A DNA stretch of 64,000 bases from an uncultured Fibrobacter sp. (lineage in GTDB: Bacteria; Fibrobacterota; Fibrobacteria; Fibrobacterales; Fibrobacteraceae), in the NCBI GenBank assembly GCA_946413655.1, contig CAMKLO010000007.1, positions 1-64,000 on the forward strand, read 5' to 3'. Positions 1-64,000 of the stretch are shown piece after piece. The position numbers were made by a program, and so were the translations under genes. Each line of letters opens with the position of its first letter. Position 1 is the stretch's first letter. The notes beneath the pieces are model-generated. The model had not been told where the DNA came from. It saw only the letters and a list, made by a program, of their open reading frames with translations, and searched no databases.

Positions 1-858
1 ATCCCGGACTCAGTTCCGGGATCACCATCTAGTTCCAGCAAGGAGATTGCCACGACCTCTTCGAGTTCTCGCAATGACGTAATGCGGTCCTCCTCTTCTT
101 CCGTCATCCTGAGTAGCAGCCGTCATTCCGGACCTGATCCGGAATCCAGTAGCAGTTTTGAGCCGTTTGATCATTTTAAATGCCTAGCAGATAACTGGAA
201 TATCAGGGATACCATTTACAAACAGTTTACCGATACGCGCAATGGGCGTAGCTACTATTACTTTACAGCATATTCGTCTAAAACAGGGCGAAAAGTGACT
301 GTCATGGCAGAAAACCTGAATATCGGCAAGATGGTATTAGGTTCAGAAGAGCAGAATGACGATAATGAAATAGAACGCTACTGTTACGATAATGACCCCG
401 CCATGTGCGATAAGTATGGCGGGCTGTACCAGTGGGCGGAAATGATGCAACTGCCGAGCCGTTGTAATACGGATAACTGCGATGGAAAAATAAAAGGTGA
501 ACATCAGGGAATTTGCCCCGATGGATGGCGATTGTTTGAATGGGATGATTTTGTTATTGTAAAAGAATTTTATGATAAATATGACGACGGCTACGCACCT
601 GGGCTTCGTTCGCAATGCTTTAGCGGTTACAATACGAGCGGATTTTCCCTTATGGGTGCCGGTTTAAGAAAACCAGAGGGAAGGTTTGATCGGTTGCTAG
701 AATTTGCTGGTTGGTTCTATCCTGATGAAGTTGATGATAATCAAGAAATGGCTCATGGTGGTTTAGTTAGTCGCTATGATGATGATGAAGTTCCTCAAAA
801 GAATGATAGACACTATAAAACCTACGGTTACTCTGTCCGCTGCGTAAAAATAGAGTAG
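1..858 (+). CDS. FISUMP-domain surface protein, 5' end outside the window
   Basis: The frame is open from base 1, so the gene begins upstream; the ATG at 82 is internal. The first ~55 visible residues are a serine-rich linker, followed by one FISUMP domain. Its recognisable elements are the start GRSYYYF, MAENLNIG, a YGGLYQWAEMM segment, CPDGWRLFEWDDF and the closing SVRCVKIE. The family is cell-surface or secreted in Fibrobacter, but its biochemical role is unknown. The linker DNA contains palindromes of the dispersed repeat family (125-145 reads ATTCCGGA, a 5-base loop, TCCGGAAT), so part of the linker is translated repeat DNA. A signal peptide cannot be checked because the 5' end is missing. 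Confidence 0.85.
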   Translation: MPDSVPGSPSSSSKEIATTSSSSRNDVMRSSSSSVILSSSRHSGPDPESSSSFEPFDHFKCLADNWNIRDTIYKQFTDTRNGRSYYYFTAYSSKTGRKVTVMAENLNIGKMVLGSEEQNDDNEIERYCYDNDPAMCDKYGGLYQWAEMMQLPSRCNTDNCDGKIKGEHQGICPDGWRLFEWDDFVIVKEFYDKYDDGYAPGLRSQCFSGYNTSGFSLMGAGLRKPEGRFDRLLEFAGWFYPDEVDDNQEMAHGGLVSRYDDDEVPQKNDRHYKTYGYSVRCVKIE

Positions 859-892
859 AACAATCTCCCAAATTCGAAAAACCATACCGTAA

Positions 893-926
893 CTGGATCC
901 TTCACCCTTGCAGGGTTCAGGATGAC
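893..926. repeat. Dispersed REP-like palindromic element
   Basis: The element begins CTGGATCCTTC and ends CAGGATGAC, with a central hairpin CCCTTGCAGGG. Near-copies occur at 16641-16674 (opposite orientation, inside a gene) and 46866-46897. It lies between the FISUMP gene and the AICAR transformylase gene. It is followed by a partial second copy (GAGGATGACAGG) before the transformylase leader. Confidence 0.75.
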
Positions 927-1024
927 AAGGTCGAGGATGACAGGGGTTCAAGAAGACGGACTTCCGGATGATGAATTGTGTTTTTTCTATATTTTTTTCG
1001 GAAAAAATTCACAAAGGAAACGAT

Positions 1025-2077
1025 ATGTCCGAAGAATTGAATCTCAAGTTTGTTGATCCCGTGCCGATGCGTTACGGTGAAAACTCCCACCAGTCCGCCG
1101 TGTTCTACCGCGACCCGACCTGCACCGAAGCAAACCTCGCTTCCGCAAAGCAGCTCTGGGGTAAGGAACTTTCGTACAACAACATCGTTGACGCCGACGC
1201 CGCCCTCGAAATGGCTCGCGAATTCAGCGACGGCAATGCAGTCGTAATCGTGAAGCACATGAACCCGTGCGGTCTTGCCACAGGCGAAACGCTCCGCGAA
1301 GCTTTGGAAGCCGCATGGGCAGGTGACCCGGTGTCCGCTTTCGGTTCCGTAATCGCCGTGACCCGTAAGGTCGATCTTAAGACTGCCGAATTCCTCAAGG
1401 GCAAGTTCGTCGAAATCTTGCTCGCTCCGGCATTCGATGACGACGCTCTCGAATTTTTGAAGAACAAGTCCAAGGATATCCGCCTCCTCGAAGTCGGCGA
1501 AATCAAGAAGGCTGTCGCATGCAAGGTCTATAAGCACGTGATTGGCGGCATGCTCGTCCAGGACCGCGACATCGGTACTTGGGAAAAGTTCGAATGCGTC
1601 ACGAAGGCCCAGTTCCCGAAGAACAAGGAAGACCTCGCCCGCTTCACCTGGCTCGTCACGAAGCACACGAAATCGAATGCCATCGTGATGTGTTACGAAT
1701 ACAAGCCGGGTTATTTCCAGGTCATGGGCCTTGGCCCGGGCCAGCCGAACCGCATCGACAGTAACCTCCGCCTCTGCCAGCCGCGCGTACGCGACAACGT
1801 CGCCCGCATGCCTGAAGCCAAGGAATTCTTCGATGAAAACGGCAAACTCGTGAACGAAGCCGGTCTCAAGGCTCTCGAAAAGAAGGTCTTCGGCGAAGTC
1901 GTGATGGGTTCCGATGCGTTCTTCCCGTTCCCGGACAACGTCGAAGCCGCACACGATGCCGGCGTCCGCTACATCGTCCAGCCGGGCGGCTCCAAGAAGG
2001 ATGACCTCTCCATCGAATCGGCAGACAAGTTTGGCATCGCGATGGTGTTCACCGGAATGCGCCATTTCCGCCACTAA
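1025..2077 (+). CDS. purH: AICAR transformylase, stand-alone PurH C-terminal domain
   Basis: Transfers a formyl group from 10-formyl-THF to AICAR to make FAICAR, the penultimate step of IMP synthesis, in the cytoplasm. The 350-residue product carries RYGENSHQ (residues 16-23) and the catalytic KHMNPCG motif (Lys77-His78), both hallmarks of the PurH transformylase domain. The N-terminal MGS-like IMP cyclohydrolase domain of bifunctional PurH (~520 residues) is absent. The upstream DNA is a repeat plus a short leader, not a broken cyclohydrolase. Start chosen at 1025 because AAAGGAAACG precedes it; an in-frame ATG at 968 would add a hydrophobic, non-conserved stretch. A PurO-type cyclohydrolase at 5535-6269 probably does the last step. 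Confidence 0.92.
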
Positions 2078-2093
2078 TTTGTTATAGGTAAGA

Positions 2094-2549
2094 ATGATTC
2101 CAGTTTCTCAAAAAGAATCCAATCAAAGGGAGAAGGACCTCTACTACGCAGTTCTCTCCTTCTTGAAAAGTGTCCGCAAGGCAGGCAAGACGACCGCCAA
2201 GGAATGGAGCGATTACCGTTCCAAGCTGAAAGGTATTGCGCCGACGCCCGAATTGAGCAAGGCGACCGACATGTGGACTATGGATAACTTGGATCAATTC
2301 CAGCCGGACAAATCGCAACTTCCTCCGCTGAATGACATGGAGTCTGTCGCCAAGGTTTCGCCCGAGTTTCTTTCGCAGTTGCTGGAAGCTTTGTACTACG
2401 GCATGCTGAACTTGACTCAGGCGAACCTGATTTCGGACGAAATTCAGGACGCGGATCCGGATTGCGTGAGTACGGCATCCCTCGAAGAATTGTTGGTCAA
2501 GCTCTGGATCGGAAACGCCAAGAGCTACCGGAAAATTGTGGTGAATTAG
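2094..2549 (+). CDS. Conserved-looking cytoplasmic protein, unknown function
   Basis: A 151-residue protein with no signal peptide, no membrane segment and no motif I can assign. It is helical-looking and mildly charged. It starts 17 bases after the purH stop with AGGTAAGA upstream, so it is probably co-transcribed with purH. The ATG at 2094 is the only sensible start. A link to purine synthesis is suggested only by position. Confidence 0.7.
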   Translation: MIPVSQKESNQREKDLYYAVLSFLKSVRKAGKTTAKEWSDYRSKLKGIAPTPELSKATDMWTMDNLDQFQPDKSQLPPLNDMESVAKVSPEFLSQLLEALYYGMLNLTQANLISDEIQDADPDCVSTASLEELLVKLWIGNAKSYRKIVVN

Positions 2550-2573
2550 CGGCGGAGCCGCAGTTACTTCGCC

Positions 2574-2692
2574 CTTCGGGCTAGTTACTAGAACTTAGTT
2601 ACTAGATATTAGTTAAGAGTTACTAGAGAATTTTAAGAACAATCTAGTAACTAGTAACTTAGAACTATTAACTAACTTAACTATTGAACTGT
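2574..2692. repeat. ACTAG ladder repeat (copy 1)
   Basis: This is a low-complexity inverted-repeat block. Several AGTTACTAG or TTAGTTA units are followed by a short loop and then TCTAGTAACTAGTAACTT and AGAACT. The two arms are mutually complementary and could form a long hairpin. It runs right up to the trmFO start codon, leaving no clear Shine-Dalgarno sequence for that gene. Copies 2 and 3 are at 6270-6352 and 54659-54805. Confidence 0.8.
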
Positions 2693-2693
2693 T

Positions 2694-4025
2694 ATGAACG
2701 ATAAAGTACGTGTTATTGGTGGTGGTCTTGCTGGCTGTGAAGCGGCGTTGCAATTGGCAAGCCGTGGTTTTCAGGTGGATTTGTACGAAATGCGCCCCGT
2801 AAAACAGACGCCCGCCCACAGGGATGGTCACCTCGCCCAACTCGTCTGCTCCAACAGTTTCAAGGCTTTAGGCATCACGAGCGCCCACGGGCTTTTAAAA
2901 GCGGAACTCACGCTGCTCGGGAGTTTTTTGCTGGAGTGCGCACGCGAAGCGGCCGTACCTGCAGGCGATTCCCTCACCGTGAACCGCGACATTTTTAGCG
3001 AACTTGTCGAAAAGAAGATTGCGGAATTCCCGAACATCACGCTGCACCGCGAAGAAGTGACGAGCCTCGAAGGCGATTGCCCGACGCTCGTGGCCGCGGG
3101 GCCTTTGGCTAGTGATGCGCTCGCCGACGATATTTTCAAGCGCCTCGGCAGCAACCGTCTGCACTTCTTTGACGCGATTGCGCCCGTCGTCGAGACGGAC
3201 AGCATCGACTTTGACCATGCTTTCTACATGAACCGCTGGGAAAAAGGCGAAACGGCGGACTTTATCAACTGCCCGCTGGACAAGGAAACATACACGGAAT
3301 TTGTGCGCAAGCTCTGCGAGGCCGAAGCGACAGAACCGCGCCCGTTCGAAAAACGCGAACTTTTTGAAGGCTGCCTGCCGGTCGAAGAAATGGCGCGTCG
3401 TGGCTACGAAACTCTCCGCCACGGGCCCATGCGCCCGATAGGGCTTGGGCTTGGAAACAACGGCCATTTGTGGTATGCCGTGATCCAGCTCCGTGCCGAA
3501 AACAAGCAGAAGACGTTGTTCAACATGGTCGGTTTCCAGACGCGCCTCAAGTGGGGCACGCAAAAGGAAATCTTCACGATGGTGCCAGCGCTCCGCAATG
3601 CGAAATTCGCACGCCTCGGCTGCATGCACCGCAACACGTTCATCGAATCGCCCAAATTTTTGGACGCCACACTGCGCCTGCGCCCGGAACTCGACTGCGC
3701 CAAGGACATTCCGCCCACGTGGTTTGCAGGCCAGATTACAGGTTCCGAAGGCTATACCGAAGCGGTCGCCACAGGCTGGTACGCCGCCTGGAACATGGCG
3801 CAGACGATTTTGCACGGGCATTCCGACCCGCTCCCGGAAGAGAGCTGCATCGGCTCCCTCATGAATCGCCTTGTCGAAGAGAACGAGGACTTCCAGCCGA
3901 TGAATTTCAACTTCGGGCTGCTCCCCCACCACGAAGGCCTGAAGAAAAAGAACAAGAAAGAAATTCTAGCCGAACGAGCCGAGCACGCCGTCCGCGAATG
4001 GATTGCGGCCCGAAACATGGCGTAA
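2694..4025 (+). CDS. trmFO: Folate-dependent tRNA (uracil-54) methyltransferase TrmFO
   Basis: Makes ribothymidine at position 54 of tRNA using methylene-THF and FAD. The 443-residue length matches the family. The FAD-binding GGGLAGCEAA is at residues 9-18. CSNSF with the catalytic cysteine (Cys52, equivalent to Cys53 of Bacillus TrmFO) and the second conserved cysteine in EGCLPVEEM (about Cys227) are present, as is the C-terminal FAD motif region around TGSEGYTEA. No ribosome-binding site is obvious: the leader is the ACTAG ladder. The next gene begins 4 bases after the stop. Confidence 0.97.
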   Translation: MNDKVRVIGGGLAGCEAALQLASRGFQVDLYEMRPVKQTPAHRDGHLAQLVCSNSFKALGITSAHGLLKAELTLLGSFLLECAREAAVPAGDSLTVNRDIFSELVEKKIAEFPNITLHREEVTSLEGDCPTLVAAGPLASDALADDIFKRLGSNRLHFFDAIAPVVETDSIDFDHAFYMNRWEKGETADFINCPLDKETYTEFVRKLCEAEATEPRPFEKRELFEGCLPVEEMARRGYETLRHGPMRPIGLGLGNNGHLWYAVIQLRAENKQKTLFNMVGFQTRLKWGTQKEIFTMVPALRNAKFARLGCMHRNTFIESPKFLDATLRLRPELDCAKDIPPTWFAGQITGSEGYTEAVATGWYAAWNMAQTILHGHSDPLPEESCIGSLMNRLVEENEDFQPMNFNFGLLPHHEGLKKKNKKEILAERAEHAVREWIAARNMA

Positions 4026-4029
4026 AAGT

Positions 4030-5421
4030 ATGCGTAACGAGATTCGACAAGCGATTCTGCAGCAACAGCTGAAAGACGGGGAAATGCTCCCGTCCGTGCG
4101 CAAGCTGATGAAGACGTTTGGAGTCTCGTCGGGAACCATTCAGGGCGTGCTCAAGCAGCTCTCCGAAGAAGGCCTCATCTACAGCATCCGTGGCAAGGGA
4201 TTTTTCTGGGGCAAAGCCCCAGACGCCAACGACCTGGCTCAACTTCTATCCAAGACCGTCCACCGCGAAACGGTTCTCGAACGGCTTGAAAAAGAATTTA
4301 CGACCGACTGGGAAAAAGGATTCCTCGACCCGAACAAGAACTTGCCGCTTGCGAAGGAACTTTCCGACCGCTACAACGTTTCGCAGACGATTCTCCGCAA
4401 GTTCCTGATTCATAAAGTAAATCAGGGCATTCTCGTTCGCAGAGGGCGTTTGTACGCATTTGCCTCCCCGTTAAAGACAAAAACCGTTAAGAATTTCAGC
4501 CAGATTCTGTTCGTCACGCGATGCAATTCCTGGGGTGGTTTTACCGCCGAAAGCGAACGAGAACTCGACTTTTTGCGTTTGGTTTATCAAACCGCTGGCG
4601 AACAACATTTCAAGCTCATTTTGCTCGGCATCAACGAAGAAAGCGGCAAGCTCATTGACCGCAGCGGGAAAATCTGCCGACTCACGGACTATCCGAACGC
4701 TATCGGAGCGGTGCTTTCTACATTGCTCGTGCAAAAGCCTCTCCCGCTCTTGCAACTTTTTTACGGAGTCAAGTACCCCGTTTCTGTTTGGTGGGAGCAG
4801 CCTCCCAATGATATCCCGAGCCGTTTTTTGAACAAAAGCAACTGGGCGTTTTTCAACTCGACGTTCGGCGAGATTCCAGGATTGCAAATGGGCAAGCATC
4901 TATTGCAAAAAGGATTCAAGAAAGTCTGCTATTTTTCGCCCTACCACAACAGTTCCTGGTCCAAGGACCGCCTGACAGGCCTTCAAAATTCAGGCATCGA
5001 AGTAACAGCCTTCACCGATGACGAATTCGCAAGCCCTTGGGATTACAAGGAAATCGCAAGAGCCAAGGCGCCAAGGCTTTCCGTCGAAATTTACGCCCGA
5101 AATCTCGTCAAGAAAAAGCTCCTTAAATTTGCAAAGGACGTGCCCGCCGATTGCAACTGCTGGGTCTGCGTGAACGATGAAGTGGCGGGACTTTTCTACG
5201 AAATCAGCGATGAAGGCGAGTGCAACTTGCCCGGCGAAAAGACCGACCCGAACGTGTTCGGATTTGACAACTCCGCCGAAAGCTATTTGCTTCGAATCGC
5301 CTCGTACGACTTCAACACAAGCGCACTTATCAAACAAATTTTCTACTACATCGAAAATCCCGACGGTTTCGGCAATAAAAAACGCCTGCACCAAATACTC
5401 GGGCAGGTCGTCGAGAAGTAG
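4030..5421 (+). CDS. GntR-type regulator with two winged helices and a LacI-like sensor domain
   Basis: A predicted transcription factor of 463 residues. Residues 1-65 form a GntR winged helix (LPSVRKLMKTFGVSSGTIQ). Residues ~95-145 form a second winged-helix unit (LAKELSDRYNVSQTILRKF). The remainder, starting near ILFVTRCNSW, resembles the periplasmic-binding-protein fold of LacI/AraR sensors and should bind a small ligand. An in-frame ATG at 4003 lies inside trmFO, so the start at 4030 is preferred; its ribosome-binding site is weak and translation may be coupled to trmFO. Ligand and targets are unknown; sugar response is usual for this architecture. Confidence 0.85.
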   Translation: MRNEIRQAILQQQLKDGEMLPSVRKLMKTFGVSSGTIQGVLKQLSEEGLIYSIRGKGFFWGKAPDANDLAQLLSKTVHRETVLERLEKEFTTDWEKGFLDPNKNLPLAKELSDRYNVSQTILRKFLIHKVNQGILVRRGRLYAFASPLKTKTVKNFSQILFVTRCNSWGGFTAESERELDFLRLVYQTAGEQHFKLILLGINEESGKLIDRSGKICRLTDYPNAIGAVLSTLLVQKPLPLLQLFYGVKYPVSVWWEQPPNDIPSRFLNKSNWAFFNSTFGEIPGLQMGKHLLQKGFKKVCYFSPYHNSSWSKDRLTGLQNSGIEVTAFTDDEFASPWDYKEIARAKAPRLSVEIYARNLVKKKLLKFAKDVPADCNCWVCVNDEVAGLFYEISDEGECNLPGEKTDPNVFGFDNSAESYLLRIASYDFNTSALIKQIFYYIENPDGFGNKKRLHQILGQVVEK

Positions 5422-5422
5422 G

Positions 5423-5530
5423 TTGTAGGTTTTAGGGGGTAGGTCTTAGGTTCATTATCGCGACATCGTCGCCCTTTACTGACGTGCGTAGCACATGTAA
5501 CTTACCTAAAGCCTAACTCCTATTACCTAA
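5423..5530. repeat. TAGGTT ladder inverted repeat between convergent genes
   Basis: The left arm repeats TAGGTTGTAGGTTTTAGG-like units. The right arm repeats complementary CCTAAAGCCTAA and ACCTAATAGCCTA units, with about 50 unrelated bases between them. The design matches the ACTAG ladders but the core word differs. It sits exactly between the convergent regulator and IMP cyclohydrolase genes and could act as a two-way transcription stop. Confidence 0.65.
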
Positions 5531-5534
5531 TAGC

Positions 5535-6269
5535 CTATACGTTCTTATTCACGATAATCGTCTTGGCTTCGAAGGTTTCGCGGTCGATCCACTTGACCAT
5601 CAAGGAGACCTTGTTGTCTGCGTTGAGAGCGTCCCAGTAAGATTTGAGCGTTTCTTCGGCAGTGGCGAAAATCGGCATGAGCTTCGGGAAGCCGTTGAAA
5701 GACGGAATCGGCTTGCCGTCGGTTTCGTAGGTGCTGATGAAGTGGCCTAGACCTGGCAGAGCCTTTTCGAATTCAAACGTCATGCGTTCGCAGCCAGCGT
5801 CTTCGCTGTTGCCCCTGCTCTTGAGGATGGAGAGCTTGTAGATAGCCGGTTCAGCATTCTTGTAGTGGATGCCGGAAATACGCGGCGTGAAGTTCGGAGC
5901 ATCGTCTTCGTACTGGCGAGTGCGGAGAGCGCTTTCAAAGGTGCCACCGAGCTTGATGGCGTTGTAAATCGTGTCCGTCTGGTCGCCGTTCGTGATAATC
6001 TGCACGTCCTTCGTGTGGCGAGCCGGATAGTAAATGATGAGGTGCGGGTCCGTGAGCTTCGATTCGTCGAAAGCCTTCGTCTTCATGAATCCCGTATCAG
6101 CTTCGATTTCGAAAACGCGGTTACGGCTGTTCACGCTGCGGCCCATGATCCAGTAAACCTGCACGTAGGACTTGCCATCGGCGCTTGTGCCAAGCACGAT
6201 GCCGCGTCCCGGATACGGGTTCTTGGAGAGGTCGTTGAAATTCTGTTTTGCTTCGTCTGTGTAGTTCAT
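5535..6269 (-). CDS. purO: IMP cyclohydrolase, archaeal PurO-type family
   Basis: Expected to close the ring of FAICAR to give IMP, the last step of purine synthesis. The 244-residue protein has the family's N-terminal block YPGRGIVLG, the YW.MGRS.NSRNRVF signature (residues ~39-53), and conserved DPHLIIYYP and NGDQTD segments. Bacteria usually use the N-terminal half of PurH for this step; here PurH lacks that half, so the two genes complement each other. The start codon follows directly on an ACTAG ladder, without a visible Shine-Dalgarno sequence. Assignment is by family resemblance; the activity is inferred. Confidence 0.85.
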   Translation of the reverse strand: MNYTDEAKQNFNDLSKNPYPGRGIVLGTSADGKSYVQVYWIMGRSVNSRNRVFEIEADTGFMKTKAFDESKLTDPHLIIYYPARHTKDVQIITNGDQTDTIYNAIKLGGTFESALRTRQYEDDAPNFTPRISGIHYKNAEPAIYKLSILKSRGNSEDAGCERMTFEFEKALPGLGHFISTYETDGKPIPSFNGFPKLMPIFATAEETLKSYWDALNADNKVSLMVKWIDRETFEAKTIIVNKNV

Positions 6270-6352
6270 ATTTATTAGTTACTAGTTAATAGTTATCAGT
6301 TACTAGTAAATCTAGAAATGAAATTCTAGTAACTAGTAACTTCAAACTCATA
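6270..6352. repeat. ACTAG ladder repeat (copy 2)
   Basis: TTAGTTACTAG and AGTTACTAG units face CTAGAA, a short loop, TTCTAG and CTAGTAACTTC. Same arrangement as copies 1 and 3. It fills the whole gap between the small membrane-protein gene and the IMP cyclohydrolase start (both on the - strand). Confidence 0.8.
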
Positions 6353-6353
6353 A

Positions 6354-6761
6354 CTACCTTTTTGGATTGTAATTGTTCATCAGCACCATGGCTAGCGCGA
6401 CGCAGAACATCACGACACTGCCGACAACGACCTGTTGCTTATGGTCGTATTCGCGCTTGACGTAAGACGGATTCGTCTCATTGATTTCCTGGAGTGTCGG
6501 ACCTTTCGCCAGCTTCGTTGAATCAACGCCGAACACTTTTTCAATCTGTTCGTCGGACATGTTCAGCGTACTCGTGTACGTGCTATCAAACGAGTCCATT
6601 TTTTTTTCTTCTGCGAAAGAGGGGGCCGCAAAGAATAGGGCAAGCAACACCGCGAGCAACAAACTGCCCCGGATTGCCACGCCCCCACTTCGACTACGCT
6701 CAGCGACCTTGGGCTCGCAATGACAAGATCGAAACACGGAAACAAGTCGCTTCGGCAACAC
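6354..6761 (-). CDS. Small membrane protein with repeat-derived N-terminus
   Basis: As read from the GTG at 6761 it is 135 residues long. Residues ~31-50 are a signal-like hydrophobic stretch ending APSFA, followed by a charged region and a C-terminal membrane segment (VVVGSVVMFCVALAMVLM). Residues ~12-30 are translated from a dispersed repeat (DNA 6670-6724, with CTTCGACTACGCTCAGCGACC). So either the gene truly begins with repeat-coded sequence or the original start was destroyed by its insertion. No ATG lies between the repeat and the hydrophobic stretch. Function unknown. Confidence 0.55.
   Translation of the reverse strand: MLPKRLVSVFRSCHCEPKVAERSRSGGVAIRGSLLLAVLLALFFAAPSFAEEKKMDSFDSTYTSTLNMSDEQIEKVFGVDSTKLAKGPTLQEINETNPSYVKREYDHKQQVVVGSVVMFCVALAMVLMNNYNPKR
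6670..6724. repeat. Dispersed repeat inside the N-terminal codons of a small gene
   Basis: The block GCCACGCCCCC, ACTTCGACTACGCTCAGCG, GGGCTCGCAATGACA belongs to the REP-like set. A second partial copy (TTCGATAAACTCAGTG, CGGCTCAGCGACC) follows at 6761-6793. Related text occurs at 35324-35345 (CCTTCGGCAAGCTCAGGGACC). Confidence 0.65.
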
Positions 6762-6785
6762 TTCGATAAACTCAGTGCATCGGCT

Positions 6786-6832
6786 CAGCGACCTTATTTC
6801 TCTCGTCTCTAGTCTCTCGTCTCTCGTCTTAA
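6786..6832. repeat. Short pyrimidine-rich direct repeats at the gatB 3' end
   Basis: TCTCTCGTCTCTAGTCTCTCG and similar words repeat three to four times immediately downstream of gatB and overlap its last codons. This may be a third, simpler ladder type. There is no matching complementary arm here. Confidence 0.5.
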
Positions 6833-8286
6833 CCTTCCTTCGCGAGCTTGTCGAGTATCTGGTTCACGAGGCCTGGGTTAGCCTTGCCGCCGGACTTGCG
6901 CATCGTCATACCCACGAGGAAGCCCTTCAGCGCAACCTTGCCTGCCTTGAATTCGGCGAACTGGGCAGCGTTAGCGGCGCAGACTTCGCGAACCACGGCT
7001 TCAATAGCGGCGGTGTCGGTCACCTGCACCAGGCCCTTTTCCTTCACAATCGCTTCGGGATCCTTGCCTGTTTCGAACATTTCGGCGAAGACCGTTTTTG
7101 CAATCTTACCGTTGATGGTGTTGTCGGCAATCAGGTTCACAAGCGTGCAAAGCTGTTCCGGCTTAATCTTGAGGGCAGAGAGACCGCCTTCCACATCCTT
7201 GAGCTTGGCCAAAAGTTCCGTGATGACCCAGTTGGCGAGCACCTTGCCGTTCTTGCAGTTCTTCGCGGCGGTGTCGTACCATTCGCTCACGTCGCGGTCT
7301 TCCGTGAGCACCATGGCGTCGTATTCGGAAACACCGAAGTCGTCCATGAAGCGCTTGCGGCGGGCATCCGGCAGTTCCGGAAGCGTGCGGCGGATTTCTT
7401 CCACAAAGGCCGGGTCAGTCACGAGGCGGACCATGTCCGGTTCCGGGAAGTACTTGTAGTCGTGGGCGTCTTCCTTGGAGCGGATGACGATGGTCTTGTC
7501 CGCGTTGGGGTCGTAACGCTTGGTGCACTGTTCGACTTCCTTGCCGGCATCGAGGGTCGAGGCCTGCAAGTTCATTTCGCAGTACAGGGCCTTTTCGAGG
7601 TTCGTAAAGCTGTTCAAGTTCTTGATTTCGGCGCGGATACCGAACGGAGCGTCTTCAGATGCGCGCAGCGAAATGTTACCGTCGCAGCGCATGTTGCCGT
7701 TTTCCATGTTGGCGTTAGAAACGCGCGTGTATTCAAGCGTCTGCTTGATTTTCTTCAGCACGAGCACGGCTTCTTCTGGGCTGCGGATATCCGGTTCCGT
7801 CACGATTTCGCAAAGTGGCGTGCCGCAGCGGTTCGCGTCAAAATGGCTCTGGGAGGGGCTCATGTCGTGGATGAGCTTGCCCGCGTCTTCTTCCATGTGG
7901 ATACGGGTAATGCCCACGCGCTTCTTGGTGCCGTCGGCCTTTACGATTTCGAGCCAGCCGTTCTTGCAAATCGGATGGTCATACACCGGAAGTCCACCCG
8001 TCTGCGTAATCTGGTAACCCTTCGGCAGGTCCGGGTAGAAGTAGTTCTTACGAGTCCACATGGCGTTCAAATCAATTTCGCAGTTCAAAGCGAGACCCAA
8101 GCGAATGGCGTATTCTACAGCCTTCTTGTTCGGCACCGGCATTGCACCCGGCATACCGAGGCAAACAGGGCAAACATGCTTGTTCGGGCTTGTGTTGACT
8201 TCAATTTCGCAACCGCAGAACATCTTCGTCTTGGTCGCAAGCTGACAATGGATTTCGAGACCGATAACAGGACAATAGTTGGACAT
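6829..8286 (-). CDS. gatB: Aspartyl/glutamyl-tRNA amidotransferase subunit B
   Basis: Part of GatCAB, which converts Glu-tRNA(Gln) and Asp-tRNA(Asn) to the amidated forms. The 485 residues match family length. VIGLEIHCQL near the N-terminus, the cysteine cluster C..C..CPVCLGMPG, KNYFYPDLPKGYQITQ and the C-terminal YqeY-like domain ending in PGLVNQILDKL are all present. GGAG lies 6 bases before the ATG. gatA and gatC are not in the window. Confidence 0.97.
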   Translation of the reverse strand: MSNYCPVIGLEIHCQLATKTKMFCGCEIEVNTSPNKHVCPVCLGMPGAMPVPNKKAVEYAIRLGLALNCEIDLNAMWTRKNYFYPDLPKGYQITQTGGLPVYDHPICKNGWLEIVKADGTKKRVGITRIHMEEDAGKLIHDMSPSQSHFDANRCGTPLCEIVTEPDIRSPEEAVLVLKKIKQTLEYTRVSNANMENGNMRCDGNISLRASEDAPFGIRAEIKNLNSFTNLEKALYCEMNLQASTLDAGKEVEQCTKRYDPNADKTIVIRSKEDAHDYKYFPEPDMVRLVTDPAFVEEIRRTLPELPDARRKRFMDDFGVSEYDAMVLTEDRDVSEWYDTAAKNCKNGKVLANWVITELLAKLKDVEGGLSALKIKPEQLCTLVNLIADNTINGKIAKTVFAEMFETGKDPEAIVKEKGLVQVTDTAAIEAVVREVCAANAAQFAEFKAGKVALKGFLVGMTMRKSGGKANPGLVNQILDKLAKEG

Positions 8287-8327
8287 AAAAACTCCGTATT
8301 ATTTCACGGGGAAAAATTTAGAAAATA

Positions 8328-10004
8328 TCAGTCCGGATTTTTCAGGCAACGAACCGAAATAGCGTTTGAGTTGAGCATTCTGTCAACTTCAACCACATCA
8401 TCCGTATAGAACATCGTCATTCCATACGAATAGCTTTTGTCCTCATGCACTGTCGAAGAAACAAAATTTGCCTGATAACCATAATATGCAAAACTGGCAG
8501 AACGACCTTCAGGATCCGTCTTATAATCTCTTACAGGAAGTGCCGAAAAACCATACTTGTCCGTCGAAGAACGCTTTCCACTCCAGCCACCTTTTGACTT
8601 CAAATCACGCCCTCCAAACAAGCTTCCACCCACAAATTCAATCAACGTGTTCCATTCTTCGGCAGACGGGATATGCCATCCTTCAGGGCACACGCCACGA
8701 GTATATTGCTTGGGGCTGCAATTTTTCCATTTATATCCACAGCCCTCTCCATCTTTAGAAAAGATACCCGCAGAATCCATGGCCGCACTCCACAGATAAT
8801 AACGACCATAGGATTTGCAATTAGACTCAACATGACCATGACAGAAACTTGAAGAATCCAATTGATATGTCGGTTGCAAATAGGCATATCTAAGATTTTG
8901 GGCCATCCAAACCTGATCCCCAATTTCTGTGACCCTATACTTATTACCATCACGTTCATCCGTTAAAATGCCGGTTTCATCATCATATGTGCTTCCTTTG
9001 TTTACATCATCTTTAGGCCAATCGATTTTACACATAGCATCATTACCCGCAGCATCATCTTCGACACAACGAACATACGTGCTAATAGACTTTCTGTTAT
9101 AAATCAGTTCATATTTTTGGCCACCCTTGGGGGCTATCAAATAAGATTCATCACTACTAAATTCATTTGTAACCCAGAAATATCTATAACTATTTCTATA
9201 AACAGCAAACAAATTCAATTTATCTTCATCATCATTTTCCAAAAGTTCAAACCATTCCGCAAGGCTTGGAACATGCCAACCTGAAGGACATATTCCGCGC
9301 GCTCCACAAGGACGGCATTTGGGTTTACCATATCCACAATTTTTACCTGTTGTTGAAAATATGGCCGATGAATCCATAGCCTCACTCCAAAGATAGGTGC
9401 GACCATAAAATTCAACGCTATCAGGCTCCTTGGCATTTCTAGTTTCTACACCGGGATACTGGTAGTCAAAGGCTAGGTTTTCGACCATCCAACGTCTTTT
9501 ACCAAATTTCAGCACCTTGTACTTTTTCCCGTCTCTGGAATCCTCGATATAATCGTATTTATAAGCATCCGAAGAGGATTGCGCAACCGATGACGAAGAA
9601 TTGGCAGAGGATGAGCTTGACAAGACAGCCAACATGCTATATAATTGAGAATATATAGAATTGCTCGAAGAAGACGAAGACAAGCGACTCGAAGAAGATC
9701 TTGGTAAAGATGACGATGATTTTGCTGAAGATGAAGAAAGTGAAGACGACAAATTATTCGAAGAAGAAGATGACTTTACCGAAGACGACGACAACTTAAC
9801 AGCTGACGATGATGATTTTTTCTGCGATGATGAAGATGTTTTTTTCAAAGATGAAGAACTGGACTGAGATTCGCTAGATTCCGCTACTTCAGAAGAATTT
9901 GAAACATCGAAATCATAACTTGTAACGTTAGAATCGTTATCATCACCACAACCGCATAAAACAAGAGTGGCAAGTACAAAATATACAAACGGAGAAATTT
10001 TCAA
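8328..10004 (-). CDS. Two-domain FISUMP lipoprotein
   Basis: A 558-residue surface protein. Residues 1-20 are a lipoprotein signal with lipobox LCGC, followed by ~110 residues of almost pure Ser with Lys/Ala spacers, then two FISUMP domains in tandem. The first runs from DSRDGKKYK through WMVENLAF, CPSGWHVPSLAEW to VRCVED; the second from DERDGNKYR through WMAQNLRY, CPEGWHIPSAEEW to VRCLKN. The start is TTG, not ATG: AAAGGAGG stands 6 bases upstream of it. The opposite strand of the Ser tract shows a spurious acidic frame. Role unknown; surface display is inferred from the lipobox. Confidence 0.9.
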   Translation of the reverse strand: MKISPFVYFVLATLVLCGCGDDNDSNVTSYDFDVSNSSEVAESSESQSSSSSLKKTSSSSQKKSSSSAVKLSSSSVKSSSSSNNLSSSLSSSSAKSSSSLPRSSSSRLSSSSSSNSIYSQLYSMLAVLSSSSSANSSSSVAQSSSDAYKYDYIEDSRDGKKYKVLKFGKRRWMVENLAFDYQYPGVETRNAKEPDSVEFYGRTYLWSEAMDSSAIFSTTGKNCGYGKPKCRPCGARGICPSGWHVPSLAEWFELLENDDEDKLNLFAVYRNSYRYFWVTNEFSSDESYLIAPKGGQKYELIYNRKSISTYVRCVEDDAAGNDAMCKIDWPKDDVNKGSTYDDETGILTDERDGNKYRVTEIGDQVWMAQNLRYAYLQPTYQLDSSSFCHGHVESNCKSYGRYYLWSAAMDSAGIFSKDGEGCGYKWKNCSPKQYTRGVCPEGWHIPSAEEWNTLIEFVGGSLFGGRDLKSKGGWSGKRSSTDKYGFSALPVRDYKTDPEGRSASFAYYGYQANFVSSTVHEDKSYSYGMTMFYTDDVVEVDRMLNSNAISVRCLKNPD

Positions 10005-10115
10005 AAGGGCCTCCTTTAGAACTTATCCGCAATATACAAAAAATCTCCCTCAAAAAGGAGGCTAATTCAAAAAAATAGTCTATCAAAACAAACTCAAGAC
10101 AATCTTTAAAAAACG

Positions 10116-10565
10116 TCAAATTTCATCGAGTGTAACGACGAGCGCATCGGCAGCATCACGGAAGTTCGCGCATTCCGTGAGGATGCAGTCTGCCCCGTTC
10201 ACAAACGCAGTGGCAAGGCGCATGGCCTCCCCTTCCGTCAATTTGTGGTTCGTGCGGGCAGCAGCCGCAAAAAGTTCAGCCGCCTTGAGCGAAACGTCAG
10301 CATTCACTTCGCAAAGGCGTACATTCGAAGACTTCTCGAAAAATTCGCGGTACTGCCTAGCAAGCACACCGTCGTTTGCGCCATACGCCTTTGAGCAGAT
10401 TTCAAACAACGTTACAGATGAAACAAGAACCTGCACGTTATTCTCATAGACTCCATCCAATACGCCCGACACAACCGGGTAATAATCAGGATGCATCTGG
10501 AGGAGCCGCACCAGCGGCCCCGAATCCAAAAACAAAATGCGGCTCTGTTCAATCGACTTAATCAT
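10116..10565 (-). CDS. PIN-domain protein, probable ribonuclease
   Basis: A 149-residue PIN-fold protein. FLDSGPLVRLL carries the first acidic residue, EICSK the second, and DCILTECANF with nearby RD the C-terminal acidic pair, the arrangement of VapC-like Mg-dependent RNases. Its ATG (10565) overlaps the stop of the preceding gene by 8 bases, so translation is coupled. A longer start at 10604 would lie inside that gene and is not preferred. No VapB-like antitoxin lies next to it, so a toxin role is uncertain. Confidence 0.75.
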   Translation of the reverse strand: MIKSIEQSRILFLDSGPLVRLLQMHPDYYPVVSGVLDGVYENNVQVLVSSVTLFEICSKAYGANDGVLARQYREFFEKSSNVRLCEVNADVSLKAAELFAAAARTNHKLTEGEAMRLATAFVNGADCILTECANFRDAADALVVTLDEI

Positions 10566-11628
10566 CTTCTTTGACGGGTTCGTAGATTTCCATGTAAGCG
10601 GCATCGTAGCGCTGGCCCGAACGCATCATCTTGAAGCGCCCTGCACGCGGATAAAAATACCAGTTCATCCATTCGCCACTCATGTCCGTACGCTTCGTCT
10701 TGAGGGCGATCGGCTTTTCGCCCATATAATAATCTCGTTTGTGCGGAATCACGCGTTCCATCGCACGGTAAGTATGCACAGAATTTCCGGCGCGGCGTTC
10801 AATCGTTCCATGTCCGTCCTTGCTCCACGTGATGTTCACGGTTCCATGTTCATCCGTCAATGGTTCGCAAGTATCAAAACCGCTTGCGCACCACAGATAT
10901 TTCGGATAAGAGAAACTATACGAATCCAAGTTAAATGTTTCGGCAATGCGGTTATTCCCTTTAAAGGTCGGGTAGTTTCCGGCAAGCGTGTATTCACCCG
11001 CATTGTAGTCTTCGCAACCACGCTGAGCGACCCTCACAACGCGGTTATAGACATCGACGCCGACAGCGCATCCGTCTTCTTTATACACAAAGCGAGCATG
11101 GCCGTTGATGTTTTTCTTTTCGAGATTGCCCATCTCGATTTCGGCCACGTCATCATCCTTACCGTTCTGGACAATGATGTTAAAACGGCTGGCGTTGCTC
11201 GGCGAGCTTTTCAGCACGACGCGACCAGTTTCAGAAACATATTCTCCACTCAAGTCGGTGTATTCCAGCATAAAGCGCTCCAGTTCAGAACGCTTGACCC
11301 ACACGTCGCCAAACTTGCAGTTTACTGGCACGTATCGAGGCGGTGCCTTCAATTCAACTTCTTCGTATGTCGTTATTTTCTGTTTCTTGGTGACCGTCTT
11401 AAACTTGTTCTTACCGACACGAACCTGTTCTTGTACATCCACATAAGTTTCATGAGGTATTCTATCCTTCGGGATAGGAAGTTCCTTGACTGCATCGGAA
11501 GACATCAAATATCCCAAGGGCCGATTTTCGTCAATTTCACCATTAATCTTTTTATAAACATCTAATTTCATCTGAGCAAATGAGCTTGCAAAAAACAGAG
11601 CCAACACCACCAACACAAATTTTTTCAA
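10558..11628 (-). CDS. Exported protein of unknown function
   Basis: A 356-residue protein with an N-terminal signal peptide (hydrophobic core VLVVLALFFASSFA). The mature part is rich in charged and aromatic residues and has no recognised domain. The C-terminal part (from about DMSGEWMNWYFYPRAG) looks beta-rich. The start codon is TTG with AGAGGA about 8 bases upstream. The gene overlaps the PIN-domain gene, so the two form a short operon. Confidence 0.75.
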   Translation of the reverse strand: MKKFVLVVLALFFASSFAQMKLDVYKKINGEIDENRPLGYLMSSDAVKELPIPKDRIPHETYVDVQEQVRVGKNKFKTVTKKQKITTYEEVELKAPPRYVPVNCKFGDVWVKRSELERFMLEYTDLSGEYVSETGRVVLKSSPSNASRFNIIVQNGKDDDVAEIEMGNLEKKNINGHARFVYKEDGCAVGVDVYNRVVRVAQRGCEDYNAGEYTLAGNYPTFKGNNRIAETFNLDSYSFSYPKYLWCASGFDTCEPLTDEHGTVNITWSKDGHGTIERRAGNSVHTYRAMERVIPHKRDYYMGEKPIALKTKRTDMSGEWMNWYFYPRAGRFKMMRSGQRYDAAYMEIYEPVKEDD

Positions 11629-11758
11629 AACAGGTTCCTCTTTTAAATTATTAAGTTAGATTATTGTAGCCCTTATTGTAGAAAAAATAACGATGAAGAA
11701 AATTTTACTAACATTTAAATAAGTATTTAAACGTAGAATTATACCAAGGAGATCCAGT

Positions 11759-13489
11759 ATGAAGAAAATGTTTCTTGCCACGTGCCTGTTGGCCGCGTCC
11801 GTTTTTGCACTTCCAAAGGTCGAAGACGTCAAAGCGGCTGCTGCAGACAGTAAAGCTACTGTAGAAGCGAAGGCTGCTACAGCAAAGGCAAAAACCCAGA
11901 CAGCCAAGAAGAAAGTTACGGCCACTCAGGACAAAGCTAAGGACGTCCAGAGCAAGGCTGCCGCGGAAGAAGCAAAGGCAACCGCTGCGGCAACATCCGT
12001 AGCCAACGACGCTAAGGCCCAAGTAGCCGATACCAAGGCTCAAGCCAATGACGCCATAACAAAGGCCGCAGACTCCAAGGTTCACGCCGCAAGCGCCCAA
12101 GCCAAGGCCGTCGATGCAAAGGCCCAGGCCGAAGCACAGGCCGCCGATCTCAAGGCCAAGGCCGCCGAACAGAAAGCTCAGGCTGAAGCCATGGCAGCAA
12201 ATGCCCAAGCACAAGCCGCCGAAAAGAAGGCCGAAATGGAAGCCAAGGCCGCAGGCATCAATACTCAGGCCAATGAAGTCAAGGATCAGGCCGCTGACGC
12301 CAAGGCTCAGGCCGTCAATGCATTCACGGCTCCGGCAGCAGCTCCAGCAGCTCAGACTCCCATCGTAATTCCTTCTGTAGAACCGACTCCGGCCGTCACG
12401 CCGGCACCAGTCGTCGCCCCCACTCCGGTTGCAGAACCCGCTCCGGCAGTAGCAGTTCCGACTGTCACCACGACAGAAGAAGTTGCTGCCATAGAACCGA
12501 CTTCTACAACAACCCGCAAGAAAAAGAAGATGATTGAAAACGCGGTATTCTCCGTGAACCAGATTGACTTCGACATCAATGCGGACTTCGAACTCGAAGC
12601 AGGCAAGGTATTCTGGACATCCGAAGAAGACGAAAATTCGGACAACTTTGAAACTTGGAACGGCGAAGCCAACCTCGCCATCCTCGCCGAAACGCAGAAC
12701 TTCAAGGGCAAAATCGCTCTCGCCTTCTATCCGGGCGACTTGAAGACCGACAACGCCAAGGGCACTACCGGTTCTGCCGATGACTACTTTATCCTCAGAG
12801 AAGCATGGGCAAACCAGACTAACGGCTGGTTCAGCTTCAAGGTCGGTCGTTGGGACAACACCGACAAGAACGGTGACTACTTCGGTGGCTACATCGACGG
12901 TTACATGAACGGCTTCCTCTCCGAACAGGATCCGGAAAACCAGTTTGAATTCGGCTTCGTCCCGAACGAAAACATCGACATCGCATTGTCTCTCATCAGC
13001 AAGGCAGCCCACTTGAACAAGGGCGACCTCCGTGCCGTCTTCAACTTCCACGATCTCCCGAGCCTCGAACAGTTCGAAGTTCAGCTCGGCTATCGCAGCA
13101 ACATTTTCGACAAAGTCCATGACGCCGATGCCGTCGTCAAGCACAATATTTCCTTGAAGGTTCGTTGGCCGATCGTTCCGGACTTCTTCACGGTGTTCGG
13201 TGAAGTCGCTCTCATGGACCTCTCCGACGACATGGTCGTGCCGCTCACGGGTGGTATGGAATTCAACTTCAAGACTGTTGACCGCGTCATTCTCGAAGCA
13301 GAATACGTTGGCGACCGCAAGAAGAATGGTTACTACGAAGGCAGCCCGAAACACGTCAAGGACGTTCTCGCAGCCCTCTACCTCGAAAAAGCCCTCACGG
13401 ACCGATTCTCGCTCTCCGCTGGCTTCCACAACTACGGTGCTAGCAGAGACTTCATGCTCTCTGGCAACTTGATTGGTAGAATAAACTAA
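11759..13489 (+). CDS. Outer-membrane beta-barrel protein with periplasmic alanine-rich coiled coil
   Basis: A 576-residue protein in four parts. There is a signal peptide (1-18), an Ala/Lys/Gln coiled-coil region (~20-190) with heptads such as AKAQVAD and TKAQAND, and a Pro/Val/Ala linker (~190-250) ending in a basic RKKKK patch. A C-terminal domain (~260-576) is beta-rich with alternating aromatics, typical of porin-like barrels. The barrel shares motifs with the product of 48810-49838 (FKVGRWD..FGGYIDG against LKIGHWK..FGTYID), so they are paralogous. It may tether the outer membrane to the wall or inner membrane. AAGGAGATCC precedes the ATG; a strong terminator follows at 13629. Confidence 0.8.
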   Translation: MKKMFLATCLLAASVFALPKVEDVKAAAADSKATVEAKAATAKAKTQTAKKKVTATQDKAKDVQSKAAAEEAKATAAATSVANDAKAQVADTKAQANDAITKAADSKVHAASAQAKAVDAKAQAEAQAADLKAKAAEQKAQAEAMAANAQAQAAEKKAEMEAKAAGINTQANEVKDQAADAKAQAVNAFTAPAAAPAAQTPIVIPSVEPTPAVTPAPVVAPTPVAEPAPAVAVPTVTTTEEVAAIEPTSTTTRKKKKMIENAVFSVNQIDFDINADFELEAGKVFWTSEEDENSDNFETWNGEANLAILAETQNFKGKIALAFYPGDLKTDNAKGTTGSADDYFILREAWANQTNGWFSFKVGRWDNTDKNGDYFGGYIDGYMNGFLSEQDPENQFEFGFVPNENIDIALSLISKAAHLNKGDLRAVFNFHDLPSLEQFEVQLGYRSNIFDKVHDADAVVKHNISLKVRWPIVPDFFTVFGEVALMDLSDDMVVPLTGGMEFNFKTVDRVILEAEYVGDRKKNGYYEGSPKHVKDVLAALYLEKALTDRFSLSAGFHNYGASRDFMLSGNLIGRIN

Positions 13490-13490
13490 A

Positions 13491-13598
13491 AAGACCGCTC
13501 GGCTCTATCGCAAACAGAACCGACGTCTTCGCCTCGCTCTCGCCTACACGACTCGTCAACACGAGTCGCTTAAGGCTCACAGAAGACCGCTCGGCTCT
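13491..13598 (+). repeat. Direct repeat pair in the 3' leader region
   Basis: AGACCGCTCGGCTCTA occurs twice, at about 13491-13507 and 13582-13598, around CGACTCGTCAACACGAGTCG, a palindrome able to form a hairpin. This is an untranslated stretch between the coiled-coil protein gene and its terminator. Nothing in it looks coding. Confidence 0.5.
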
Positions 13599-13628
13599 AG
13601 GTGCTGAAACCACATCAGTCATGTAAAG

Positions 13629-13656
13629 ACACCCTGCTTGGCAGGGTGTTTTTATT
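13629..13656 (+). terminator. Rho-independent terminator
   Basis: ACACCCTGC, loop TTG, GCAGGGTGT, then TTTTTATT. A perfect 8-9 bp GC-rich stem with a U tract, closing the coiled-coil barrel gene. Confidence 0.9.
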
Positions 13657-13691
13657 ATATTACAGATAAATATACGTTAAGGAGGACATGG

Positions 13692-15284
13692 ATGAAATTC
13701 CTAAAATTACTTGCTGTATCTGCAGCAATTGCGCTTACCGCTTGTGGCGACGATAATGTTGCTGCATTTGACGAGCCTCCCATGTCGAGTCAAGATGTTT
13801 CAAGTCAAGATCCATCAAGTCAAGGGAAGTCTAGTTCCAGTTCCGAAGCTGCTGTGACAAGCTCCAGTTCGGATGCTAACGCAACAAGCTCCAGCTCAGA
13901 TGCGGTTCTGGGAAGTTCCAGTTCAAGAACAGGCCCCAAAATGATTTCGAACGGTTCCATCATCACGGATGGCCAAGTTGTCGATTTGCGCGATGGCAGG
14001 ACGTACAAGACAACCGTCATCGGAAACCAAGTGTGGATGGCTGAAAATCTCAAATTGGATGTCACCCAGTATATAGAAGATGGGACATACAATAATGAAT
14101 CCTATTTTTATGATGCTATGTTATGGACTAGCAGTTTGTACAACGAAGGTGCAGACACAAGCGAAAATTTCTACCCATGGGATATCGCCATCGATGCAGC
14201 GGGAATATACGGAACGAGCGCAAAAGGTTGTGACTTCTATTCAGAATGTCATTTATCAGGTTTAATACGTGGAATATGCCCTGAAGGTTTTCATGTTCCA
14301 AGTCCAGACGAAGTGGAACAATTAATTAGAGCTATAGGTGGAAAATGCGGGACAGCCCAAAAGCTTAAAGCTAAACATTCCGGATGGAAACTAGATAACG
14401 GGACTGATGAACTCGGTTTTGCCGCACACCCTGCTGGATATTATGTAGTATGGTGGGGAGATGGTTATGATGGATATACTTTTGAACACGAAATGGATCC
14501 AGAAGCTGAATTTTTAACAACAACAGATACACTCTACTGGAATATCACACACAAAACATACACTGAACCCTACGATGTTGTCGAATTTACTTCTAGAGGA
14601 TATATTCACATGAGTTCACTTCGTTGTTTAAGAGACGAACCCGCAGGTGTTGATTGGGTGGACCCGCCAGAGCCAACCGAGCCCACCTTACCGGAATTTG
14701 AATACGGCGAGTTGACAGATCCGCGTGACGGCAAAACATACAGGACCGTTGTTGTCAATGGCAAAACTTGGATGGACCAAAACCTCGCCTATAGCTTGAC
14801 AGACGCAGATTTCGAAGAAGTCTATAAGCTCGCCGGAAGCCGCCCTGATATCAACGAAAACTTCACCTGCGAGCACACATTCCTCGGCAATCATGTGGAT
14901 TGCAAGCACAAATTCAAAATTGACGCCACCTACTGTGCGTCTCACGAAACCGCATGCAAAAATTACGGCAAATTTTACGACTGGTACGAAGCAAGCGTTG
15001 TTTGCCCAGCCGGATGGCGACTCCCCAACAAAGAGGAAATGTTTGACTTCTGGGATTCCACAAACCCGTATGTCGTTTATACCGGAGACTGTTTTGATCG
15101 AGGGATAAGCTTTGAAAAATTAATCGATAAAAGCTTAAGCAAGCTGCTAGACGAAGACCTTGGAAAACGAGTAGAGTTTGTATTCTGGACCTCTACGGAA
15201 TCCGAATACAAAGGATACATAGCCACTACAAATGGAAATTTTCAAAAAGGCGCAATAATGAACGTCCGCTGCGTAAAAGACTAG
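13692..15284 (+). CDS. Two-domain FISUMP lipoprotein
   Basis: A 530-residue protein. The lipobox is TACG around residue 20, then a Ser-rich linker of ~55 residues, then two FISUMP domains. The first has DLRDGRTYKT, WMAENLKL, CPEGFHVPSPDEV and LRCLRD; the second has DPRDGKTYRT, WMDQNLAY, CPAGWRLPNKEEM and VRCVKD. A short proline/glutamate linker (PPEPTEPTLPE) joins them. Start at 13692 is supported by AAGGAGG 7 bases upstream; the frame extends upstream to 13638 without support. Paralogue of the gene at 8328-10004. Confidence 0.92.
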   Translation: MKFLKLLAVSAAIALTACGDDNVAAFDEPPMSSQDVSSQDPSSQGKSSSSSEAAVTSSSSDANATSSSSDAVLGSSSSRTGPKMISNGSIITDGQVVDLRDGRTYKTTVIGNQVWMAENLKLDVTQYIEDGTYNNESYFYDAMLWTSSLYNEGADTSENFYPWDIAIDAAGIYGTSAKGCDFYSECHLSGLIRGICPEGFHVPSPDEVEQLIRAIGGKCGTAQKLKAKHSGWKLDNGTDELGFAAHPAGYYVVWWGDGYDGYTFEHEMDPEAEFLTTTDTLYWNITHKTYTEPYDVVEFTSRGYIHMSSLRCLRDEPAGVDWVDPPEPTEPTLPEFEYGELTDPRDGKTYRTVVVNGKTWMDQNLAYSLTDADFEEVYKLAGSRPDINENFTCEHTFLGNHVDCKHKFKIDATYCASHETACKNYGKFYDWYEASVVCPAGWRLPNKEEMFDFWDSTNPYVVYTGDCFDRGISFEKLIDKSLSKLLDEDLGKRVEFVFWTSTESEYKGYIATTNGNFQKGAIMNVRCVKD

Positions 15285-15306
15285 TTTTGCTCAAAAGCCA
15301 TAAAAG

Positions 15307-15335
15307 AAATCCTGCGATGAACTCGCAGGATTTTT
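15307..15335 (+). terminator. Rho-independent terminator
   Basis: AATCCTGCG, loop ATGAACT, CGCAGGATT and TTTT. Closes the FISUMP lipoprotein gene. Confidence 0.85.
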
Positions 15336-15428
15336 CACATAATAAAGCCAAAAGCAAACGAAGGTTGCGAGCTCATAGCTCAATGGTTCGGCAAGCTCAC
15401 CAACCTAGACGAGCGACCGCGCCCACAA

Positions 15429-15626
15429 CTAGAAGCCTTTACGTTCCAGGTCAAGCAAAAGCGCCTGGAGGGATTCTTCGACAGAAGCACGGAAACTCGT
15501 CGTGCCGAGGCTACAACTTGCAACAACATCGTTGCCGGAAGAAATTCGAATTACATCAAAACCATTTTCGGATGTAAAAGAGACTGTCAAACCTTTATTC
15601 AGAGCTTTTTCTAGTAAATCGCGCAT
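15429..15626 (-). CDS. Small protein of unknown function
   Basis: A 65-residue protein beginning MRDLLEKALNKG. AAAGGAG stands 5 bases before the ATG at 15626, which decides this start over the longer frame from 15740. It has no signal or membrane segment. The pattern is amphipathic helix, beta strands (LTVSFTS, FDVIRISS, DVVASCS) and a closing helix. No family recognised. Confidence 0.65.
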   Translation of the reverse strand: MRDLLEKALNKGLTVSFTSENGFDVIRISSGNDVVASCSLGTTSFRASVEESLQALLLDLERKGF

Positions 15627-15767
15627 AGCGACTCCTTTAATAATGAGTTCAAAAAACTTAGGTTGGCGCACCAACAGACTTAAACTAGGCTTTTTTGCTC
15701 CAAAAAACAAGCAAATAATTTTGATTTTCCATAATTTCAATGTATTTTAAAGGTGTAGGGGAAAATT

Positions 15768-16760
15768 ATGTTCGATTTTCACATTCATCTAGCTCGATTA
15801 CCCCAAAAAAAGCAACTCACGCAGTTGCTTCTGGACCGCAATTACGATTTTATCGCGATAGCATGCGAGCCATGGGAATGGAAAGAAATTTTACTTTTAA
15901 AAAAAGTATTCTCTTCGGGACTCAAGCCGTTCAAGGCCGCCTATGGCATCCACCCGATGATTGCCCAGCAAGCAACCGACGACATGTTCGCTAAACTACG
16001 AGCAATTATAAAAGAAGACAAGCGAGCGATGGTCGGCGAAGCAGGGATTGACAAGCGGTATCCAGGATACGAAGACGGCACTCAGGACCGTGTATTTTTG
16101 GAACAGGCGAAGCTGGCCTTGGAATTCCAGCGTGACTTGCAAATCCATTGCGTCGGGGATTATATGCGGGTGCTGAAACTTTTGACCAAGGCGGGGTTTC
16201 CGCAAGACGAGCCGTGGTTGTATAGCGCACCGCGCCCCATATTCCACAGGTTTGGTGGAGACGTGGCTTTTCTCAAACGAGCACTCCCCTACGGTGCGCT
16301 GTTTTCGCTGCATGCCGACAGTTTCCGCAAGAAATCGACTGCGGCCACGATTCCGCTTATCCCGCAAGAACGCGTGTTTTTCGAAACCGATGCCGATGAA
16401 TCGTTTTGGCAAGGAAAAACCGGTAGGAATAACGCGGCTGATAATGTTACAACTGATCCCGGAACCCCGGAATATATCCGGGGCAGGCTCAAGTCCGGGA
16501 TGACAAGTAGTGAAGAGTCCGGGATGACAAGTAGTGAAGAGTCCGGGATGACAAACAGTGTTGAGTCCGGGATGACAAGTAGTGAAGAGTCCGGGATGAC
16601 AAACTGCGCTGAATCCGGGGCGACAAGCAGTGCTGAGTCCGTCATCCTGACCCTCGCAGAGGGGAAGGATCCAGTGCAATTCACACCAGAAGAATGCGCC
16701 TCGGAACTGGAGAGCCGATTGGAATCAGTTCGAGCCGCCTACGCCAAGTGCCGTGAGTAG
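15768..16760 (+). CDS. TatD-family metal-dependent hydrolase with a repeat-coded insertion
   Basis: A putative metal-dependent hydrolase (TatD-type DNase). Metal ligands of the family are visible: the HxH motif in FDFHIHLA, Glu in VGEAGID, His in QIHCVGD, His in IFHRFGGD and Asp in FFETDADES. Between that Asp and a normal-looking C-terminal helix (FTPEECASELESRLESV) lies an insertion of about 80 residues (~222-304). It contains six copies of an 8-residue unit like SGMTSSEE and is coded by dispersed repeat DNA. Without it the length would be close to that of TatD proteins (~260). The 3' end overlaps convergent mfd by 36 bases. Confidence 0.8.
   Translation: MFDFHIHLARLPQKKQLTQLLLDRNYDFIAIACEPWEWKEILLLKKVFSSGLKPFKAAYGIHPMIAQQATDDMFAKLRAIIKEDKRAMVGEAGIDKRYPGYEDGTQDRVFLEQAKLALEFQRDLQIHCVGDYMRVLKLLTKAGFPQDEPWLYSAPRPIFHRFGGDVAFLKRALPYGALFSLHADSFRKKSTAATIPLIPQERVFFETDADESFWQGKTGRNNAADNVTTDPGTPEYIRGRLKSGMTSSEESGMTSSEESGMTNSVESGMTSSEESGMTNCAESGATSSAESVILTLAEGKDPVQFTPEECASELESRLESVRAAYAKCRE
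16432..16680. repeat. REP-like repeats and a 24-bp tandem array inside a CDS
   Basis: At 16489-16640 six contiguous 24-bp units of the type AGTCCGGGATGACAAGTAGT plus GAAG occur, with drift in the later copies. They are preceded by CCCGGAACCCCGG and followed at 16641-16674 by an inverted copy of the CTGGATCC..CAGGATGAC element. The 24-bp period keeps the reading frame, so the hydrolase is not broken. Confidence 0.9.
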
Positions 16761-19700
16761 CGGGTCTGCCGACCGGACGGTCGCCGCCTGCACCTGAATA
16801 TTTGCGAACGCCCGGAACACTTCCAGCGTTTTTTTCGCCATTTCCACGGGAGTTCCGCGCCCGACCTCGAACACCGCCTGTAACGGCGACATGCCCAAGT
16901 AACGCATATTGCAAGTGCAGAGGCTGCTGATTTCGCCCAGCACACGCGGATCCGGCGACGGCGTTTCCGCAAACGTCGCAACGATAACGCCCTTGCGGAG
17001 CGCAAGCCCCTGGATACGCAAACGACCCGCCAAAAGTCCAAGTTCGGTCACAAGCAAAAGCATTTTCGCCGGTGTTGGCACAGGGCCAAAGCGGTCCTGC
17101 AATTCACTTTCGATGTTCTGCACGTCCGCCTGCGACGTGATGCGGGCAATGCGCTGGTACAGCGAGATTCGCGTGAGGCCATCTTCCACGTAATTCTCGG
17201 GAAGGTATGCGTCGATGCCAATTTCCACACGCGGCTGGATCGGCTTTTCGAGAGCGCCGCCGCGAAGCATTTCGACGGCTTCGCGCACCAAACGCACGTA
17301 CGTTTCAAAGCCAACTTCGGCAATAAAGCCGTGCTGTTCCTGACCAAGCAAGTTCCCTGCACCGCGAATTTCAAGGTCGCGCATGGCAAGCTGGTAGCCA
17401 CTGCCGAGGTCCGTAAACTGTTCCAGCGCTTTTAGGCGACGCATGGATTCCTGCGAGATTTCGCCACGCTGCGGAATGACGAGGAACGCCTTTGCCAAAA
17501 CGCTGCTGCGGCCCACGCGGCCACGCATCTGGTAAAGCTGGCTAATGCCAAAGTGGTGTGCGTTCATGATGATAATCGTGTTTGCGTTCGGCACATCCAA
17601 GCCCGATTCGATAATGCTTGTGCTCACGAGAATATCGAACTTGCGCGAAAGGAAAGCGTCCATCACGCGTTCAAGTTCGTGATCTTCCATTTGGCCGTGT
17701 GCGACTGCGACTTTCGCTTCGGGCGCCATCGCCTCGATCTCTTCGGCAAGCTTGGTAATCGTCTGCACGCGGTCATTCACCACGAACACCTGGCCACCGC
17801 GAGCAAGTTCATCGAGAATCGCATTCTTCAAGACTTCGTCATCACGCTGCATCAGCTTGGTCTCGACCGGCAAGCGGTTAATGGGCGGCGTATTAATAAG
17901 CGAAATGTCGCGAACGCCCGTCATGCTCAAGTGCAGCGAACGCGGAATCGGCGTTGCACTCATGCTGAGCGTATCGACGGCAAGACGGAGCTGGCGGAGT
18001 TTTTCTTTTTGCTTCACACCGAACTTCTGCTCTTCGTCGATAATCAAAAGTCCCAAGTCCTTGAACTCGCTCTTATTCGACAAGAGCGCATGCGTGCCAA
18101 TCACGATGTTCACCGTGCCATCAGCAATCTGTTTGAAAATTTCCTTCTTCTCTTTCGCACTCTTGTAACGGTTCATCAAGGCAATGTTGACCGGATAGGC
18201 GGCAAAGCGCTCGCAGAAGTTTTCGTAATGTTGCGCCGCAAGAATCGTCGTCGGCACGAGAATGGCGACTTGCTTGTTCGATGCGACACACTTGAACGCC
18301 GCTCGCATGGCAACTTCGGTTTTACCAAAGCCCACGTCACCACAAATGAGGCGGTCCATCGGGCGGCGGCTTTCCATATCGCGTTTGATGTCAGCCGTAG
18401 CACGCAACTGATCCGGCGTCGGATCGTATTCGAAGGAATCCTCGAATTCCTTCTGCATGTTGCCATCGGGCGGGAAACCGAAACCTTCGACGAGTTCGCG
18501 TTTCGCATAAAGTTCCACGAGATCGCGCGCAATCTTGATAACCTTTTCCTTGACGCGCTTCTTGATGTTTTCCCAAGTCTTGCTGCCGAGGCGGTCGAGC
18601 TTCGTTTCTACATCGTCCGAGCGGTCGAGACGCTCAATCTTTTGCAAGTCCGAAACCGGGAACTTCAAGCGGTCGCCGCCATCGTATTCGAGCAACGCGC
18701 AATCGACCATACCGCCATTGACTTCCACGCGGACAAGTCCCAAGTAACGACCAATGCCGTGGTCTTCATGCGCCACGAGGTCACCGCGATTGAGCGATTC
18801 CACCATCAACGCATTCGTCACCGAGCCCGCAATCTTGTGCTTGCGAGCCTTGTTCGCATGGCGGTTTAAAATTCTCGATTCCGTGAGGAATGCAACGTTG
18901 TCATCTTCGAGCCAAAAGCCTTCACTCAAGTTGCCGATAAAATAATCTTCGACCGGCAGACCGTCAAAAATTTCACGCAAGCGGTTCACACCGCCAAGCG
19001 TCTGCGCCATCACATAGACGCGACCGCCCTTGTCGTAAAATTCTTCAATTTCTTTGGCAACCGCGTCCGTACCGTTCGACGTAAAGTCCTGCGCACGCAT
19101 GTGCATTTCGTGCCAGTTGCCGTCATCGACCTTGACTCGCGTCATATCGAGCGATGCACGACCAACGAACAAACGCGAAAGCTCGCCTATTTTGAACCAC
19201 AAATCCGCAGGAGCAGCGATTCCCGCATCCGTCACGCGAGCTTCGTCATAAGCGCCTCGGAACGCGCCATACATCTTCGAAGCAGTTTCCGAAAGCAACG
19301 AAAGTTCCTCGAATACAAGCGAGGCACGCGGCATGTAATCCAAGAGGCTAGCCACCAAACGCTGGTGATGTGGACGATGCCACCACAGCGATTCCGCGGA
19401 ACATTCCTCACCCGCCATCACCGATTCCGGCACCGTGAATTCACCCATCGGGAAGAACTCGATGTGCGTCATCTGCTCCAGCGAACGCTGCGAGAAAATA
19501 TCGAACGCACGGATGGATTCAATTTCATCGCCGTAAAATTCAATACGGATCGGATGCGGATAAAGCAAGCAGTTCACATCGACAATGCAACCGCGAATCG
19601 AAAACTCGCCCACGCCGCTCACCATCGGCTGTTCCGTAAAGCCGTGATCGAGGAACCACGGGCGCAAAGACGAAGGCTCCAGCTGGTCACCAACGCGGAG

Positions 19701-20123
19701 CGTACGCACCTGGCGCATGATTTCGCCCGGTTCCGGGAGTTTCATCAAGAATGCATCCAGCGGACAAACGACAACAAACGGCTTTTCGGTATGCGAAACA
19801 TCGCGGAAGAACTTCAGACGTTCTTCAAGCACGCCCTCGAACGGCACCTTGATTTCGTAAGGTTTCAAGCCGAGCGACGGGAAAAAGCGAACAAACTCCT
19901 CGCCCACCATGCTTTCGAGATTCTCGACCCAGACTTCGGCACTGCGGTAATCCTTCGCAATCACCAGAATGTTCTGCGGGCTTTTCAAGAAGCGGTTCGC
20001 CACCATCATCGAGGCTAGCGGAACCGACGCGCCATTGACGTGAATGGCCTCGTTATCAGCATTTTCAAAAAGCGAAATCGCAGGGAACGAATTTTCTTGA
20101 AGGAATTCCGAAATGGTAAGCAT
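16725..20123 (-). CDS. mfd: Transcription-repair coupling factor Mfd
   Basis: An ATP-dependent translocase that removes RNA polymerase stalled at lesions and recruits UvrA. From the ATG at 20123 (MLTISEFLQEN) it is 1132 residues, normal length. The UvrB-like N-terminal module, the RNA polymerase interaction domain with GDLVAHEDHGIGRYLG, the RecG-like motor with Walker A GDVGFGKTE (~residue 596) and DEEQKFGV, and motif VI with QMRGRVGRS are all present. An in-frame start at 20159 is possible but adds a non-conserved stretch. A 79-bp near-copy of its 5' end lies at 62044-62122. Confidence 0.97.
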   Translation of the reverse strand: MLTISEFLQENSFPAISLFENADNEAIHVNGASVPLASMMVANRFLKSPQNILVIAKDYRSAEVWVENLESMVGEEFVRFFPSLGLKPYEIKVPFEGVLEERLKFFRDVSHTEKPFVVVCPLDAFLMKLPEPGEIMRQVRTLRVGDQLEPSSLRPWFLDHGFTEQPMVSGVGEFSIRGCIVDVNCLLYPHPIRIEFYGDEIESIRAFDIFSQRSLEQMTHIEFFPMGEFTVPESVMAGEECSAESLWWHRPHHQRLVASLLDYMPRASLVFEELSLLSETASKMYGAFRGAYDEARVTDAGIAAPADLWFKIGELSRLFVGRASLDMTRVKVDDGNWHEMHMRAQDFTSNGTDAVAKEIEEFYDKGGRVYVMAQTLGGVNRLREIFDGLPVEDYFIGNLSEGFWLEDDNVAFLTESRILNRHANKARKHKIAGSVTNALMVESLNRGDLVAHEDHGIGRYLGLVRVEVNGGMVDCALLEYDGGDRLKFPVSDLQKIERLDRSDDVETKLDRLGSKTWENIKKRVKEKVIKIARDLVELYAKRELVEGFGFPPDGNMQKEFEDSFEYDPTPDQLRATADIKRDMESRRPMDRLICGDVGFGKTEVAMRAAFKCVASNKQVAILVPTTILAAQHYENFCERFAAYPVNIALMNRYKSAKEKKEIFKQIADGTVNIVIGTHALLSNKSEFKDLGLLIIDEEQKFGVKQKEKLRQLRLAVDTLSMSATPIPRSLHLSMTGVRDISLINTPPINRLPVETKLMQRDDEVLKNAILDELARGGQVFVVNDRVQTITKLAEEIEAMAPEAKVAVAHGQMEDHELERVMDAFLSRKFDILVSTSIIESGLDVPNANTIIIMNAHHFGISQLYQMRGRVGRSSVLAKAFLVIPQRGEISQESMRRLKALEQFTDLGSGYQLAMRDLEIRGAGNLLGQEQHGFIAEVGFETYVRLVREAVEMLRGGALEKPIQPRVEIGIDAYLPENYVEDGLTRISLYQRIARITSQADVQNIESELQDRFGPVPTPAKMLLLVTELGLLAGRLRIQGLALRKGVIVATFAETPSPDPRVLGEISSLCTCNMRYLGMSPLQAVFEVGRGTPVEMAKKTLEVFRAFANIQVQAATVRSADPLLTALGVGGSN

Positions 20124-20152
20124 AGAGGGAAATTTAGAAAAAACTCTAAACG

Positions 20153-21379
20153 CTACCAAATGTGGAAGCCTACACCTAAATAGAATCTATGCTTGGAATG
20201 TTTTTTATAATCGTCGGCTTCACCACCATTTTCGCCATATTTAAACACATACTTCGCCTTAAGAGATAAATAGCCCCCTATTGGAAATTCACCCCCTAAT
20301 TCAGAAATCCACGGTCTAAATTCAAATTGCATGCCAGCCATCCAACTCTTGTATCCACCCACAAACGGAACAATTTTGAAGAACCTATTTTCAAAAGCAT
20401 CTACACCTAGCAAGACATTCCAACCATCCAGAAAATCAGGATCCTGCCCATGATTAGCCGTTAAAATAAAACGTTTATATTGAAGAACAATATTCAATTC
20501 ACAATCGGAATTCGACGGACTGATAAAAAATTCTCCGCCGATGCCTCCAGTATATAAACGATCCAAATAGTAATGCTGACGTCTAAAATCTCTTTCACGG
20601 GTTTGATTTGCCAAATGTCTGTGCTTTATAGCCCAACTTCTAAACTCCGAATCGGGATAATTATTTTGGAAACTAGCAAACATGGAAAACAACGAATCGT
20701 AATAAACAGAATCCTTATCAACGAAATCCTCACTCCAAACACCATAACGCATTTGATAAATTTCATCTCTTTGGCTACACACTTCTGACATTTTTCCTTT
20801 TTTCACTTCTTCAGAAAAACAAGCGATAGACTTATTTTTGATAACATTACGCGAAAACTCCATTTTCATCAATTCAGCCAAATCCTTGAGTTCTTGGCTT
20901 ATATCCGAATTCGAGATACGATTCAACTGTTCCTGAAGAACGTCCCGATTTGTCAAATCCATATTCGCATCAAGATATTCAATTAGCTTATCATCAAATG
21001 CAGAATACCATTGATATTGATGAGCATATGCTCCTTGTGCATAAGAACGCAAATGATTATCATAATCACGAACAAACGTAACAATTGCCGAATCAAATTG
21101 ATCCATCAAAAGATAAATCTGCAAAAGTTCGTACTTGTCCAAGGCATATTCTTCATATGCGGAATCTGTCAGAACACCAATATAACGTGCAACAGCGACA
21201 GAATCTTTAATTTGTATAGACTGTAATAAAGAGTCGCGAGTCTCCGCAATCAATTGATGGGGAGTTCCATTTAGTTTAGCACAAAGAGCCTCACGGGATT
21301 CTATCGCTTTGAGGTAATCATTCCCAAAGCCCCAAACACACAGGCACAAAATCAACGAAATCAGAAATCGGAGACGCAT
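20153..21379 (-). CDS. Exported protein, probable outer-membrane C-terminal barrel
   Basis: A 408-residue protein with a signal peptide (LRFLISLILCLCVWGF). It has a long helical, charged middle and a C-terminal ~130 residues with alternating hydrophobic/aromatic strands, ending FYLGVGFHIW, the terminal-aromatic pattern of outer-membrane proteins. The alternative GTG start at 21403 adds 8 residues; neither has a clear ribosome-binding site. It lies between mfd and the transposase-type gene and is missing from the rearranged copy of this neighbourhood at 62 kb. Function unknown. Confidence 0.7.
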   Translation of the reverse strand: MRLRFLISLILCLCVWGFGNDYLKAIESREALCAKLNGTPHQLIAETRDSLLQSIQIKDSVAVARYIGVLTDSAYEEYALDKYELLQIYLLMDQFDSAIVTFVRDYDNHLRSYAQGAYAHQYQWYSAFDDKLIEYLDANMDLTNRDVLQEQLNRISNSDISQELKDLAELMKMEFSRNVIKNKSIACFSEEVKKGKMSEVCSQRDEIYQMRYGVWSEDFVDKDSVYYDSLFSMFASFQNNYPDSEFRSWAIKHRHLANQTRERDFRRQHYYLDRLYTGGIGGEFFISPSNSDCELNIVLQYKRFILTANHGQDPDFLDGWNVLLGVDAFENRFFKIVPFVGGYKSWMAGMQFEFRPWISELGGEFPIGGYLSLKAKYVFKYGENGGEADDYKKHSKHRFYLGVGFHIW

Positions 21380-21403
21380 ATAAAATAAGATACAATTTTT
21401 CAC

Positions 21404-21735
21404 GAAAAAAAGTACATTTTTAGTGTTTTAACACCTGCAACTCGACCTATTGCACGTTGTTTTTTAATTATTTATTTTTCATTATACGACGAGAAAGACC
21501 CGCTGATTGAGGCGTACGCATCCACGGGCGGGAACATTCCTTCTCGCAGTTGTAGGTCCGGTATTGACTTGGCGAAAGCCTTGGCCTTGGAATACCCATG
21601 CGGAATACGCTGCGATACATATCCCGATACTGCTCAGTGTCGGCTTTAAAAGATTAATCAACCTCAAGATACACTCTAACCGTGTACGTTTTTTGACGTA
21701 CATATTCTTCCGCTATTTAACAGAATAGGAGCTCT
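21404..21735. other. 332-base intergenic region
   Basis: It begins AT-rich, then becomes GC-balanced with no frame that looks coding. TGTACG, TTTTTTGA, CGTACA at about 21680-21703 forms a small hairpin. It probably carries the divergent promoters of the flanking genes, but no convincing -35/-10 pair could be picked. Residual coding debris cannot be excluded. Confidence 0.4.
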
Positions 21736-22764
21736 ATGAATAGAGAACAATACGCTGCAATGCTCAAGGACATCAGCGAAACCCACAAAGCAGGTGGCGA
21801 CACGGCCGCTTGCATTGCAAAATACAACGAACGTTACAAGTTCATGTACATCTACAATGACAATGTGTTCAAGATTCTTTTCGGGAGTCCCGAGAACGAA
21901 AAAATCACTATTGATTTTCTCAATGCCGTTCTTGGGTTCATCGGAAGCGATTGCATCAACAACCTTGCCTACATCAACCCTGCCCTGCCCGACGCATTCG
22001 GTAAAAGCATCACCTCGGACATCGTAGCAACCGACCAGCGTCTCGACCGGATTGTGCTCGAAGTACAGCATGTCGAAGACGATTCGTACAACGCACGTTT
22101 GGTTCTTTACACGGCAAAGCACACCATTGCAAGCCGCATCAAAGGTGAAGATTACGCATTGCAGAATTTGAACCTCATCAGTCTCCAGATGTTCGATGGA
22201 TTCCCCAATTCACCTAATTACAGGCACAGTATTCGTTTCAAAAATCAAGAAAACGAAGAATTCTACGACAAGCAGACGATCACGCTTGTTGAAATACCCA
22301 AATTCTTGAAAGGGAACTTCGCCACCGACAACAGCAGAATCGCAGAATGGCTCCGTGTAATCGATGGTTTGAACAACGAAACGCCCGTAGCCGTCCCCGA
22401 AGGCTCGCCATTCGCTCTATTGCAAGAAAAAACCCAATTGAGTATATTTACAGAGGAATTTCTTGTAAGCGAGGCTATGAAAATGAGCGACCACAAGTAT
22501 GAACTCTACGTTGAAAAGAAACACGCCCGTAAGGAAGGCCTCGAAGAAGGACGTGCGGAAGGACGTGCGGAAGGACGTGCGGAAGGACGTGCGGAAGGAC
22601 GTGCGGAAGGACGTGCGGAAGGTCTCACTGAAGGTGCTGATGCCAAAGCTCGCGAAATGGCTGCAGCAATGCTTGCAGATGGCGATTCCGTAGAAAAGGT
22701 CGTGCGAATTTCCAAGCTCCCTGAATCCGATGTTCTCGCCATCAAAGCCCGTTTACAAAAGTAA
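21736..22764 (+). CDS. Rpn/PD-(D/E)XK-type transposase-family nuclease
   Basis: A 342-residue protein of the recombination-promoting nuclease/PDDEXK_2 group. The N-terminal half has KYKFMYIYNDNVFKILFG-like opening residues and the catalytic pattern SDIVATD, RLDRIVLEVQ (Asp, then Glu-x-Gln in place of Glu-x-Lys). The second half includes LSIFTEEFLVSEAMKM and a tract of six EGRA units (residues ~271-294), then a helical tail. These proteins are linked to RecA-independent recombination and DNA cleavage; whether this copy moves itself is unknown. AGGAGCTCT precedes the ATG. Confidence 0.85.
   Translation: MNREQYAAMLKDISETHKAGGDTAACIAKYNERYKFMYIYNDNVFKILFGSPENEKITIDFLNAVLGFIGSDCINNLAYINPALPDAFGKSITSDIVATDQRLDRIVLEVQHVEDDSYNARLVLYTAKHTIASRIKGEDYALQNLNLISLQMFDGFPNSPNYRHSIRFKNQENEEFYDKQTITLVEIPKFLKGNFATDNSRIAEWLRVIDGLNNETPVAVPEGSPFALLQEKTQLSIFTEEFLVSEAMKMSDHKYELYVEKKHARKEGLEEGRAEGRAEGRAEGRAEGRAEGRAEGLTEGADAKAREMAAAMLADGDSVEKVVRISKLPESDVLAIKARLQK
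22546..22617 (+). repeat. Six perfect 12-bp tandem copies inside a nuclease gene
   Basis: GAAGGACGTGCG is repeated six times without change and codes for EGRA. Unit length is a multiple of three, so copy-number change by slippage alters only the length of a flexible or helical linker. Confidence 0.95.
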
Positions 22765-22783
22765 TGAAAATTTTACATTATTT

Positions 22784-22813
22784 AAACGGTCTGGACAATT
22801 CCAGTCCGTTTTC
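22784..22813. terminator. Bidirectional terminator hairpin
   Basis: AAACGG, CTGG, loop ACAATT, CCAG, CCGTTTT with one T-T mismatch in the stem. A-rich on one side and T-rich on the other, it lies between the convergent nuclease and ClC genes. Confidence 0.75.
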
Positions 22814-22848
22814 TTTTACAGTAAATAACATTAATATTTTTCGATAAT

Positions 22849-24336
22849 TTACTCTTTCGCGATTTTGTCGTAGGCTTGGATAAGTTCGCGGTCCATGTCG
22901 CGACGATGCGCCGGCGAAGCAAACTTGTTGAGCACTTGGCTCTTGTAAATTGACCAATTGCGAGAAAACGCCACATGCATGACAGAGGCAATCAATAGCC
23001 CCGGCAGCAAACTGTAGCTTCCAGTCATTTCGCAGACCATCACGACGCCAGCAAACGGAGCCTTTGCTGCACCGGCAAAAAACGCAGCCATACCGACAAG
23101 AATGAACATTTCCGGCATGCGGATAACGCCCGGGAATGCAAGTTCGCAGATTCCCGCAAACATCGCACCCACAACGCCACCAATAAACAGTGACGGTCCA
23201 AAAACACCGCCTGAGCCGCCCGAACCCACCGTCAATGCGGTTGCCACAATCTTTGCAAGCACGACACCGAGCAAAAGCAACACGCCCCACGCAGTATGCG
23301 GCACAAGACCAGCCATCAAATCATCGATAAAGCCAAAGCCACCGCCAGAAACTTCCGGATACGCAAGAATCAAAAGCGAAACGAACGCGCCGCCAATCGC
23401 GGGTTTGAGCCAAGCAGGAATCGACCACTTATGAAAGCGGCGTTCCGATGCATAATAACAGCGCACATACAAATACGAAAACGGGAAACAGATAATTCCA
23501 AGCAACGCGCAAGCAAAAAGCTCCACGCCCCCCGTGAACGGGAACGCAGGCACGCCCCCAATCAAAGGCGCAGTCCCCACAAACGCCACATAAACCGCGA
23601 ACGACACCACCGACGAAACCACGGACGTCGCAAAAGCATTCGACTCGAAATCCTCGCGGTAAAGCATTTCGACCGACGTGAGCGCCCCCGCCAACGGAGC
23701 CTTGAAAATTGCGCCAAGCCCAGCCGCCGTACCCGCCAGCAAGAACTGACCGCGCATCATCCGCGGCATCTTGAAAAACTTGCAAATCGTCGAGGCTATG
23801 CCGGAACCAATCTGCGAAATCGGGCCTTCGTACCCTGCGGAACCGCCCGTCGAAAGCGTCACGATACTCGCAAAGAACTTCACCGGAGCCACGCGGGCAC
23901 GCACGTTACCGCCCTGGTGGTGGAATGAATAAATCATCCTGTCGGTGCCCTGCCCCGCCGTTTCGGGAGCTCGGGCAATCTTGTAAATAAAAATGCCTAC
24001 AGCAAGGCCGCCAAGCGCGGGAACTGCGGCAAAAGACCACCACGGTAAAAGACCAAGCGTCCACGGCAAACGGACCCAATCCGCAGCGTGCACTAGCCCC
24101 CAATGGAACGCGACAGCGACAAGTCCCGTCACGAAACCGATTACCGCAGCAAGCCCAAGCTTCGGCAAGTAACCGTTAACCACGAAAAGTTTCGCAATAG
24201 TCCTATGAATCCGCTTCACGCGGCGCAAGATAGAAATATTGGCATTCCTAAGCAAGAGTCTGGGGGGCTTAAATGCTCCGCCCTTAAAAACCCGGAAGCA
24301 TTTTGCCGACGTTGGCAAAATGGTTGTTTTTGGCAC
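22849..24336 (-). CDS. ClC-family chloride channel or antiporter
   Basis: An inner-membrane anion transporter of up to 495 residues with ~10 hydrophobic helices. STGGSAGYEGP carries the gating glutamate, and GSGGSGGVFGPSL is the second selectivity motif. In the stretch APLAGALTSVEMLYRED the proton-relay glutamate of E. coli ClC-ec1 (the second Glu of IIEEM) appears replaced by Met, so channel-like behaviour is possible, though the alignment is by eye. The GTG start at 24336 is doubtful; the true start may be nearer the first charged helix, ~40 codons in. Two fragments of a second copy lie at 62141-62360. Confidence 0.9.
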   Translation of the reverse strand: MPKTTILPTSAKCFRVFKGGAFKPPRLLLRNANISILRRVKRIHRTIAKLFVVNGYLPKLGLAAVIGFVTGLVAVAFHWGLVHAADWVRLPWTLGLLPWWSFAAVPALGGLAVGIFIYKIARAPETAGQGTDRMIYSFHHQGGNVRARVAPVKFFASIVTLSTGGSAGYEGPISQIGSGIASTICKFFKMPRMMRGQFLLAGTAAGLGAIFKAPLAGALTSVEMLYREDFESNAFATSVVSSVVSFAVYVAFVGTAPLIGGVPAFPFTGGVELFACALLGIICFPFSYLYVRCYYASERRFHKWSIPAWLKPAIGGAFVSLLILAYPEVSGGGFGFIDDLMAGLVPHTAWGVLLLLGVVLAKIVATALTVGSGGSGGVFGPSLFIGGVVGAMFAGICELAFPGVIRMPEMFILVGMAAFFAGAAKAPFAGVVMVCEMTGSYSLLPGLLIASVMHVAFSRNWSIYKSQVLNKFASPAHRRDMDRELIQAYDKIAKE

Positions 24337-24433
24337 AAAAAAAACTTTTGGGACATCGTGTCAAAAATACAAGAGGCTTTTTACCATTTTCTGTCAAAAC
24401 TTGCTATTTCACTGAAAAAGGTTAACATTTTTC

Positions 24434-24460
24434 AAAATTTGAGACTTTTTCTCAAATTTT
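24434..24460. promoter_or_regulatory. Perfect inverted repeat upstream of the defence operon
   Basis: AAAATTTGAG, 7-base loop, CTCAAATTTT. A perfect 10-bp inverted repeat 72 bases before the first gene of the AbiL/RloAB-type operon, followed by TTGACT (24473-24478) and TATATT (24494-24499), a weak -35/-10 pair with a 15-base spacer. It could be an operator or the terminator of an earlier transcript. The rest of the 24337-24531 gap is AT-rich and holds no gene. Confidence 0.4.
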
Positions 24461-24531
24461 AAACCAAATTTATTGACTTTAGTTAAACAATAATATATTT
24501 TTTAGTAAAAACTTCTCAAATTAAACACATT

Positions 24532-25794
24532 ATGTTAATTTCATTTACCGTAGAAAACTATCGTTCTTTCAAAGATAAAAAGACATTTTCTTTGAAAGCT
24601 TCATCCATGCAAGAACACAAGACATTTGTCCGTGAAGACAATGGTGTAAAGCTGTTGCCAGCGGTTGCCATTTATGGCGCAAATTCTAGCGGCAAGAGCA
24701 ACTTGTTATCGGCTTTAAAAATGATGAAGAAAGTTCTGCTTTCATCCGTCAAAACAAACCCAACCGAAACTTTAAAAACGGATACATTCAAACTTGATGA
24801 GCGATATTTTCAGAAGCCAACGCTGTTCGAAGCTGTATTCACCTCGGATGACTACACCTACAGATACGGATTCGAGTATAGTCAAAAAAAAATTAATGGC
24901 GAATGGTTGTATTCAATAAAAAATGATCGTGAAAAACTCTTATTCGTCAGAAACAATGAAGGAATTGGAGTAACTAAGGATTTCCCAGAAGGCAACGGAA
25001 AAGAGGACTCCACGGCAGAGAACCGCCTGTTTTTATCTCTAGTTGCCCAACTCAATGGAAAAATTTCGCTTTCCGTTATGAGCTGGTTCGAAAATCTTAA
25101 AATCATCTCAGGTGTCGAAGATTTCTATTTCAGGGATTTTTCTAGAGATTTCCTTTTTGCAGGCACCAATGAGTCCAGGAAGGCAAAAGAATTCATCGAC
25201 TCCATGGATTTAGGCTTTACAAACATACAAAAAGCCGAGCCGGAAGAGAATCTGTACAACCTTGGTTCCAAACCTAAGACCGCATTGGAAAGCTTAATAA
25301 GCTTAAATTGGGATAGAGTCTGGTCCTCAAAAATAAAAACAGGGCACAAGGTCCGCAACAATGATGGAACCTTCACAGAAACATTCTTCTCAAATGACGA
25401 AATGGAATCTGAAGGAACAAAAAAAATCATCAATATGTCCGGCCCAATCATAGACACCCTATCTAAAGGCGGAACAATCGTTGTAGATGAATTTGACGCA
25501 AAGTTGCACCCATTACTTACCCAAAAAATCATCACAACATTCAATTCACCGAACACCAACCCAAACAACGCCCAGCTAATATTCGCCACGCACGACACAA
25601 ACCTGCTCAGCAACAAAATTTTCCGCAGAGACCAAATTTGGTTTGCAGAAAAGAACCGCGAAGACGAATCAACCGACATCTATCCGCTTAGCGAAATCAA
25701 GGAACAAAATGGAGAAAAGATAAGACAAGATCGAGTTTACGAGAAGGACTACATCAACGGCAGATACGGTGCAATTCCTTACCTGAGAGGCTAA
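24532..25794 (+). CDS. ABC-type AAA ATPase of an AbiL/RloAB-like defence pair
   Basis: A 420-residue OLD/RloA-like ATPase. The N-terminus ISFTVENYRSFKDK is typical of AAA_15/AAA_21 proteins. Walker A is YGANSSGKS (~residues 49-57) and the Walker B region is GTIVVDEFDAKLHP, followed by the His switch in FATHD. It probably senses infection or nucleic-acid ends and gates the TOPRIM partner. The partner gene starts 1 base after its stop. No ribosome-binding site is visible before the ATG, so the transcript may be nearly leaderless. AbiL of Lactococcus and RloAB of Campylobacter hsd loci are the nearest described arrangements. Confidence 0.85.
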   Translation: MLISFTVENYRSFKDKKTFSLKASSMQEHKTFVREDNGVKLLPAVAIYGANSSGKSNLLSALKMMKKVLLSSVKTNPTETLKTDTFKLDERYFQKPTLFEAVFTSDDYTYRYGFEYSQKKINGEWLYSIKNDREKLLFVRNNEGIGVTKDFPEGNGKEDSTAENRLFLSLVAQLNGKISLSVMSWFENLKIISGVEDFYFRDFSRDFLFAGTNESRKAKEFIDSMDLGFTNIQKAEPEENLYNLGSKPKTALESLISLNWDRVWSSKIKTGHKVRNNDGTFTETFFSNDEMESEGTKKIINMSGPIIDTLSKGGTIVVDEFDAKLHPLLTQKIITTFNSPNTNPNNAQLIFATHDTNLLSNKIFRRDQIWFAEKNREDESTDIYPLSEIKEQNGEKIRQDRVYEKDYINGRYGAIPYLRG

Positions 25795-25795
25795 G

Positions 25796-26539
25796 ATGAA
25801 AAAACTCTCATTAGAAGAAATTGCCAAAGAAGAAGAGACACGAGTTCAACGAATTGAGCAGGAATCGCAACCTAAAGAACGATTCGTAAAACTCACATTT
25901 CTGATTGCTACCGAAGGCACTCAAACTGAACCGAATTATTTTAAAGCACTAAAAACGGAACTTGAAAAGTCAAACCGTTTTAATATTGATATTTCTATTG
26001 AAGGCAAGGGCAAATCAACGACCGCACTTGTCGGCAAAGTTCATCGTCAAATAGAATTCAACCACCAGGAATACGACCGCGTTTGGGTCGTCTTTGACAG
26101 GGACGAATTCCCAGATTTTGACGAAGCCATCCAACAAGCCGCAGAACACAAAATCAATTGCGCGTGGTCAAACGAAAGTTTTGAACTTTGGCTGTTATTG
26201 CATTTCAAAGAAGTTTCTAAACACACGAGTCGCAAAGATCTTTGCGACATGCTAGAAACTGCCATCCGCAATGAATTGCACAAAACAGATCCAAACGCCC
26301 TCTATGATTATTCTAAAGGCGATGAAAAAATCTATGAGCACATAACAAAACTCGGCAATGAAGCGGATGCATTTACACGGGCCGAAACGCTTAGAAATAA
26401 TTTCAAAGATTCAACAAATACGCCGAGATCACAAAATCCTTGCACACACGTCGATGAACTTGTATTTGAATTGAGAAATCCGGAACTGACGGCAGAGAAA
26501 GTTCGGGAAGAAGAAAAGAACGGAAGCTCAGGCCACTAA
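25796..26539 (+). CDS. rloB: RloB-type TOPRIM-like nuclease
   Basis: A 247-residue RloB-family protein. After a charged N-terminal ~30 residues comes IATEGTQTEPNYFKAL, which carries the conserved TOPRIM-like glutamate, then WVVFDRDEFPDF with the DxD pair, then NESFELWLLLHF, typical of the family. It is the likely effector of the ATPase encoded just upstream, and presumably cleaves RNA or DNA when released. The two genes are separated by one base, and the next gene follows after 12. Confidence 0.88.
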   Translation: MKKLSLEEIAKEEETRVQRIEQESQPKERFVKLTFLIATEGTQTEPNYFKALKTELEKSNRFNIDISIEGKGKSTTALVGKVHRQIEFNHQEYDRVWVVFDRDEFPDFDEAIQQAAEHKINCAWSNESFELWLLLHFKEVSKHTSRKDLCDMLETAIRNELHKTDPNALYDYSKGDEKIYEHITKLGNEADAFTRAETLRNNFKDSTNTPRSQNPCTHVDELVFELRNPELTAEKVREEEKNGSSGH

Positions 26540-26551
26540 AGGACTCATTCA

Positions 26552-27232
26552 ATGATCCTCAACAACGACCCACTCGGCATACGCAGCGTTGATATTAAAT
26601 ACGAAGGTTCGACTAGAGCGACCCAGTATTGCATTGACGATTTTATGAAGCGTCTTTACGGCAGTCGTAAAATTACGGACATGACCATTTTAACTTGCCA
26701 AAATTATCACGCCTTAATGCTATGCTTTGAAAATCGGGACCTCGTTGTCTTTATTAAAAGCGGACTGACTTCGGGTTATCCAGGCGAAGGCCCCAAGGGA
26801 ACATCGCTTATCATCCGCCTTGCCGAAGAAGCCGGAATTACTATTAAAGAACTGAACGCAGCACCTTCGCTACTCAAAAGAATCAATTCTTCTCTCGCTA
26901 CAATAAAGGATGTGGAACTCATAAAAAAGAATAGCAAAGAAAGTCTTAATTACGACCGCCTTTGCCTACCGAATGTCGATAACGAATATGTCAAACGAGC
27001 GAAGGAATCCTTCAAGAAAAATAAGGATATCATCTTTGTTCGAACAGAAAACGAAAAGACGAAGGACACCGTTGAACTTGACAGGGCTAAAGCGCTAAAG
27101 TTGCTGCAGGAAATTCACGATGCAGTTGTTAAGTCAAAGAAAACAAGTCTTTTAACAAAAATGGTGATGGGAGCAAAAATAATATCAATAATAAAAGATC
27201 TCTATGATTTAACAGATTATATTCAACAATAA
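26552..27232 (+). CDS. Third gene of the defence operon, unknown family
   Basis: A 226-residue soluble protein. The N-terminal ~110 residues look like an alpha/beta domain with a distinctive SGLTSGYPGEGPKGTSLIIRL-like glycine segment. The C-terminal half is Lys-rich and helical, ending in a hydrophobic stretch (MVMGAKIISIIKDLYDL). AAAGGA precedes the ATG. It sits 12 bases after rloB and 17 bases before the next gene, so it is part of the same operon. A role as sensor or adaptor is conceivable but only inferred from position. Confidence 0.65.
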   Translation: MILNNDPLGIRSVDIKYEGSTRATQYCIDDFMKRLYGSRKITDMTILTCQNYHALMLCFENRDLVVFIKSGLTSGYPGEGPKGTSLIIRLAEEAGITIKELNAAPSLLKRINSSLATIKDVELIKKNSKESLNYDRLCLPNVDNEYVKRAKESFKKNKDIIFVRTENEKTKDTVELDRAKALKLLQEIHDAVVKSKKTSLLTKMVMGAKIISIIKDLYDLTDYIQQ

Positions 27233-27249
27233 TTTTTTGGGGGCATATC

Positions 27250-27963
27250 ATGAAAATTCTAAATCTCTGCACTTTAGCCGGCTTTCCCTCTTTTTTCTTT
27301 GAAGAGATGGAAAAACATACAGAATTACTGTTGAACACAGAATTTGAAGATGAATTGGTTGAAAATCCAGTCTTTCAAGATTTGATTGATAGAATAACAG
27401 ATTTCTCCAAAGACTGTAAAATCATTGGCTACCACTACACTAGAGCCGATAAAGACGATATTATAAAAGGCGGTCTGAAATCAAGAACTGGTCAAGAAAT
27501 CAGGGAAACTTTTTTATCTCGTTATGGAAAATTGTTTACATCTGAAGAACTAGATACAATCAAAAATGCGTGGAATGCCTACTTTAACAAGAATATGATT
27601 TCTTGCCGAGATTATCGGATATTTTTTAACCTAACCACTACAGCCCTTTTTGACAGTGGTGCAGAGCCGTTATTGCAATATTATGGTGGGGAACAAGTTT
27701 ATATGCCTTTAAAAGGCTTCCCTTCTATTGCAAAGAAAATCCAAAATATAGGTTCTCCACTTCTGATCAAGGCAACATTGGATCCTTGCCAATTAAAACT
27801 TTTTGATTATGAAGACATAGCTAAAGTTGCGATATCGTCATATCACCGTTTATTGCGTCCTGATGCATCCCAATGTGACCGTGACATCTATCAGCAGAAA
27901 CCTATTTTACCTAGTCAAATAGAGATTGTTGATATAAAGAACCTGCTATCCCAAAGACGATAA
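27250..27963 (+). CDS. Possible ADP-ribosyltransferase-like effector
   Basis: A 237-residue protein. KIIGYHYTRADKDDIIKGGLKSR around residues 59-81 resembles the first motif of ART-fold enzymes (His-aromatic-Thr followed by an Ile/Leu..Gly-Leu helix cap, as in DarT-like proteins). A later LLQYYGGEQVYMP segment carries a candidate catalytic Glu. The remaining motifs are not clear, so the assignment is tentative. It is the last gene of the RloAB-type operon, where an extra effector would make sense. Its stop is 34 bases from the convergent DUF4238 gene. Confidence 0.5.
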   Translation: MKILNLCTLAGFPSFFFEEMEKHTELLLNTEFEDELVENPVFQDLIDRITDFSKDCKIIGYHYTRADKDDIIKGGLKSRTGQEIRETFLSRYGKLFTSEELDTIKNAWNAYFNKNMISCRDYRIFFNLTTTALFDSGAEPLLQYYGGEQVYMPLKGFPSIAKKIQNIGSPLLIKATLDPCQLKLFDYEDIAKVAISSYHRLLRPDASQCDRDIYQQKPILPSQIEIVDIKNLLSQRR

Positions 27964-27997
27964 ACTAACCCCAATCAACAATCAAAAAAATAACAAA

Positions 27998-29194
27998 TTA
28001 TGTTTTTTTATTTAAACGTAATTTATTCATCCATTCACTTCTTTTAATTGAATTCAGTATTTCATTAATCTTTTGTTCGCGAAACTTGGCATAATCAGCG
28101 CCTTCACACAAACCGTTATCAACGGCTTTGGCGAATTCTCTTACTAAAAATTTTGTTTTTTCATTTCGCACCCATTTTCTTAAATCCCGGTTTCCCTGAT
28201 AAGCCTCTCTAAGCATAACCGGTTTTATAGAAAATACTGATAGTTTAAAGCCAATGTTAATTGATGATGGCGAAATTCTAAACAAAAAGTTATTCGGTTT
28301 GAGCGGATTTTCATATTTCCCAACGGGGTCTAATTGCGCATCAATATGCGTTGTTCTAAATAGGGAATACTTCTCACAAGCAACATTGTCGTCTTTTAAA
28401 TAAATATTCTTTTCCGCATTCATAAATTGTAATCGATTCAGTTGCTCAATATCCTTGGGCAATCTTAAGCCGATGACATTTTTCCCAGCAAACTTATAAG
28501 CATCATAATCATAAAAACAAATCACTCTTCTTGGAGATAACGGGAAATATATTTGAAGTCCCCTAGAAGCCATTCCATTGCAATTATATTTAACATGCTC
28601 TTCTAAAAGAGGATTTTGAAATACGATTGGATTATCCGAAAGAACAAAATCTTCTTTCGTTTCATTTTCTAAAATAACACATTCTAAATCCATCAGTAAA
28701 GGCTGTTGCAGAACTCCAAATCTAAGGACATATCGAGGAAAATCTTTATCCGTTTCAATCTTGACTTGATCCAGAGGCACGTTAAATTTATTTACCTCGA
28801 TGCATAGTTTGGCAAGAGTTCCATAGGTTTCTTTACCAAATTGTTCCATAACATCTATCATCTTTTTTGTGCGCATATATTGCACGGCAACAAACATGGA
28901 TAGCAAATAGAAGTCTTCATTGGAAATACGTTCTTTAGAATTCAATTCTAAACATTTCTTAAATGTTAATGAAAAAGCCGTCTCCATCCCTCCTAAAGCA
29001 TTTTCAAGAGAACCGTCTTCTCCATAAAAATAATCTTTAGAACATTGACATTTCAATTTGGCATGCGGGATTATTTTTCCTGAAGACAGATTAAACGTCC
29101 GAATCCCGTGACCATCTTCAGAAAAGTTCCGCAAGTAAAACTGCGGAACATAATGCTGATTTTTGGTTTGAGATTTCTTTTGTACAGTTAACAA
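27998..29194 (-). CDS. DUF4238-family protein
   Basis: A 398-residue protein with the family signature KNQHYVPQFYLRNFS at its N-terminus and typical middle segments (FVLSDNPIV, IYFPLSPRRVICFYD). The family is common in defence neighbourhoods, but its activity is not established. The TTG start overlaps the TAA of the Lit-like gene (TTGTTAA), with AAAGG upstream, so translation is coupled. It is the last gene of the long - strand run that starts at hsdR. Confidence 0.85.
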   Translation of the reverse strand: MLTVQKKSQTKNQHYVPQFYLRNFSEDGHGIRTFNLSSGKIIPHAKLKCQCSKDYFYGEDGSLENALGGMETAFSLTFKKCLELNSKERISNEDFYLLSMFVAVQYMRTKKMIDVMEQFGKETYGTLAKLCIEVNKFNVPLDQVKIETDKDFPRYVLRFGVLQQPLLMDLECVILENETKEDFVLSDNPIVFQNPLLEEHVKYNCNGMASRGLQIYFPLSPRRVICFYDYDAYKFAGKNVIGLRLPKDIEQLNRLQFMNAEKNIYLKDDNVACEKYSLFRTTHIDAQLDPVGKYENPLKPNNFLFRISPSSINIGFKLSVFSIKPVMLREAYQGNRDLRKWVRNEKTKFLVREFAKAVDNGLCEGADYAKFREQKINEILNSIKRSEWMNKLRLNKKT

Positions 29195-30081
29195 GCCTTT
29201 ACCATATCATAAATGCATTTAGATAACAAATCATATTGATCTTTAAACGATATTTTTTCATCAATAGGTCCGTCATAACCTCTTTTTTTTAGGAATAACC
29301 AAAAAGACAATGACAAAAATGCATACATCGAAGCATCATCCCCAAAATTGCCGTTTTTCTCTATTTCTGCAATAGCAAAAGATATTCTTTGCCATGGATT
29401 TCCATATATCTTACGGTATTCAGGATTCATCCCATCTCTATCTAATAATATCATTTGAGAGAAAATGACCCCCACCCATGCATCATTCTCTAATATATCT
29501 TTTTGGCAAGAAGAAACATGTTCAATATATTTATTAAACGAAAAAAGATCCGCTTCTTGCTCTATGTGGGATGACGGGGAAGAATAATCCTCTGCATGAT
29601 TTTTTTCAATATGACCAAATTCATGCAAAATCATTGCAATTATCACGTAATGGAATAACAAATTAATACGTTTTACAGAAGGGTGATCAACATTCATTGG
29701 ATTAATATTTTTAAATTTTTTGGGCCAAGGATTTTGAAATTGCAATTCTTTTCCATCATTAAAATCAATGACCTTTTGCAAATTCAATGTTTCTGAGACT
29801 TGGGTCGATCTGATTATTGTATTCCATTTCGCTTCAACATCAGATAACACCAAACCTTGCTTGTGACAATAGTCATATATCGTATAAGTATAAGCAATCC
29901 ATGACCATATATATTCTATTGCAAACAATGATATCGTGACTTTTCTTCTACAATCTGTTTCTATAATGAAATTAGCATCATAACAGACATTTATATTTAT
30001 CGTCTCAAATTTTTTTTGCAAATCCTCTGGAAGAAAGGTAAATGCATCCTTTTTTAAACAACCAACCAATTGACGTATCAT
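29188..30081 (-). CDS. Lit-like phage-exclusion metallopeptidase (peptidase U49 type)
   Basis: A 297-residue predicted zinc peptidase. ILHEFGHIEKNH gives HExxH, and IEQEADLFSF ~20 residues later gives the third ligand. The upstream IEYIWSWIAY block resembles the LEYIWAF block of E. coli e14 Lit, which is also about 297 residues and cleaves EF-Tu during T4 infection. The similarity was judged from memory, by eye. AAGGA precedes the ATG. If active, it would stop translation in infected cells; the substrate here is unknown. It forms a coupled pair with the DUF4238 gene. Confidence 0.75.
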   Translation of the reverse strand: MIRQLVGCLKKDAFTFLPEDLQKKFETININVCYDANFIIETDCRRKVTISLFAIEYIWSWIAYTYTIYDYCHKQGLVLSDVEAKWNTIIRSTQVSETLNLQKVIDFNDGKELQFQNPWPKKFKNINPMNVDHPSVKRINLLFHYVIIAMILHEFGHIEKNHAEDYSSPSSHIEQEADLFSFNKYIEHVSSCQKDILENDAWVGVIFSQMILLDRDGMNPEYRKIYGNPWQRISFAIAEIEKNGNFGDDASMYAFLSLSFWLFLKKRGYDGPIDEKISFKDQYDLLSKCIYDMVKAC

Positions 30082-30104
30082 ATATTATATCCTTTTTCTC
30101 AACA

Positions 30105-30974
30105 TTACTCTTGCGATTTAATTATCTCATAATTTCCCAAATTTGTATTTGCATCATCATTGGGAATCAATCGTAAAACGAAAGTTTCAATATTATCTAT
30201 GGCTTCAGGGACAAGAACTTCAATAGCTGATACATATCTAGTTAAATCACCCATTCGTAAATCCCAAGCCCCACGTTTTTTTAAATTTCCATTTTCTGGA
30301 AGGAAAAGAGATCTGTTTATTTTATTATCCAGCTGCTGTGTAATTTCGCCATACAAACCCGTCTGAGCTTGTGTTTGACCAAAATACAATATTCTGCCCG
30401 CACTGTCATACATTGCATAAACACCAATCTTCTGCGAACCATCTTTATTTTTCAAGAGATCCTGAATTCGTTTTTCTTCAGCGGATTGTTCTTTCGAAAA
30501 AAGTTTCCAGCTATTTTTGGGATAACGAGATTTTCTATTTCTTTTTTTTGAAATGCAAATTGGACTACATTCTTCAAATTCAAATATCGATCTAAAAATT
30601 TGTGATGAATGACGAGACAAAACAGAATTTAGCATGTCTTTCGAAAAAGGGATTCCTCGTTTCAATTGAGAAACCATTGAATCCGTACAATTTAATAATT
30701 TAGCAATTTCTGTAGCTTTACTATATCCAAGATTTTCTTTTAACACAGAAAAAATTTTTTCTGCGATTTCTTTATTCGCCTGAATTTTTCCTAATTCAAA
30801 AATTTTTTCATATGTAGCATTTATAGCTTTTTTGACAACTCTTTCTCCACATCCATTTAAACAATATTGTGAATAATTTTGCGGAACAAACCCTATTTCA
30901 GTCCCCCTTCCCCCTTTGTTTTTTGAAATTTTTGCTTTTTGAAGTAAAAGATCTATCACTTCCATTTCGGTCAT
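30105..30974 (-). CDS. HTH plus GIY-YIG nuclease fusion
   Basis: A 289-residue protein. Residues ~70-110 form a Xre-like helix-turn-helix (KATEIAKLLNCTDSMVSQLKRG). Residues ~183-285 resemble a GIY-YIG nuclease: GVYAMYD followed by ILYFGQTQ, and a late ETFVLRLIPNDDANTNLG segment with the expected catalytic Glu and Asn. The HTH could target the nuclease to its own promoter or to a partner DNA site. AAAGGAG stands before the ATG. It lies between the SMEK gene and the Lit-like gene in one run. Confidence 0.75.
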   Translation of the reverse strand: MTEMEVIDLLLQKAKISKNKGGRGTEIGFVPQNYSQYCLNGCGERVVKKAINATYEKIFELGKIQANKEIAEKIFSVLKENLGYSKATEIAKLLNCTDSMVSQLKRGIPFSKDMLNSVLSRHSSQIFRSIFEFEECSPICISKKRNRKSRYPKNSWKLFSKEQSAEEKRIQDLLKNKDGSQKIGVYAMYDSAGRILYFGQTQAQTGLYGEITQQLDNKINRSLFLPENGNLKKRGAWDLRMGDLTRYVSAIEVLVPEAIDNIETFVLRLIPNDDANTNLGNYEIIKSQE

Positions 30975-31017
30975 ATAAATATAACTCCTTTTTTAAAATC
31001 GTTTTCTTTGATGAAAA

Positions 31018-31998
31018 TCAAAATCTACTTTCATCAAATTCAATATTTGAATCAAGTAAAGAAAAATCAAGACGAACAATTAAGCGATGCCACCATTTTT
31101 GATCAATCGCTAAAAGCCGTCTAAAAGCTTCAAAGTATAAGCAAACAATATTCTCGCCATTATACCAAAGAACATCTCCGCGCTTATTCACTACAGCATC
31201 TAAATCAGAGCGAGTCAAGCCTACTGCAAATGCAGTAGTATCCAAAGTATTTGGAATAACATAATAGTTCGTCCGATTTTTCTTACACATCTTCATAAAA
31301 CACAATATTACTTTCCGTTCTTCAGAAGAATATCCCTCCAAAACATCATAGAGATCATCAAATTCTTTTCTAATGTCATCATCTATGGTTTTTACGATTC
31401 CCGCAAGGCTTTTGTGTTTCCTTGACTGAAATTCATCGCAATCAAGTAAAGAAGAGTCATCTTTTAAAAACTTCTTATAATACCCAAGGTTATCTTTGAC
31501 ATATTTCACAATTGGTTCCATTCTCTTTGCATCAAGAGGTTCTATTTCATGCAACAAGTCTTGAACATCAATCAAATATTTATCGTCATCATAAATTTGA
31601 TCATTATCTTTAAATTTAAACTGAACCGCATTCACTCTAGTCTTGTCAAAAACAGGTTTTGAATCTATATATAACATGTATATTTCATTATATTTTTTTC
31701 GAAGACCGTTATCAACAACTTTATCAAGTGTTGAATGAATTTTTTTAGAACTTTGGTTGCTCGTCACTTGAACGGCTATATGAGCTGCATCATCAGCCAA
31801 ATCAATTCCCACGCTATTTCTTTTGACAGAATTGGTATTTATAAAGCTCTTATTCCACAAAATGTTTAATAGTCCACAAAAAAAGTTTTCGCAATCATGA
31901 TTTATATCATAACGCTGTTCTTTAACACATGAATTAACAACATATCGCAAGACACTTAAATCTATAATGATTTCTCTAAACATTTCTGAAGTCTTCAT
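31018..31998 (-). CDS. SMEK-domain protein, predicted nuclease-like
   Basis: A 326-residue protein. Residues ~60-95 match the SMEK-domain pattern: an Asn-rich lead-in, then VGIDLADDAAHIAVQVTSNQ and SSKKIHSTLDK. The Asp and Gln-Val-Thr core looks like a PD-(D/E)XK-type fold, but nuclease activity is inferred. The rest is helical with no assignment. AAGGAG precedes the ATG. It starts 37 bases after hsdS ends and appears to head the accessory block behind the restriction genes. Confidence 0.7.
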   Translation of the reverse strand: MKTSEMFREIIIDLSVLRYVVNSCVKEQRYDINHDCENFFCGLLNILWNKSFINTNSVKRNSVGIDLADDAAHIAVQVTSNQSSKKIHSTLDKVVDNGLRKKYNEIYMLYIDSKPVFDKTRVNAVQFKFKDNDQIYDDDKYLIDVQDLLHEIEPLDAKRMEPIVKYVKDNLGYYKKFLKDDSSLLDCDEFQSRKHKSLAGIVKTIDDDIRKEFDDLYDVLEGYSSEERKVILCFMKMCKKNRTNYYVIPNTLDTTAFAVGLTRSDLDAVVNKRGDVLWYNGENIVCLYFEAFRRLLAIDQKWWHRLIVRLDFSLLDSNIEFDESRF

Positions 31999-32035
31999 AT
32001 ACTACTCCTTATTAAAAGATTTCTTACTAAAAAAG

Positions 32036-33280
32036 TTATAGATCTACCACAACTTGTCCGTTCATGAGGAGCGGGAGGAGTTTGTCGCGGAGGGTGGTGA
32101 GTTTTTGTGATTCTTTCGCTTTTTCAATGATTTCATTATACAACGGATTTACCTTTTCATAATATTGGTGTAAAACATTTTGTGTAGGAAGGACGACAGG
32201 CGACTTATCCACGGTATCTTTATTGATATGCGGTTGTTGAGCTCCACCCCTTAATGTGTTTAGACGAGGAATTTCATTTACCAAATATGGGTAAAGATAT
32301 CCGTTTTTCAAAATGCCATTTTCTTTAATTCCAGCCACAGATTGGTTAATGCACGCATCTATCGCCATAATGCTAGGACGCAAATGTCGCGTTATAGACA
32401 ATGTGACAGAACCTGCAGGCAAATACGCTGTTGCACTATTTTTTACTGCATCTTCTGTAATACGTTTTTCCGCATTTAAAATCGGAAATTCTGCAACTTC
32501 ACCGGAATTTAACCACGGAATATTTCCATTCCAATAGCTTTCATTTTCTGTAGATGGTGTTCCCCCAAGGACCGTTTCACAAACATTTCCTACAACATCA
32601 ACTTCCCATCCTGCAGGGATTTCGCGTTTGAGGGTGGGGTTGTAGGTCATGGGGCCGCCGGTGGTTTTGTAGGGGTGGCCGTTTTTGTCGGGGAAATCGT
32701 ATTGGACGAACCAGTAGTCGTATAGGCGTTTTGCCATTGCTTCGAGTTTCTGGTTCATCTTTTTGTTCAGGGCGATTTTGTCGTCTAATGCGGAAAGAAC
32801 GGAAGCGATTTTCTTTTGGTCAGCAATACCACATGCCGGAATTTCGTAACCAGGCATTTCATCCACAGAAATTCTATTTACAGTACTGCCTTTAATTATA
32901 TGATTTTTTATATAACATTTCCATTGAGGAGACTGAAAAAAATAATACAGCCATTTATAATCAACAGCGTCACTTTTTACACGAATAATTCCTAAACGGC
33001 GACCTAAACATCCATAAAAATTTTCAGGAATAATTGCATATCGTCCTAGCGTTGCCTCATATGAAAAGACTATATCTTTAAATTGGGGAACAACTCTCTT
33101 GGTCCATATTTTATAATCTTCTTCAGACAAAAAAGTAAATTCATTAGGATTAATCTTACAATCCTCAGTAATCGCGTCAATACCCAAATAAACAGGGCCA
33201 TTATCAGTCCTTTTAGGAGTTGCATGCGGTCCATCATAAATAGTCGCAATATCACCTAGTTTGTATTTCGTCATTTCCAT
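32036..33280 (-). CDS. hsdS: Type I restriction specificity subunit HsdS
   Basis: It determines the DNA target of the HsdRMS complex. The ~414-residue protein has two target-recognition domains. The first starts KYKLGDIATIYDG, the second KREIPAGWEVDVVGNV. Each is followed by a conserved helical spacer (KKIASVLSALDDKIALNKK and the C-terminal equivalent). Start at 33280 chosen because GGTGA lies ~8 bases upstream; frames open further upstream run into the inverted repeat at 33310. It is separated from hsdM by two inserted genes. Confidence 0.93.
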   Translation of the reverse strand: MEMTKYKLGDIATIYDGPHATPKRTDNGPVYLGIDAITEDCKINPNEFTFLSEEDYKIWTKRVVPQFKDIVFSYEATLGRYAIIPENFYGCLGRRLGIIRVKSDAVDYKWLYYFFQSPQWKCYIKNHIIKGSTVNRISVDEMPGYEIPACGIADQKKIASVLSALDDKIALNKKMNQKLEAMAKRLYDYWFVQYDFPDKNGHPYKTTGGPMTYNPTLKREIPAGWEVDVVGNVCETVLGGTPSTENESYWNGNIPWLNSGEVAEFPILNAEKRITEDAVKNSATAYLPAGSVTLSITRHLRPSIMAIDACINQSVAGIKENGILKNGYLYPYLVNEIPRLNTLRGGAQQPHINKDTVDKSPVVLPTQNVLHQYYEKVNPLYNEIIEKAKESQKLTTLRDKLLPLLMNGQVVVDL

Positions 33281-33309
33281 ATTCAAGTTCACCAAGATTC
33301 TCTTTATTG

Positions 33310-33423
33310 CCACACGGATTCGGAAAATCTAACGATTTTCCTGATTTTTAATTTTTCCTTTTGCGTTTACAATCATAATATCACTCTCCTTGATTTTCCG
33401 TTAGGAAAATCGAATCCGTGTGG
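33310..33423. repeat. Inverted repeat between hsdS and the GxxExxY gene
   Basis: CCACACGGATTCG at 33310-33322 is matched by its exact complement CGAATCCGTGTGG at 33411-33423. Nested inner palindromes of GATTTTCC/GGAAAATC type are present. A third copy, AATCCGTGTGG, stands at 33850-33860 on the other side of the GxxExxY gene, so that gene is bounded by 11-bp direct repeats (33413-33423 and 33850-33860). Confidence 0.85.
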
Positions 33424-33450
33424 CCTTATTAAAACCATCTATTTTTCTGG

Positions 33451-33834
33451 TTAATTTTCCTTTTTGAAATTCGTTATACGTTCCCATTTTAACGAGGTTT
33501 CCCCAAAGTTCACCAACAATCCAACATCTTTTTTTGCTGCATTCAGATAATTCAATACTTGAGCTTTGTGCGGTTTCGACAGCACACTCACAGATTTTAG
33601 TTCAACGATTATTTTATCATAACAGATGAAATCCGCATAGTATTCTTTCTTCAGCGGTTTTCCCTTATAAAATACAGGGAGCAATTTTTCTCTTTCATAC
33701 GGGATGCCTTGCATTTTAAACTCTTCTTCCAAGGCTTCTTGATACACGGCTTCAAGGAATCCATGACCTAGTTCATTATGGACTTCAAAACAAGCCTTTA
33801 TTATATTTCCCGTTTCGTTCTCGTTAATTATCAT
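33451..33834 (-). CDS. GxxExxY protein (PD-(D/E)XK_3 type)
   Basis: A 127-residue protein with the naming motif in GHGFLEAVYQEAL and a PD-(D/E)XK-like core: ADFICYDKIIVELKSV carries Asp and Glu-x-Lys. The family occurs as intervening sequences in 23S rRNA genes and scattered elsewhere; its function is unsettled. Start at 33834 supported by AAGGAAA. It sits inside the hsd operon between the AlbA_2 gene and hsdS and is bracketed by repeats, which suggests later insertion as a small cassette. Confidence 0.88.
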   Translation of the reverse strand: MIINENETGNIIKACFEVHNELGHGFLEAVYQEALEEEFKMQGIPYEREKLLPVFYKGKPLKKEYYADFICYDKIIVELKSVSVLSKPHKAQVLNYLNAAKKDVGLLVNFGETSLKWERITNFKKEN

Positions 33835-33871
33835 ACATTTTCCTTGAACAATCCGTGTGGCATCAAAAACT

Positions 33872-35284
33872 TCAATTTTCAATTATCTCCCAGTGTCCGC
33901 CTTTGTCTGCACCAACTCTGCTAATCACTCCTTTTTTCTTTAGTTCTCTCAATTGCCACTCAACGCCTTTTGACGAAATTTCTAGCAAGCTCGAAAGTTC
34001 CGCCGTTGTTATGTCAGGCTTGTTTTTTATAGCCTGAATAATTTTCTCCCTAGTTTTGTTTTTCTCCCTAGTTTTCTCCCTAGTTTTCTCCCTAGTATTT
34101 TCATTTATTGTATCATTATTAGGGTCACTCATTTTGGCCCTATAAAAGTTAACCCTAAGCAAATCACCGATTTCAAGGAATTCGGGTGGTCTAATTTTAA
34201 GTTCCTTGCAAGTATCAATAATCTTTTTGAGTCCAGTGCCCCAACCTTCGACCACGCCCAGTTTTTCACAGACCGATGCCAGGAGTTTATTCCGAATAGA
34301 AGACCGTCCAGAAAGAGCCTCTTCCAGAGTCAAAGTTCCATACAAGGCCCCAGGCGACGAAATCTCCACGCGGTCATCGTAAACTGCGACTTGCACGCAG
34401 GAACTCATCATGTAATTGCGGTGGATAACCGCATTTAGGATTAGTTCACGCAAAGCCTTCTCCGGCAATTCGCAAGATTCCCGACGGTAAAGTCCTTCAA
34501 ACTTGACAATCGTCTTGAGATAAGTTTGTACAAACTTAAACGCTCCGTCAACTTGATCCAGCAAGGGGCCTTCAAAGTCCTTCTTGTCTAAAAATTCTAC
34601 CCGGTCCTTTCCGCGGAAACGAGCACATTGGATCTTGCAAAAGAAATCAGGGATTCCTGCAAAAATCGCATAGGCATTAGTGGCAACCAAAGACCCGCCG
34701 TCTTCACGGAGTAGGCCCGTATTGAAAAGAAAATCCTTGGGAATCTTTTTTCCGCTATGGCTTTCAAAATTCCGGCACAGTCGCTGCACATCCCTTCTGG
34801 ATACTTTCAGTTCTGCATGAGGGAGTTCATCATAATAGCGGCGCTGTTTCTTTAAATTCAGTTCAAACAGCGTGTTGGCATCGGCCAATCGGGTCGTGGC
34901 TCCAAGGCGAATAAACGTCCCGCTTTCGATACCAAGTTTTTTGAGATAATAAGGCGTACTGTTACCAGGAAAAACTTCCACTACCAAGACAACGCGGTCA
35001 TTTACCGATTCCTGATAGATGTCGAATACAACTTGCGGGTTGCAGGCCTGAGCAATGGCATCTGCGATTGAGTCCTTGAGTTTAAAAATGTCCGTATGGG
35101 CGGGCAGGCCGACAACCTGTCGTTCATCATTGACGCCTACAACAAACCTGCCACCGGCACCATTTGCGAAGGCGACGATTGTCTTCAGCCACTTGTGGGA
35201 TTCCCTAGGGAGTTCCTGTTTGAACTCCAAGGTCCGGCTTTCACCCAATTTGATTTCTTTTTCCAAACTCATATTTATTCCCAT
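33872..35284 (-). CDS. AlbA_2/Schlafen-type protein with HATPase_c_4 and winged helix
   Basis: A 470-residue protein. The N-terminal AlbA_2 domain (ESRTLEFKQELP.., GRFVVGVND) is followed by the HATPase_c_4-like region (LRELILNAVIHRNY, VEISSPGALYG, GWGTGLKKI) and a C-terminal winged helix (TTAELSSLLEISSKGVEWQL). A REKT tract coded by 12-bp repeats (34046-34099) links the last two. Such genes are frequent between hsdM and hsdS; a regulatory role is usual to propose but unproven. An alternative start at 35272 is equally possible. Confidence 0.85.
   Translation of the reverse strand: MGINMSLEKEIKLGESRTLEFKQELPRESHKWLKTIVAFANGAGGRFVVGVNDERQVVGLPAHTDIFKLKDSIADAIAQACNPQVVFDIYQESVNDRVVLVVEVFPGNSTPYYLKKLGIESGTFIRLGATTRLADANTLFELNLKKQRRYYDELPHAELKVSRRDVQRLCRNFESHSGKKIPKDFLFNTGLLREDGGSLVATNAYAIFAGIPDFFCKIQCARFRGKDRVEFLDKKDFEGPLLDQVDGAFKFVQTYLKTIVKFEGLYRRESCELPEKALRELILNAVIHRNYMMSSCVQVAVYDDRVEISSPGALYGTLTLEEALSGRSSIRNKLLASVCEKLGVVEGWGTGLKKIIDTCKELKIRPPEFLEIGDLLRVNFYRAKMSDPNNDTINENTREKTREKTREKNKTREKIIQAIKNKPDITTAELSSLLEISSKGVEWQLRELKKKGVISRVGADKGGHWEIIEN
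34046..34099 (-). repeat. 12-bp tandem repeats coding a REKT linker
   Basis: CTCCCTAGTTTT is repeated at 34046, 34064, 34076 and, with one change, 34088. The + strand text corresponds to the repeated REK(T) residues of the AlbA_2 protein. In-frame length variation is likely. Confidence 0.8.
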
Positions 35285-35319
35285 CTTTACTAAACCTTTT
35301 CTAGATCCTTTACATTCGG

Positions 35320-35460
35320 CCCTTCGGCAAGCTCAGGGACCTTATCCGGTAACCACGCTCAAGATGACACCGTCGTTAAGGAGATTCCCACCTTGGTGGC
35401 CACGCGCACTAAGCACTAAAGTGCTAAGTGCTGTCCGCCCGGCTTCGCGGGAATGACAAT
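35320..35460. repeat. Composite REP-like element reading into hsdM
   Basis: It contains CCTTCGGCAAGCTCAGGGACC, then GGAGATTCCC, the palindrome GCACTAAAGTGC within AAGCACTAAAGTGCTAAG, and GCGGGAATGACA. The last part (35424-35460) is translated as the C-terminal end of HsdM. The arrangement GGAGAT..CCC, GTGCTAAAGCAC, GGGCATGACA recurs at 46924-47006. Confidence 0.75.
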
Positions 35461-37097
35461 GATGCAAGTTGTTTCTGGATTTCCTTCTCGAGTTTGTGGC
35501 TTTCGGCGAACATGGCGGCGAGTTCTTCGGTGTCGGCTTTCATCTGGGCGTTGAATTCGTCGGCGGTAATGTCCACGTAGTCAATCTTGATGTCGAAATA
35601 CTGGCCGGCGCTCAGGCTGTAGCCTTTTTCCTTGACTTCGCTGTAGGTCACGACTACGCTAAAGTCTTCAACCGCTTTTTTGTTGCGGAAGGTAGAGACA
35701 ATTTTCTCAATTTCACCATCATTCAAACGAACTTTCTTGAGACCGTTTGCGTCCTTATATTCTTCACCGAGTTTACTTGCGTCAACAAGAATTACCTTGC
35801 CGTTCGACTTTTTTACAGTCTTGTCAAAGAACAATACCGAAACATTAGTGCCAGTATTTGCGAACACGTTACTAGGCATACTCACCACGCCATAGACTAT
35901 ACGGTCATCTACAATTTTTTTTAGAATCTTATTCTCGATTCCGCTTTTTGCAGTAATGAACCCGGTCGGGATCACGATGGCGCCCTTGCCACCATCCTTG
36001 ATGCTGTTGACCACATGCTGAATAAAGCATGTGTAAATCGCCATGGAGTCCTTTTTCTTATTGGGAACTTTCGGAACGCCGGCCCAAAAGCGACTCTTAC
36101 CCCACTTACTTTCAATGTTGTCACGTGTATCACTAAAATCCATCTTGAACGGTGGATTACTCACCACGAAATCAAATGTGCGGAGGCTCTTACCATCGTC
36201 ACTTTTGTGATAGGGATACTGCAACGTATCGCCCTGAATAGCATGGTCCAAACTAGAAACGAGACCATTCAAAAGCAAATTTAACTTAAGCATTTTATTA
36301 GAACGCTGCGAAATGTCCTGCGAAAAGATTGTGCATCGGTCTTCGCCAATCTGGTGGCTAAGCGCCATAAGGAGCGTACCGGTTCCAGCACTGGGGTCAT
36401 AGCACTCCATGTTGTGCAAGTCAGCATTATCACCTACCAAAAGGCGAGCCATGATTTTAGCAATCGCCTTGGGAGTGTAATATTCGGCATACTTGCCACC
36501 GCCCGCAGTGTTGTAATCCTTGATAAGATATTCAAAGATATCCGAGAAAAAATCATAATGTTCAGAGAAGGTTTCCTCAAAGCTAAACTTTGCTAGTTTA
36601 TCAATCAGCGCACGGGCAAAAGGCGCTCTTTCTGCCTCATCAGTTACAAAAACAGTTATTTTTTCAAAAATTGGGATTTTTTTCTCGTTAGAGGTCTTGG
36701 TATAATATATTTGCTTGTTTTTATCTGCGATATCAACCATGGTATCGTCAAAGATTACATCAAACTCACCTAAAGCCTGCTTGTTCCACAGAGTTCCAAT
36801 CAGATGATCTGGCTCCAAACGCGGAACTTCGGGTGGCAAAAACAAGAAAATCTTCTGGCGATCTTTCTCGGAAAGCTTCGCATAGGCTTCTTCCCACTTA
36901 TTTCCAGCATCAACCAAAGCCTTTATGCAAGGCAACTTGACCTTTTTCAACTCATGGCCAAACTTGTCTGCCATAAACTTGTACAAAAACACCTGGGTAA
37001 TAACCTTATATTCATTACCATCGTTACCCATGCCTTTTTGTTGGCAAACAGCTTTCAATCCATCAATAAGTTCAATTGTTTTTTCTTTGATATTCAT
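35424..37097 (-). CDS. hsdM: Type I restriction-modification methyltransferase HsdM
   Basis: An N6-adenine methyltransferase of 557 residues. The N-terminal helical domain is followed by the SAM motif YDPSAGTGTLLMALS and the catalytic NPPF (in VVSNPPFKMDF), and EYYTPKAIAKIMARLL is typical. The last ~10 residues (SFPRSRADST) are translated from the adjacent repeat element, so the stop codon was supplied by the repeat. Its ATG directly abuts the hsdR stop. Confidence 0.96.
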   Translation of the reverse strand: MNIKEKTIELIDGLKAVCQQKGMGNDGNEYKVITQVFLYKFMADKFGHELKKVKLPCIKALVDAGNKWEEAYAKLSEKDRQKIFLFLPPEVPRLEPDHLIGTLWNKQALGEFDVIFDDTMVDIADKNKQIYYTKTSNEKKIPIFEKITVFVTDEAERAPFARALIDKLAKFSFEETFSEHYDFFSDIFEYLIKDYNTAGGGKYAEYYTPKAIAKIMARLLVGDNADLHNMECYDPSAGTGTLLMALSHQIGEDRCTIFSQDISQRSNKMLKLNLLLNGLVSSLDHAIQGDTLQYPYHKSDDGKSLRTFDFVVSNPPFKMDFSDTRDNIESKWGKSRFWAGVPKVPNKKKDSMAIYTCFIQHVVNSIKDGGKGAIVIPTGFITAKSGIENKILKKIVDDRIVYGVVSMPSNVFANTGTNVSVLFFDKTVKKSNGKVILVDASKLGEEYKDANGLKKVRLNDGEIEKIVSTFRNKKAVEDFSVVVTYSEVKEKGYSLSAGQYFDIKIDYVDITADEFNAQMKADTEELAAMFAESHKLEKEIQKQLASLSFPRSRADST

Positions 37098-40000
37098 TTA
37101 AGTCCTATAGAAGTTGTTGTACTGGTCGATATACTGTTTTGCGATGCGTTTCTGGATAAATATATAGTCATCCATTTCAGGAGACAACCCCTCAAATTGT
37201 CCGAGCCCTAAGGCAATCTGCTGCATCACTGTTTGGCCAAAATAATCATCCTGTTTCAGAATGTCATTCTTGTTATAAACCTTCTCGTCAATGGTCGTCT
37301 TGACCGTCACCAAAGCCTTCACAATATCTTCATCATACTTGGAGATGATAGGCGCCCTGTGTTTCGGCTCGCGAGCCTTATTTTCTTCACGGATGCGCTT
37401 GTGCACATAGGCAAACTTAGAGTCGCCATTGTAGCACTTTAGTATAGCTTCGTTAGTTTTGCGCAGTTGTTCTAGGCGTTTCAAGATTTCATTCAACGCC
37501 TTGGTTTCTTCGTTGTATTCTGCCATATTGGCAGGAGTAAATCCATGTTTCTTGAAGATTTCGTAGAAGGCGTCTTCAAGGCTTATAAACTCAGGGTCAT
37601 CGTGGTCGAAATTGTCGAGGAAACCACGAACTACGCGATTGTACTTATCTCGTAGTTCTGAGCCACCATCAATAATTTTCAACTCGTCTTTGCCGATACA
37701 GTTGAAATTAAACTCAATATTCAACAAAGCGTCATTAATCGCAGCACGGGAGGCTTCACTATGCTCAATCGCCTCTTTCTGATTAATGATGGCAATGCGG
37801 TGATTCACCTCAGAAAGCATCTGTGGAAGTTTTTCAATCTGTAACTTTTTGAATTCTTCTTTTAACTGGTCATCGCCGAAAGTACGAACCAAGTTGAAAG
37901 CATCCTTCGCGAGTTCCATCGCCTTGCGTAACTGAATCAAGACATTCTTATCTTCCAAGCTGGAAATTTCTTGAGAAAACACTTCGGCGTTATCCGTTGA
38001 ATATTCGAACAATGCCTGCCGAGTTTCACGCACCTGACGAATCAATTCATCCTTATCTTCCATCACTTGGCGGTACATGTCAGGAAGTTTTTCTTCCGTG
38101 GACTCGTCATTCCCATTTTGGTCGGAATTATAACGATTAAGTTCCTGCAAGTAGGCAGCATTGGTTTCATCAAAATTCTGCTTAATATCGGCAAAGTCAA
38201 TCAAGAATCCGCGTTTCATACCTTTATAAGGGCGATTTACGCGAGTAATTGCCTGCAATAAACTATGATCCTTAACTTTACGGCCAAAATACAGACGTTT
38301 CAAGCGAGGAGCATCGAAGCCCGTCAATAACATATTGAAAACGATCAATATGTCTATCTTAAAATTTTTCTTGAAATCAAGAATTGTCTTGCGAAGAGTT
38401 TCCTTATCAGCACTATCATGAAGAATCAAGCCTGCTTTTAAGCTATATGTTTTTGAATGTTCTGCATTGACTTTTTCGAGAACCTCGTCAAAAGCGGAAT
38501 AAAGATTTCGTGCCTGCCCAGAAGATTCACAAATAATCATACCACCCAAAGAATTATCGTCTTGGATAGCACGGAAAGAAATCAAGTCATTGATAATATA
38601 GCGGAGCAAAGCTCTCACATAAGTCGGATGTTCAATAATTTGGTTCTTGGAAACCGAACCTTTTTCAACAAGCGTCTTTACATTTTCGTACGCTTCCGTG
38701 ATTTTCTTGCGATAGCTGGTCTCGATTTCTTCGCGGATAATCTTGAGCGTGTAACCATCCTGAATGGAACGGTCGTAATAATAGGTGTGGAAATAATCGC
38801 CAAAGACCTTGCAACTAGCCTTTTCGCTACCGATAAGCGGGGTACCGGTCAACGCAATCTTTACAGAACCCTTGTCAGCATTAAATAGGTTCAAAAGGAA
38901 GCATCCCTCTGGCTTGTAACCACGATGCGCCTCGTCCATAATAAAGATGCGCTGCAAGTTTGTCGAATAACCCGGAATGTCCACCTTTTCCGTATCGTCC
39001 TTGAACTTCTGGATATTCACGACTGTAATTTCATCTTCACCAGAATTTCCTTCCAAGGCTTGGTTTTCACGGAACTGTTTCATCAGTTCATCGCGTGTAT
39101 TCGCCGTTGAAACCTTGAGACCACGGGCTGCAAACTCATCGCTCGACTGTTCCAACAAATCCAAGCGGTCCACAATAAAATAGAACTTGGCCACTATGTT
39201 TTTCTTGGAGTAGTAATCCTTCAAGACTTTTGTCAAGTGGAACGATAAAGCCGTTTTTCCCGAGCCTTGAGTATGCCACACCACGCCAGACTTTATACCT
39301 GCCGATAACTTTTCACGGATAGCAAGTGCCGCGAACATTTGCTGATATCGCATGATGTGTTTTTCATCTTTGATCTCTATGGTTCCGTCGTCATCTTCTT
39401 TTTCTTCGTGCAAGTAGGCTATGCCGTACTTGAGCAAGAACAGCAAGCGCTCTGGGCTCACCATCGACGTAAGCACACGATTTGTAGCCGAATTTATGTT
39501 AAGGTTTGTTTGGTACTCTGGATTTTCACGAAGAACAGGAACGTTGAAATCCATCAAGATGCGCTTTTCAACATCGGCATCAATTGGAGCATACGGAAAA
39601 TTCTTATTGAAAGGCGCAACAGCAGCTCGTGCCGGATTCTCTTCGCGGAAGCAGTTGAACTTAGCCTCGTTCCTAGCCGCAGTGCAATAGAAAACGCCCT
39701 CCACCGGAACCACGCCACCCTTGGCATCGTATTCCATATTGTTCGAGAAAATCATCAACTGCGTAATGTTGATGAACCTGCGGAATTTCTTGTTCGGGAA
39801 ACGGATTTCGTTCATCCGCTTGCTCTCGGCAACCATGCCGCCCGCATTGTTCGGCTTCTTGACTTCGATAAAGACCAAAGGCAAGCCATTTATAAACAGC
39901 GTAATGTCCGGGCGAAACTCATCATCACCATTCTTGCAAGTAAATTCAGCCGTGCAATGATATGTGTTATTTTCGGGATGTTCAAAATCCACCAAGCGCA

Positions 40001-40292
40001 CCGGAGAGACCGAAGTCAAACGCTTGTAAAACTGACGCCCCAAATCATCATCATCTAGTTCCTTGCGGATTTCGGAAAGAACGCTTTCTGGAGTGACGCC
40101 ATTAGCCACTGCCGCCGGGTTCAACTTTTTGAACTGCGTTTCAAAAATATTTTTTAAGATGTTGGTTTCTGGGTCGTAAACTCCAGTCGCTCCCATCGGA
40201 ATTTTGCCGTAATATGTATAGCCGATACGAGTCAAATGGACAAGCGCAGTAAGTTGCACTCGCGTAGCCTCATTAAAATCATTCTTCGCCAT
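37098..40292 (-). CDS. hsdR: Type I restriction endonuclease/translocase HsdR
   Basis: A 1064-residue motor and nuclease subunit. The N-terminal nuclease core is FRPDITLFINGLPLVFIEVKKPN (Asp, then Glu-x-Lys). The SF2 motor has Walker A HTQGSGKTALS (~residue 342), DEAHRG and QAITRVNRPY; the C-terminal helical region binds HsdM. AAAGGAATATGT precedes the ATG. It is the first gene of the operon, and its stop is immediately followed by the hsdM start. Confidence 0.96.
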   Translation of the reverse strand: MAKNDFNEATRVQLTALVHLTRIGYTYYGKIPMGATGVYDPETNILKNIFETQFKKLNPAAVANGVTPESVLSEIRKELDDDDLGRQFYKRLTSVSPVRLVDFEHPENNTYHCTAEFTCKNGDDEFRPDITLFINGLPLVFIEVKKPNNAGGMVAESKRMNEIRFPNKKFRRFINITQLMIFSNNMEYDAKGGVVPVEGVFYCTAARNEAKFNCFREENPARAAVAPFNKNFPYAPIDADVEKRILMDFNVPVLRENPEYQTNLNINSATNRVLTSMVSPERLLFLLKYGIAYLHEEKEDDDGTIEIKDEKHIMRYQQMFAALAIREKLSAGIKSGVVWHTQGSGKTALSFHLTKVLKDYYSKKNIVAKFYFIVDRLDLLEQSSDEFAARGLKVSTANTRDELMKQFRENQALEGNSGEDEITVVNIQKFKDDTEKVDIPGYSTNLQRIFIMDEAHRGYKPEGCFLLNLFNADKGSVKIALTGTPLIGSEKASCKVFGDYFHTYYYDRSIQDGYTLKIIREEIETSYRKKITEAYENVKTLVEKGSVSKNQIIEHPTYVRALLRYIINDLISFRAIQDDNSLGGMIICESSGQARNLYSAFDEVLEKVNAEHSKTYSLKAGLILHDSADKETLRKTILDFKKNFKIDILIVFNMLLTGFDAPRLKRLYFGRKVKDHSLLQAITRVNRPYKGMKRGFLIDFADIKQNFDETNAAYLQELNRYNSDQNGNDESTEEKLPDMYRQVMEDKDELIRQVRETRQALFEYSTDNAEVFSQEISSLEDKNVLIQLRKAMELAKDAFNLVRTFGDDQLKEEFKKLQIEKLPQMLSEVNHRIAIINQKEAIEHSEASRAAINDALLNIEFNFNCIGKDELKIIDGGSELRDKYNRVVRGFLDNFDHDDPEFISLEDAFYEIFKKHGFTPANMAEYNEETKALNEILKRLEQLRKTNEAILKCYNGDSKFAYVHKRIREENKAREPKHRAPIISKYDEDIVKALVTVKTTIDEKVYNKNDILKQDDYFGQTVMQQIALGLGQFEGLSPEMDDYIFIQKRIAKQYIDQYNNFYRT

Positions 40293-40439
40293 ACATATTC
40301 CTTTGTTTACACCAATAAAACCGCCATTGCAAGCAATGGCTCTGTTTCAAATATATATATATCAATTTTGTCAGTAAAATGACAAATCCAAAATATATTT
40401 TCTGTTTTCGAAAAATTCTGAAAAAAAATCTCGCATCTC

Positions 40440-40468
40440 TTGACAACCTTGCAAAATAGATATACATT
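40440..40468 (+). promoter_or_regulatory. Candidate sigma-70-type promoter
   Basis: TTGACA, 17-base spacer, TACATT, followed 58 bases later by a small gene with a perfect AAGGAGG. It also lies in the divergent gap from hsdR (40293-40525), which is AT-rich and otherwise empty. Confidence 0.55.
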
Positions 40469-40525
40469 TGTACAGTAGTAAGGATATAAATGCGCTTTTT
40501 CTCGCCTGTAGCGCAAGGAGGTTTT

Positions 40526-40687
40526 ATGTACCAAACCACACACGGCCCAGTCACCGACGCCGAAGCAATCGCAATCGACGAATTAAATCACCAGATATGG
40601 GAAAATTTCTGGAGCATCCCCCGCGAACAGCGGACTATTGCAGATTGGGAAAAATTGCAGGATATACAGATTTTGGTTAAGAAGTAA
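40526..40687 (+). CDS. Small protein (53 aa) of unknown function
   Basis: It begins MYQTTHGPVTDAEA; AAGGAGG stands 5 bases before the ATG. It is acidic, with a WENFWSIPREQRTIADWEKL segment typical of small helical proteins. A good promoter and ribosome-binding site argue that it is real. It lies between hsdR and the truncated TOPRIM gene, on the opposite strand to both. No family recognised. Confidence 0.55.
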   Translation: MYQTTHGPVTDAEAIAIDELNHQIWENFWSIPREQRTIADWEKLQDIQILVKK

Positions 40688-40730
40688 TCAAAGGCGTTGG
40701 AGCGTGAACTGAACCAGACTTGAGCAAAGT

Positions 40731-40940
40731 TCAACCATCAAAATACAGGTGAAAGTTGCTCCAGCGTTCCAGGGAATGCAAACCGCTCTCAATGAAAGCC
40801 CATGTCTCGGCATAGTCGCCTTCGGTAATCGCAAAGTGGATTTTCTCATTGCTGAGAATGGCGTCTAGGACCGAGCCCAGCGCCGTCTTGTCGGTAATCC
40901 CCTCGACAATGAACAAGATGACCTTTTTAGTTTTCCCCAT
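40731..40940 (-). pseudogene. 3'-truncated TOPRIM-like partner of the second ATPase
   Basis: 69 residues from MGKTKKVILFIVEG. VEGITDKTALGSVL is the opening of a TOPRIM domain (Glu of VEG..DK). The downstream DxD half of the domain is missing: the frame stops after HLYFDG and no continuation is visible in other frames before the small gene. Its start overlaps the ATPase stop by 14 bases, the normal coupling for such pairs. Either a decayed effector or a minimal derivative. Confidence 0.65.
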
Positions 40941-42273
40941 TAACCACTTTCCCCGCTTTCCTGAAGGCTCTAGCAATCTTGAAATGGTTGGTTTCTTGGT
41001 AGATGGGATCTTTCTGCCCGCCAAGGCTTATGCTTCTCAAATACACACTGCGGGGGTTGTTGTTCGTCTGCAATCCGGAAAGGCGCGTATAACGGTTTTC
41101 CGGGTTCGTCGTCGTGAAAATCAAGGAATCCTTCTTGATCATTTCCAACGGGCGCAAGTTGTGCGAGGTGAACAGCAACTTGCCGTTGGCTTTTTCCTCG
41201 ATGATTTCGAGAATTTCGCCCAACAGGAACTCGAAAACGCCCGCATCGAGTTCATCGACGGCAAGGAACGTCGAGGGGTTGTTGTAAACAGATATCAGCA
41301 GGCTGAGAATGGAAATAATCTTCTTGATGCCTTCGGATTCGAACAAGAGGGGAATGGCCGGGTTGTTGTCCCTTTGGGAAAGGAGCTCGAAACGGGTTCC
41401 TATTCTTCCATCTGGCAAATGCTGGGGTCCCTCGTTGAGAACAACGACTTTTAATCCAGGGACAATCTCCTGCAAGACGATATTCATTTCACTGAATGTT
41501 TTGTTGATAATGTTGAATTCTGGCATTGGCAAAACATTCGGTTCTCCAAGAGACAACATCATATTGCCATAGATGGTAACTTGATTTTCTGTGTGCTTAA
41601 AATTAACCGGCAACGCAACGTCAAAGCAGTAAGGCCCGTTCCCGTTGTTTCTAACGACGAAAACGTTTTTTTGAATATAAAGTTTTAGTTGACCGATGGA
41701 GTTGATTTTTTCTTCATCAACAAGTTTAGACTCTTTGACTATTTGCGTAAATTCCTTCGAAAATATAAACGAGTGCCTTTCCTTGCCGGCAAGTTCTTTT
41801 AAAACGCCAAGCTTAATCGCGTATTCCTTGTTGGTAGATATAGCTTTCCAATCTGCAGCAGGGGTCAACCATTGTGAATCACTGTTTCTTTCGTACTTAA
41901 CTACAGTAGTTTTCTTCTTGTCCGCATTTTTTTCGACAAGTTGTTCTGCAACAACCTGTAAACCACTTTCCGGATGCCTTTCTATGCTAAATGTATAGCT
42001 TAACGTCTTAATTATTTCTTCGCCCTCAAGAACATTGAACAAGAAGGTGCATTCAGCAGATTTTTGGCCCTGCAAGATAAAATGCACCATAGAAGGATAG
42101 AGCGATTCTCCCATGGCCAATATTTGCAAAAACTCCAGAGCATTGATAAGAGCCGTTTTTCCAGAGCCATTTTGGCCATATACACCCAAAATGTGGTTCT
42201 TGAATTCTACCGAACCGGAAACCACATTCTTGAAGTTCTTCAACGTTATGGATTGAATCTGGATGACTGGCAT
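40927..42273 (-). CDS. ABC-type AAA_15 ATPase, OLD/PARIS-like
   Basis: A 448-residue ATPase from the ATG at 42273 (MPVIQIQSITLKNFKNV). Walker A is YGQNGSGKT, the Walker B segment is FLAVDELDAGVFE, and the switch region is LLFTSHNLRPLE. It pairs with a TOPRIM-like frame immediately downstream, as in OLD and PARIS (AriA/AriB) defence modules. The partner is truncated, so the system may be inactive or modified. A longer TTG start at 42309 lacks support. The ~220-base AT-rich gap upstream (to 42490) holds no gene. Confidence 0.8.
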   Translation of the reverse strand: MPVIQIQSITLKNFKNVVSGSVEFKNHILGVYGQNGSGKTALINALEFLQILAMGESLYPSMVHFILQGQKSAECTFLFNVLEGEEIIKTLSYTFSIERHPESGLQVVAEQLVEKNADKKKTTVVKYERNSDSQWLTPAADWKAISTNKEYAIKLGVLKELAGKERHSFIFSKEFTQIVKESKLVDEEKINSIGQLKLYIQKNVFVVRNNGNGPYCFDVALPVNFKHTENQVTIYGNMMLSLGEPNVLPMPEFNIINKTFSEMNIVLQEIVPGLKVVVLNEGPQHLPDGRIGTRFELLSQRDNNPAIPLLFESEGIKKIISILSLLISVYNNPSTFLAVDELDAGVFEFLLGEILEIIEEKANGKLLFTSHNLRPLEMIKKDSLIFTTTNPENRYTRLSGLQTNNNPRSVYLRSISLGGQKDPIYQETNHFKIARAFRKAGKVVNGEN

Positions 42274-42489
42274 TGTCTTTCTACCTTGCTTTTTATCAAA
42301 AAATAGCAATTTTTCTATTAAAAGTATCTAATTTTGATAAAAATTATCAAAAATCTATACAAAATGTATCAAATTTCAATAATATTTTGCATTTTTGCGT
42401 TTTTAAGATAATTCGCATCTATACGCAAAATGATGTATTTTAGCAAATGTATGTAAAAAATAGAATTTTACCTACAATTACAAAAATTA

Positions 42490-42506
42490 CTCCCCAAGTT
42501 GGGGAG
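42490..42506 (-). terminator. Terminator hairpin downstream of the CAP-domain gene
   Basis: On the - strand CTCCCC, loop AACTT, GGGGAG is followed by TAATTTTTG. A short perfect stem 24 bases after the stop of the CAP-domain lipoprotein gene. Confidence 0.65.
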
Positions 42507-42530
42507 AAAATGACATGAGGGGGTTAACAA

Positions 42531-43445
42531 TCAGAAGAAATTCACGTTGAACCATCCCTTCTTGCCATCGTCCGAGAGGGCGATGCCGCAGGCGACGGTT
42601 TTGTAGTTGCCTTTCATGTTGAGGTAATGGCCGATGTAGGGATAATCCTCTTTTTTATCAGGATCACGTTCGCCACTCGTCACAAGCGCTTTTTCGTCTT
42701 CCCACATCATCTTGAGGTACATATCGGAGGCTTCGATTGCAGTTTTTACCCAAGAGGTGTTGAAGTTTGGACCACTGTTCTGCGCGAATTCCCCACAGTT
42801 GCCAAAGTGGCCATGAGCCTTATTTTCCGTGAGGTCATCGGCGGCTTCCTTGTCGGTGCAGGTCTGCTTTTCTTCAGGTGCAAGCGTCAATGGTCCAAGG
42901 TTTTCGGTTGCACGGTATTCGTTGATTTTATCCAGGCAAGCTTGACGCCAGTTGTCGCTGAAAAAGCCAGACGCCGCAGCGGAAGATGCGGGCGCCGTTG
43001 CGGAGGAACTCACCACGACCTTCGCGGACGAACTCACGGGTTTCGTGGCGGAACTGCTTGCGATTTTTGCAGAAGACGAGGATGGCGGAACTGTCGCGGA
43101 ACTTGCCACAACGTCAGAGGAAGATTGCGGCGGAACTGCAGCAGAGGATTTCGGAGCGGTCGCAGAAGAACTCGCAATCTTAGCGGAAGAACTGTTTGCC
43201 GTTTTTGCAGAAGAACTACTCGCGATTTTCGCCGAAGAGGAACTTACAGCTTTCGCAGAGGAAGAAGTCGCGGATGAAGCCGGTTTTGCTGCCGAGGAAG
43301 ACAAATATCTTCCCGGAGCGTGCACAGAAGAAGAACTCGTCAACACGATGTGATTATTCGCACTCACGCCATCGTCATCAGAACAGCCAAATAAAGCTAG
43401 CGCTAGAGCGGCGGCGGCAAATCTTGCAGATTTTTTTAATAACAT
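42531..43445 (-). CDS. CAP-domain (SCP/PR-1-like) lipoprotein
   Basis: A 304-residue protein. The lipobox is LFGC at ~residue 21, then ~130 residues of Ser/Ala linker with repeated SSSAKIA units, then a CAP domain. Visible CAP elements are CLDKINEYRATENLGPL, HGHFGNCGEFAQN (His, Glu of the cavity) and YIGHYLNMKGNYKTVACG. Surface-anchored; CAP proteins bind sterols, lipids or metals in other systems, and the bacterial role is unclear. The linker has the same style as those of the FISUMP lipoproteins. Confidence 0.88.
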   Translation of the reverse strand: MLLKKSARFAAAALALALFGCSDDDGVSANNHIVLTSSSSVHAPGRYLSSSAAKPASSATSSSAKAVSSSSAKIASSSSAKTANSSSAKIASSSATAPKSSAAVPPQSSSDVVASSATVPPSSSSAKIASSSATKPVSSSAKVVVSSSATAPASSAAASGFFSDNWRQACLDKINEYRATENLGPLTLAPEEKQTCTDKEAADDLTENKAHGHFGNCGEFAQNSGPNFNTSWVKTAIEASDMYLKMMWEDEKALVTSGERDPDKKEDYPYIGHYLNMKGNYKTVACGIALSDDGKKGWFNVNFF

Positions 43446-43504
43446 AAATACCCCATATTCCTAAAAAATTTTTCTAATTGGAATAATAACATTTTAAAAA
43501 AGGT

Positions 43505-43530
43505 GATGTCCGATCTAGTCGGGCATGACA
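43505..43530. repeat. REP-like hairpin of the GGGCATGACA type
   Basis: GATGTCCGA, TCTAG, TCGGGCATGACA. Same type as 45222-45248 and the end of 46924-47006. Lies between the CAP lipoprotein and ABC-F genes, in the divergent gap. Confidence 0.6.
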
Positions 43531-43599
43531 ACCTCATTTCAAACGATTCCGCAAGCAAGCCCCTACAAACCCACCCCATAATTTACTATCTTTGGCGCC

Positions 43600-45195
43600 A
43601 TGCTTAATGTATCCAATGTCAGTCTCCAGTATGGTAGCCGCGTTCTCTTCAAGGAAGTGAATCTTTCCTTCAAGCGCGGCAATTGTTACGGTGTTATCGG
43701 CGCAAACGGTGCCGGCAAGTCCACATTCCTCAAGATTCTTTCGGGCGAACTCGAACCGAATACGGGTGAAGTCACGAAGGACCCGGGCGAACGTATCGCC
43801 GTTTTGAAGCAAGACCACTTCGCCTACGAAAACAACACGGTTCTCGAAACTGTGATGATGGGTTTCCCGGAACTTTATGAACTGGGCAAAAAGCGCGACG
43901 AACTTTACGCGCTCCCGGAAATGACCGAAGAACAGGGCATGCAGGCGATGGAAATCGAGACTCGCTTTGGCGAAATCGGCGGTTACGAGGCCGACTCGAA
44001 CGCCGCGGTGCTCCTCAAGGGTCTCGGCATTCCCGAAGAATTCCACTACAACTTGATGTCCGAACTCGATGGTGGCCAGAAAATCCGCGTGCTCCTCGCC
44101 CAGGCTTTGTTCGGCAACCCGGACATTTTGCTCTTGGACGAACCGACGAACCACCTTGATTTGGAAACCGTCGGCTGGCTCGAAGACTACCTCGAACGCT
44201 TCGAAAACATCGTGATCGTGGTGAGCCATGACCGTCACTTCTTGAACGCCGTCTGTACGCACACTTGCGATATCGACTACGGCAAGATCAACATTTACGG
44301 CGGTAACTACGAATTCTGGTACGCGGCAAGCCAGCTCGCCCAGAAACAGCGCAAAGACCAGAACCGCCGCGCTGAAGAAAAGATTGAAGAACTCAAGGCG
44401 TTCATCCGCCGCTTCGCCTCTAACGCCGCCAAGGCCAAACAGGCCACAAGCCGCAAGAAACTTTTGGACAAGATGACCGTCGAAGAAATGCCGGCATCAA
44501 GCCGCAAGTTCCCGTGGGTGAACTTCAAAATGGACCGCGAACCGGGCAAGATTGTGCTCGAAGTCAAGAACGCCACCATCGACGGTGGCGACGGCATCAT
44601 TTGCAAAGATTTGACGTTCTCGCTCGGCAACCAGGACAAGGTCGCCCTCGTCGGCGAATTCGACACGCTCAAGACCGCTTTCTTCCAGCTCATCGCCGAA
44701 GAAATCAAGTCTCCGGAAGGCGTGCTCAAGTGGGGCAACACCATCAGCTACAACTACTTTCCGAAGAACAACGACGCTTACTTCAAGACGGACCTCTCCC
44801 TCGTGGATTGGCTGCGCCAGTACAGCAAGGAACAGGACGAAACGTTCATCCGCGGATTCCTCGGCCGTATGCTCTTTACCGGCGAAGAAGCGCTGAAATC
44901 GGCGAACGTCCTTTCCGGTGGCGAAAAGGTGCGCTGCATGCTTTCGAAGATGATGCTTTCGAACGCGAACTGCTTGTTGCTCGACGAACCGACGGCCCAC
45001 CTCGACTTGGAAGCCATCACGGCTTTGAACAACGGTCTCAAGGCGTTCCAGGGTCCGGTTATCTTCTGCTCGCAGGACCATGAATTTGTCCAGACTGTCG
45101 CGAACCGCGTCTTGGAACTCACGCCGAACGGTGTTGTTGACCGCAGCATCACCTTCGACGAATGGCTCGAAACCAAGAAGACGAAGAAGAAGTAA
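43600..45195 (+). CDS. ybiT: YbiT-like ABC-F ATPase with altered second Walker A
   Basis: A 531-residue ribosome-associated ABC-F protein. NBD1 has GANGAGKST, the YbiT-type LDGGQKIRVLLAQ in place of LSGGQ, LLLDEPTNHLD and SHDRHF. The linker contains the FIRRFASNAAKAKQATSR block. NBD2 has LSGGEK and LLLDEPTAHLD, but its Walker A reads GEFDTLKTA, with the Gly before Lys lost, and the switch is SQDHEF rather than SHDREF. NBD2 may therefore bind ATP weakly. No Shine-Dalgarno sequence is seen before the ATG at 43600. Confidence 0.93.
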   Translation: MLNVSNVSLQYGSRVLFKEVNLSFKRGNCYGVIGANGAGKSTFLKILSGELEPNTGEVTKDPGERIAVLKQDHFAYENNTVLETVMMGFPELYELGKKRDELYALPEMTEEQGMQAMEIETRFGEIGGYEADSNAAVLLKGLGIPEEFHYNLMSELDGGQKIRVLLAQALFGNPDILLLDEPTNHLDLETVGWLEDYLERFENIVIVVSHDRHFLNAVCTHTCDIDYGKINIYGGNYEFWYAASQLAQKQRKDQNRRAEEKIEELKAFIRRFASNAAKAKQATSRKKLLDKMTVEEMPASSRKFPWVNFKMDREPGKIVLEVKNATIDGGDGIICKDLTFSLGNQDKVALVGEFDTLKTAFFQLIAEEIKSPEGVLKWGNTISYNYFPKNNDAYFKTDLSLVDWLRQYSKEQDETFIRGFLGRMLFTGEEALKSANVLSGGEKVRCMLSKMMLSNANCLLLDEPTAHLDLEAITALNNGLKAFQGPVIFCSQDHEFVQTVANRVLELTPNGVVDRSITFDEWLETKKTKKK

Positions 45196-45221
45196 TTAGC
45201 AGTTCTCTGTTTTGAAACGGA

Positions 45222-45248
45222 GATGCCCGCACAGTGGCGGGCATGACA
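45222..45248. repeat. REP-like hairpin GATGCCCGC..GCGGGCATGACA
   Basis: ATGCCCGC, ACAGTG, GCGGGCAT is a perfect 8-bp-arm palindrome followed by GACA. Copy of the dispersed family, placed between the ABC-F stop and its terminator. Confidence 0.75.
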
Positions 45249-45254
45249 AAGTTG

Positions 45255-45287
45255 AAATCCCTGTCACAGCAAGTGGCAGGGATTTTT
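45255..45287 (+). terminator. Rho-independent terminator of the ABC-F gene
   Basis: AAATCCCTG, TCACAGCAAGTGG, CAGGGATTTTT. Stem of 8 bp with T run; it also serves the convergent gene at 45297. Confidence 0.85.
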
Positions 45288-45296
45288 GTTATTTAA

Positions 45297-46073
45297 TCAA
45301 TGGTTACTTAATTGACTGACCGCACCGGTAGTTAAATTTTCTTGGATACCTTTCAATATTTGATATAACAATGATTGGGTAATATCATCTACATGGCACT
45401 GAAAATCAGATTTGAGTTTGCTATGGTACAATATGTATTCTAAACATTCGGTATCATCTATATTGCGATACCGAATTGTGTTGTGAAGCAAATTTTCTTG
45501 CTGAAAGAGACGTTCTTTATCAGGGCGAACAAACGTGATGCAAAACGCCTTGCCAATGTTTATAGGAATGTTTGTTAGAACTACATTATGATAGCTAACA
45601 CGTATTTCTCGTTTGTCGGTCTTATCCGAGTTCGGATAGAACAACTTATATCGTGATGCTCCGGTACTCATCCCTAGTGCGTTTCCAATTATTTCTGTAT
45701 ATGACCCATTTGACGAAGAAACCATCTTTAACAACGATGTTTTATTGAGAATCGAGTCAATTCGACGTGAAAGAATGCGTCCGTCAATAAATTTTGCGTC
45801 TTCCGCTTGACCGGGCCGAGCTTTTTTACTATTTTCTTCCCGATTAGGCAAGTTATGTGGGTTGGAAATTGCTTCCATTACGCAAGAACTAGAACTTTCA
45901 GAGGCATAACACCTATCCAAGTAAGCACTCTTCGCTAGTATGGCTGACGAAGCGCCAACTGGGGCACAATGTGGTTTTACAATGCCATCCGGCTCATCCG
46001 GATGGCATATTTTATATTCATTGGACTCCGCCTCAAACAGTGCCGATAGTTTCTTTTTACGATTCTCCTTCAT
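45297..46073 (-). CDS. Cytoplasmic protein of unknown function
   Basis: A 258-residue protein from the ATG at 46073 (MKENRKKKLSALFE), chosen because GGAG precedes it. No signal or membrane segment. The first ~110 residues are low in structure and contain HPDEPDG, coded by the palindrome CCATCCGG, CTCAT, CCGGATGG. The last ~150 residues look folded (alpha/beta), with no motif I recognise. Possibly the early part includes repeat-derived residues. An upstream GTG-led extension to 46145 is not supported. Confidence 0.55.
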   Translation of the reverse strand: MKENRKKKLSALFEAESNEYKICHPDEPDGIVKPHCAPVGASSAILAKSAYLDRCYASESSSSCVMEAISNPHNLPNREENSKKARPGQAEDAKFIDGRILSRRIDSILNKTSLLKMVSSSNGSYTEIIGNALGMSTGASRYKLFYPNSDKTDKREIRVSYHNVVLTNIPINIGKAFCITFVRPDKERLFQQENLLHNTIRYRNIDDTECLEYILYHSKLKSDFQCHVDDITQSLLYQILKGIQENLTTGAVSQLSNH

Positions 46074-46261
46074 GCTCCGCTCTCCGAAAAAAGAAAAAAC
46101 ATCCAAATTTTTTTGGATGTCTCGGCGCACTATTTCGAACCGCAAGAGGAAATGTAGAATACGCCCCTATTTTGGCAAGGTTCGGTTTGTAAAAGATAGG
46201 TAAAAAGGAAAAAAATCTCAACTGATTTGCCGGGATTCCCGGCTTTTACTAATTTTCGCGC

Positions 46262-46798
46262 ATGTTCCATCCGATCCGGCATTTCATCACGATTACAAAA
46301 CATCGAAACGAAGTCGTCAGGCTTTGCTTTAAGGCCGGTATCGGGTGGCAGGGGCTGTTCCACGATTTGTCGAAGTACAGCCCTAGTGAATTTATCCCGG
46401 GCGCAAAATACTACACGGGCAAAGAATCGCCAAACAACGGCGAGCGCCGCGACACGGGCATGAGCCTCGCATGGATGCACCACAAGGGCCGCAACAAGCA
46501 CCACTTTGAATTCTGGTACGATTACGATATGAAGACAAAGAAAATCGTGCCGATGGACATGCCCGACCGTTACATCAAGGAGATGTTCTGCGACCGCGTT
46601 GCTGCCTCCAAGACGTACAATAAGGAAACTTATACGCAAGAATCTCCGCTCCTGTACTTGACCAAGAGTACTGCGCACGAAAAAATGACGGAAACGACTT
46701 ACAAGAAGTTGCTGTTTTTGCTCCAAAAGCTCGCGAAAGACGGCGAAAAAGAAACGCTCCGGTTCATGCGGCATTGCAAGGAACTGCCGACGGAGTAA
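46262..46798 (+). CDS. DUF5662-family protein
   Basis: A 178-residue protein with LFHDLSKYSPSEF and WMHHKGRNKHHFEFW, an HD-like set of His/Asp residues conserved in DUF5662. A metal-dependent hydrolase fold is plausible, but the activity is not known. The ATG at 46262 fits the conserved N-terminus (HPIRHFITITKHRNEV). No strong ribosome-binding site. A 130-base gap separates it from the divergent-looking upstream gene. Confidence 0.8.
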   Translation: MFHPIRHFITITKHRNEVVRLCFKAGIGWQGLFHDLSKYSPSEFIPGAKYYTGKESPNNGERRDTGMSLAWMHHKGRNKHHFEFWYDYDMKTKKIVPMDMPDRYIKEMFCDRVAASKTYNKETYTQESPLLYLTKSTAHEKMTETTYKKLLFLLQKLAKDGEKETLRFMRHCKELPTE

Positions 46799-46865
46799 AG
46801 CAAAGCTTTCGAACTACGAGAGCCCTTGCGACAACTAGCGCAAAAAGGTATATTTGTAAAAATCA

Positions 46866-46897
46866 CTGGATCCTTCCACCTACGGTGTCAGGATGAC
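46866..46897. repeat. Dispersed element CTGGATCC..CAGGATGAC
   Basis: CTGGATCCTTCCACC, TACGGTG, TCAGGATGAC. Same family as 893-926 and 16641-16674. Confidence 0.75.
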
Positions 46898-46923
46898 GAA
46901 TCCAGAGAAAAAGTATATTTAAA

Positions 46924-47006
46924 GGAGATGCCCTCCCCATTCGCGGATCATGCTCACGTAAGTGCTAAAGCACTAAGTGATCAAAGAGCTCGGAGGCGGG
47001 CATGAC
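46924..47006. repeat. Composite REP-like element upstream of cvfB
   Basis: GGAGATGCCC at the left, the palindrome AGTGCTAAAGCACT in the middle, and GGAGGCGGGCATGACA at the right. It matches the composite element at 35379-35460. The remaining bases of the 46799-47055 gap show nothing else. Confidence 0.7.
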
Positions 47007-47055
47007 ATTAATGAACCGCGATTGTTCGCGGCACACTTGAACGGAAAGGCAAATT

Positions 47056-47889
47056 ATGGAACTTGGAAGAATCAACCGCGCACGTGTCGAATCCATCACC
47101 CCGCAAGGTTACTACCTGGAACTTGAAACCGGCGGTAGCGTGCTCCTCCCCGGCAACCGCAACAAATTCACACTCGTCGAAGGCGAAATCATCGACGTGT
47201 TCGTCTATACGGACTCCGAAGACCGCCCCATCGCCACGCTCGACAAGCCGCTCGCGCAAGTGGGCGAATTCGCCGTGCTCACGGTCAAAGAAGTCAACCG
47301 CGTGGGCGCATTTTTGGACTGGGGTCTCAACAAGGACTTGTTCCTCCCCTTCAAGCAACAACTTGACGAACTGCAGAAAGGCGACCGCTGCGTTGTATTC
47401 GTGCTCGAAGACGAAAAAAGCGGACGCATTATCGCCACAGAAAAAATCAAGAGTTTCATCGACCCAGACACAAACGACTTGCACATCGGCCAGCGCGTAG
47501 AACTCGCCGCTTACGAAGTCACGCCCGACTACGTCGATTGCCTCGTCGATTACCGCTACACGGGCCGCATCATGGTGACGCCTGGCATGGAACGCATCTA
47601 CATCGGCGACACGATGCCAGGATTCATCCAGCGCTTCACCAGCGACGGAAAGATTACGCTCAACTTGACTCCGGTCGGATACAAAGGCATGATGAAGAGC
47701 GAAAGCCCCAATGCCATTTTGCAAAAGCTCGAAGAAGCAGGCGGATTCCTCCCCTACGGCGACCACACCGACCCGGAAACTATCCGTCGCGAATTCGGCA
47801 TGTCCAAGAAAGCATTCAAGAAAATCATCGGAGCGCTCTTCCGCGAAGAAAAAATCGTCATCGAAGAAGACGGAATCCGCGCTGTTTAA
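47056..47889 (+). CDS. cvfB: S1-domain RNA-binding protein, CvfB family
   Basis: 277 residues with tandem S1-like OB folds (GRINRARVESITPQGYYLE; LTVKEVNRVGAFLDWGLNKDLFLP; a third near residues 140-200) and a C-terminal winged helix (IRREFGMSKKAFKKIIGALF), the CvfB architecture. Acts on RNA in the cytoplasm as a post-transcriptional regulator in other bacteria. AAAGGCAAATT precedes the ATG. Confidence 0.92.
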   Translation: MELGRINRARVESITPQGYYLELETGGSVLLPGNRNKFTLVEGEIIDVFVYTDSEDRPIATLDKPLAQVGEFAVLTVKEVNRVGAFLDWGLNKDLFLPFKQQLDELQKGDRCVVFVLEDEKSGRIIATEKIKSFIDPDTNDLHIGQRVELAAYEVTPDYVDCLVDYRYTGRIMVTPGMERIYIGDTMPGFIQRFTSDGKITLNLTPVGYKGMMKSESPNAILQKLEEAGGFLPYGDHTDPETIRREFGMSKKAFKKIIGALFREEKIVIEEDGIRAV

Positions 47890-47909
47890 TCGGCGCGTCC
47901 ATACATGCA

Positions 47910-47938
47910 AAAAAGCCGCGATTTGCGGCTTTCTTCAT
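47910..47938. terminator. Bidirectional terminator
   Basis: AAAAAGCCGC, GATTT, GCGGCTTTCTT. Lies between the convergent cvfB and OmpA genes. Confidence 0.85.
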
Positions 47939-47979
47939 TTTCAAGATTCGTGCGACTCAACGGCCGCGCATCTCGATTT

Positions 47980-48678
47980 TTAGAAGTTCACTTCGTCGGC
48001 GTTCAGAACGCGGATTTCGATGCGGCGGTTCGCACGACGACCCATTTCCGTCGAGTTGTCACCCTTCGGGTGGCTCGGGCCATAGCCCACAGCAGTCACG
48101 CGTTCCGCCTCGATTCCGTTCTCAATCATGTAATCGCGGACACTGTTCGCACGATCTTCTGAAAGTTGCTGGTTCAGCTCAGCACCACCTTCGCTGCTCG
48201 TGTGGCCTTCCACTTCAACCTTCGCCTTCGGATTGCGTTTGAGCCCCGCTATAGCGGCATTCAATGTTTTCAAAGAGTTCGGAACAAGTTCAGCGCTCCC
48301 CGCCTTGAACGTAACACCCGTGAGTTCAGAACGCGTATCGTCAAAAACGACCGTGATTCCACCTGTGCTTGCCGTGAGCGATACATACGGGGTTTCGCCG
48401 CATTCAAACGGCCCAGTCAAGCTTTCGCAGAGAATCGTATAAGTATCTTCACGCGGAATATGGAAGCTCGCTTCGCCGTACATATCCGTCGTGATGACTA
48501 CCTTTTTACCCTTGTTCTGCCCCACAAACGTGAGCTTTTTATTTGTATGCGGAACATCGTCGTTGTTCGTGTATGTCACATTCAAAACGGCATGCGTCTT
48601 GTTCGGCGCCAAGCTGCCGGCCATGGCAAAAGACGATGCGACCAATGCCGACAGCGCAATACGGGAAACCAATCTCAT
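47980..48678 (-). CDS. OmpA-family outer-membrane/peptidoglycan-binding protein
   Basis: A 232-residue exported protein. The signal peptide (LSALVASSFAMA) is followed by ~100 residues of beta-rich sequence with two cysteines, then an OmpA-like domain: VTFKAGSAELVP, VEVEGHTSSEGG, NQQLSEDRANSVRDYM and GRRANRRIEI. The Asp/Arg peptidoglycan (DAP) contact residues are in place. It probably anchors the outer membrane to the wall. Confidence 0.93.
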   Translation of the reverse strand: MRLVSRIALSALVASSFAMAGSLAPNKTHAVLNVTYTNNDDVPHTNKKLTFVGQNKGKKVVITTDMYGEASFHIPREDTYTILCESLTGPFECGETPYVSLTASTGGITVVFDDTRSELTGVTFKAGSAELVPNSLKTLNAAIAGLKRNPKAKVEVEGHTSSEGGAELNQQLSEDRANSVRDYMIENGIEAERVTAVGYGPSHPKGDNSTEMGRRANRRIEIRVLNADEVNF

Positions 48679-48809
48679 TCTTTCACTCCAATCGTGATAT
48701 TAATTATTGTGCCCCAAAAATAAAAAATGAACCGACGTCTTTCAAATTATCTTTAAATATTTCGTGAAATTTCTAAATTTGCGTGCAAACGATCTCAACG
48801 GAGAGTCTT

Positions 48810-49838
48810 ATGAACTTCAAAAAAATTACAAGCGCATTACTGGTAGCAGGGTTGGCCACTGCCGCCTTCGCAGCAGACGGAGAATTCAGTCTCAAGGGCA
48901 ACGTGCAGACGCAGGTCACCAAGATGGTTGCCGATGACAGCAGCAACTTCAGCTCGCTCTGGGTCCGAGCCAACGTGGGCGGCCAGTACAAAAGCGAAAA
49001 CCTCGACGGACTTATCATGTTGCGCATTTTCGCCCCGCAGGTCGGCAACAAGATTCTCGCTGACCTCTACTGGGCAAACTACAAGTGGAATTTCGAAAAC
49101 TACAAACTGAATCTCAAAATCGGTCACTGGAAAACGGACTGGTCCCAATCCACCCACTTCGGTACATACATCGACAAGGCGCTTACAGCACGCGGCCTTT
49201 GGATGCGCGACTACTCCCATGACGCTATCGAATTTGGCTGGCAAACAGGCATTTCCCAGTTCAACGCGATGCTTGCCACCAGGGACACCAAGGCAAATAC
49301 CGGCTACCTCCGCTTCGAAGAAGACCTGAAATTTAACAGCCTTGACATTCCGCTCGAATTGAAGCTCGCCTACCGAGTCAATGCCATCGACCGCATACAA
49401 AATACAGCAGCCCTCACCCATCACATTGCGACTTACATCAGCTACAGTTTTTCACCGGCTCTCCGCGTTTACGGTGAATTCGCCAACATCCACACACAAG
49501 ATGATGGCATAAAAATGGATAAGAAACCCAGGAACTACGTAGCACCCGAAAGCAGCTACTTGATTCAAGATAAAACATATAATCCGTTCTACTTCGGTCT
49601 TGAATTCACACCGAAGGAAGGCCTCTTGAACACGCTTATGAGCAGCCTTTATATTGAATGGGAACGCATCGGTGACCGTCAAAAAGTCCACATTTCCAAA
49701 GATAAAATGGATGACTGGGCATGGGTTTTCGCATGGGCAAAGAAAGTCGGCAAGTCCAAGCTTCAGTTCAGCCTCTACAGCGGAAATGAAATCAGCGACC
49801 TCGGGCTTGCATTCCGCCTGACGACCACGTTCAAGTAA
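48810..49838 (+). CDS. Porin-like outer-membrane beta-barrel protein
   Basis: 342 residues after choosing the ATG at 48810 (GGAGAG upstream). Signal peptide ends AAFAADGEFS. The mature chain is a series of amphipathic strands with aromatic girdles (WVRANVGGQYK, LNLKIGHWK) ending in LAFRLTTTFK with the C-terminal Phe before Lys. It shares motifs with the barrel of the protein at 11759-13489, but lacks the coiled coil. Substrate unknown. Confidence 0.8.
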   Translation: MNFKKITSALLVAGLATAAFAADGEFSLKGNVQTQVTKMVADDSSNFSSLWVRANVGGQYKSENLDGLIMLRIFAPQVGNKILADLYWANYKWNFENYKLNLKIGHWKTDWSQSTHFGTYIDKALTARGLWMRDYSHDAIEFGWQTGISQFNAMLATRDTKANTGYLRFEEDLKFNSLDIPLELKLAYRVNAIDRIQNTAALTHHIATYISYSFSPALRVYGEFANIHTQDDGIKMDKKPRNYVAPESSYLIQDKTYNPFYFGLEFTPKEGLLNTLMSSLYIEWERIGDRQKVHISKDKMDDWAWVFAWAKKVGKSKLQFSLYSGNEISDLGLAFRLTTTFK

Positions 49839-49910
49839 TCGAACAAACTCTAAAAAGCGCGGGATACAAACAACAATTTAAACTGCGCGCAATTCGCACA
49901 AAGCATTTGA

Positions 49911-49936
49911 AGCCAGGGTACAATCCCTGGCTTTTT
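49911..49936 (+). terminator. Rho-independent terminator
   Basis: AGCCAGGG, loop TACAAT, CCCTGGCTTTTT. Closes the porin-like gene; the convergent gene ends at 49947. Confidence 0.9.
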
Positions 49937-49946
49937 GAAATTTAAA

Positions 49947-50783
49947 TCAACGTGATTTCGCTCTGGAATAACGGACTGAAACGCCATTTTCAAATCGAAC
50001 GACTGCCGGTGTGCGGAATTCATTGGCATACTCTTCGTGCCATCGGCCGCTACGGATAAGGTTACCATTCATGTCAAACGCATGGAATCGCATTCCCAGC
50101 AAAAATACTCGCTGCACGGGAAATTTCAGGGCTGTTGAAGATTCATTCACAAAATCCGCACCGCATTGGCGGACTGTATCGATAAGACCGCAGAAATAAA
50201 TTTCTTGTCCAATACTTTTATTGATGCATAACGAAGATACAGGGATGACAAATCCGGCTTCATTCTGTCCTTCTGTTTTTTTGGACCCATAATAGACGGC
50301 ACTGGATAAAGAAATGTCATAAGATTCCTTCGAATTATACAGATTGTTTATTGCGTGTATGATATGGCGAATTAACGAGTCGGCTTCAGCAGCAGATCCC
50401 CGAAAAACACCGGCAGGCTGTAAGCGATTGAATTCTTTTATAACAACTTGTTCTATATATAATTCACGTTGCAAACTATCGCATTCTTTTTTTGATGAAC
50501 AAAGTTTAAAGAATGAAACTTGATTGTCAACAAGAAACACCATAATACTCGAATCCGAAGGAGCTATATAGGCTTTGTATGCAGCATTCGAACTGAGATT
50601 TTTTACCGATGGGTCTAGCAAATTGATTTTCGACAAATCCAGATAATAATTTCCTTGTAGATTTAACTGTGTCGCAGGATACATCATGTCAAGAGTTTTG
50701 AATGGAATAATCTCACATTCTTGAGCATGAAGTTGAACCGCTACGCAAAGGCTTGTAAAAATTGCTAAAACGAATTTTTTCAT
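49947..50783 (-). CDS. Exported protein coupled to the large secreted protein gene
   Basis: A 278-residue protein with a signal peptide (FVLAIFTSLCVAVQLHA). The ATG overlaps the stop of the upstream 1122-residue gene (ATGA), so the two are translated together. The mature part has several cysteines (SLCIN, FCGLID, RQCGAD) and no recognised domain. It may assist or anchor the large protein, but this is only inferred from coupling. Confidence 0.75.
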   Translation of the reverse strand: MKKFVLAIFTSLCVAVQLHAQECEIIPFKTLDMMYPATQLNLQGNYYLDLSKINLLDPSVKNLSSNAAYKAYIAPSDSSIMVFLVDNQVSFFKLCSSKKECDSLQRELYIEQVVIKEFNRLQPAGVFRGSAAEADSLIRHIIHAINNLYNSKESYDISLSSAVYYGSKKTEGQNEAGFVIPVSSLCINKSIGQEIYFCGLIDTVRQCGADFVNESSTALKFPVQRVFLLGMRFHAFDMNGNLIRSGRWHEEYANEFRTPAVVRFENGVSVRYSRAKSR

Positions 50784-53700
50784 AATTTTCCCATGCATAC
50801 ATCTAGGCTGCGAATTGGATTGAAGTCAACATGGTAAAATCTAGCATATTGGTGTACTGAAATTTTTTCTGCATAGATTTTACCATAGAACAACTTCCTC
50901 GATTGGGCTATAACCACTTCTGAGTAAGGTGCAACAATATTCCCTGCAACCATATTATCTATATACATTCTTTTCCCGTGAGCATGCTGAATTAATTTGA
51001 AACCTTGAGCAACTATGGAATAGTCCGCAGCATTGTTTGTCATCGATGCTCGCCATGTGAAATCTCCGTTTATATGCATCACCGTTTCATAACCAGGTTC
51101 CGAAAAAGAGACTTCCGACCGAGGCTCTAGCTGAATAGAGCCTATGTAATACGTTCCAGATGGAATATTGAGGAAACCTCCTGCTTCAACTTTCACAGAG
51201 GTATAGTAACCGGAATTTAGTGTTGCAGAATATTTATTTTTAACAATCAATTCCAAACCATAGTTTGGTAGAATTGTGTAATCTGCTAAATCATAATTTG
51301 GCTGCAAAAAATTGATATTCCAAAATTCTTCAGGTAAGTTTGTTATTCCGTTATCTATAGTCGATCCGTTTTGCATGTAAATGTCATCTACATTAGATGG
51401 AGGTGTGAGGTAAATGCCTCCTTTTATACGGGTATTGCTACGAAGTAGCACTTTGCCTTTTGAATATATATCGCCAACAGTTGCACGGGCCCCCACTTTA
51501 GTAGCAAACTCTCCATTGATATCTTCTGCTGCAGAGGCTATACTACAGAATCCAGTCGGCGTACTTTCGTTGTAGCAGACGACCCCATCGTTGTAATTTA
51601 ATTCAGTTCGAGCATAAAGCGTCACGTTTGCAGCACCCGGTGGTATTGTTTGATTGAAGTCCTTGACATAAACATCAGTTTCATTATTGTCTTTTTTTCC
51701 ATTATTGTTTACATCTTCATCTCCATCGCCTAAACCATCACCATCGGAATCGGGATCTTTCTCAGCTCGTAATCCATCGCCATCGATATCAGCATAAACT
51801 TCTTTTTTTACACCAAAATCACCTTTTTTTGTTGGTTTTGGGTATTTTTCACGAATAGTGTATGACATGATTTCAGTTTTATCATCAATGCCATCTTGAT
51901 CATAATCCCTATTGTATTCCTTTTTTTCTGCAGCAAATCGGCAGTATTCATCAAATTCAAGCACTCCATTTTTATTTGTATCGTAATCATAACTATAATG
52001 ATATGTGCCGAACCGGTAAAATTCATCAAAATCTAAAATTCCATCTTCATCGGCATCATATATTTCACCCGATTCCATGACTTTATTGTCATTCTTATCG
52101 TCATAAAGCATTGATGTTCTTGCCTTTTCATTCAAATCCTTTGTTATAATAAAGAACCGTTGCGTATCCCCTTGATTTAATCCTTTCCATGTTATTGTTC
52201 CATCATTATCAATATTATGGAACCGATAAATCCATAGTTTTCCTTGAACTTCGTAGGGTTCTCCATCAACTTCTATGGCGGCATCAACCACCATAATATG
52301 AGATTTTTCCCAAATGATGACAGGATGATAATTCCTTAAAGCATCTATGATTATTTCATTGCTTAAAATACGCCAATCATGTAAAATAATTTCTGATTGA
52401 GGCGAATTTAATGCCCAAGAAAGGAGATTAAATGGATCACCACTTCCTTCTTCATCATGCGGAAAAGCATCAAGAATTGGATTAGAAAAAAGATTATCTC
52501 TATAGGTATTATAGTAAAATTTTATTTCATCTTGCGTCAGATTTCCATTGTATTTGTGATTTAACTCAGCGATAGCAACAGCCCAGCACCGCCAGCTCTC
52601 TTCTACATCATGATAACGATGTTTTGGATCATTAAATCGAAGGTTACCAATTTCATCTATATATCCCGAAGTATTATGTGGACGATCCCACTCCGCGTCA
52701 AGAATATGTTCTCCCCATTTGAGATCAAGCATGTACGAGTCTTTGCGTGCCGCAAGAGGAGTAACATTTACGTTATATGTAGGCATAACAGAAGGAGAAA
52801 GCTCAAATACTTTGTATTTACAATAAAACTCTGATGGAATATTTTCCCATGGAACAATATAATCTTCAGGCCTTTGTGAAATATGTTGTTCATCAACTTC
52901 AATTGGACGCACAACCCACTGGTATTCTCCCGCGGGTAATGGTAACTGCAATTTTGTTTTTCCTGTAAAATTGTGATACACCTCACTTTTATCGGACACC
53001 CTCACAATGGTGACTTCGTAAGATTTGGCACCAATTACAGGAATCCATGCCAACACGGATTCTTCCCCACTGCGCTTGAAAACGGAACTTCCGTCACCCA
53101 AAACAAAGGGTTCGGCATAAGGGAATTGCGTAAGCGGGGCGTCAACCATATTTTGACGGAATTTATTCCAGCTGATAATGGAATCGGTTGCGTCATCAAT
53201 GATTGCTCGGAAAAAATCACCTTTGCGATAGATGGAAACAGGTCCCACAACAGGGGCTTCCGAGGTGCTGAAAAAATAATCAGGGTCGATTACGCCATTC
53301 TCAACTTTTAAGGAATCCGCAAAATTGCCGCGGTCGCCCCAGGCGATATAGTCCAGCGGCACGGAATTGTGGTATAAAACGAGTTCGCCGACATTTCCAA
53401 AGGAAAGCGACGAAATGCTTTTCACGACACTGTCTTGAGCACAATTTGAAACAGAACCATTGCAAATACGTAAAGTCGCTTTGGCTCCAAGCGTCAAACT
53501 ATCCAGAGAATACAGGCTACCAGAGGCGTCCTTGATTTTCACTCCGTTCAAGGAAACGGATGAATCGCCATAGTTCTGAAGTTGGACCCAAGCAGATGCA
53601 GAATCGGCTGTCTCGGGCCGAAAACCGACAAAGCGAAGCCGAACGTCATTCTCAGATGGTTCATCAAAAATTTCTTCTGGCGGGTCAACAAACAACTGCG

Positions 53701-54148
53701 TTCCCGCAATCAAATCGTTACCCACATACACTCCATAGTTAGGAGCTTCCGTAAAAATGCCGCTTGGGTATCCTGGCAAACTCGTTTTATGGAACGAGCC
53801 CCAACCAAAGCGATGTATTCCGACGCTAATGCCGTCGGCATTCGGAACGTTCCCCGAGCCAAGAACGGGAACTCCGACATTCAGTACGACATTTTCACTG
53901 TCAATTTGTTCCAACTGCACTGAAAAACCGTTCAAGTAGAATTCATCTACGACAAGGCTATCTGCCGGCTGTTTTTTCAGATAGTACTTAATCTGAGCAC
54001 CGTTGTATTGCTGGCCCGAATTGTTGACGATACGCAAGCGCAATCCAAGCATATCGTTGTTAGTCGGTTGCTCATCCTTCACTTCGACCTGAATGGCAGA
54101 GGCCCAAGCCATACTCGCCATCAAAAGTAAGAAATAAATTTTTTTCAT
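50780..54148 (-). CDS. Large secreted multidomain protein with papain-like and calcium-binding parts
   Basis: 1122 residues. The signal peptide is followed by a CBM3-like N-terminal beta domain (LGLRLRIVNNSGQQYNGAQIKYYL), a lamin-tail-like domain (~165-275) and an Fn3-like segment (~365-420). A C39/papain-like region has RCWAVAIAELNHKYNG as candidate catalytic Cys and SHIMVVDAA as candidate His. Then come four or more DxDxDG calcium loops (DADEDGILD, DTNKNGVLE, DYDQDGIDD, DIDGDGLR) and a C-terminal repetitive beta region (~880-1122). It may bind polysaccharide and process proteins or peptides at the surface. Domain calls are by eye; the protease call is the least certain. Confidence 0.7.
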   Translation of the reverse strand: MKKIYFLLLMASMAWASAIQVEVKDEQPTNNDMLGLRLRIVNNSGQQYNGAQIKYYLKKQPADSLVVDEFYLNGFSVQLEQIDSENVVLNVGVPVLGSGNVPNADGISVGIHRFGWGSFHKTSLPGYPSGIFTEAPNYGVYVGNDLIAGTQLFVDPPEEIFDEPSENDVRLRFVGFRPETADSASAWVQLQNYGDSSVSLNGVKIKDASGSLYSLDSLTLGAKATLRICNGSVSNCAQDSVVKSISSLSFGNVGELVLYHNSVPLDYIAWGDRGNFADSLKVENGVIDPDYFFSTSEAPVVGPVSIYRKGDFFRAIIDDATDSIISWNKFRQNMVDAPLTQFPYAEPFVLGDGSSVFKRSGEESVLAWIPVIGAKSYEVTIVRVSDKSEVYHNFTGKTKLQLPLPAGEYQWVVRPIEVDEQHISQRPEDYIVPWENIPSEFYCKYKVFELSPSVMPTYNVNVTPLAARKDSYMLDLKWGEHILDAEWDRPHNTSGYIDEIGNLRFNDPKHRYHDVEESWRCWAVAIAELNHKYNGNLTQDEIKFYYNTYRDNLFSNPILDAFPHDEEGSGDPFNLLSWALNSPQSEIILHDWRILSNEIIIDALRNYHPVIIWEKSHIMVVDAAIEVDGEPYEVQGKLWIYRFHNIDNDGTITWKGLNQGDTQRFFIITKDLNEKARTSMLYDDKNDNKVMESGEIYDADEDGILDFDEFYRFGTYHYSYDYDTNKNGVLEFDEYCRFAAEKKEYNRDYDQDGIDDKTEIMSYTIREKYPKPTKKGDFGVKKEVYADIDGDGLRAEKDPDSDGDGLGDGDEDVNNNGKKDNNETDVYVKDFNQTIPPGAANVTLYARTELNYNDGVVCYNESTPTGFCSIASAAEDINGEFATKVGARATVGDIYSKGKVLLRSNTRIKGGIYLTPPSNVDDIYMQNGSTIDNGITNLPEEFWNINFLQPNYDLADYTILPNYGLELIVKNKYSATLNSGYYTSVKVEAGGFLNIPSGTYYIGSIQLEPRSEVSFSEPGYETVMHINGDFTWRASMTNNAADYSIVAQGFKLIQHAHGKRMYIDNMVAGNIVAPYSEVVIAQSRKLFYGKIYAEKISVHQYARFYHVDFNPIRSLDVCMGKL

Positions 54149-54397
54149 TTTATTAGCCTTAGAACAGACAACATTTCAGTTATCTTGTCTTGTAATTAAG
54201 AATTTGTCATGAAAATAATTTAATCAAATAGCAAAGTCAAGCTTTCAAAAAAAGTTTACCTGCAAAAAGCCGTATTTATCAGTAAAAACATGTTATTCTT
54301 CTTTTTTTGAATAAACCTGCAAAAATAATGAAGGCGAGCCCCAACTTCTTTAACTCGGTTCAAAAAGGAAGGATGACAGCTTCGAGAATGATGAAAA
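54149..54397. other. Intergenic region upstream of the large secreted gene
   Basis: AT-rich. It contains TTTACCTGCAAAAA at about 54257 and a near-copy (AAACCTGCAAAAA) at about 54313. It should hold the promoter of the 50780-54148 gene (reading leftward), but no clear -35/-10 pair was found. Confidence 0.35.
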
Positions 54398-54541
54398 GCG
54401 GAAAATAAAAACGACCAACTTTTGTTGGTCATTTTTAGTACCCCTGGGGCGGAAAATAAAAACGACCAACTTTTCGTTGGTCATTTTTAGTACCCCTGGG
54501 GCGGAAAATAAAAACGACCAACTTTTGTTGGTCATTTTTAG
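54398..54541 (-). terminator. Three tandem copies of a tRNA 3'-end plus terminator unit
   Basis: On the - strand each 51-52 base unit has GGGGTACTAAAAAT, GACCAAC, a short loop, GTTGGTC, GTTTTTATTTTCCGC. The hairpin and T run are a good intrinsic terminator for tRNA-Glu. The two downstream units also carry the last ~8 bases of the tRNA acceptor end, so the unit was duplicated together with the tRNA tail. Confidence 0.88.
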
Positions 54542-54614
54542 TACCCCCAAGCGGACTCGAACCGCTGTTGCGGGAATGAGAATCCCGAGTCCTAGGCCAC
54601 TAGACGATGGGGGC
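54542..54614 (-). tRNA. tRNA-Glu (anticodon CUC)
   Basis: 73 bases on the - strand. Acceptor GCCCCCA pairs with TGGGGGT (one G-U). The D arm carries TCTAGTGGCCTAGGA, the anticodon stem CGGGA/TCCCG holds loop TTCTCAT (CTC), and the T arm AGCGG-TTCGAGT-CCGCT is canonical. No CCA is encoded. The D-arm text is typical of bacterial tRNA-Glu. Followed by triple terminators. Confidence 0.95.
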
Positions 54615-54658
54615 AAGCGCGGCACATTATAGCAATTTACGCGTTTTCCGTCAACTGT

Positions 54659-54805
54659 TTTTTAGTTACTAGATATTAGTTACTAGTTAATAGTTAGAAG
54701 TTACTAGAGATTGCAACAAGAACGTTTCTAGTAACTAGCAACTTCGAACTTAGAACTGTGCCGTAGGCACCTCAGTAACCAGTAACTCAGAACTAGGAAC
54801 TACCG
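54659..54805. repeat. ACTAG ladder repeat (copy 3)
   Basis: TTAGTTACTAGATATTAG, AGTTACTAGTTAATAGTTAG, then TTTCTAGTAACTAGCAACTT and AGAACT units, with an extra GTGCCGTAGGCAC hairpin. It lies between the foldase gene and tRNA-Glu, in the promoter position of the tRNA. Confidence 0.8.
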
Positions 54806-54813
54806 CAAAGCGG

Positions 54814-56754
54814 CTAGTCTCTATAGTAGAGGTCGAGGTTGCTCTTGACCGGCGTAGAGGCTTCGAGATTCGTGACGAAATCGTTGAATGCCGTCATCAT
54901 GCCAAAGCGGTAAGCGTTATCGATATCCTGCTTGATGGCGTCTTCGACTTCTTCGACCTTCGGCGTCTTCTTGGAGACAACCTTGAGCATCACGGCGCCA
55001 TTTTCGGCGACAACCGGAGCGGTCCATTCACCGACCTTAGCCTTGCCAATCACCTTGCCAAGCTGAGCGTTGCCGTAGCCGAAGCCAGGAACAAAGCCAT
55101 CAACAGAAGAATTCTTGGTTTCGAGCTCAACCTTTTCGATTTCGGTCTTAGCTGCTGTATCCGTCGGGTTCCAAGCCTTGACCTGGGCTGCGACAGAATT
55201 CAAGTAGATTTCGGCGGCCTTGCCAGCCTTCTGCTTGAGAATCGATTCCTTGATATCGTTGTAGTACAGCGGCAGGCTACGTTCACCGGCCTTGAAGGAA
55301 CCGACCTTCTTGGCGATAGCGACCCACTTGTTGTTCTTGAGCACGCTAGAAATTTCGCTTTCTTCGTCCGGGAGGTTTTCGTTCGGCCATGCAAAGGCAG
55401 CCAAGCCTCTGATGTAACCAAGAGAAGCGATGTTGCCGTCACGCGGAACCCATTCAGAAACCTTGACTTCGAGGCCACGGGCCTTAGCTTCAGTGACCAA
55501 ATCAGAGCCTGCATCGACATCCTTCTTGATGTTCGTGAGAATCTTTTCGAGGCTATCAATCGTATTCGAAGAAGCCGTCACCGTGAGGAGAATGTGGCCG
55601 ACCTTGACCTTTTCGACTTCACCCTTATCGTTCTTCACGTTACCGTAAGACTTGATGATGTGGTAACCGAACTGGGAACGAACCGGTTCAGAAATCTTGC
55701 CGGAATCAAGAGCGAAAGCGACATCTTCGAACGGCTTGACGTATGTGCCACGACCGACAAAGTCATCACTCAAGACACCGCCCTTTTCAGCGCTACCCGG
55801 ATCTTCGGAAGAAACACGAGCCATGTCTTCGAAAGTCGTCGTGGAAGAAGAATCCGTCAACTGGTAGTAAAGCGTCATGGCATATTCGCGGATACTAGCA
55901 TCGTCGCCTGCAGTCGCTTCGACCGGGATGGAAACGTACTGGAACTGAGCCACGTCCTTTTGCACAAAGAAACTGTCGAGGGTGTGAGCCTTGAAATAAC
56001 CGGAAACAACCACGCTATCCACGGAGTTGCTATCCACAACAAATGCAGAATTCGGGGCGACCGCCACCTGCAGTTCGTAATCCGTCATGCGGCGTTCGAC
56101 AGCCCACTTGGCTTCAAGGGAAGTCGGATGGACAGAAGCGCTGACCAAAGCCTGAAGCTGACGAGCCGGAATGGTGTTGTTCTTCATTTCGTCTTCGAGC
56201 ATCAACATGGCGCTCCAGCGGTAAGCCGCCGGCGTTTCAATCCAGGCGTCATAATCGGCCTTGTTGAAGGTCGTGTCCGTGAGGAACTTCGGGAGAGAAG
56301 CGATGTAAGCCTGAGAACGCTGCATCAAGTCTTCCTGCGAGGTAGCCTGCTGCTGGATGGCGTAAAGGCGAGCCTGGGCTTCCTGGACCAAACGGGCACG
56401 GACGGCATCGGAATTGCGCTTGAATTCGTTCTTGAGTTCAGCAACCGAGGCACTCAGTTCGGCCTTTTCAAACTGTTCGGCAAAAAGTGCCTGACGGACG
56501 AAGCTCGAGAACACCTGACTACGCAGCTGCGAATACTGTTCGTCGTCCAAGTGCTGATTCTGATACTGGTTCTGCACGATCATCTTCACGCGAGAATCGA
56601 AGTCAGTATAAGAAATCTTGGTGTCATTGACGACGCCAATCGGATAGCTATGTCCTTGGTTCGGAACACGGTCCATCGCCAAAAGACCGATGGCGATACC
56701 AGCCGCAAAGATCACAATTACCCACTTGGCTTTTTCATTAATCCACGTTAACAT
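54814..56754 (-). CDS. ppiD: PpiD/SurA-type peptidyl-prolyl isomerase
   Basis: 646 residues, anchored in the inner membrane by one N-terminal helix ([17 protein letters not shown]) with the body in the periplasm. A SurA_N-like chaperone region (~35-240) is followed by a parvulin domain (~285-385) with [39 protein letters not shown] second, degenerate parvulin-like section follows. It should help fold outer-membrane proteins, which abound in this window. GGAG lies 8 bases before the ATG. Confidence 0.88.
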
Positions 56755-56910
56755 AGGGACAACTCCATTAAAATTTTGTCGGACGGAAAAATAGCAAAAA
56801 AAAATGTTTGCATTTTATTTTATCGCAATTAAAGCCAAATATAATGCCGAAAAGCCCTTTTTTTTCTATTTATGGGATAAAAAATTACATCTATTCCTTT
56901 GGAGTAACTC

Positions 56911-58491
56911 ATGTACGATATTTTGGTTTTGGGCGCTGGCATTTCTGGATTAAGTGCAGCCCTCCATGCGGCAGAAAAAGGCTTTCACGTAGTCATATTA
57001 ACCAAAGGAGCAAAACCGGACGGCTCGTCGAACTATGCGCAGGGCGGCATCGCCACCGTGACCGAAAAGACAGACAAATTCGAGTTCCACATTGCCGACA
57101 CACTCGAAGCGGGCGCGGGCCTTTGCAAAAAAGAACCCGTCAACATCTTGACCAAGAGTGGGCCAGCCACAATCAAGCAACTAGTCAAATGGGGCGTCCA
57201 ATTCACTCCGTCGCCCGAAGACAAGTCACAATTCGACCTCCACCTCGAAGGCGGACACAGCCACCACCGCATTTTGCACGCCGCGGACCTTACCGGTAAA
57301 GAGATTATGCGTGCCCTCCTCTGCGAACTCCACAAGCAGAAGAAAATCGACTACCTTGAAAACTGCTACATCAAGGACTTGATTTGCGAAGGCGAAGGCA
57401 AGAACAAGCGCTGCATCGGCGCCAAGGTCATCCACCAGAAGACCGGCGAAGTCGAAAGCATCTACGCGAAAGCGACCATTCTCTCGACCGGCGGCGCAGG
57501 CCGCATTTGGCAATACACCGTCTGTCCGCCTGACAGTTGCGGCGACGGCATGGCCATTGCAGCACGTGCAGGGGCCGCCCTCCAAGACATCGAATTCATG
57601 CAGTTCCACCCCACAAGTTTGTACGCACCGAGCTTCAAGAAGCCCTTCCTCATCTCCGAAGCGGTACGCGGTTTCGGCGGTATCCTCAAGAACGACAAGG
57701 GCGAAGAATTCATGAACCAGGTGCATCCGCTGCACTCCCTCGCCCCCCGCGACATCGTGGCTCGCGCCATCCACAGCGAAATGCAGCGCCTCGGCAAAGA
57801 CCACATGTTCATCGACCTTTCCGGACGTACCCCCAAGGACATCAAGAGCCACTTCCCGCACATTTATTCCAAGTGCATGGACGCAGGCATCGACATCACC
57901 AAGGAATGGATTCCGGTCGTTCCGGCAGCCCACTACATGTGCGGCGGCGTACTCGTCGATACATGGTCCCGCACCGAAATCAAGGGACTTTACGCCTGCG
58001 GCGAAGTCGCGGCCACTGGAGTGCACGGAGCCAACCGCCTCGCCTCCAACTCGCTCCTGGAAAGCGTCGTGTTTGCCATCCGCGCCGTCGATGACATCGA
58101 CAAGAACGGTCTTACCAAAGACAAACTAAACGTTCCCAAACCCAAGAAAGAAAGCGTCAGTTTCGCGAAGGCCGCCTACTGGCGCAAGCGCAAGAAACAG
58201 CTCCAGGATATGATGTGGACGCACTGCGGCATCGTGCGCACCGTCGCAGGTCTCAACCAAGGCCTCAAGGTCATCGACGAACTCCAGAAAGACGTCGATA
58301 CGGCCATTAAGAACAAAGAAACGGAGAACTTGCACTTCCTCGAATTTTTGAACGCGCTCCAAGTTTCCAAGATGATCCTCATTGCCGCGCTCCGTCGCAA
58401 GGAATCACGCGGACTCCACTACATTCTGGACTACCCCAACCAGGACCCGAAAACGAAGCACCAAAGCATTTACCTGAGCGACAAGAAATAA
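56911..58491 (+). CDS. nadB: L-aspartate oxidase
   Basis: Oxidises aspartate to iminoaspartate, the first step of NAD synthesis, with FAD. 526 residues, normal length. FAD motif GAGISGLSAALHAAEKG, SSNYAQGGIA, EFMQFHPTSLY, HYMCGGVLVD and GEVAATGVHGANRLASNSLLE are present; the Arg of APRDIVARA fits the active-site base. GGAGTAACTC precedes the ATG. Followed after 22 bases by a kinase gene, perhaps in one operon. Confidence 0.96.
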   Translation: MYDILVLGAGISGLSAALHAAEKGFHVVILTKGAKPDGSSNYAQGGIATVTEKTDKFEFHIADTLEAGAGLCKKEPVNILTKSGPATIKQLVKWGVQFTPSPEDKSQFDLHLEGGHSHHRILHAADLTGKEIMRALLCELHKQKKIDYLENCYIKDLICEGEGKNKRCIGAKVIHQKTGEVESIYAKATILSTGGAGRIWQYTVCPPDSCGDGMAIAARAGAALQDIEFMQFHPTSLYAPSFKKPFLISEAVRGFGGILKNDKGEEFMNQVHPLHSLAPRDIVARAIHSEMQRLGKDHMFIDLSGRTPKDIKSHFPHIYSKCMDAGIDITKEWIPVVPAAHYMCGGVLVDTWSRTEIKGLYACGEVAATGVHGANRLASNSLLESVVFAIRAVDDIDKNGLTKDKLNVPKPKKESVSFAKAAYWRKRKKQLQDMMWTHCGIVRTVAGLNQGLKVIDELQKDVDTAIKNKETENLHFLEFLNALQVSKMILIAALRRKESRGLHYILDYPNQDPKTKHQSIYLSDKK

Positions 58492-58513
58492 ATCATTTTC
58501 TATATAGGAACGC

Positions 58514-59563
58514 ATGGAAGAGCTCAAGGCAACACAGTCCCGAAGGAAAGTCAAGGATCAACTACCGTCAAAGATTGGCGGGTACAAACCGATACAAGCT
58601 TTGAACAGCGGAGCCATGGGCAGCCTGTGGCTTTGCAGGGACCCGTCGCTGGACCGTCTCGTCGTTGCCAAGAGGCTGAACGCAAATTTGAACCAGCAGG
58701 ACATCTACATCAAACGATTCCTGCAAGAAGGCAGCATCCTCGCCCACCTGAACCACCCGAACATACTCCAGCCCTACGCCCTCTGGAAAGACAGCGACGG
58801 CAACTACACAATGTCGATGGAGTACATACAAGGTTCAAGCCTCAAGGATTTGCTCCTGAGAAACAAGCGACCGCCTATCTGGGTCGTCGAGACAATCCTC
58901 TACGAACTTTTAAGTGCGCTTAGCCACGCCCACCGCAACGGCGTCACCCACCGCGACCTCAAGCCCGCGAACATGATGATAGACAAGGACGGGCGTCTGA
59001 GGCTCCTCGACTTCGGCATCGCCCACACCGAAACGCCACTCGAAATCGGCAAGGAACTCACGCAGACCGGCTGCATCATCGGCACCGCCGCCTACATGAG
59101 CCCGGAACAAATCATGGGCGAAAAAGTCAATTACGCCAGCGACCTCTTTAGCGTAGGCATCATCGCAAGCGAAATGCTCATCGGAGAAAACCTCTTCCGC
59201 GGCAAGGACTTCGAAGAAACCCGCGAAAACATCCTCAAAATGAAATTCAAGCTGGAAGTATTCCCCGACGATGTTCCCAAGCCGCTCCGCAAATTCGTGC
59301 TGAAGCTTCTGAACAAAAGGGCTAGCAAACGTCCATCTTCGGCATGCGATGCCGCAAACGAGCTTGCCGACCTCATGCACGAATACCCGCGCGACATGAC
59401 CCCATACATCGCCGAATGGGCCGATGCCGTGAACGAGGACCAACCGACCGATTCTATCATATCCCCTAAGCCGCAAAAAACTACATTTAAGTACGGAATA
59501 GGATTCATACTTGGTGTTTTAGTTGCAACAGTGGTTTTTGTAGCCATCAAGTTCGTGGTCTAG
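58514..59563 (+). CDS. Membrane-anchored Ser/Thr protein kinase
   Basis: 349 residues with a Hanks-type kinase domain (~22-285). It shows a Gly-rich loop (NSGAMGSLW), catalytic Lys in VVAKRL (~53), HRDLKPANMM (~146), DFG in LLDFGIAH and a TAAYMSPEQ activation segment. A single C-terminal membrane helix (~325-348) ends the protein, with no extracytoplasmic sensor domain. Substrates unknown; signalling across or near the membrane is inferred. AGGAACGC precedes the ATG. Confidence 0.93.
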   Translation: MEELKATQSRRKVKDQLPSKIGGYKPIQALNSGAMGSLWLCRDPSLDRLVVAKRLNANLNQQDIYIKRFLQEGSILAHLNHPNILQPYALWKDSDGNYTMSMEYIQGSSLKDLLLRNKRPPIWVVETILYELLSALSHAHRNGVTHRDLKPANMMIDKDGRLRLLDFGIAHTETPLEIGKELTQTGCIIGTAAYMSPEQIMGEKVNYASDLFSVGIIASEMLIGENLFRGKDFEETRENILKMKFKLEVFPDDVPKPLRKFVLKLLNKRASKRPSSACDAANELADLMHEYPRDMTPYIAEWADAVNEDQPTDSIISPKPQKTTFKYGIGFILGVLVATVVFVAIKFVV

Positions 59564-59576
59564 AAGGATTAGTCCA

Positions 59577-60308
59577 ATGAATTGGATAGACATTGCATGC
59601 CTTGCCTGCCTCATCATTTTGGGGGTTATCGGTTATTGGCGAGGATTGTTGAATAGCGTATTCAAGCTATGCGCATGGGTTTTTGCAATTTTAGGCGCTT
59701 ACTTTGCACAAAGTCTTTTCGGCGACTATGTTGTACAAAATTTTTCATTCAGCGATTTTACGGCTCACCTTATTTGCACATGCATAGGCTTCCTGATTCC
59801 ATTCTTATTGTTCTCGTTTATTGGCCATCTGGTCGGCGATTCCATCAAGGACACCATCGTCGGAAAGACAAACCACGTTTTAGGGTTACTCTTTGGGCTC
59901 CTCAAGGCTTCCCTGATTTGTTTTGCTTTTCTCTTCGTCATGCACCTTCTCCCTGTAGAGGGAAACCTTAAAGAAACTAGGAACAATTCCATAGCCTACA
60001 GCATCTACAAGTCAGCCATCGTAGCGATGGGATATTCCTCCGACGAAGTGGATCTCCGCCAAATGGCAAAAGAAAAAGCAAGCGAACTCACCAAGACGAT
60101 TACAGACAAAGCAAAAGGCTCTACAGAAGAAGTCGCAGACAGCGCAAAAGCAGCCGTCAAGAACGCCGCAGATAGTGTTGCGACCAAAGTCACCGAAACT
60201 GCCGAGAAGGCTAAAGACGCCGCCATCGCCGCCAAGGACGCAGCCGTAAAGAAATTCAACGAAGGCAAGTCCAGCGCCTCCCAGGACACAAGCAAAGTGA
60301 AGAAGTAG
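59577..60308 (+). CDS. cvpA: CvpA-family membrane protein with Ala/Lys-rich tail
   Basis: 243 residues. The N-terminal ~150 residues have four hydrophobic helices and the CvpA-like IDIACLACLIILGVIGYWRGLLNSVF opening. The last ~80 residues are a helical Ala/Lys/Asp tail (ADSAKAAVKNAADSV..) similar in style to the coiled coil of the protein at 11759. AAGGATTAG precedes the ATG, 13 bases after the kinase stop. CvpA proteins are linked to envelope homeostasis; exact function unknown. Confidence 0.85.
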   Translation: MNWIDIACLACLIILGVIGYWRGLLNSVFKLCAWVFAILGAYFAQSLFGDYVVQNFSFSDFTAHLICTCIGFLIPFLLFSFIGHLVGDSIKDTIVGKTNHVLGLLFGLLKASLICFAFLFVMHLLPVEGNLKETRNNSIAYSIYKSAIVAMGYSSDEVDLRQMAKEKASELTKTITDKAKGSTEEVADSAKAAVKNAADSVATKVTETAEKAKDAAIAAKDAAVKKFNEGKSSASQDTSKVKK

Positions 60309-60340
60309 TGCTGAAGAACACCTATGATGTTAATTAAGCA

Positions 60341-61945
60341 TCACTTCACGAACTTTTCGATGACGCAGCGGTGTTCCTTGGTCTTTTCGTCGTAATTCAC
60401 ACCAACAAATAGCAAGTCGCCGGAGTATTTTTCGAGGGCGGCACCGTAATTTTTTTCGCGAATCTGCGTGAGAGCTGTTTTCTCGCAAGAGTTCCGTTTC
60501 AGTTCGATAATCAACGCAGGCGTATTCGGCACATACGGAACCATCACCACGTCGGCGACACCCTTGCCCGCCGGGCACTCTTTAACAATCGTATATTTCA
60601 GGTTTGCGTAGAAATACGCAAGGCAGATTACCGCCTGGAAGGCGCCCTCGTTGTTGTAGTTTAAGTTGTTGCAAATCTGCTCGTGGGACTTGTTCAGGGC
60701 TTCGGCAACGGCAGACGCATCACGTTCAATGGTGGATTCCACAAGCAGCTTGCTCGAATTCACCAATTCCATCAAGCCCTTGTAATCGGGAGACTGCTGC
60801 ACAGAAAGAATCCACTGATCGCGCACTTCGCGGTTCGGAATGTAGCATTGCTGTTTCTCACGATCGTATGCCAGGTACCCGAGATGGACCAAGTAGGTAA
60901 ACACATCATGCTTGCTGTGAAAGTCCGTCATGGTGTTCAGGTAGCTATTCACGTTCACATCGACTTGACCACCACCGATCATCGTCTTCACGTCCTGCAA
61001 AATTCCTTCAAAGTCCATCAAGATGAAATCTTTGAGAGCCTCGTAGGAACCAGTCTGCGTCCAGTAGCTTTGGAAATACTTCCGCCTCATCGTGGAAACG
61101 ATAGATTCCGGGCTATAGGTTTCGATACCATTGATGTTGTAACCATCGTACCAACGCCTGCACTCTTCAAAATCCATGCCGTACTCATCGCAGAGAGCCT
61201 GCACCTCGTCGGTGGTGAAGCCCACGAACTGGGCAAGCGACCAAGAGTCCCGCATGGTGTATTCATCGAACATGTTCAACTTTGACTGGACCTTGTCGCG
61301 GACGATTGGCAAGATGCCTGTGATGTAGGCTAGAGCAATCGCCGGAGCCAAGTTGTCGTTCTTGAACATGGCATTCATGAAATTCAAGTACGATTTGAAA
61401 ACCTGTTCCGAAACTCGTTCGCGAATGAGGACATCATATTCGTCAATGATGATAACAAACTGTTCGCCAGTGGTGGCATAAATTTTCAGAATGGCATCCG
61501 CCAAGCTCTCATTTCCGATAATATTCGAATTTGGAAATATCGATCGTAATTCAAGAACAACAGCTCTCGTGAATATAGGAACAACATCTCTTTTTTTCGG
61601 ATCCACACCTGTCTCAATTTCCTGAGGAGTACGGTTCGAGTAGAACGCATTCAAATCCAGCTTGATGACATTCAGCTTGTTCAAGTATTTCTCAAAGCTG
61701 AGATCTTTTGCAATCTTCAAGTTCGCAAACTGTTCGCGACTGTCACACCCCTTGCTGAAGTAGGCGCTGAGCATGTTGCCCGTCATGGTCTTCCCGAAAC
61801 GGCGCGAACGGGACACGCACACAAAACATTTTTCCGTGTTGACCAAACGGTTAATCTCGGCAATGAGCAATGACTTGTCCACATAGATGGACGAGTTCAG
61901 ACTCCTTTGGAAATTTGCGTTATTCGGATTGACGTAAAGACCCAT
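60341..61945 (-). CDS. AAA-ATPase-like protein with C-terminal PD-(D/E)XK nuclease domain
   Basis: 534 residues. The N-terminal AAA-ATPase_like region carries RSRRFGKTMTGNML (Walker A variant, ~47-60) and IIIDEYDVLI (Walker B). The C-terminal PDDEXK_9 region has GKGVADVVMVPYVPNTPALIIELKRN (Asp, then Glu-x-Lys). Members are present in many copies in Bacteroidetes and Fibrobacter genomes and behave as expanding families; function unknown. It directly neighbours the gene debris at 62 kb. Confidence 0.9.
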   Translation of the reverse strand: MGLYVNPNNANFQRSLNSSIYVDKSLLIAEINRLVNTEKCFVCVSRSRRFGKTMTGNMLSAYFSKGCDSREQFANLKIAKDLSFEKYLNKLNVIKLDLNAFYSNRTPQEIETGVDPKKRDVVPIFTRAVVLELRSIFPNSNIIGNESLADAILKIYATTGEQFVIIIDEYDVLIRERVSEQVFKSYLNFMNAMFKNDNLAPAIALAYITGILPIVRDKVQSKLNMFDEYTMRDSWSLAQFVGFTTDEVQALCDEYGMDFEECRRWYDGYNINGIETYSPESIVSTMRRKYFQSYWTQTGSYEALKDFILMDFEGILQDVKTMIGGGQVDVNVNSYLNTMTDFHSKHDVFTYLVHLGYLAYDREKQQCYIPNREVRDQWILSVQQSPDYKGLMELVNSSKLLVESTIERDASAVAEALNKSHEQICNNLNYNNEGAFQAVICLAYFYANLKYTIVKECPAGKGVADVVMVPYVPNTPALIIELKRNSCEKTALTQIREKNYGAALEKYSGDLLFVGVNYDEKTKEHRCVIEKFVK

Positions 61946-62036
61946 GCCTTGAATATATAAAAAGGACGGAGCGGTGTCAATTGAGACTTTGGATCAGACT
62001 TATATTGGAATGTTTGTATAATTCTTTCTGAGTTCA

Positions 62037-62122
62037 TGCGGGCTTTTCAAAAAGCGAAATCGCAGGGAACGAATTTTCTTGAAGGAATTCCGAAATGGTA
62101 AGCATAGTGGGAAATGTAGAAA
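62037..62122 (-). pseudogene. Fragment duplicated from the mfd 5' end
   Basis: 62044-62122 matches 20062-20140 base for base apart from a few changes, and 62037-62050 matches 19976-19989. So the fragment is itself internally deleted, probably at the shared TTTTCAA. It includes the mfd ATG and the first ~20 codons. No functional reading frame. Confidence 0.93.
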
Positions 62123-62140
62123 ACTTTTTGCAAAAAAAGT

Positions 62141-62360
62141 ATTTACTCTTTCGCGATTTTGTCGTAGGCTTGGATAAGTTCGCGGTCCATGTCGCGACAT
62201 GTACCGGAGACGCAAACTTGTTGAGCACATCAAATCATCGATAAAGCCAAAGCCACCGCCCGAAACTTCCGGATACGCAAGAATCAAGAGCGAAACGAAC
62301 ACGCCGCCAATCGCGGGTTTGAGCCAAGCGGGAATCGACCACTTGTGAAAGCGGCGTTCC
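62141..62360 (-). pseudogene. Decayed second copy of the ClC gene
   Basis: 62141-62227 matches the ClC 3' end (22847-22933). 62228-62360 matches an internal part (23314-23446) without gaps. The ~380 bases between are deleted, and the junction is a frameshift. Translation of the second part still reads RRFHKWSIPAWLKPAIGG..YPEVSGGGFGFIDDLM. Only 18 bases separate it from the mfd fragment, while the intact genes are 2.7 kb apart. Confidence 0.93.
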
Positions 62361-62437
62361 AACGGCATTTATCTTCTTTTTTCTGGATGCTCACAGGATG
62401 AATATAAATTATTCATCCCAAGTTAGCAAGCATGGAA

Positions 62438-63208
62438 TCATTCAACCAGATCCGGATATTTCTCTTTCCAGCGCCAGTTGAACTTGCCGCACTCGCGGAT
62501 CATCTTTTCCCTGTTGCCGAAATTGTCCCAGCGGCAGGCGCTGAAGTCCTGCTTTATAAAAGCAGCCATTTCGTTATAGAACTCGATGTATTCGAGAATG
62601 CGGGGGTCTTTTTTAATATTGTCAGCAATGCATGTGGGCCTAGGCATGTTGAAATAGTGGTACTTTTCGCCATCAAAAATGAACATGTCTAAATCTGGGG
62701 CGCAATCTCGACTATCGATTGATTGTTTGCCGTCCAGCAAGAAGGACTTCATCTTATCAATCAAAGCCGGCGGCATGGGAACCCTTTTTCGGCACAGGTC
62801 ATAGACCGTAGATATCCTTTCCCTAATATTTTTTTCCATGCAACGTTCAAAATCATATCTTTTAGCGTCTAATCCTCCCTCATCAATTGAGAACAGCATA
62901 TAAATCAGAGCATCGGAACTATCTTGAGGCAAAGAAAGGATATATTCAGAACGGACATATTCATCTCCATCAAAAATATCGTAAAAATGAACATTAAATA
63001 CATCCTTTTCTTTTTCCCATTCTATATCGTCTGCATTGAACAACAAATCAAAATCTTCTTTCAATGAATGATAATCTGGAGAAAAAGTACCAGGCTTAAC
63101 AAATTCTGAGTAAAGGGGCTGTGCAGAAGGTTTTTCTGGAATATGAGTATCAAAAAAACATCCTGAAAGAAACATGCATAGAACGGCTGACAAAATAAAG
63201 GCTCGCAT
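62438..63208 (-). CDS. Lipoprotein of unknown function
   Basis: 256 residues; lipobox LSGC at residue ~17. The mature chain is acidic and helical, rich in aromatic residues, with no assigned domain. Its ATG follows the stop of the preceding gene by one base (TGATATG), so the two are translated together. It could be an immunity or accessory protein for that gene product, but nothing beyond position supports this. Confidence 0.75.
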   Translation of the reverse strand: MRAFILSAVLCMFLSGCFFDTHIPEKPSAQPLYSEFVKPGTFSPDYHSLKEDFDLLFNADDIEWEKEKDVFNVHFYDIFDGDEYVRSEYILSLPQDSSDALIYMLFSIDEGGLDAKRYDFERCMEKNIRERISTVYDLCRKRVPMPPALIDKMKSFLLDGKQSIDSRDCAPDLDMFIFDGEKYHYFNMPRPTCIADNIKKDPRILEYIEFYNEMAAFIKQDFSACRWDNFGNREKMIRECGKFNWRWKEKYPDLVE

Positions 63209-63209
63209 A

Positions 63210-63899
63210 TCAATACCCCCTGCCCTTCCAGCCTAGATAATCAATCAGGAAATACGTAATAAAATTGTTACCGTAATTGTAGCTGGAATACGCCTCATCC
63301 TTCATCACCTTTGACATGAACTCAATTTGACCATATTCCCTTGAACCGGCTTTCCTAAACGTAAACTTGGTGGCGCCATCTGCGTGATCTCCTAGACGTT
63401 CAACCGGTTCAAATCCGTTTCTCCTTAAGGCGCGCCCTATTCTTAGAAAGTCTCTTGTTTGGATCTTTTCATTGTTATCTTTCAAAAGGGCCTCCAACCT
63501 TCCCACTACAGCAACATCCTCCGGATTTGAACTATTCTGTAATATGGAGATATCTTCTTCCAACTCCTTTTTGCGGATTCCCTCACTGCTCACGTCATAT
63601 CCGTTACCGAAGGTAAAATGTCCGAACTCTCCAAGGCTAGGCAACCAAAGCTCAGCCGAGACAAGGCTTATCGTCTTACCATCTGCGGCCGCAATGCCGG
63701 TGTTGTTCCCAAATCCAAGATAAACCTTTTGTTCAAATCCCCAGCTACCGCCATCACGCTGCGAGACTTCCCCATGCAATCCAGCAACAGTACCGCCAGC
63801 ATATAGCCCTCGTCCTTCGGCACCGAAGAATCCAGCCTCGGCTCCGACAGATGCACGTACACCGGCATATGTAACGTAAGCTTCCGCATGGACAGTCAT
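63210..63899 (-). CDS. Probable C-terminal part of a larger, broken protein
   Basis: 229 residues from the first ATG. The frame is open further upstream (reading ..EVGDGFTLDRSGTFG) to an in-frame TAA at about 63953, without a start codon. This suggests a 5'-truncated or frameshifted gene. The first ~100 residues are Gly/Ala-rich and strand-like (AYVTYAGVRASVGAEAG). The last ~130 are helical with charged residues and look like a separate C-terminal domain. The final 100 bases of the window (63900-64000) hold no other gene. Confidence 0.55.
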   Translation of the reverse strand: MTVHAEAYVTYAGVRASVGAEAGFFGAEGRGLYAGGTVAGLHGEVSQRDGGSWGFEQKVYLGFGNNTGIAAADGKTISLVSAELWLPSLGEFGHFTFGNGYDVSSEGIRKKELEEDISILQNSSNPEDVAVVGRLEALLKDNNEKIQTRDFLRIGRALRRNGFEPVERLGDHADGATKFTFRKAGSREYGQIEFMSKVMKDEAYSSYNYGNNFITYFLIDYLGWKGRGY

Positions 63900-64000
63900 G
63901 CCAAATGTTCCACTACGATCCAGGGTAAAACCATCACCGACTTCAAAACAAACATAGATTTAATCTAAATTAATCCACGCACAAATGCAACTAGCTATCT

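Follow-up and report, generated by a model that had tools for sequence, protein, structure and literature searches.

Four defence-type genes follow hsdS on the same strand in a type I restriction locus of an uncultured Fibrobacter sp. Do they form one defence system, or are they separate weapons that share one place? The locus lies in a window of 64,000 nucleotides, which is the whole stretch of DNA that was analysed and which belongs to a genome that is 88% complete. The features of the locus are the following.

37098..40292, minus strand: hsdR, part of the type I restriction chassis (HSDR_N, PF04313, E 2.9e-28)
35424..37097, minus strand: hsdM (N6_Mtase, PF02384, E 3e-66)
33872..35284, minus strand: Schlafen/AlbA-type gene between hsdM and hsdS (PF04326, E 6.2e-25)
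33451..33882, minus strand: GxxExxY / PDDEXK_3 protein (PF13366, E 2.9e-41)
32036..33313, minus strand: hsdS (PF01420, E 2.1e-29), with a tail conserved in 16 loci
31018..31998, minus strand: SMEK, with a nuclease domain of the Mrr type and, towards the C terminus, a predicted winged helix
30105..30974, minus strand: protein with an HTH and a divergent, nuclease-like GIY-YIG domain
29188..30081, minus strand: divergent Lit-family metallopeptidase with HEFGH...EQEAD intact (PADLOC Lit, E 1.3e-12)
27998..29194, minus strand: DUF4238 protein, the last cargo gene (PF14022, E 2.8e-43)
24532..27963, plus strand: the convergent far side, with an AbiLi-type ATPase (PADLOC AbiLi, E 1.5e-93; AbiLii, E 9.7e-27), RloB (PF13707, E 7.9e-44) and two unknown proteins of 226 and 237 aa
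29183..32051, minus strand: stretch unlike the related genome G026, holding SMEK, HTH-GIY-YIG and Lit (blastn and junction alignments against L015/L072)

The original prediction of four co-directional genes behind hsdS is confirmed, with a spacing of 37, 43, 23 and -7 bases, and the identities and defence character that it gave to SMEK, HTH-GIY-YIG, Lit and DUF4238 are supported. The GC content of SMEK, HTH-GIY-YIG and Lit is 31-32% each. A scan for promoters (27 sites compared with 23.8 in shuffled sequences) and terminators (3 compared with 3.3) is uninformative on co-transcription.

Each of the four proteins was searched in 150 genomes, the window's own included, at E <= 0.001, and no locus except that of the window has two of SMEK, GIY-YIG, Lit and DUF4238. 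A lack of co-occurrence elsewhere, which the original prediction had named as an outcome that would refute it, is thus the result, except that a database of 5.8 billion proteins, searched with SMEK, GIY-YIG and Lit, contains near-identical (96-98%) copies of these three. Viral contigs scanned with the four proteins gave no relatives. No paper in the literature searched combines any two of SMEK, GIY-YIG, DUF4238 and the phage exclusion protein Lit; the original prediction, too, knew of no described system with these four.

The slot behind hsdS in Fibrobacter

Orthologues of HsdR with 76-82% identity are present in 19 of the 80 genomes of the genus, namely the window's own and 18 others. Three of these loci (L075, L077 and L086), in which the sequence ends before hsdS, were left out. 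The 16 loci that extend behind hsdS carry 12 different cargo sets, where the cargo genes and sets were chosen and grouped manually and ORFs of 60-100 aa are possibly not genes. L073, which a contig end truncates, was assigned on its first gene to the set of L071, a locus that likewise ends near a contig end, and many of the relatives' assemblies are fragmentary. The slot holds 2-8 genes where the locus is not cut short, and a co-directional gene stands directly behind hsdS in all 16 loci. On the far side, at least one homologue of the AbiL/RloB module is found in 10 of the 16 loci, the window included; no far-side genes were seen in the other 6, some of which end early at the end of the contig or of the fetched stretch. 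The position in the orthologous hsd operons is constant and the defence-type genes that fill it vary, as in a defence cargo attached to a type I RM locus.

The cargo sets include GmrSD, TIR-SLOG, Septu-like, STAND, AbiC-like and Shedu genes. The 15 other loci encode 60 cargo proteins, of which 42 were scanned against Pfam. Matches (E <= 1e-4) were obtained for 25, mostly counted as defence-type (GmrSD, TIR, SLOG, SduA_C, putAbiC, KAP, STAND, AAA_21/AAA_15, HNH, NYN and Panacea), and 17 have no Pfam match. Some gene families recur in several sets, which are to that extent not independent of each other.

As twelve gene sets occupy one slot, the four genes of the window probably bring together predicted weapons against viruses that are separate from one another. 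We consider it rather likely that they represent separate, probably co-transcribed back-up defences in a variable slot of a conserved type I restriction locus of Fibrobacter, directly after hsdS.

The equivalent locus of G026 reveals where the cargo changes. Its hsdR and hsdM are about 76% identical in DNA to those of the window, the DUF4238 gene together with the convergent module is 88.7% identical, and the DUF4238 protein, at the equivalent position, is 93% identical. Two other genes, one of them Shedu-like, stand in place of SMEK, GIY-YIG and Lit. The breakpoints are sharp in both blastn and junction alignments: one falls in the last codons of hsdS, so that the conserved 3' end of this gene forms the left edge of the divergent stretch, and the other falls 5 nt beyond the Lit stop, where the 7-base overlap of Lit and DUF4238 coincides with the junction. 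Another pair of genomes (G004 and G067) has in common, at 94.9%, a stretch of 6.4 kb that runs from the tail of hsdS across the cargo, whereas the HsdS proteins are just 39% identical.

By combining these comparisons, it is possible to propose how the slot would operate. The cargo would be exchanged by homologous recombination, with the conserved tail of hsdS and the common far-side DNA as the two flanks. Transcription would then run on from hsd into the cargo, so that the cell would stack restriction of unmodified phage DNA and second-line weapons. A bolder proposal, which we advance tentatively and with more doubt than confidence, is that the Fibrobacter type I operons serve as a plug-in platform. 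The hsdS tail and the convergent AbiL/RloB module would frame a cassette slot. Homologous recombination would swap whole multi-gene immune systems there, uncoupled from the swaps of target sites within hsdS, and the hsd promoter would drive them. The SMEK/GIY-YIG/Lit cassette might here combine the cutting of DNA and the cleavage of EF-Tu, so as to back up the restriction enzyme if it fails.

The four cargo proteins

The SMEK_N domain scores 108.4 bits, well above the family cut-off of 27. Residues E37, D66, Q77, S80 and K86 of the core (acidic residues and Q-x-x-S) are invariant across 11 sequences, and the protein may act as an Mrr-type DNA nuclease. SMEK and Mrr domains of the short Argonaute and ABC-three-component systems have the N-terminal nuclease domain in common with it; in the window, however, Argonaute, the middle component and the DUF2326 ATPase do not adjoin the gene, and the C-terminal part is a predicted winged helix. 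A short Argonaute (SMEK-APAZ) system was rejected, as no Argonaute is found among the eight neighbouring proteins scanned and the PADLOC Aga_REase models (positions 1-177 of 463) cover only SMEK residues 1-180. An ABC-three-component system was likewise rejected, as SMEK is followed by GIY-YIG, Lit and DUF4238, with neither a middle component nor a DUF2326 ATPase. The SMEK alignment found three loci among genome contigs, two of them known from other searches.

The product of 30105..30974 is predicted to combine an HTH with a divergent, nuclease-like GIY-YIG domain and would be a DNA-binding nuclease weapon. Sequence comparison with solved structures gave chance-level matches only (E 0.45), and neither the search of genome contigs with the GIY-YIG alignment nor that of plasmids found a relative.

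The product of 29188..30081 can be assigned, by its sequence, to the Lit family: it has HExxH, the downstream glutamate and full-length similarity. It aligns with Lit of the E. coli e14 prophage over the full length, the HEFGH and EQEAD motifs pairing with HEISH and EREAD, so that HExxH and the downstream EAD are common to both. The window protein, however, is encoded in an hsd cargo slot instead of a prophage. Its identity is 18.8% with Lit of E. coli and 23.0% with that of Aliarcobacter, whereas the latter two are 50.9% identical to each other. Its score of 34.9 bits is below the NCBIfam equivalog cut-off of 274. The EF-Tu of the window genome retains the RGITINTSH segment, which we take to be that of the Lit cleavage site. 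A phage product would trigger the protease, which would then cut EF-Tu and stop translation. Lit has no match by sequence among solved structures, none among phages and one weak match among plasmids, from Aliarcobacter. Two other Lit-family genes of the phylum encode proteins of 612 aa (G000:C54) and 338 aa (G155), and reading by eye the ORFs listed around them revealed no recognisable SMEK, GIY-YIG or DUF4238 gene.

The DUF4238 domain of the last cargo protein (PF14022) scores 148.8 bits against a cut-off of 27, which places it in the family. One DUF4238 protein alone, a system of P2-like phages, confers resistance to T7 (PMC9122126). The two have the Pfam family in common, and the window gene lies at the end of the hsd cargo, unlike that single-gene system. 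As a member of a family that includes a published anti-T7 gene, the protein is a putative defence weapon. Its matches to solved structures by sequence are at chance level (E 0.22).

Two structural models were compared by Foldseek, and neither gave a match at E < 0.001; a second look was taken only as support.

Joint system or separate defences

The original prediction had treated the four genes as one system, possibly one that senses and then shuts down translation, and this is not supported. Their single orientation and tight spacing would suit such a system, but G026 has the DUF4238 gene without the other three, a contradiction unless DUF4238 is optional, and the 7-base overlap sits on the G026 junction. 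The absence of any pair at other loci of the 150 genomes and a SMEK gene behind another hsdS also argue against it. A new four-gene system is very improbable and was rejected on G026 and the lack of co-occurrence. SMEK, HTH-GIY-YIG and Lit could, by the comparison with this one genome, be one moved functional unit. A three-gene system that moved together, in which SMEK or GIY-YIG senses or cuts phage DNA, Lit stops translation and DUF4238 is an older unrelated neighbour, would explain the position of the three genes between sharp breakpoints, their common GC content and the near-identical database copies of all three. Partners are expected to have relatives at matching distances, however, and those in the protein database, where search sensitivity is limited, do not match: GIY-YIG has 8 further clusters (40-74%), SMEK has 7 (64-69%) and 2 more distant, and Lit has a single cluster at 98%. 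In addition, the closest readable SMEK (66%, G065) has an MmeI/DrmMI-like methyltransferase, an HNH gene and PDC-S56 as neighbours, without GIY-YIG or Lit. Such a system thus appears unlikely.

A further explanation is that the cargo guards the restriction enzyme, kept inactive as long as HsdRMS functions and set free once a phage blocks the enzyme. PrrC behaves in this way, as it is silent with EcoprrI working and released when the phage inhibits EcoprrI. The co-directional gene straight behind hsdS in every locus favours this explanation, as does a second SMEK gene in the window genome, which follows another hsdS and has a caspase-like partner. SMEK is first behind both hsdS genes, at distances of 37 and 25 nt, and this doubled placement hints at a functional link to the restriction enzyme. 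On the other hand, cargo is common to loci with differing HsdS proteins, and SMEK, Lit-family and DUF4238 genes occur also where no hsd gene is seen adjoining. SMEK is recorded in 97 plasmid and 7 phage entries (104 in all); of the 9 places read, none is annotated next to hsdS, the plasmid gene tables being incomplete, and one adjoins a DpnII-type RM. A guard function is therefore quite unlikely, and a functional coupling of the cargo to the restriction enzyme is putative and possible.

The preferred reading, separate defences in one variable slot, has precedents. DarTG2, between hsdS and hsdR (PMC12255303), and TgvAB, hsd-embedded in V. cholerae VPI-2 (PMC11411939), have both been shown to defend, and rloA/rloB lie within the hsd region of C. 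jejuni (PMC2928727). As in Fibrobacter, these are separate genes inside an hsd operon, and RloB homologues are present at the Fibrobacter locus too. The RptR paper names the hsdS-hsdR gap as a potential recombination hotspot. The main Fibrobacter slot differs in its position, after hsdS where the operon ends, and in its content: it holds 2-8 genes, and a single genus has 12 sets on one chassis. The theme of hsd-embedded defences is thus known from E. coli, Vibrio and Campylobacter, and the Fibrobacter slot looks new in form.

What appeared to be one system is therefore a place to seek many, as the stretch behind hsdS forms a compact catalogue of defence-type genes. In the other orthologous loci, 17 of the 42 cargo proteins scanned are without a Pfam match. 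The slot also offers a natural comparison of how the specificity of restriction and the defences of the second line are reassorted apart from each other.

The interval between hsdM and hsdS, which holds the Schlafen/AlbA-type gene, is a second variable position of the locus. A 99% identical copy of this gene is found in G037 (L085).

The slot behind hsdS and its contents

The four genes that follow hsdS in the window were initially suggested to form a single new defence system. They are better explained as the filling of a hypervariable slot for defence cargo, located directly behind hsdS of a type I restriction operon in Fibrobacter. The described arrangement itself is borne out: four co-directional genes lie behind hsdS, and the locus is organized as follows.

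hsdS at 32036..33313, minus: last gene of the type I restriction operon, which has the order hsdR, hsdM, Schlafen/AlbA gene, PDDEXK_3 (GxxExxY) gene, hsdS
27998..31998, minus: SMEK, HTH-GIY-YIG, Lit and DUF4238 genes, downstream of hsdS, with gaps of 37, 43, 23 and -7 bases
24532..27963, plus: convergent module, 34 bases beyond DUF4238, with an AbiLi-type ATPase, RloB and two unknown proteins (226 and 237 aa)

HsdR orthologues with 76-82% identity are present in 18 other genomes among the 80 of the genus, and 26 of the 80, the window's own included, pass E 1e-100 when more distant proteins are counted. The DNA behind hsdR was taken from the 18 orthologue loci and, of the seven more distant loci, from two. 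Three orthologue loci stop short of hsdS in the available sequence, so that 15 of them and the window form a sample of 16 loci, all of which have a co-directional gene directly behind hsdS. By our own grouping, these loci carry 12 different cargo sets. One set is common to genomes G004 and G067, another to G044 and G037, and another to G006 and G076, while G019 and G009 have the first cargo gene in common. The window's set is unique; its DUF4238 gene is also present in G026. The two distant loci likewise have cargo behind hsdS, in one case GmrSD and a UvrD helicase.

The cargo of the 15 other loci comprises 60 proteins (58 plus two of G026, with DUF4238 left out), 42 of which were scanned against Pfam. 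A match at E 1e-4 or better was found for 25, one of them below Pfam's own cut-off, and the other 17 scanned proteins have no match at this threshold. The matches include GmrSD, TIR with a SLOG protein, SduA_C, putAbiC, KAP, a STAND-type NTPase, AAA_21/AAA_15, SMC-like ATPases, HNH, NYN, Panacea, FRG, an SDH-type protease, DUF5131, DUF2971 and DUF3644. Some families recur in several sets, for example AAA ATPases with HNH-like partners; PADLOC labels two of these partners PDC-M62B, one of them also PtuB. One five-gene cargo (1239-1240, 612, 339-340, 366 and 242 aa), found in two genomes (loci L080 and L081), contains a 1240-aa protein without a Pfam match, an AAA ATPase, an HNH-like PDC-M62B partner and DUF5131; known and unknown defences may be combined in it. 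In G048 (locus L082, 7829-9527) the TIR protein adjoins the SLOG (LD_cluster3) protein, and the pair may be a signalling defence.

On the far side of the cargo, 10 of the 16 loci, window included, have one or more homologues of the AbiLi, RloB, 226-aa and 237-aa genes. A second AbiL type, examined in G069, is likewise accompanied by RloB. The conserved 237-aa protein of the window (27250-27963) has no family match; its GYHYT...GGLKSRTG resembles, by eye, an ADP-ribosyltransferase motif.

Co-occurrence and exchange of the parts

Searches with each of the four proteins covered 150 genomes, the window's own among them, with a cut-off of E <= 0.001. The GIY-YIG protein matches in the window genome alone, and Lit in its own genome and, weakly and partially, in G047; SMEK matches in four genomes and DUF4238 in six. 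No locus other than the window's has two of the four, the weak Lit match and the SMEK gene of G047 being on separate contigs. Together with G026, which has DUF4238 alone of the four in its slot, this leaves the single four-gene system unsupported. A search of 5.8 billion proteins, by a method that requires shared short words, returned one cluster for Lit (98%), nine for GIY-YIG (97, 74, 70 and 40-44%) and ten for SMEK (96%, seven at 64-69%, then 34 and 28%). If SMEK, GIY-YIG and Lit were an obligate set, relatives of Lit would be expected at similar distances, within the limits of such a search. The near-identical clusters of the three proteins probably stem from close strains, and one of them bears the label Candidatus Saccharibacteria.

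For DUF4238 the comparison with G026 is decisive. The hsdR and hsdM genes of the two loci have about 76% DNA identity, DUF4238 and the convergent module 88.7%, and the DUF4238 proteins are 93% identical. Between hsdS and DUF4238, the place of SMEK, GIY-YIG and Lit is taken in G026 by two genes, one of 101 aa and one of Shedu type (SduA_C, E 1.1e-16). The boundaries of the exchanged stretch are sharp: sequence identity stops within the last codons of hsdS and returns five bases beyond the Lit stop codon, after which 74 bases are identical. The 7-base overlap between Lit and DUF4238 falls at this junction and therefore does not point to an old operon. At the boundary of the shared DNA, the window reads GTA and G026 ATG, so the DUF4238 start codons may differ.

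Other pairs of loci show the parts moving independently. Between G004 and G067, identity is 94.9% over a stretch that takes in the last ~70 bases of hsdS and 6.4 kb of cargo, and 96-97% in hsdR and hsdM, and yet their HsdS proteins have only 39% identity (65% and 74% in the other two same-cargo pairs). In the reverse case, G004 and G030 have the same restriction genes and cargo that does not align. Since the same cargo can accompany different HsdS proteins, it probably does not depend on the DNA site recognised by HsdS. Across the 16 loci HsdS varies very little in its centre and tail, and homologous recombination between conserved stretches would be the simplest explanation for the exchange. 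The AlbA and GxxExxY genes of the window (33451-35284) share 99% identity with their G037 counterparts, against only 76% for HsdR; thus the gap between hsdM and hsdS seems to be a second slot that exchanges too.

Possible working and known embedded defences

Judging from the protein families, the locus might work as follows. Phage DNA that lacks the modification would be cut by the restriction enzyme, and the cargo genes, probably read as part of the same operon, would provide second lines of defence that act independently. SMEK would act as a nuclease and the GIY-YIG protein as a DNA-binding nuclease, Lit would cleave EF-Tu leading to translation arrest, and DUF4238 would contribute an activity of its own.

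A preprint by Payne et al., cited in the papers on DarTG2 and TgvAB, reportedly deals with embedded defences. Separate defences inside type I restriction-modification loci have already been described. DarTG2 lies between hsdS and hsdR, a position suggested to be a potential hotspot of recombination (PMC12255303), TgvAB of V. cholerae is a separate defence system inside such a locus (PMC11411939), and rloA/rloB, within the C. jejuni hsd region, are given no inferred function (PMC2928727). The literature searched holds no paper naming SMEK, GIY-YIG, Lit and DUF4238 together, and the titles and abstract openings among the matches listed (Fibrobacter, type I restriction, defense island; hsd hotspots) do not describe the Fibrobacter slot, which therefore looks like a new form of the same theme.

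SMEK and Lit relatives at other loci

Four SMEK genes were found in the 80 genomes of the genus: the window's, a second one in its own genome, and those of G065 and G047. The second own-genome SMEK (locus L018, G000:C3 44000-63999, 6626-10869) is 35% identical to the first and follows, at a distance of 25 bases, a second hsdS (PF01420, E 2.3e-20), itself 22.7% identical to the first hsdS. Downstream are a 539-aa protein that by eye seems membrane-anchored and a caspase-like protein (Peptidase_C14), and the set may constitute a separate defence operon. In G065 the SMEK gene (66%) comes after genes for an MmeI/DrmMI-like methyltransferase and a 555-aa protein; in G047 SMEK is accompanied by a DUF2326 ATPase. 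Among the nine plasmid and phage records read of the 104 that match, none has SMEK annotated beside hsdS and two have it with a DUF2326 protein. In one of the nine, a Sphingomonas plasmid (L095, 3003-7894), a SMEK/DUF2326 set comes straight after a DpnII-type restriction-modification pair. In another, the P2-like phage vB_EcoM-12474III (L097, 3905-4987) a lone SMEK gene between tail genes resembles a single-gene defence moron. As these numbers are small, a tie of SMEK to restriction or modification genes is treated as a lead. Elsewhere in the window's genome (L041, 8539-10377, contig C54), a 612-aa protein resembles Lit in its N-terminal part (PF10463, HEVCH motif) and has a long additional C-terminal part.
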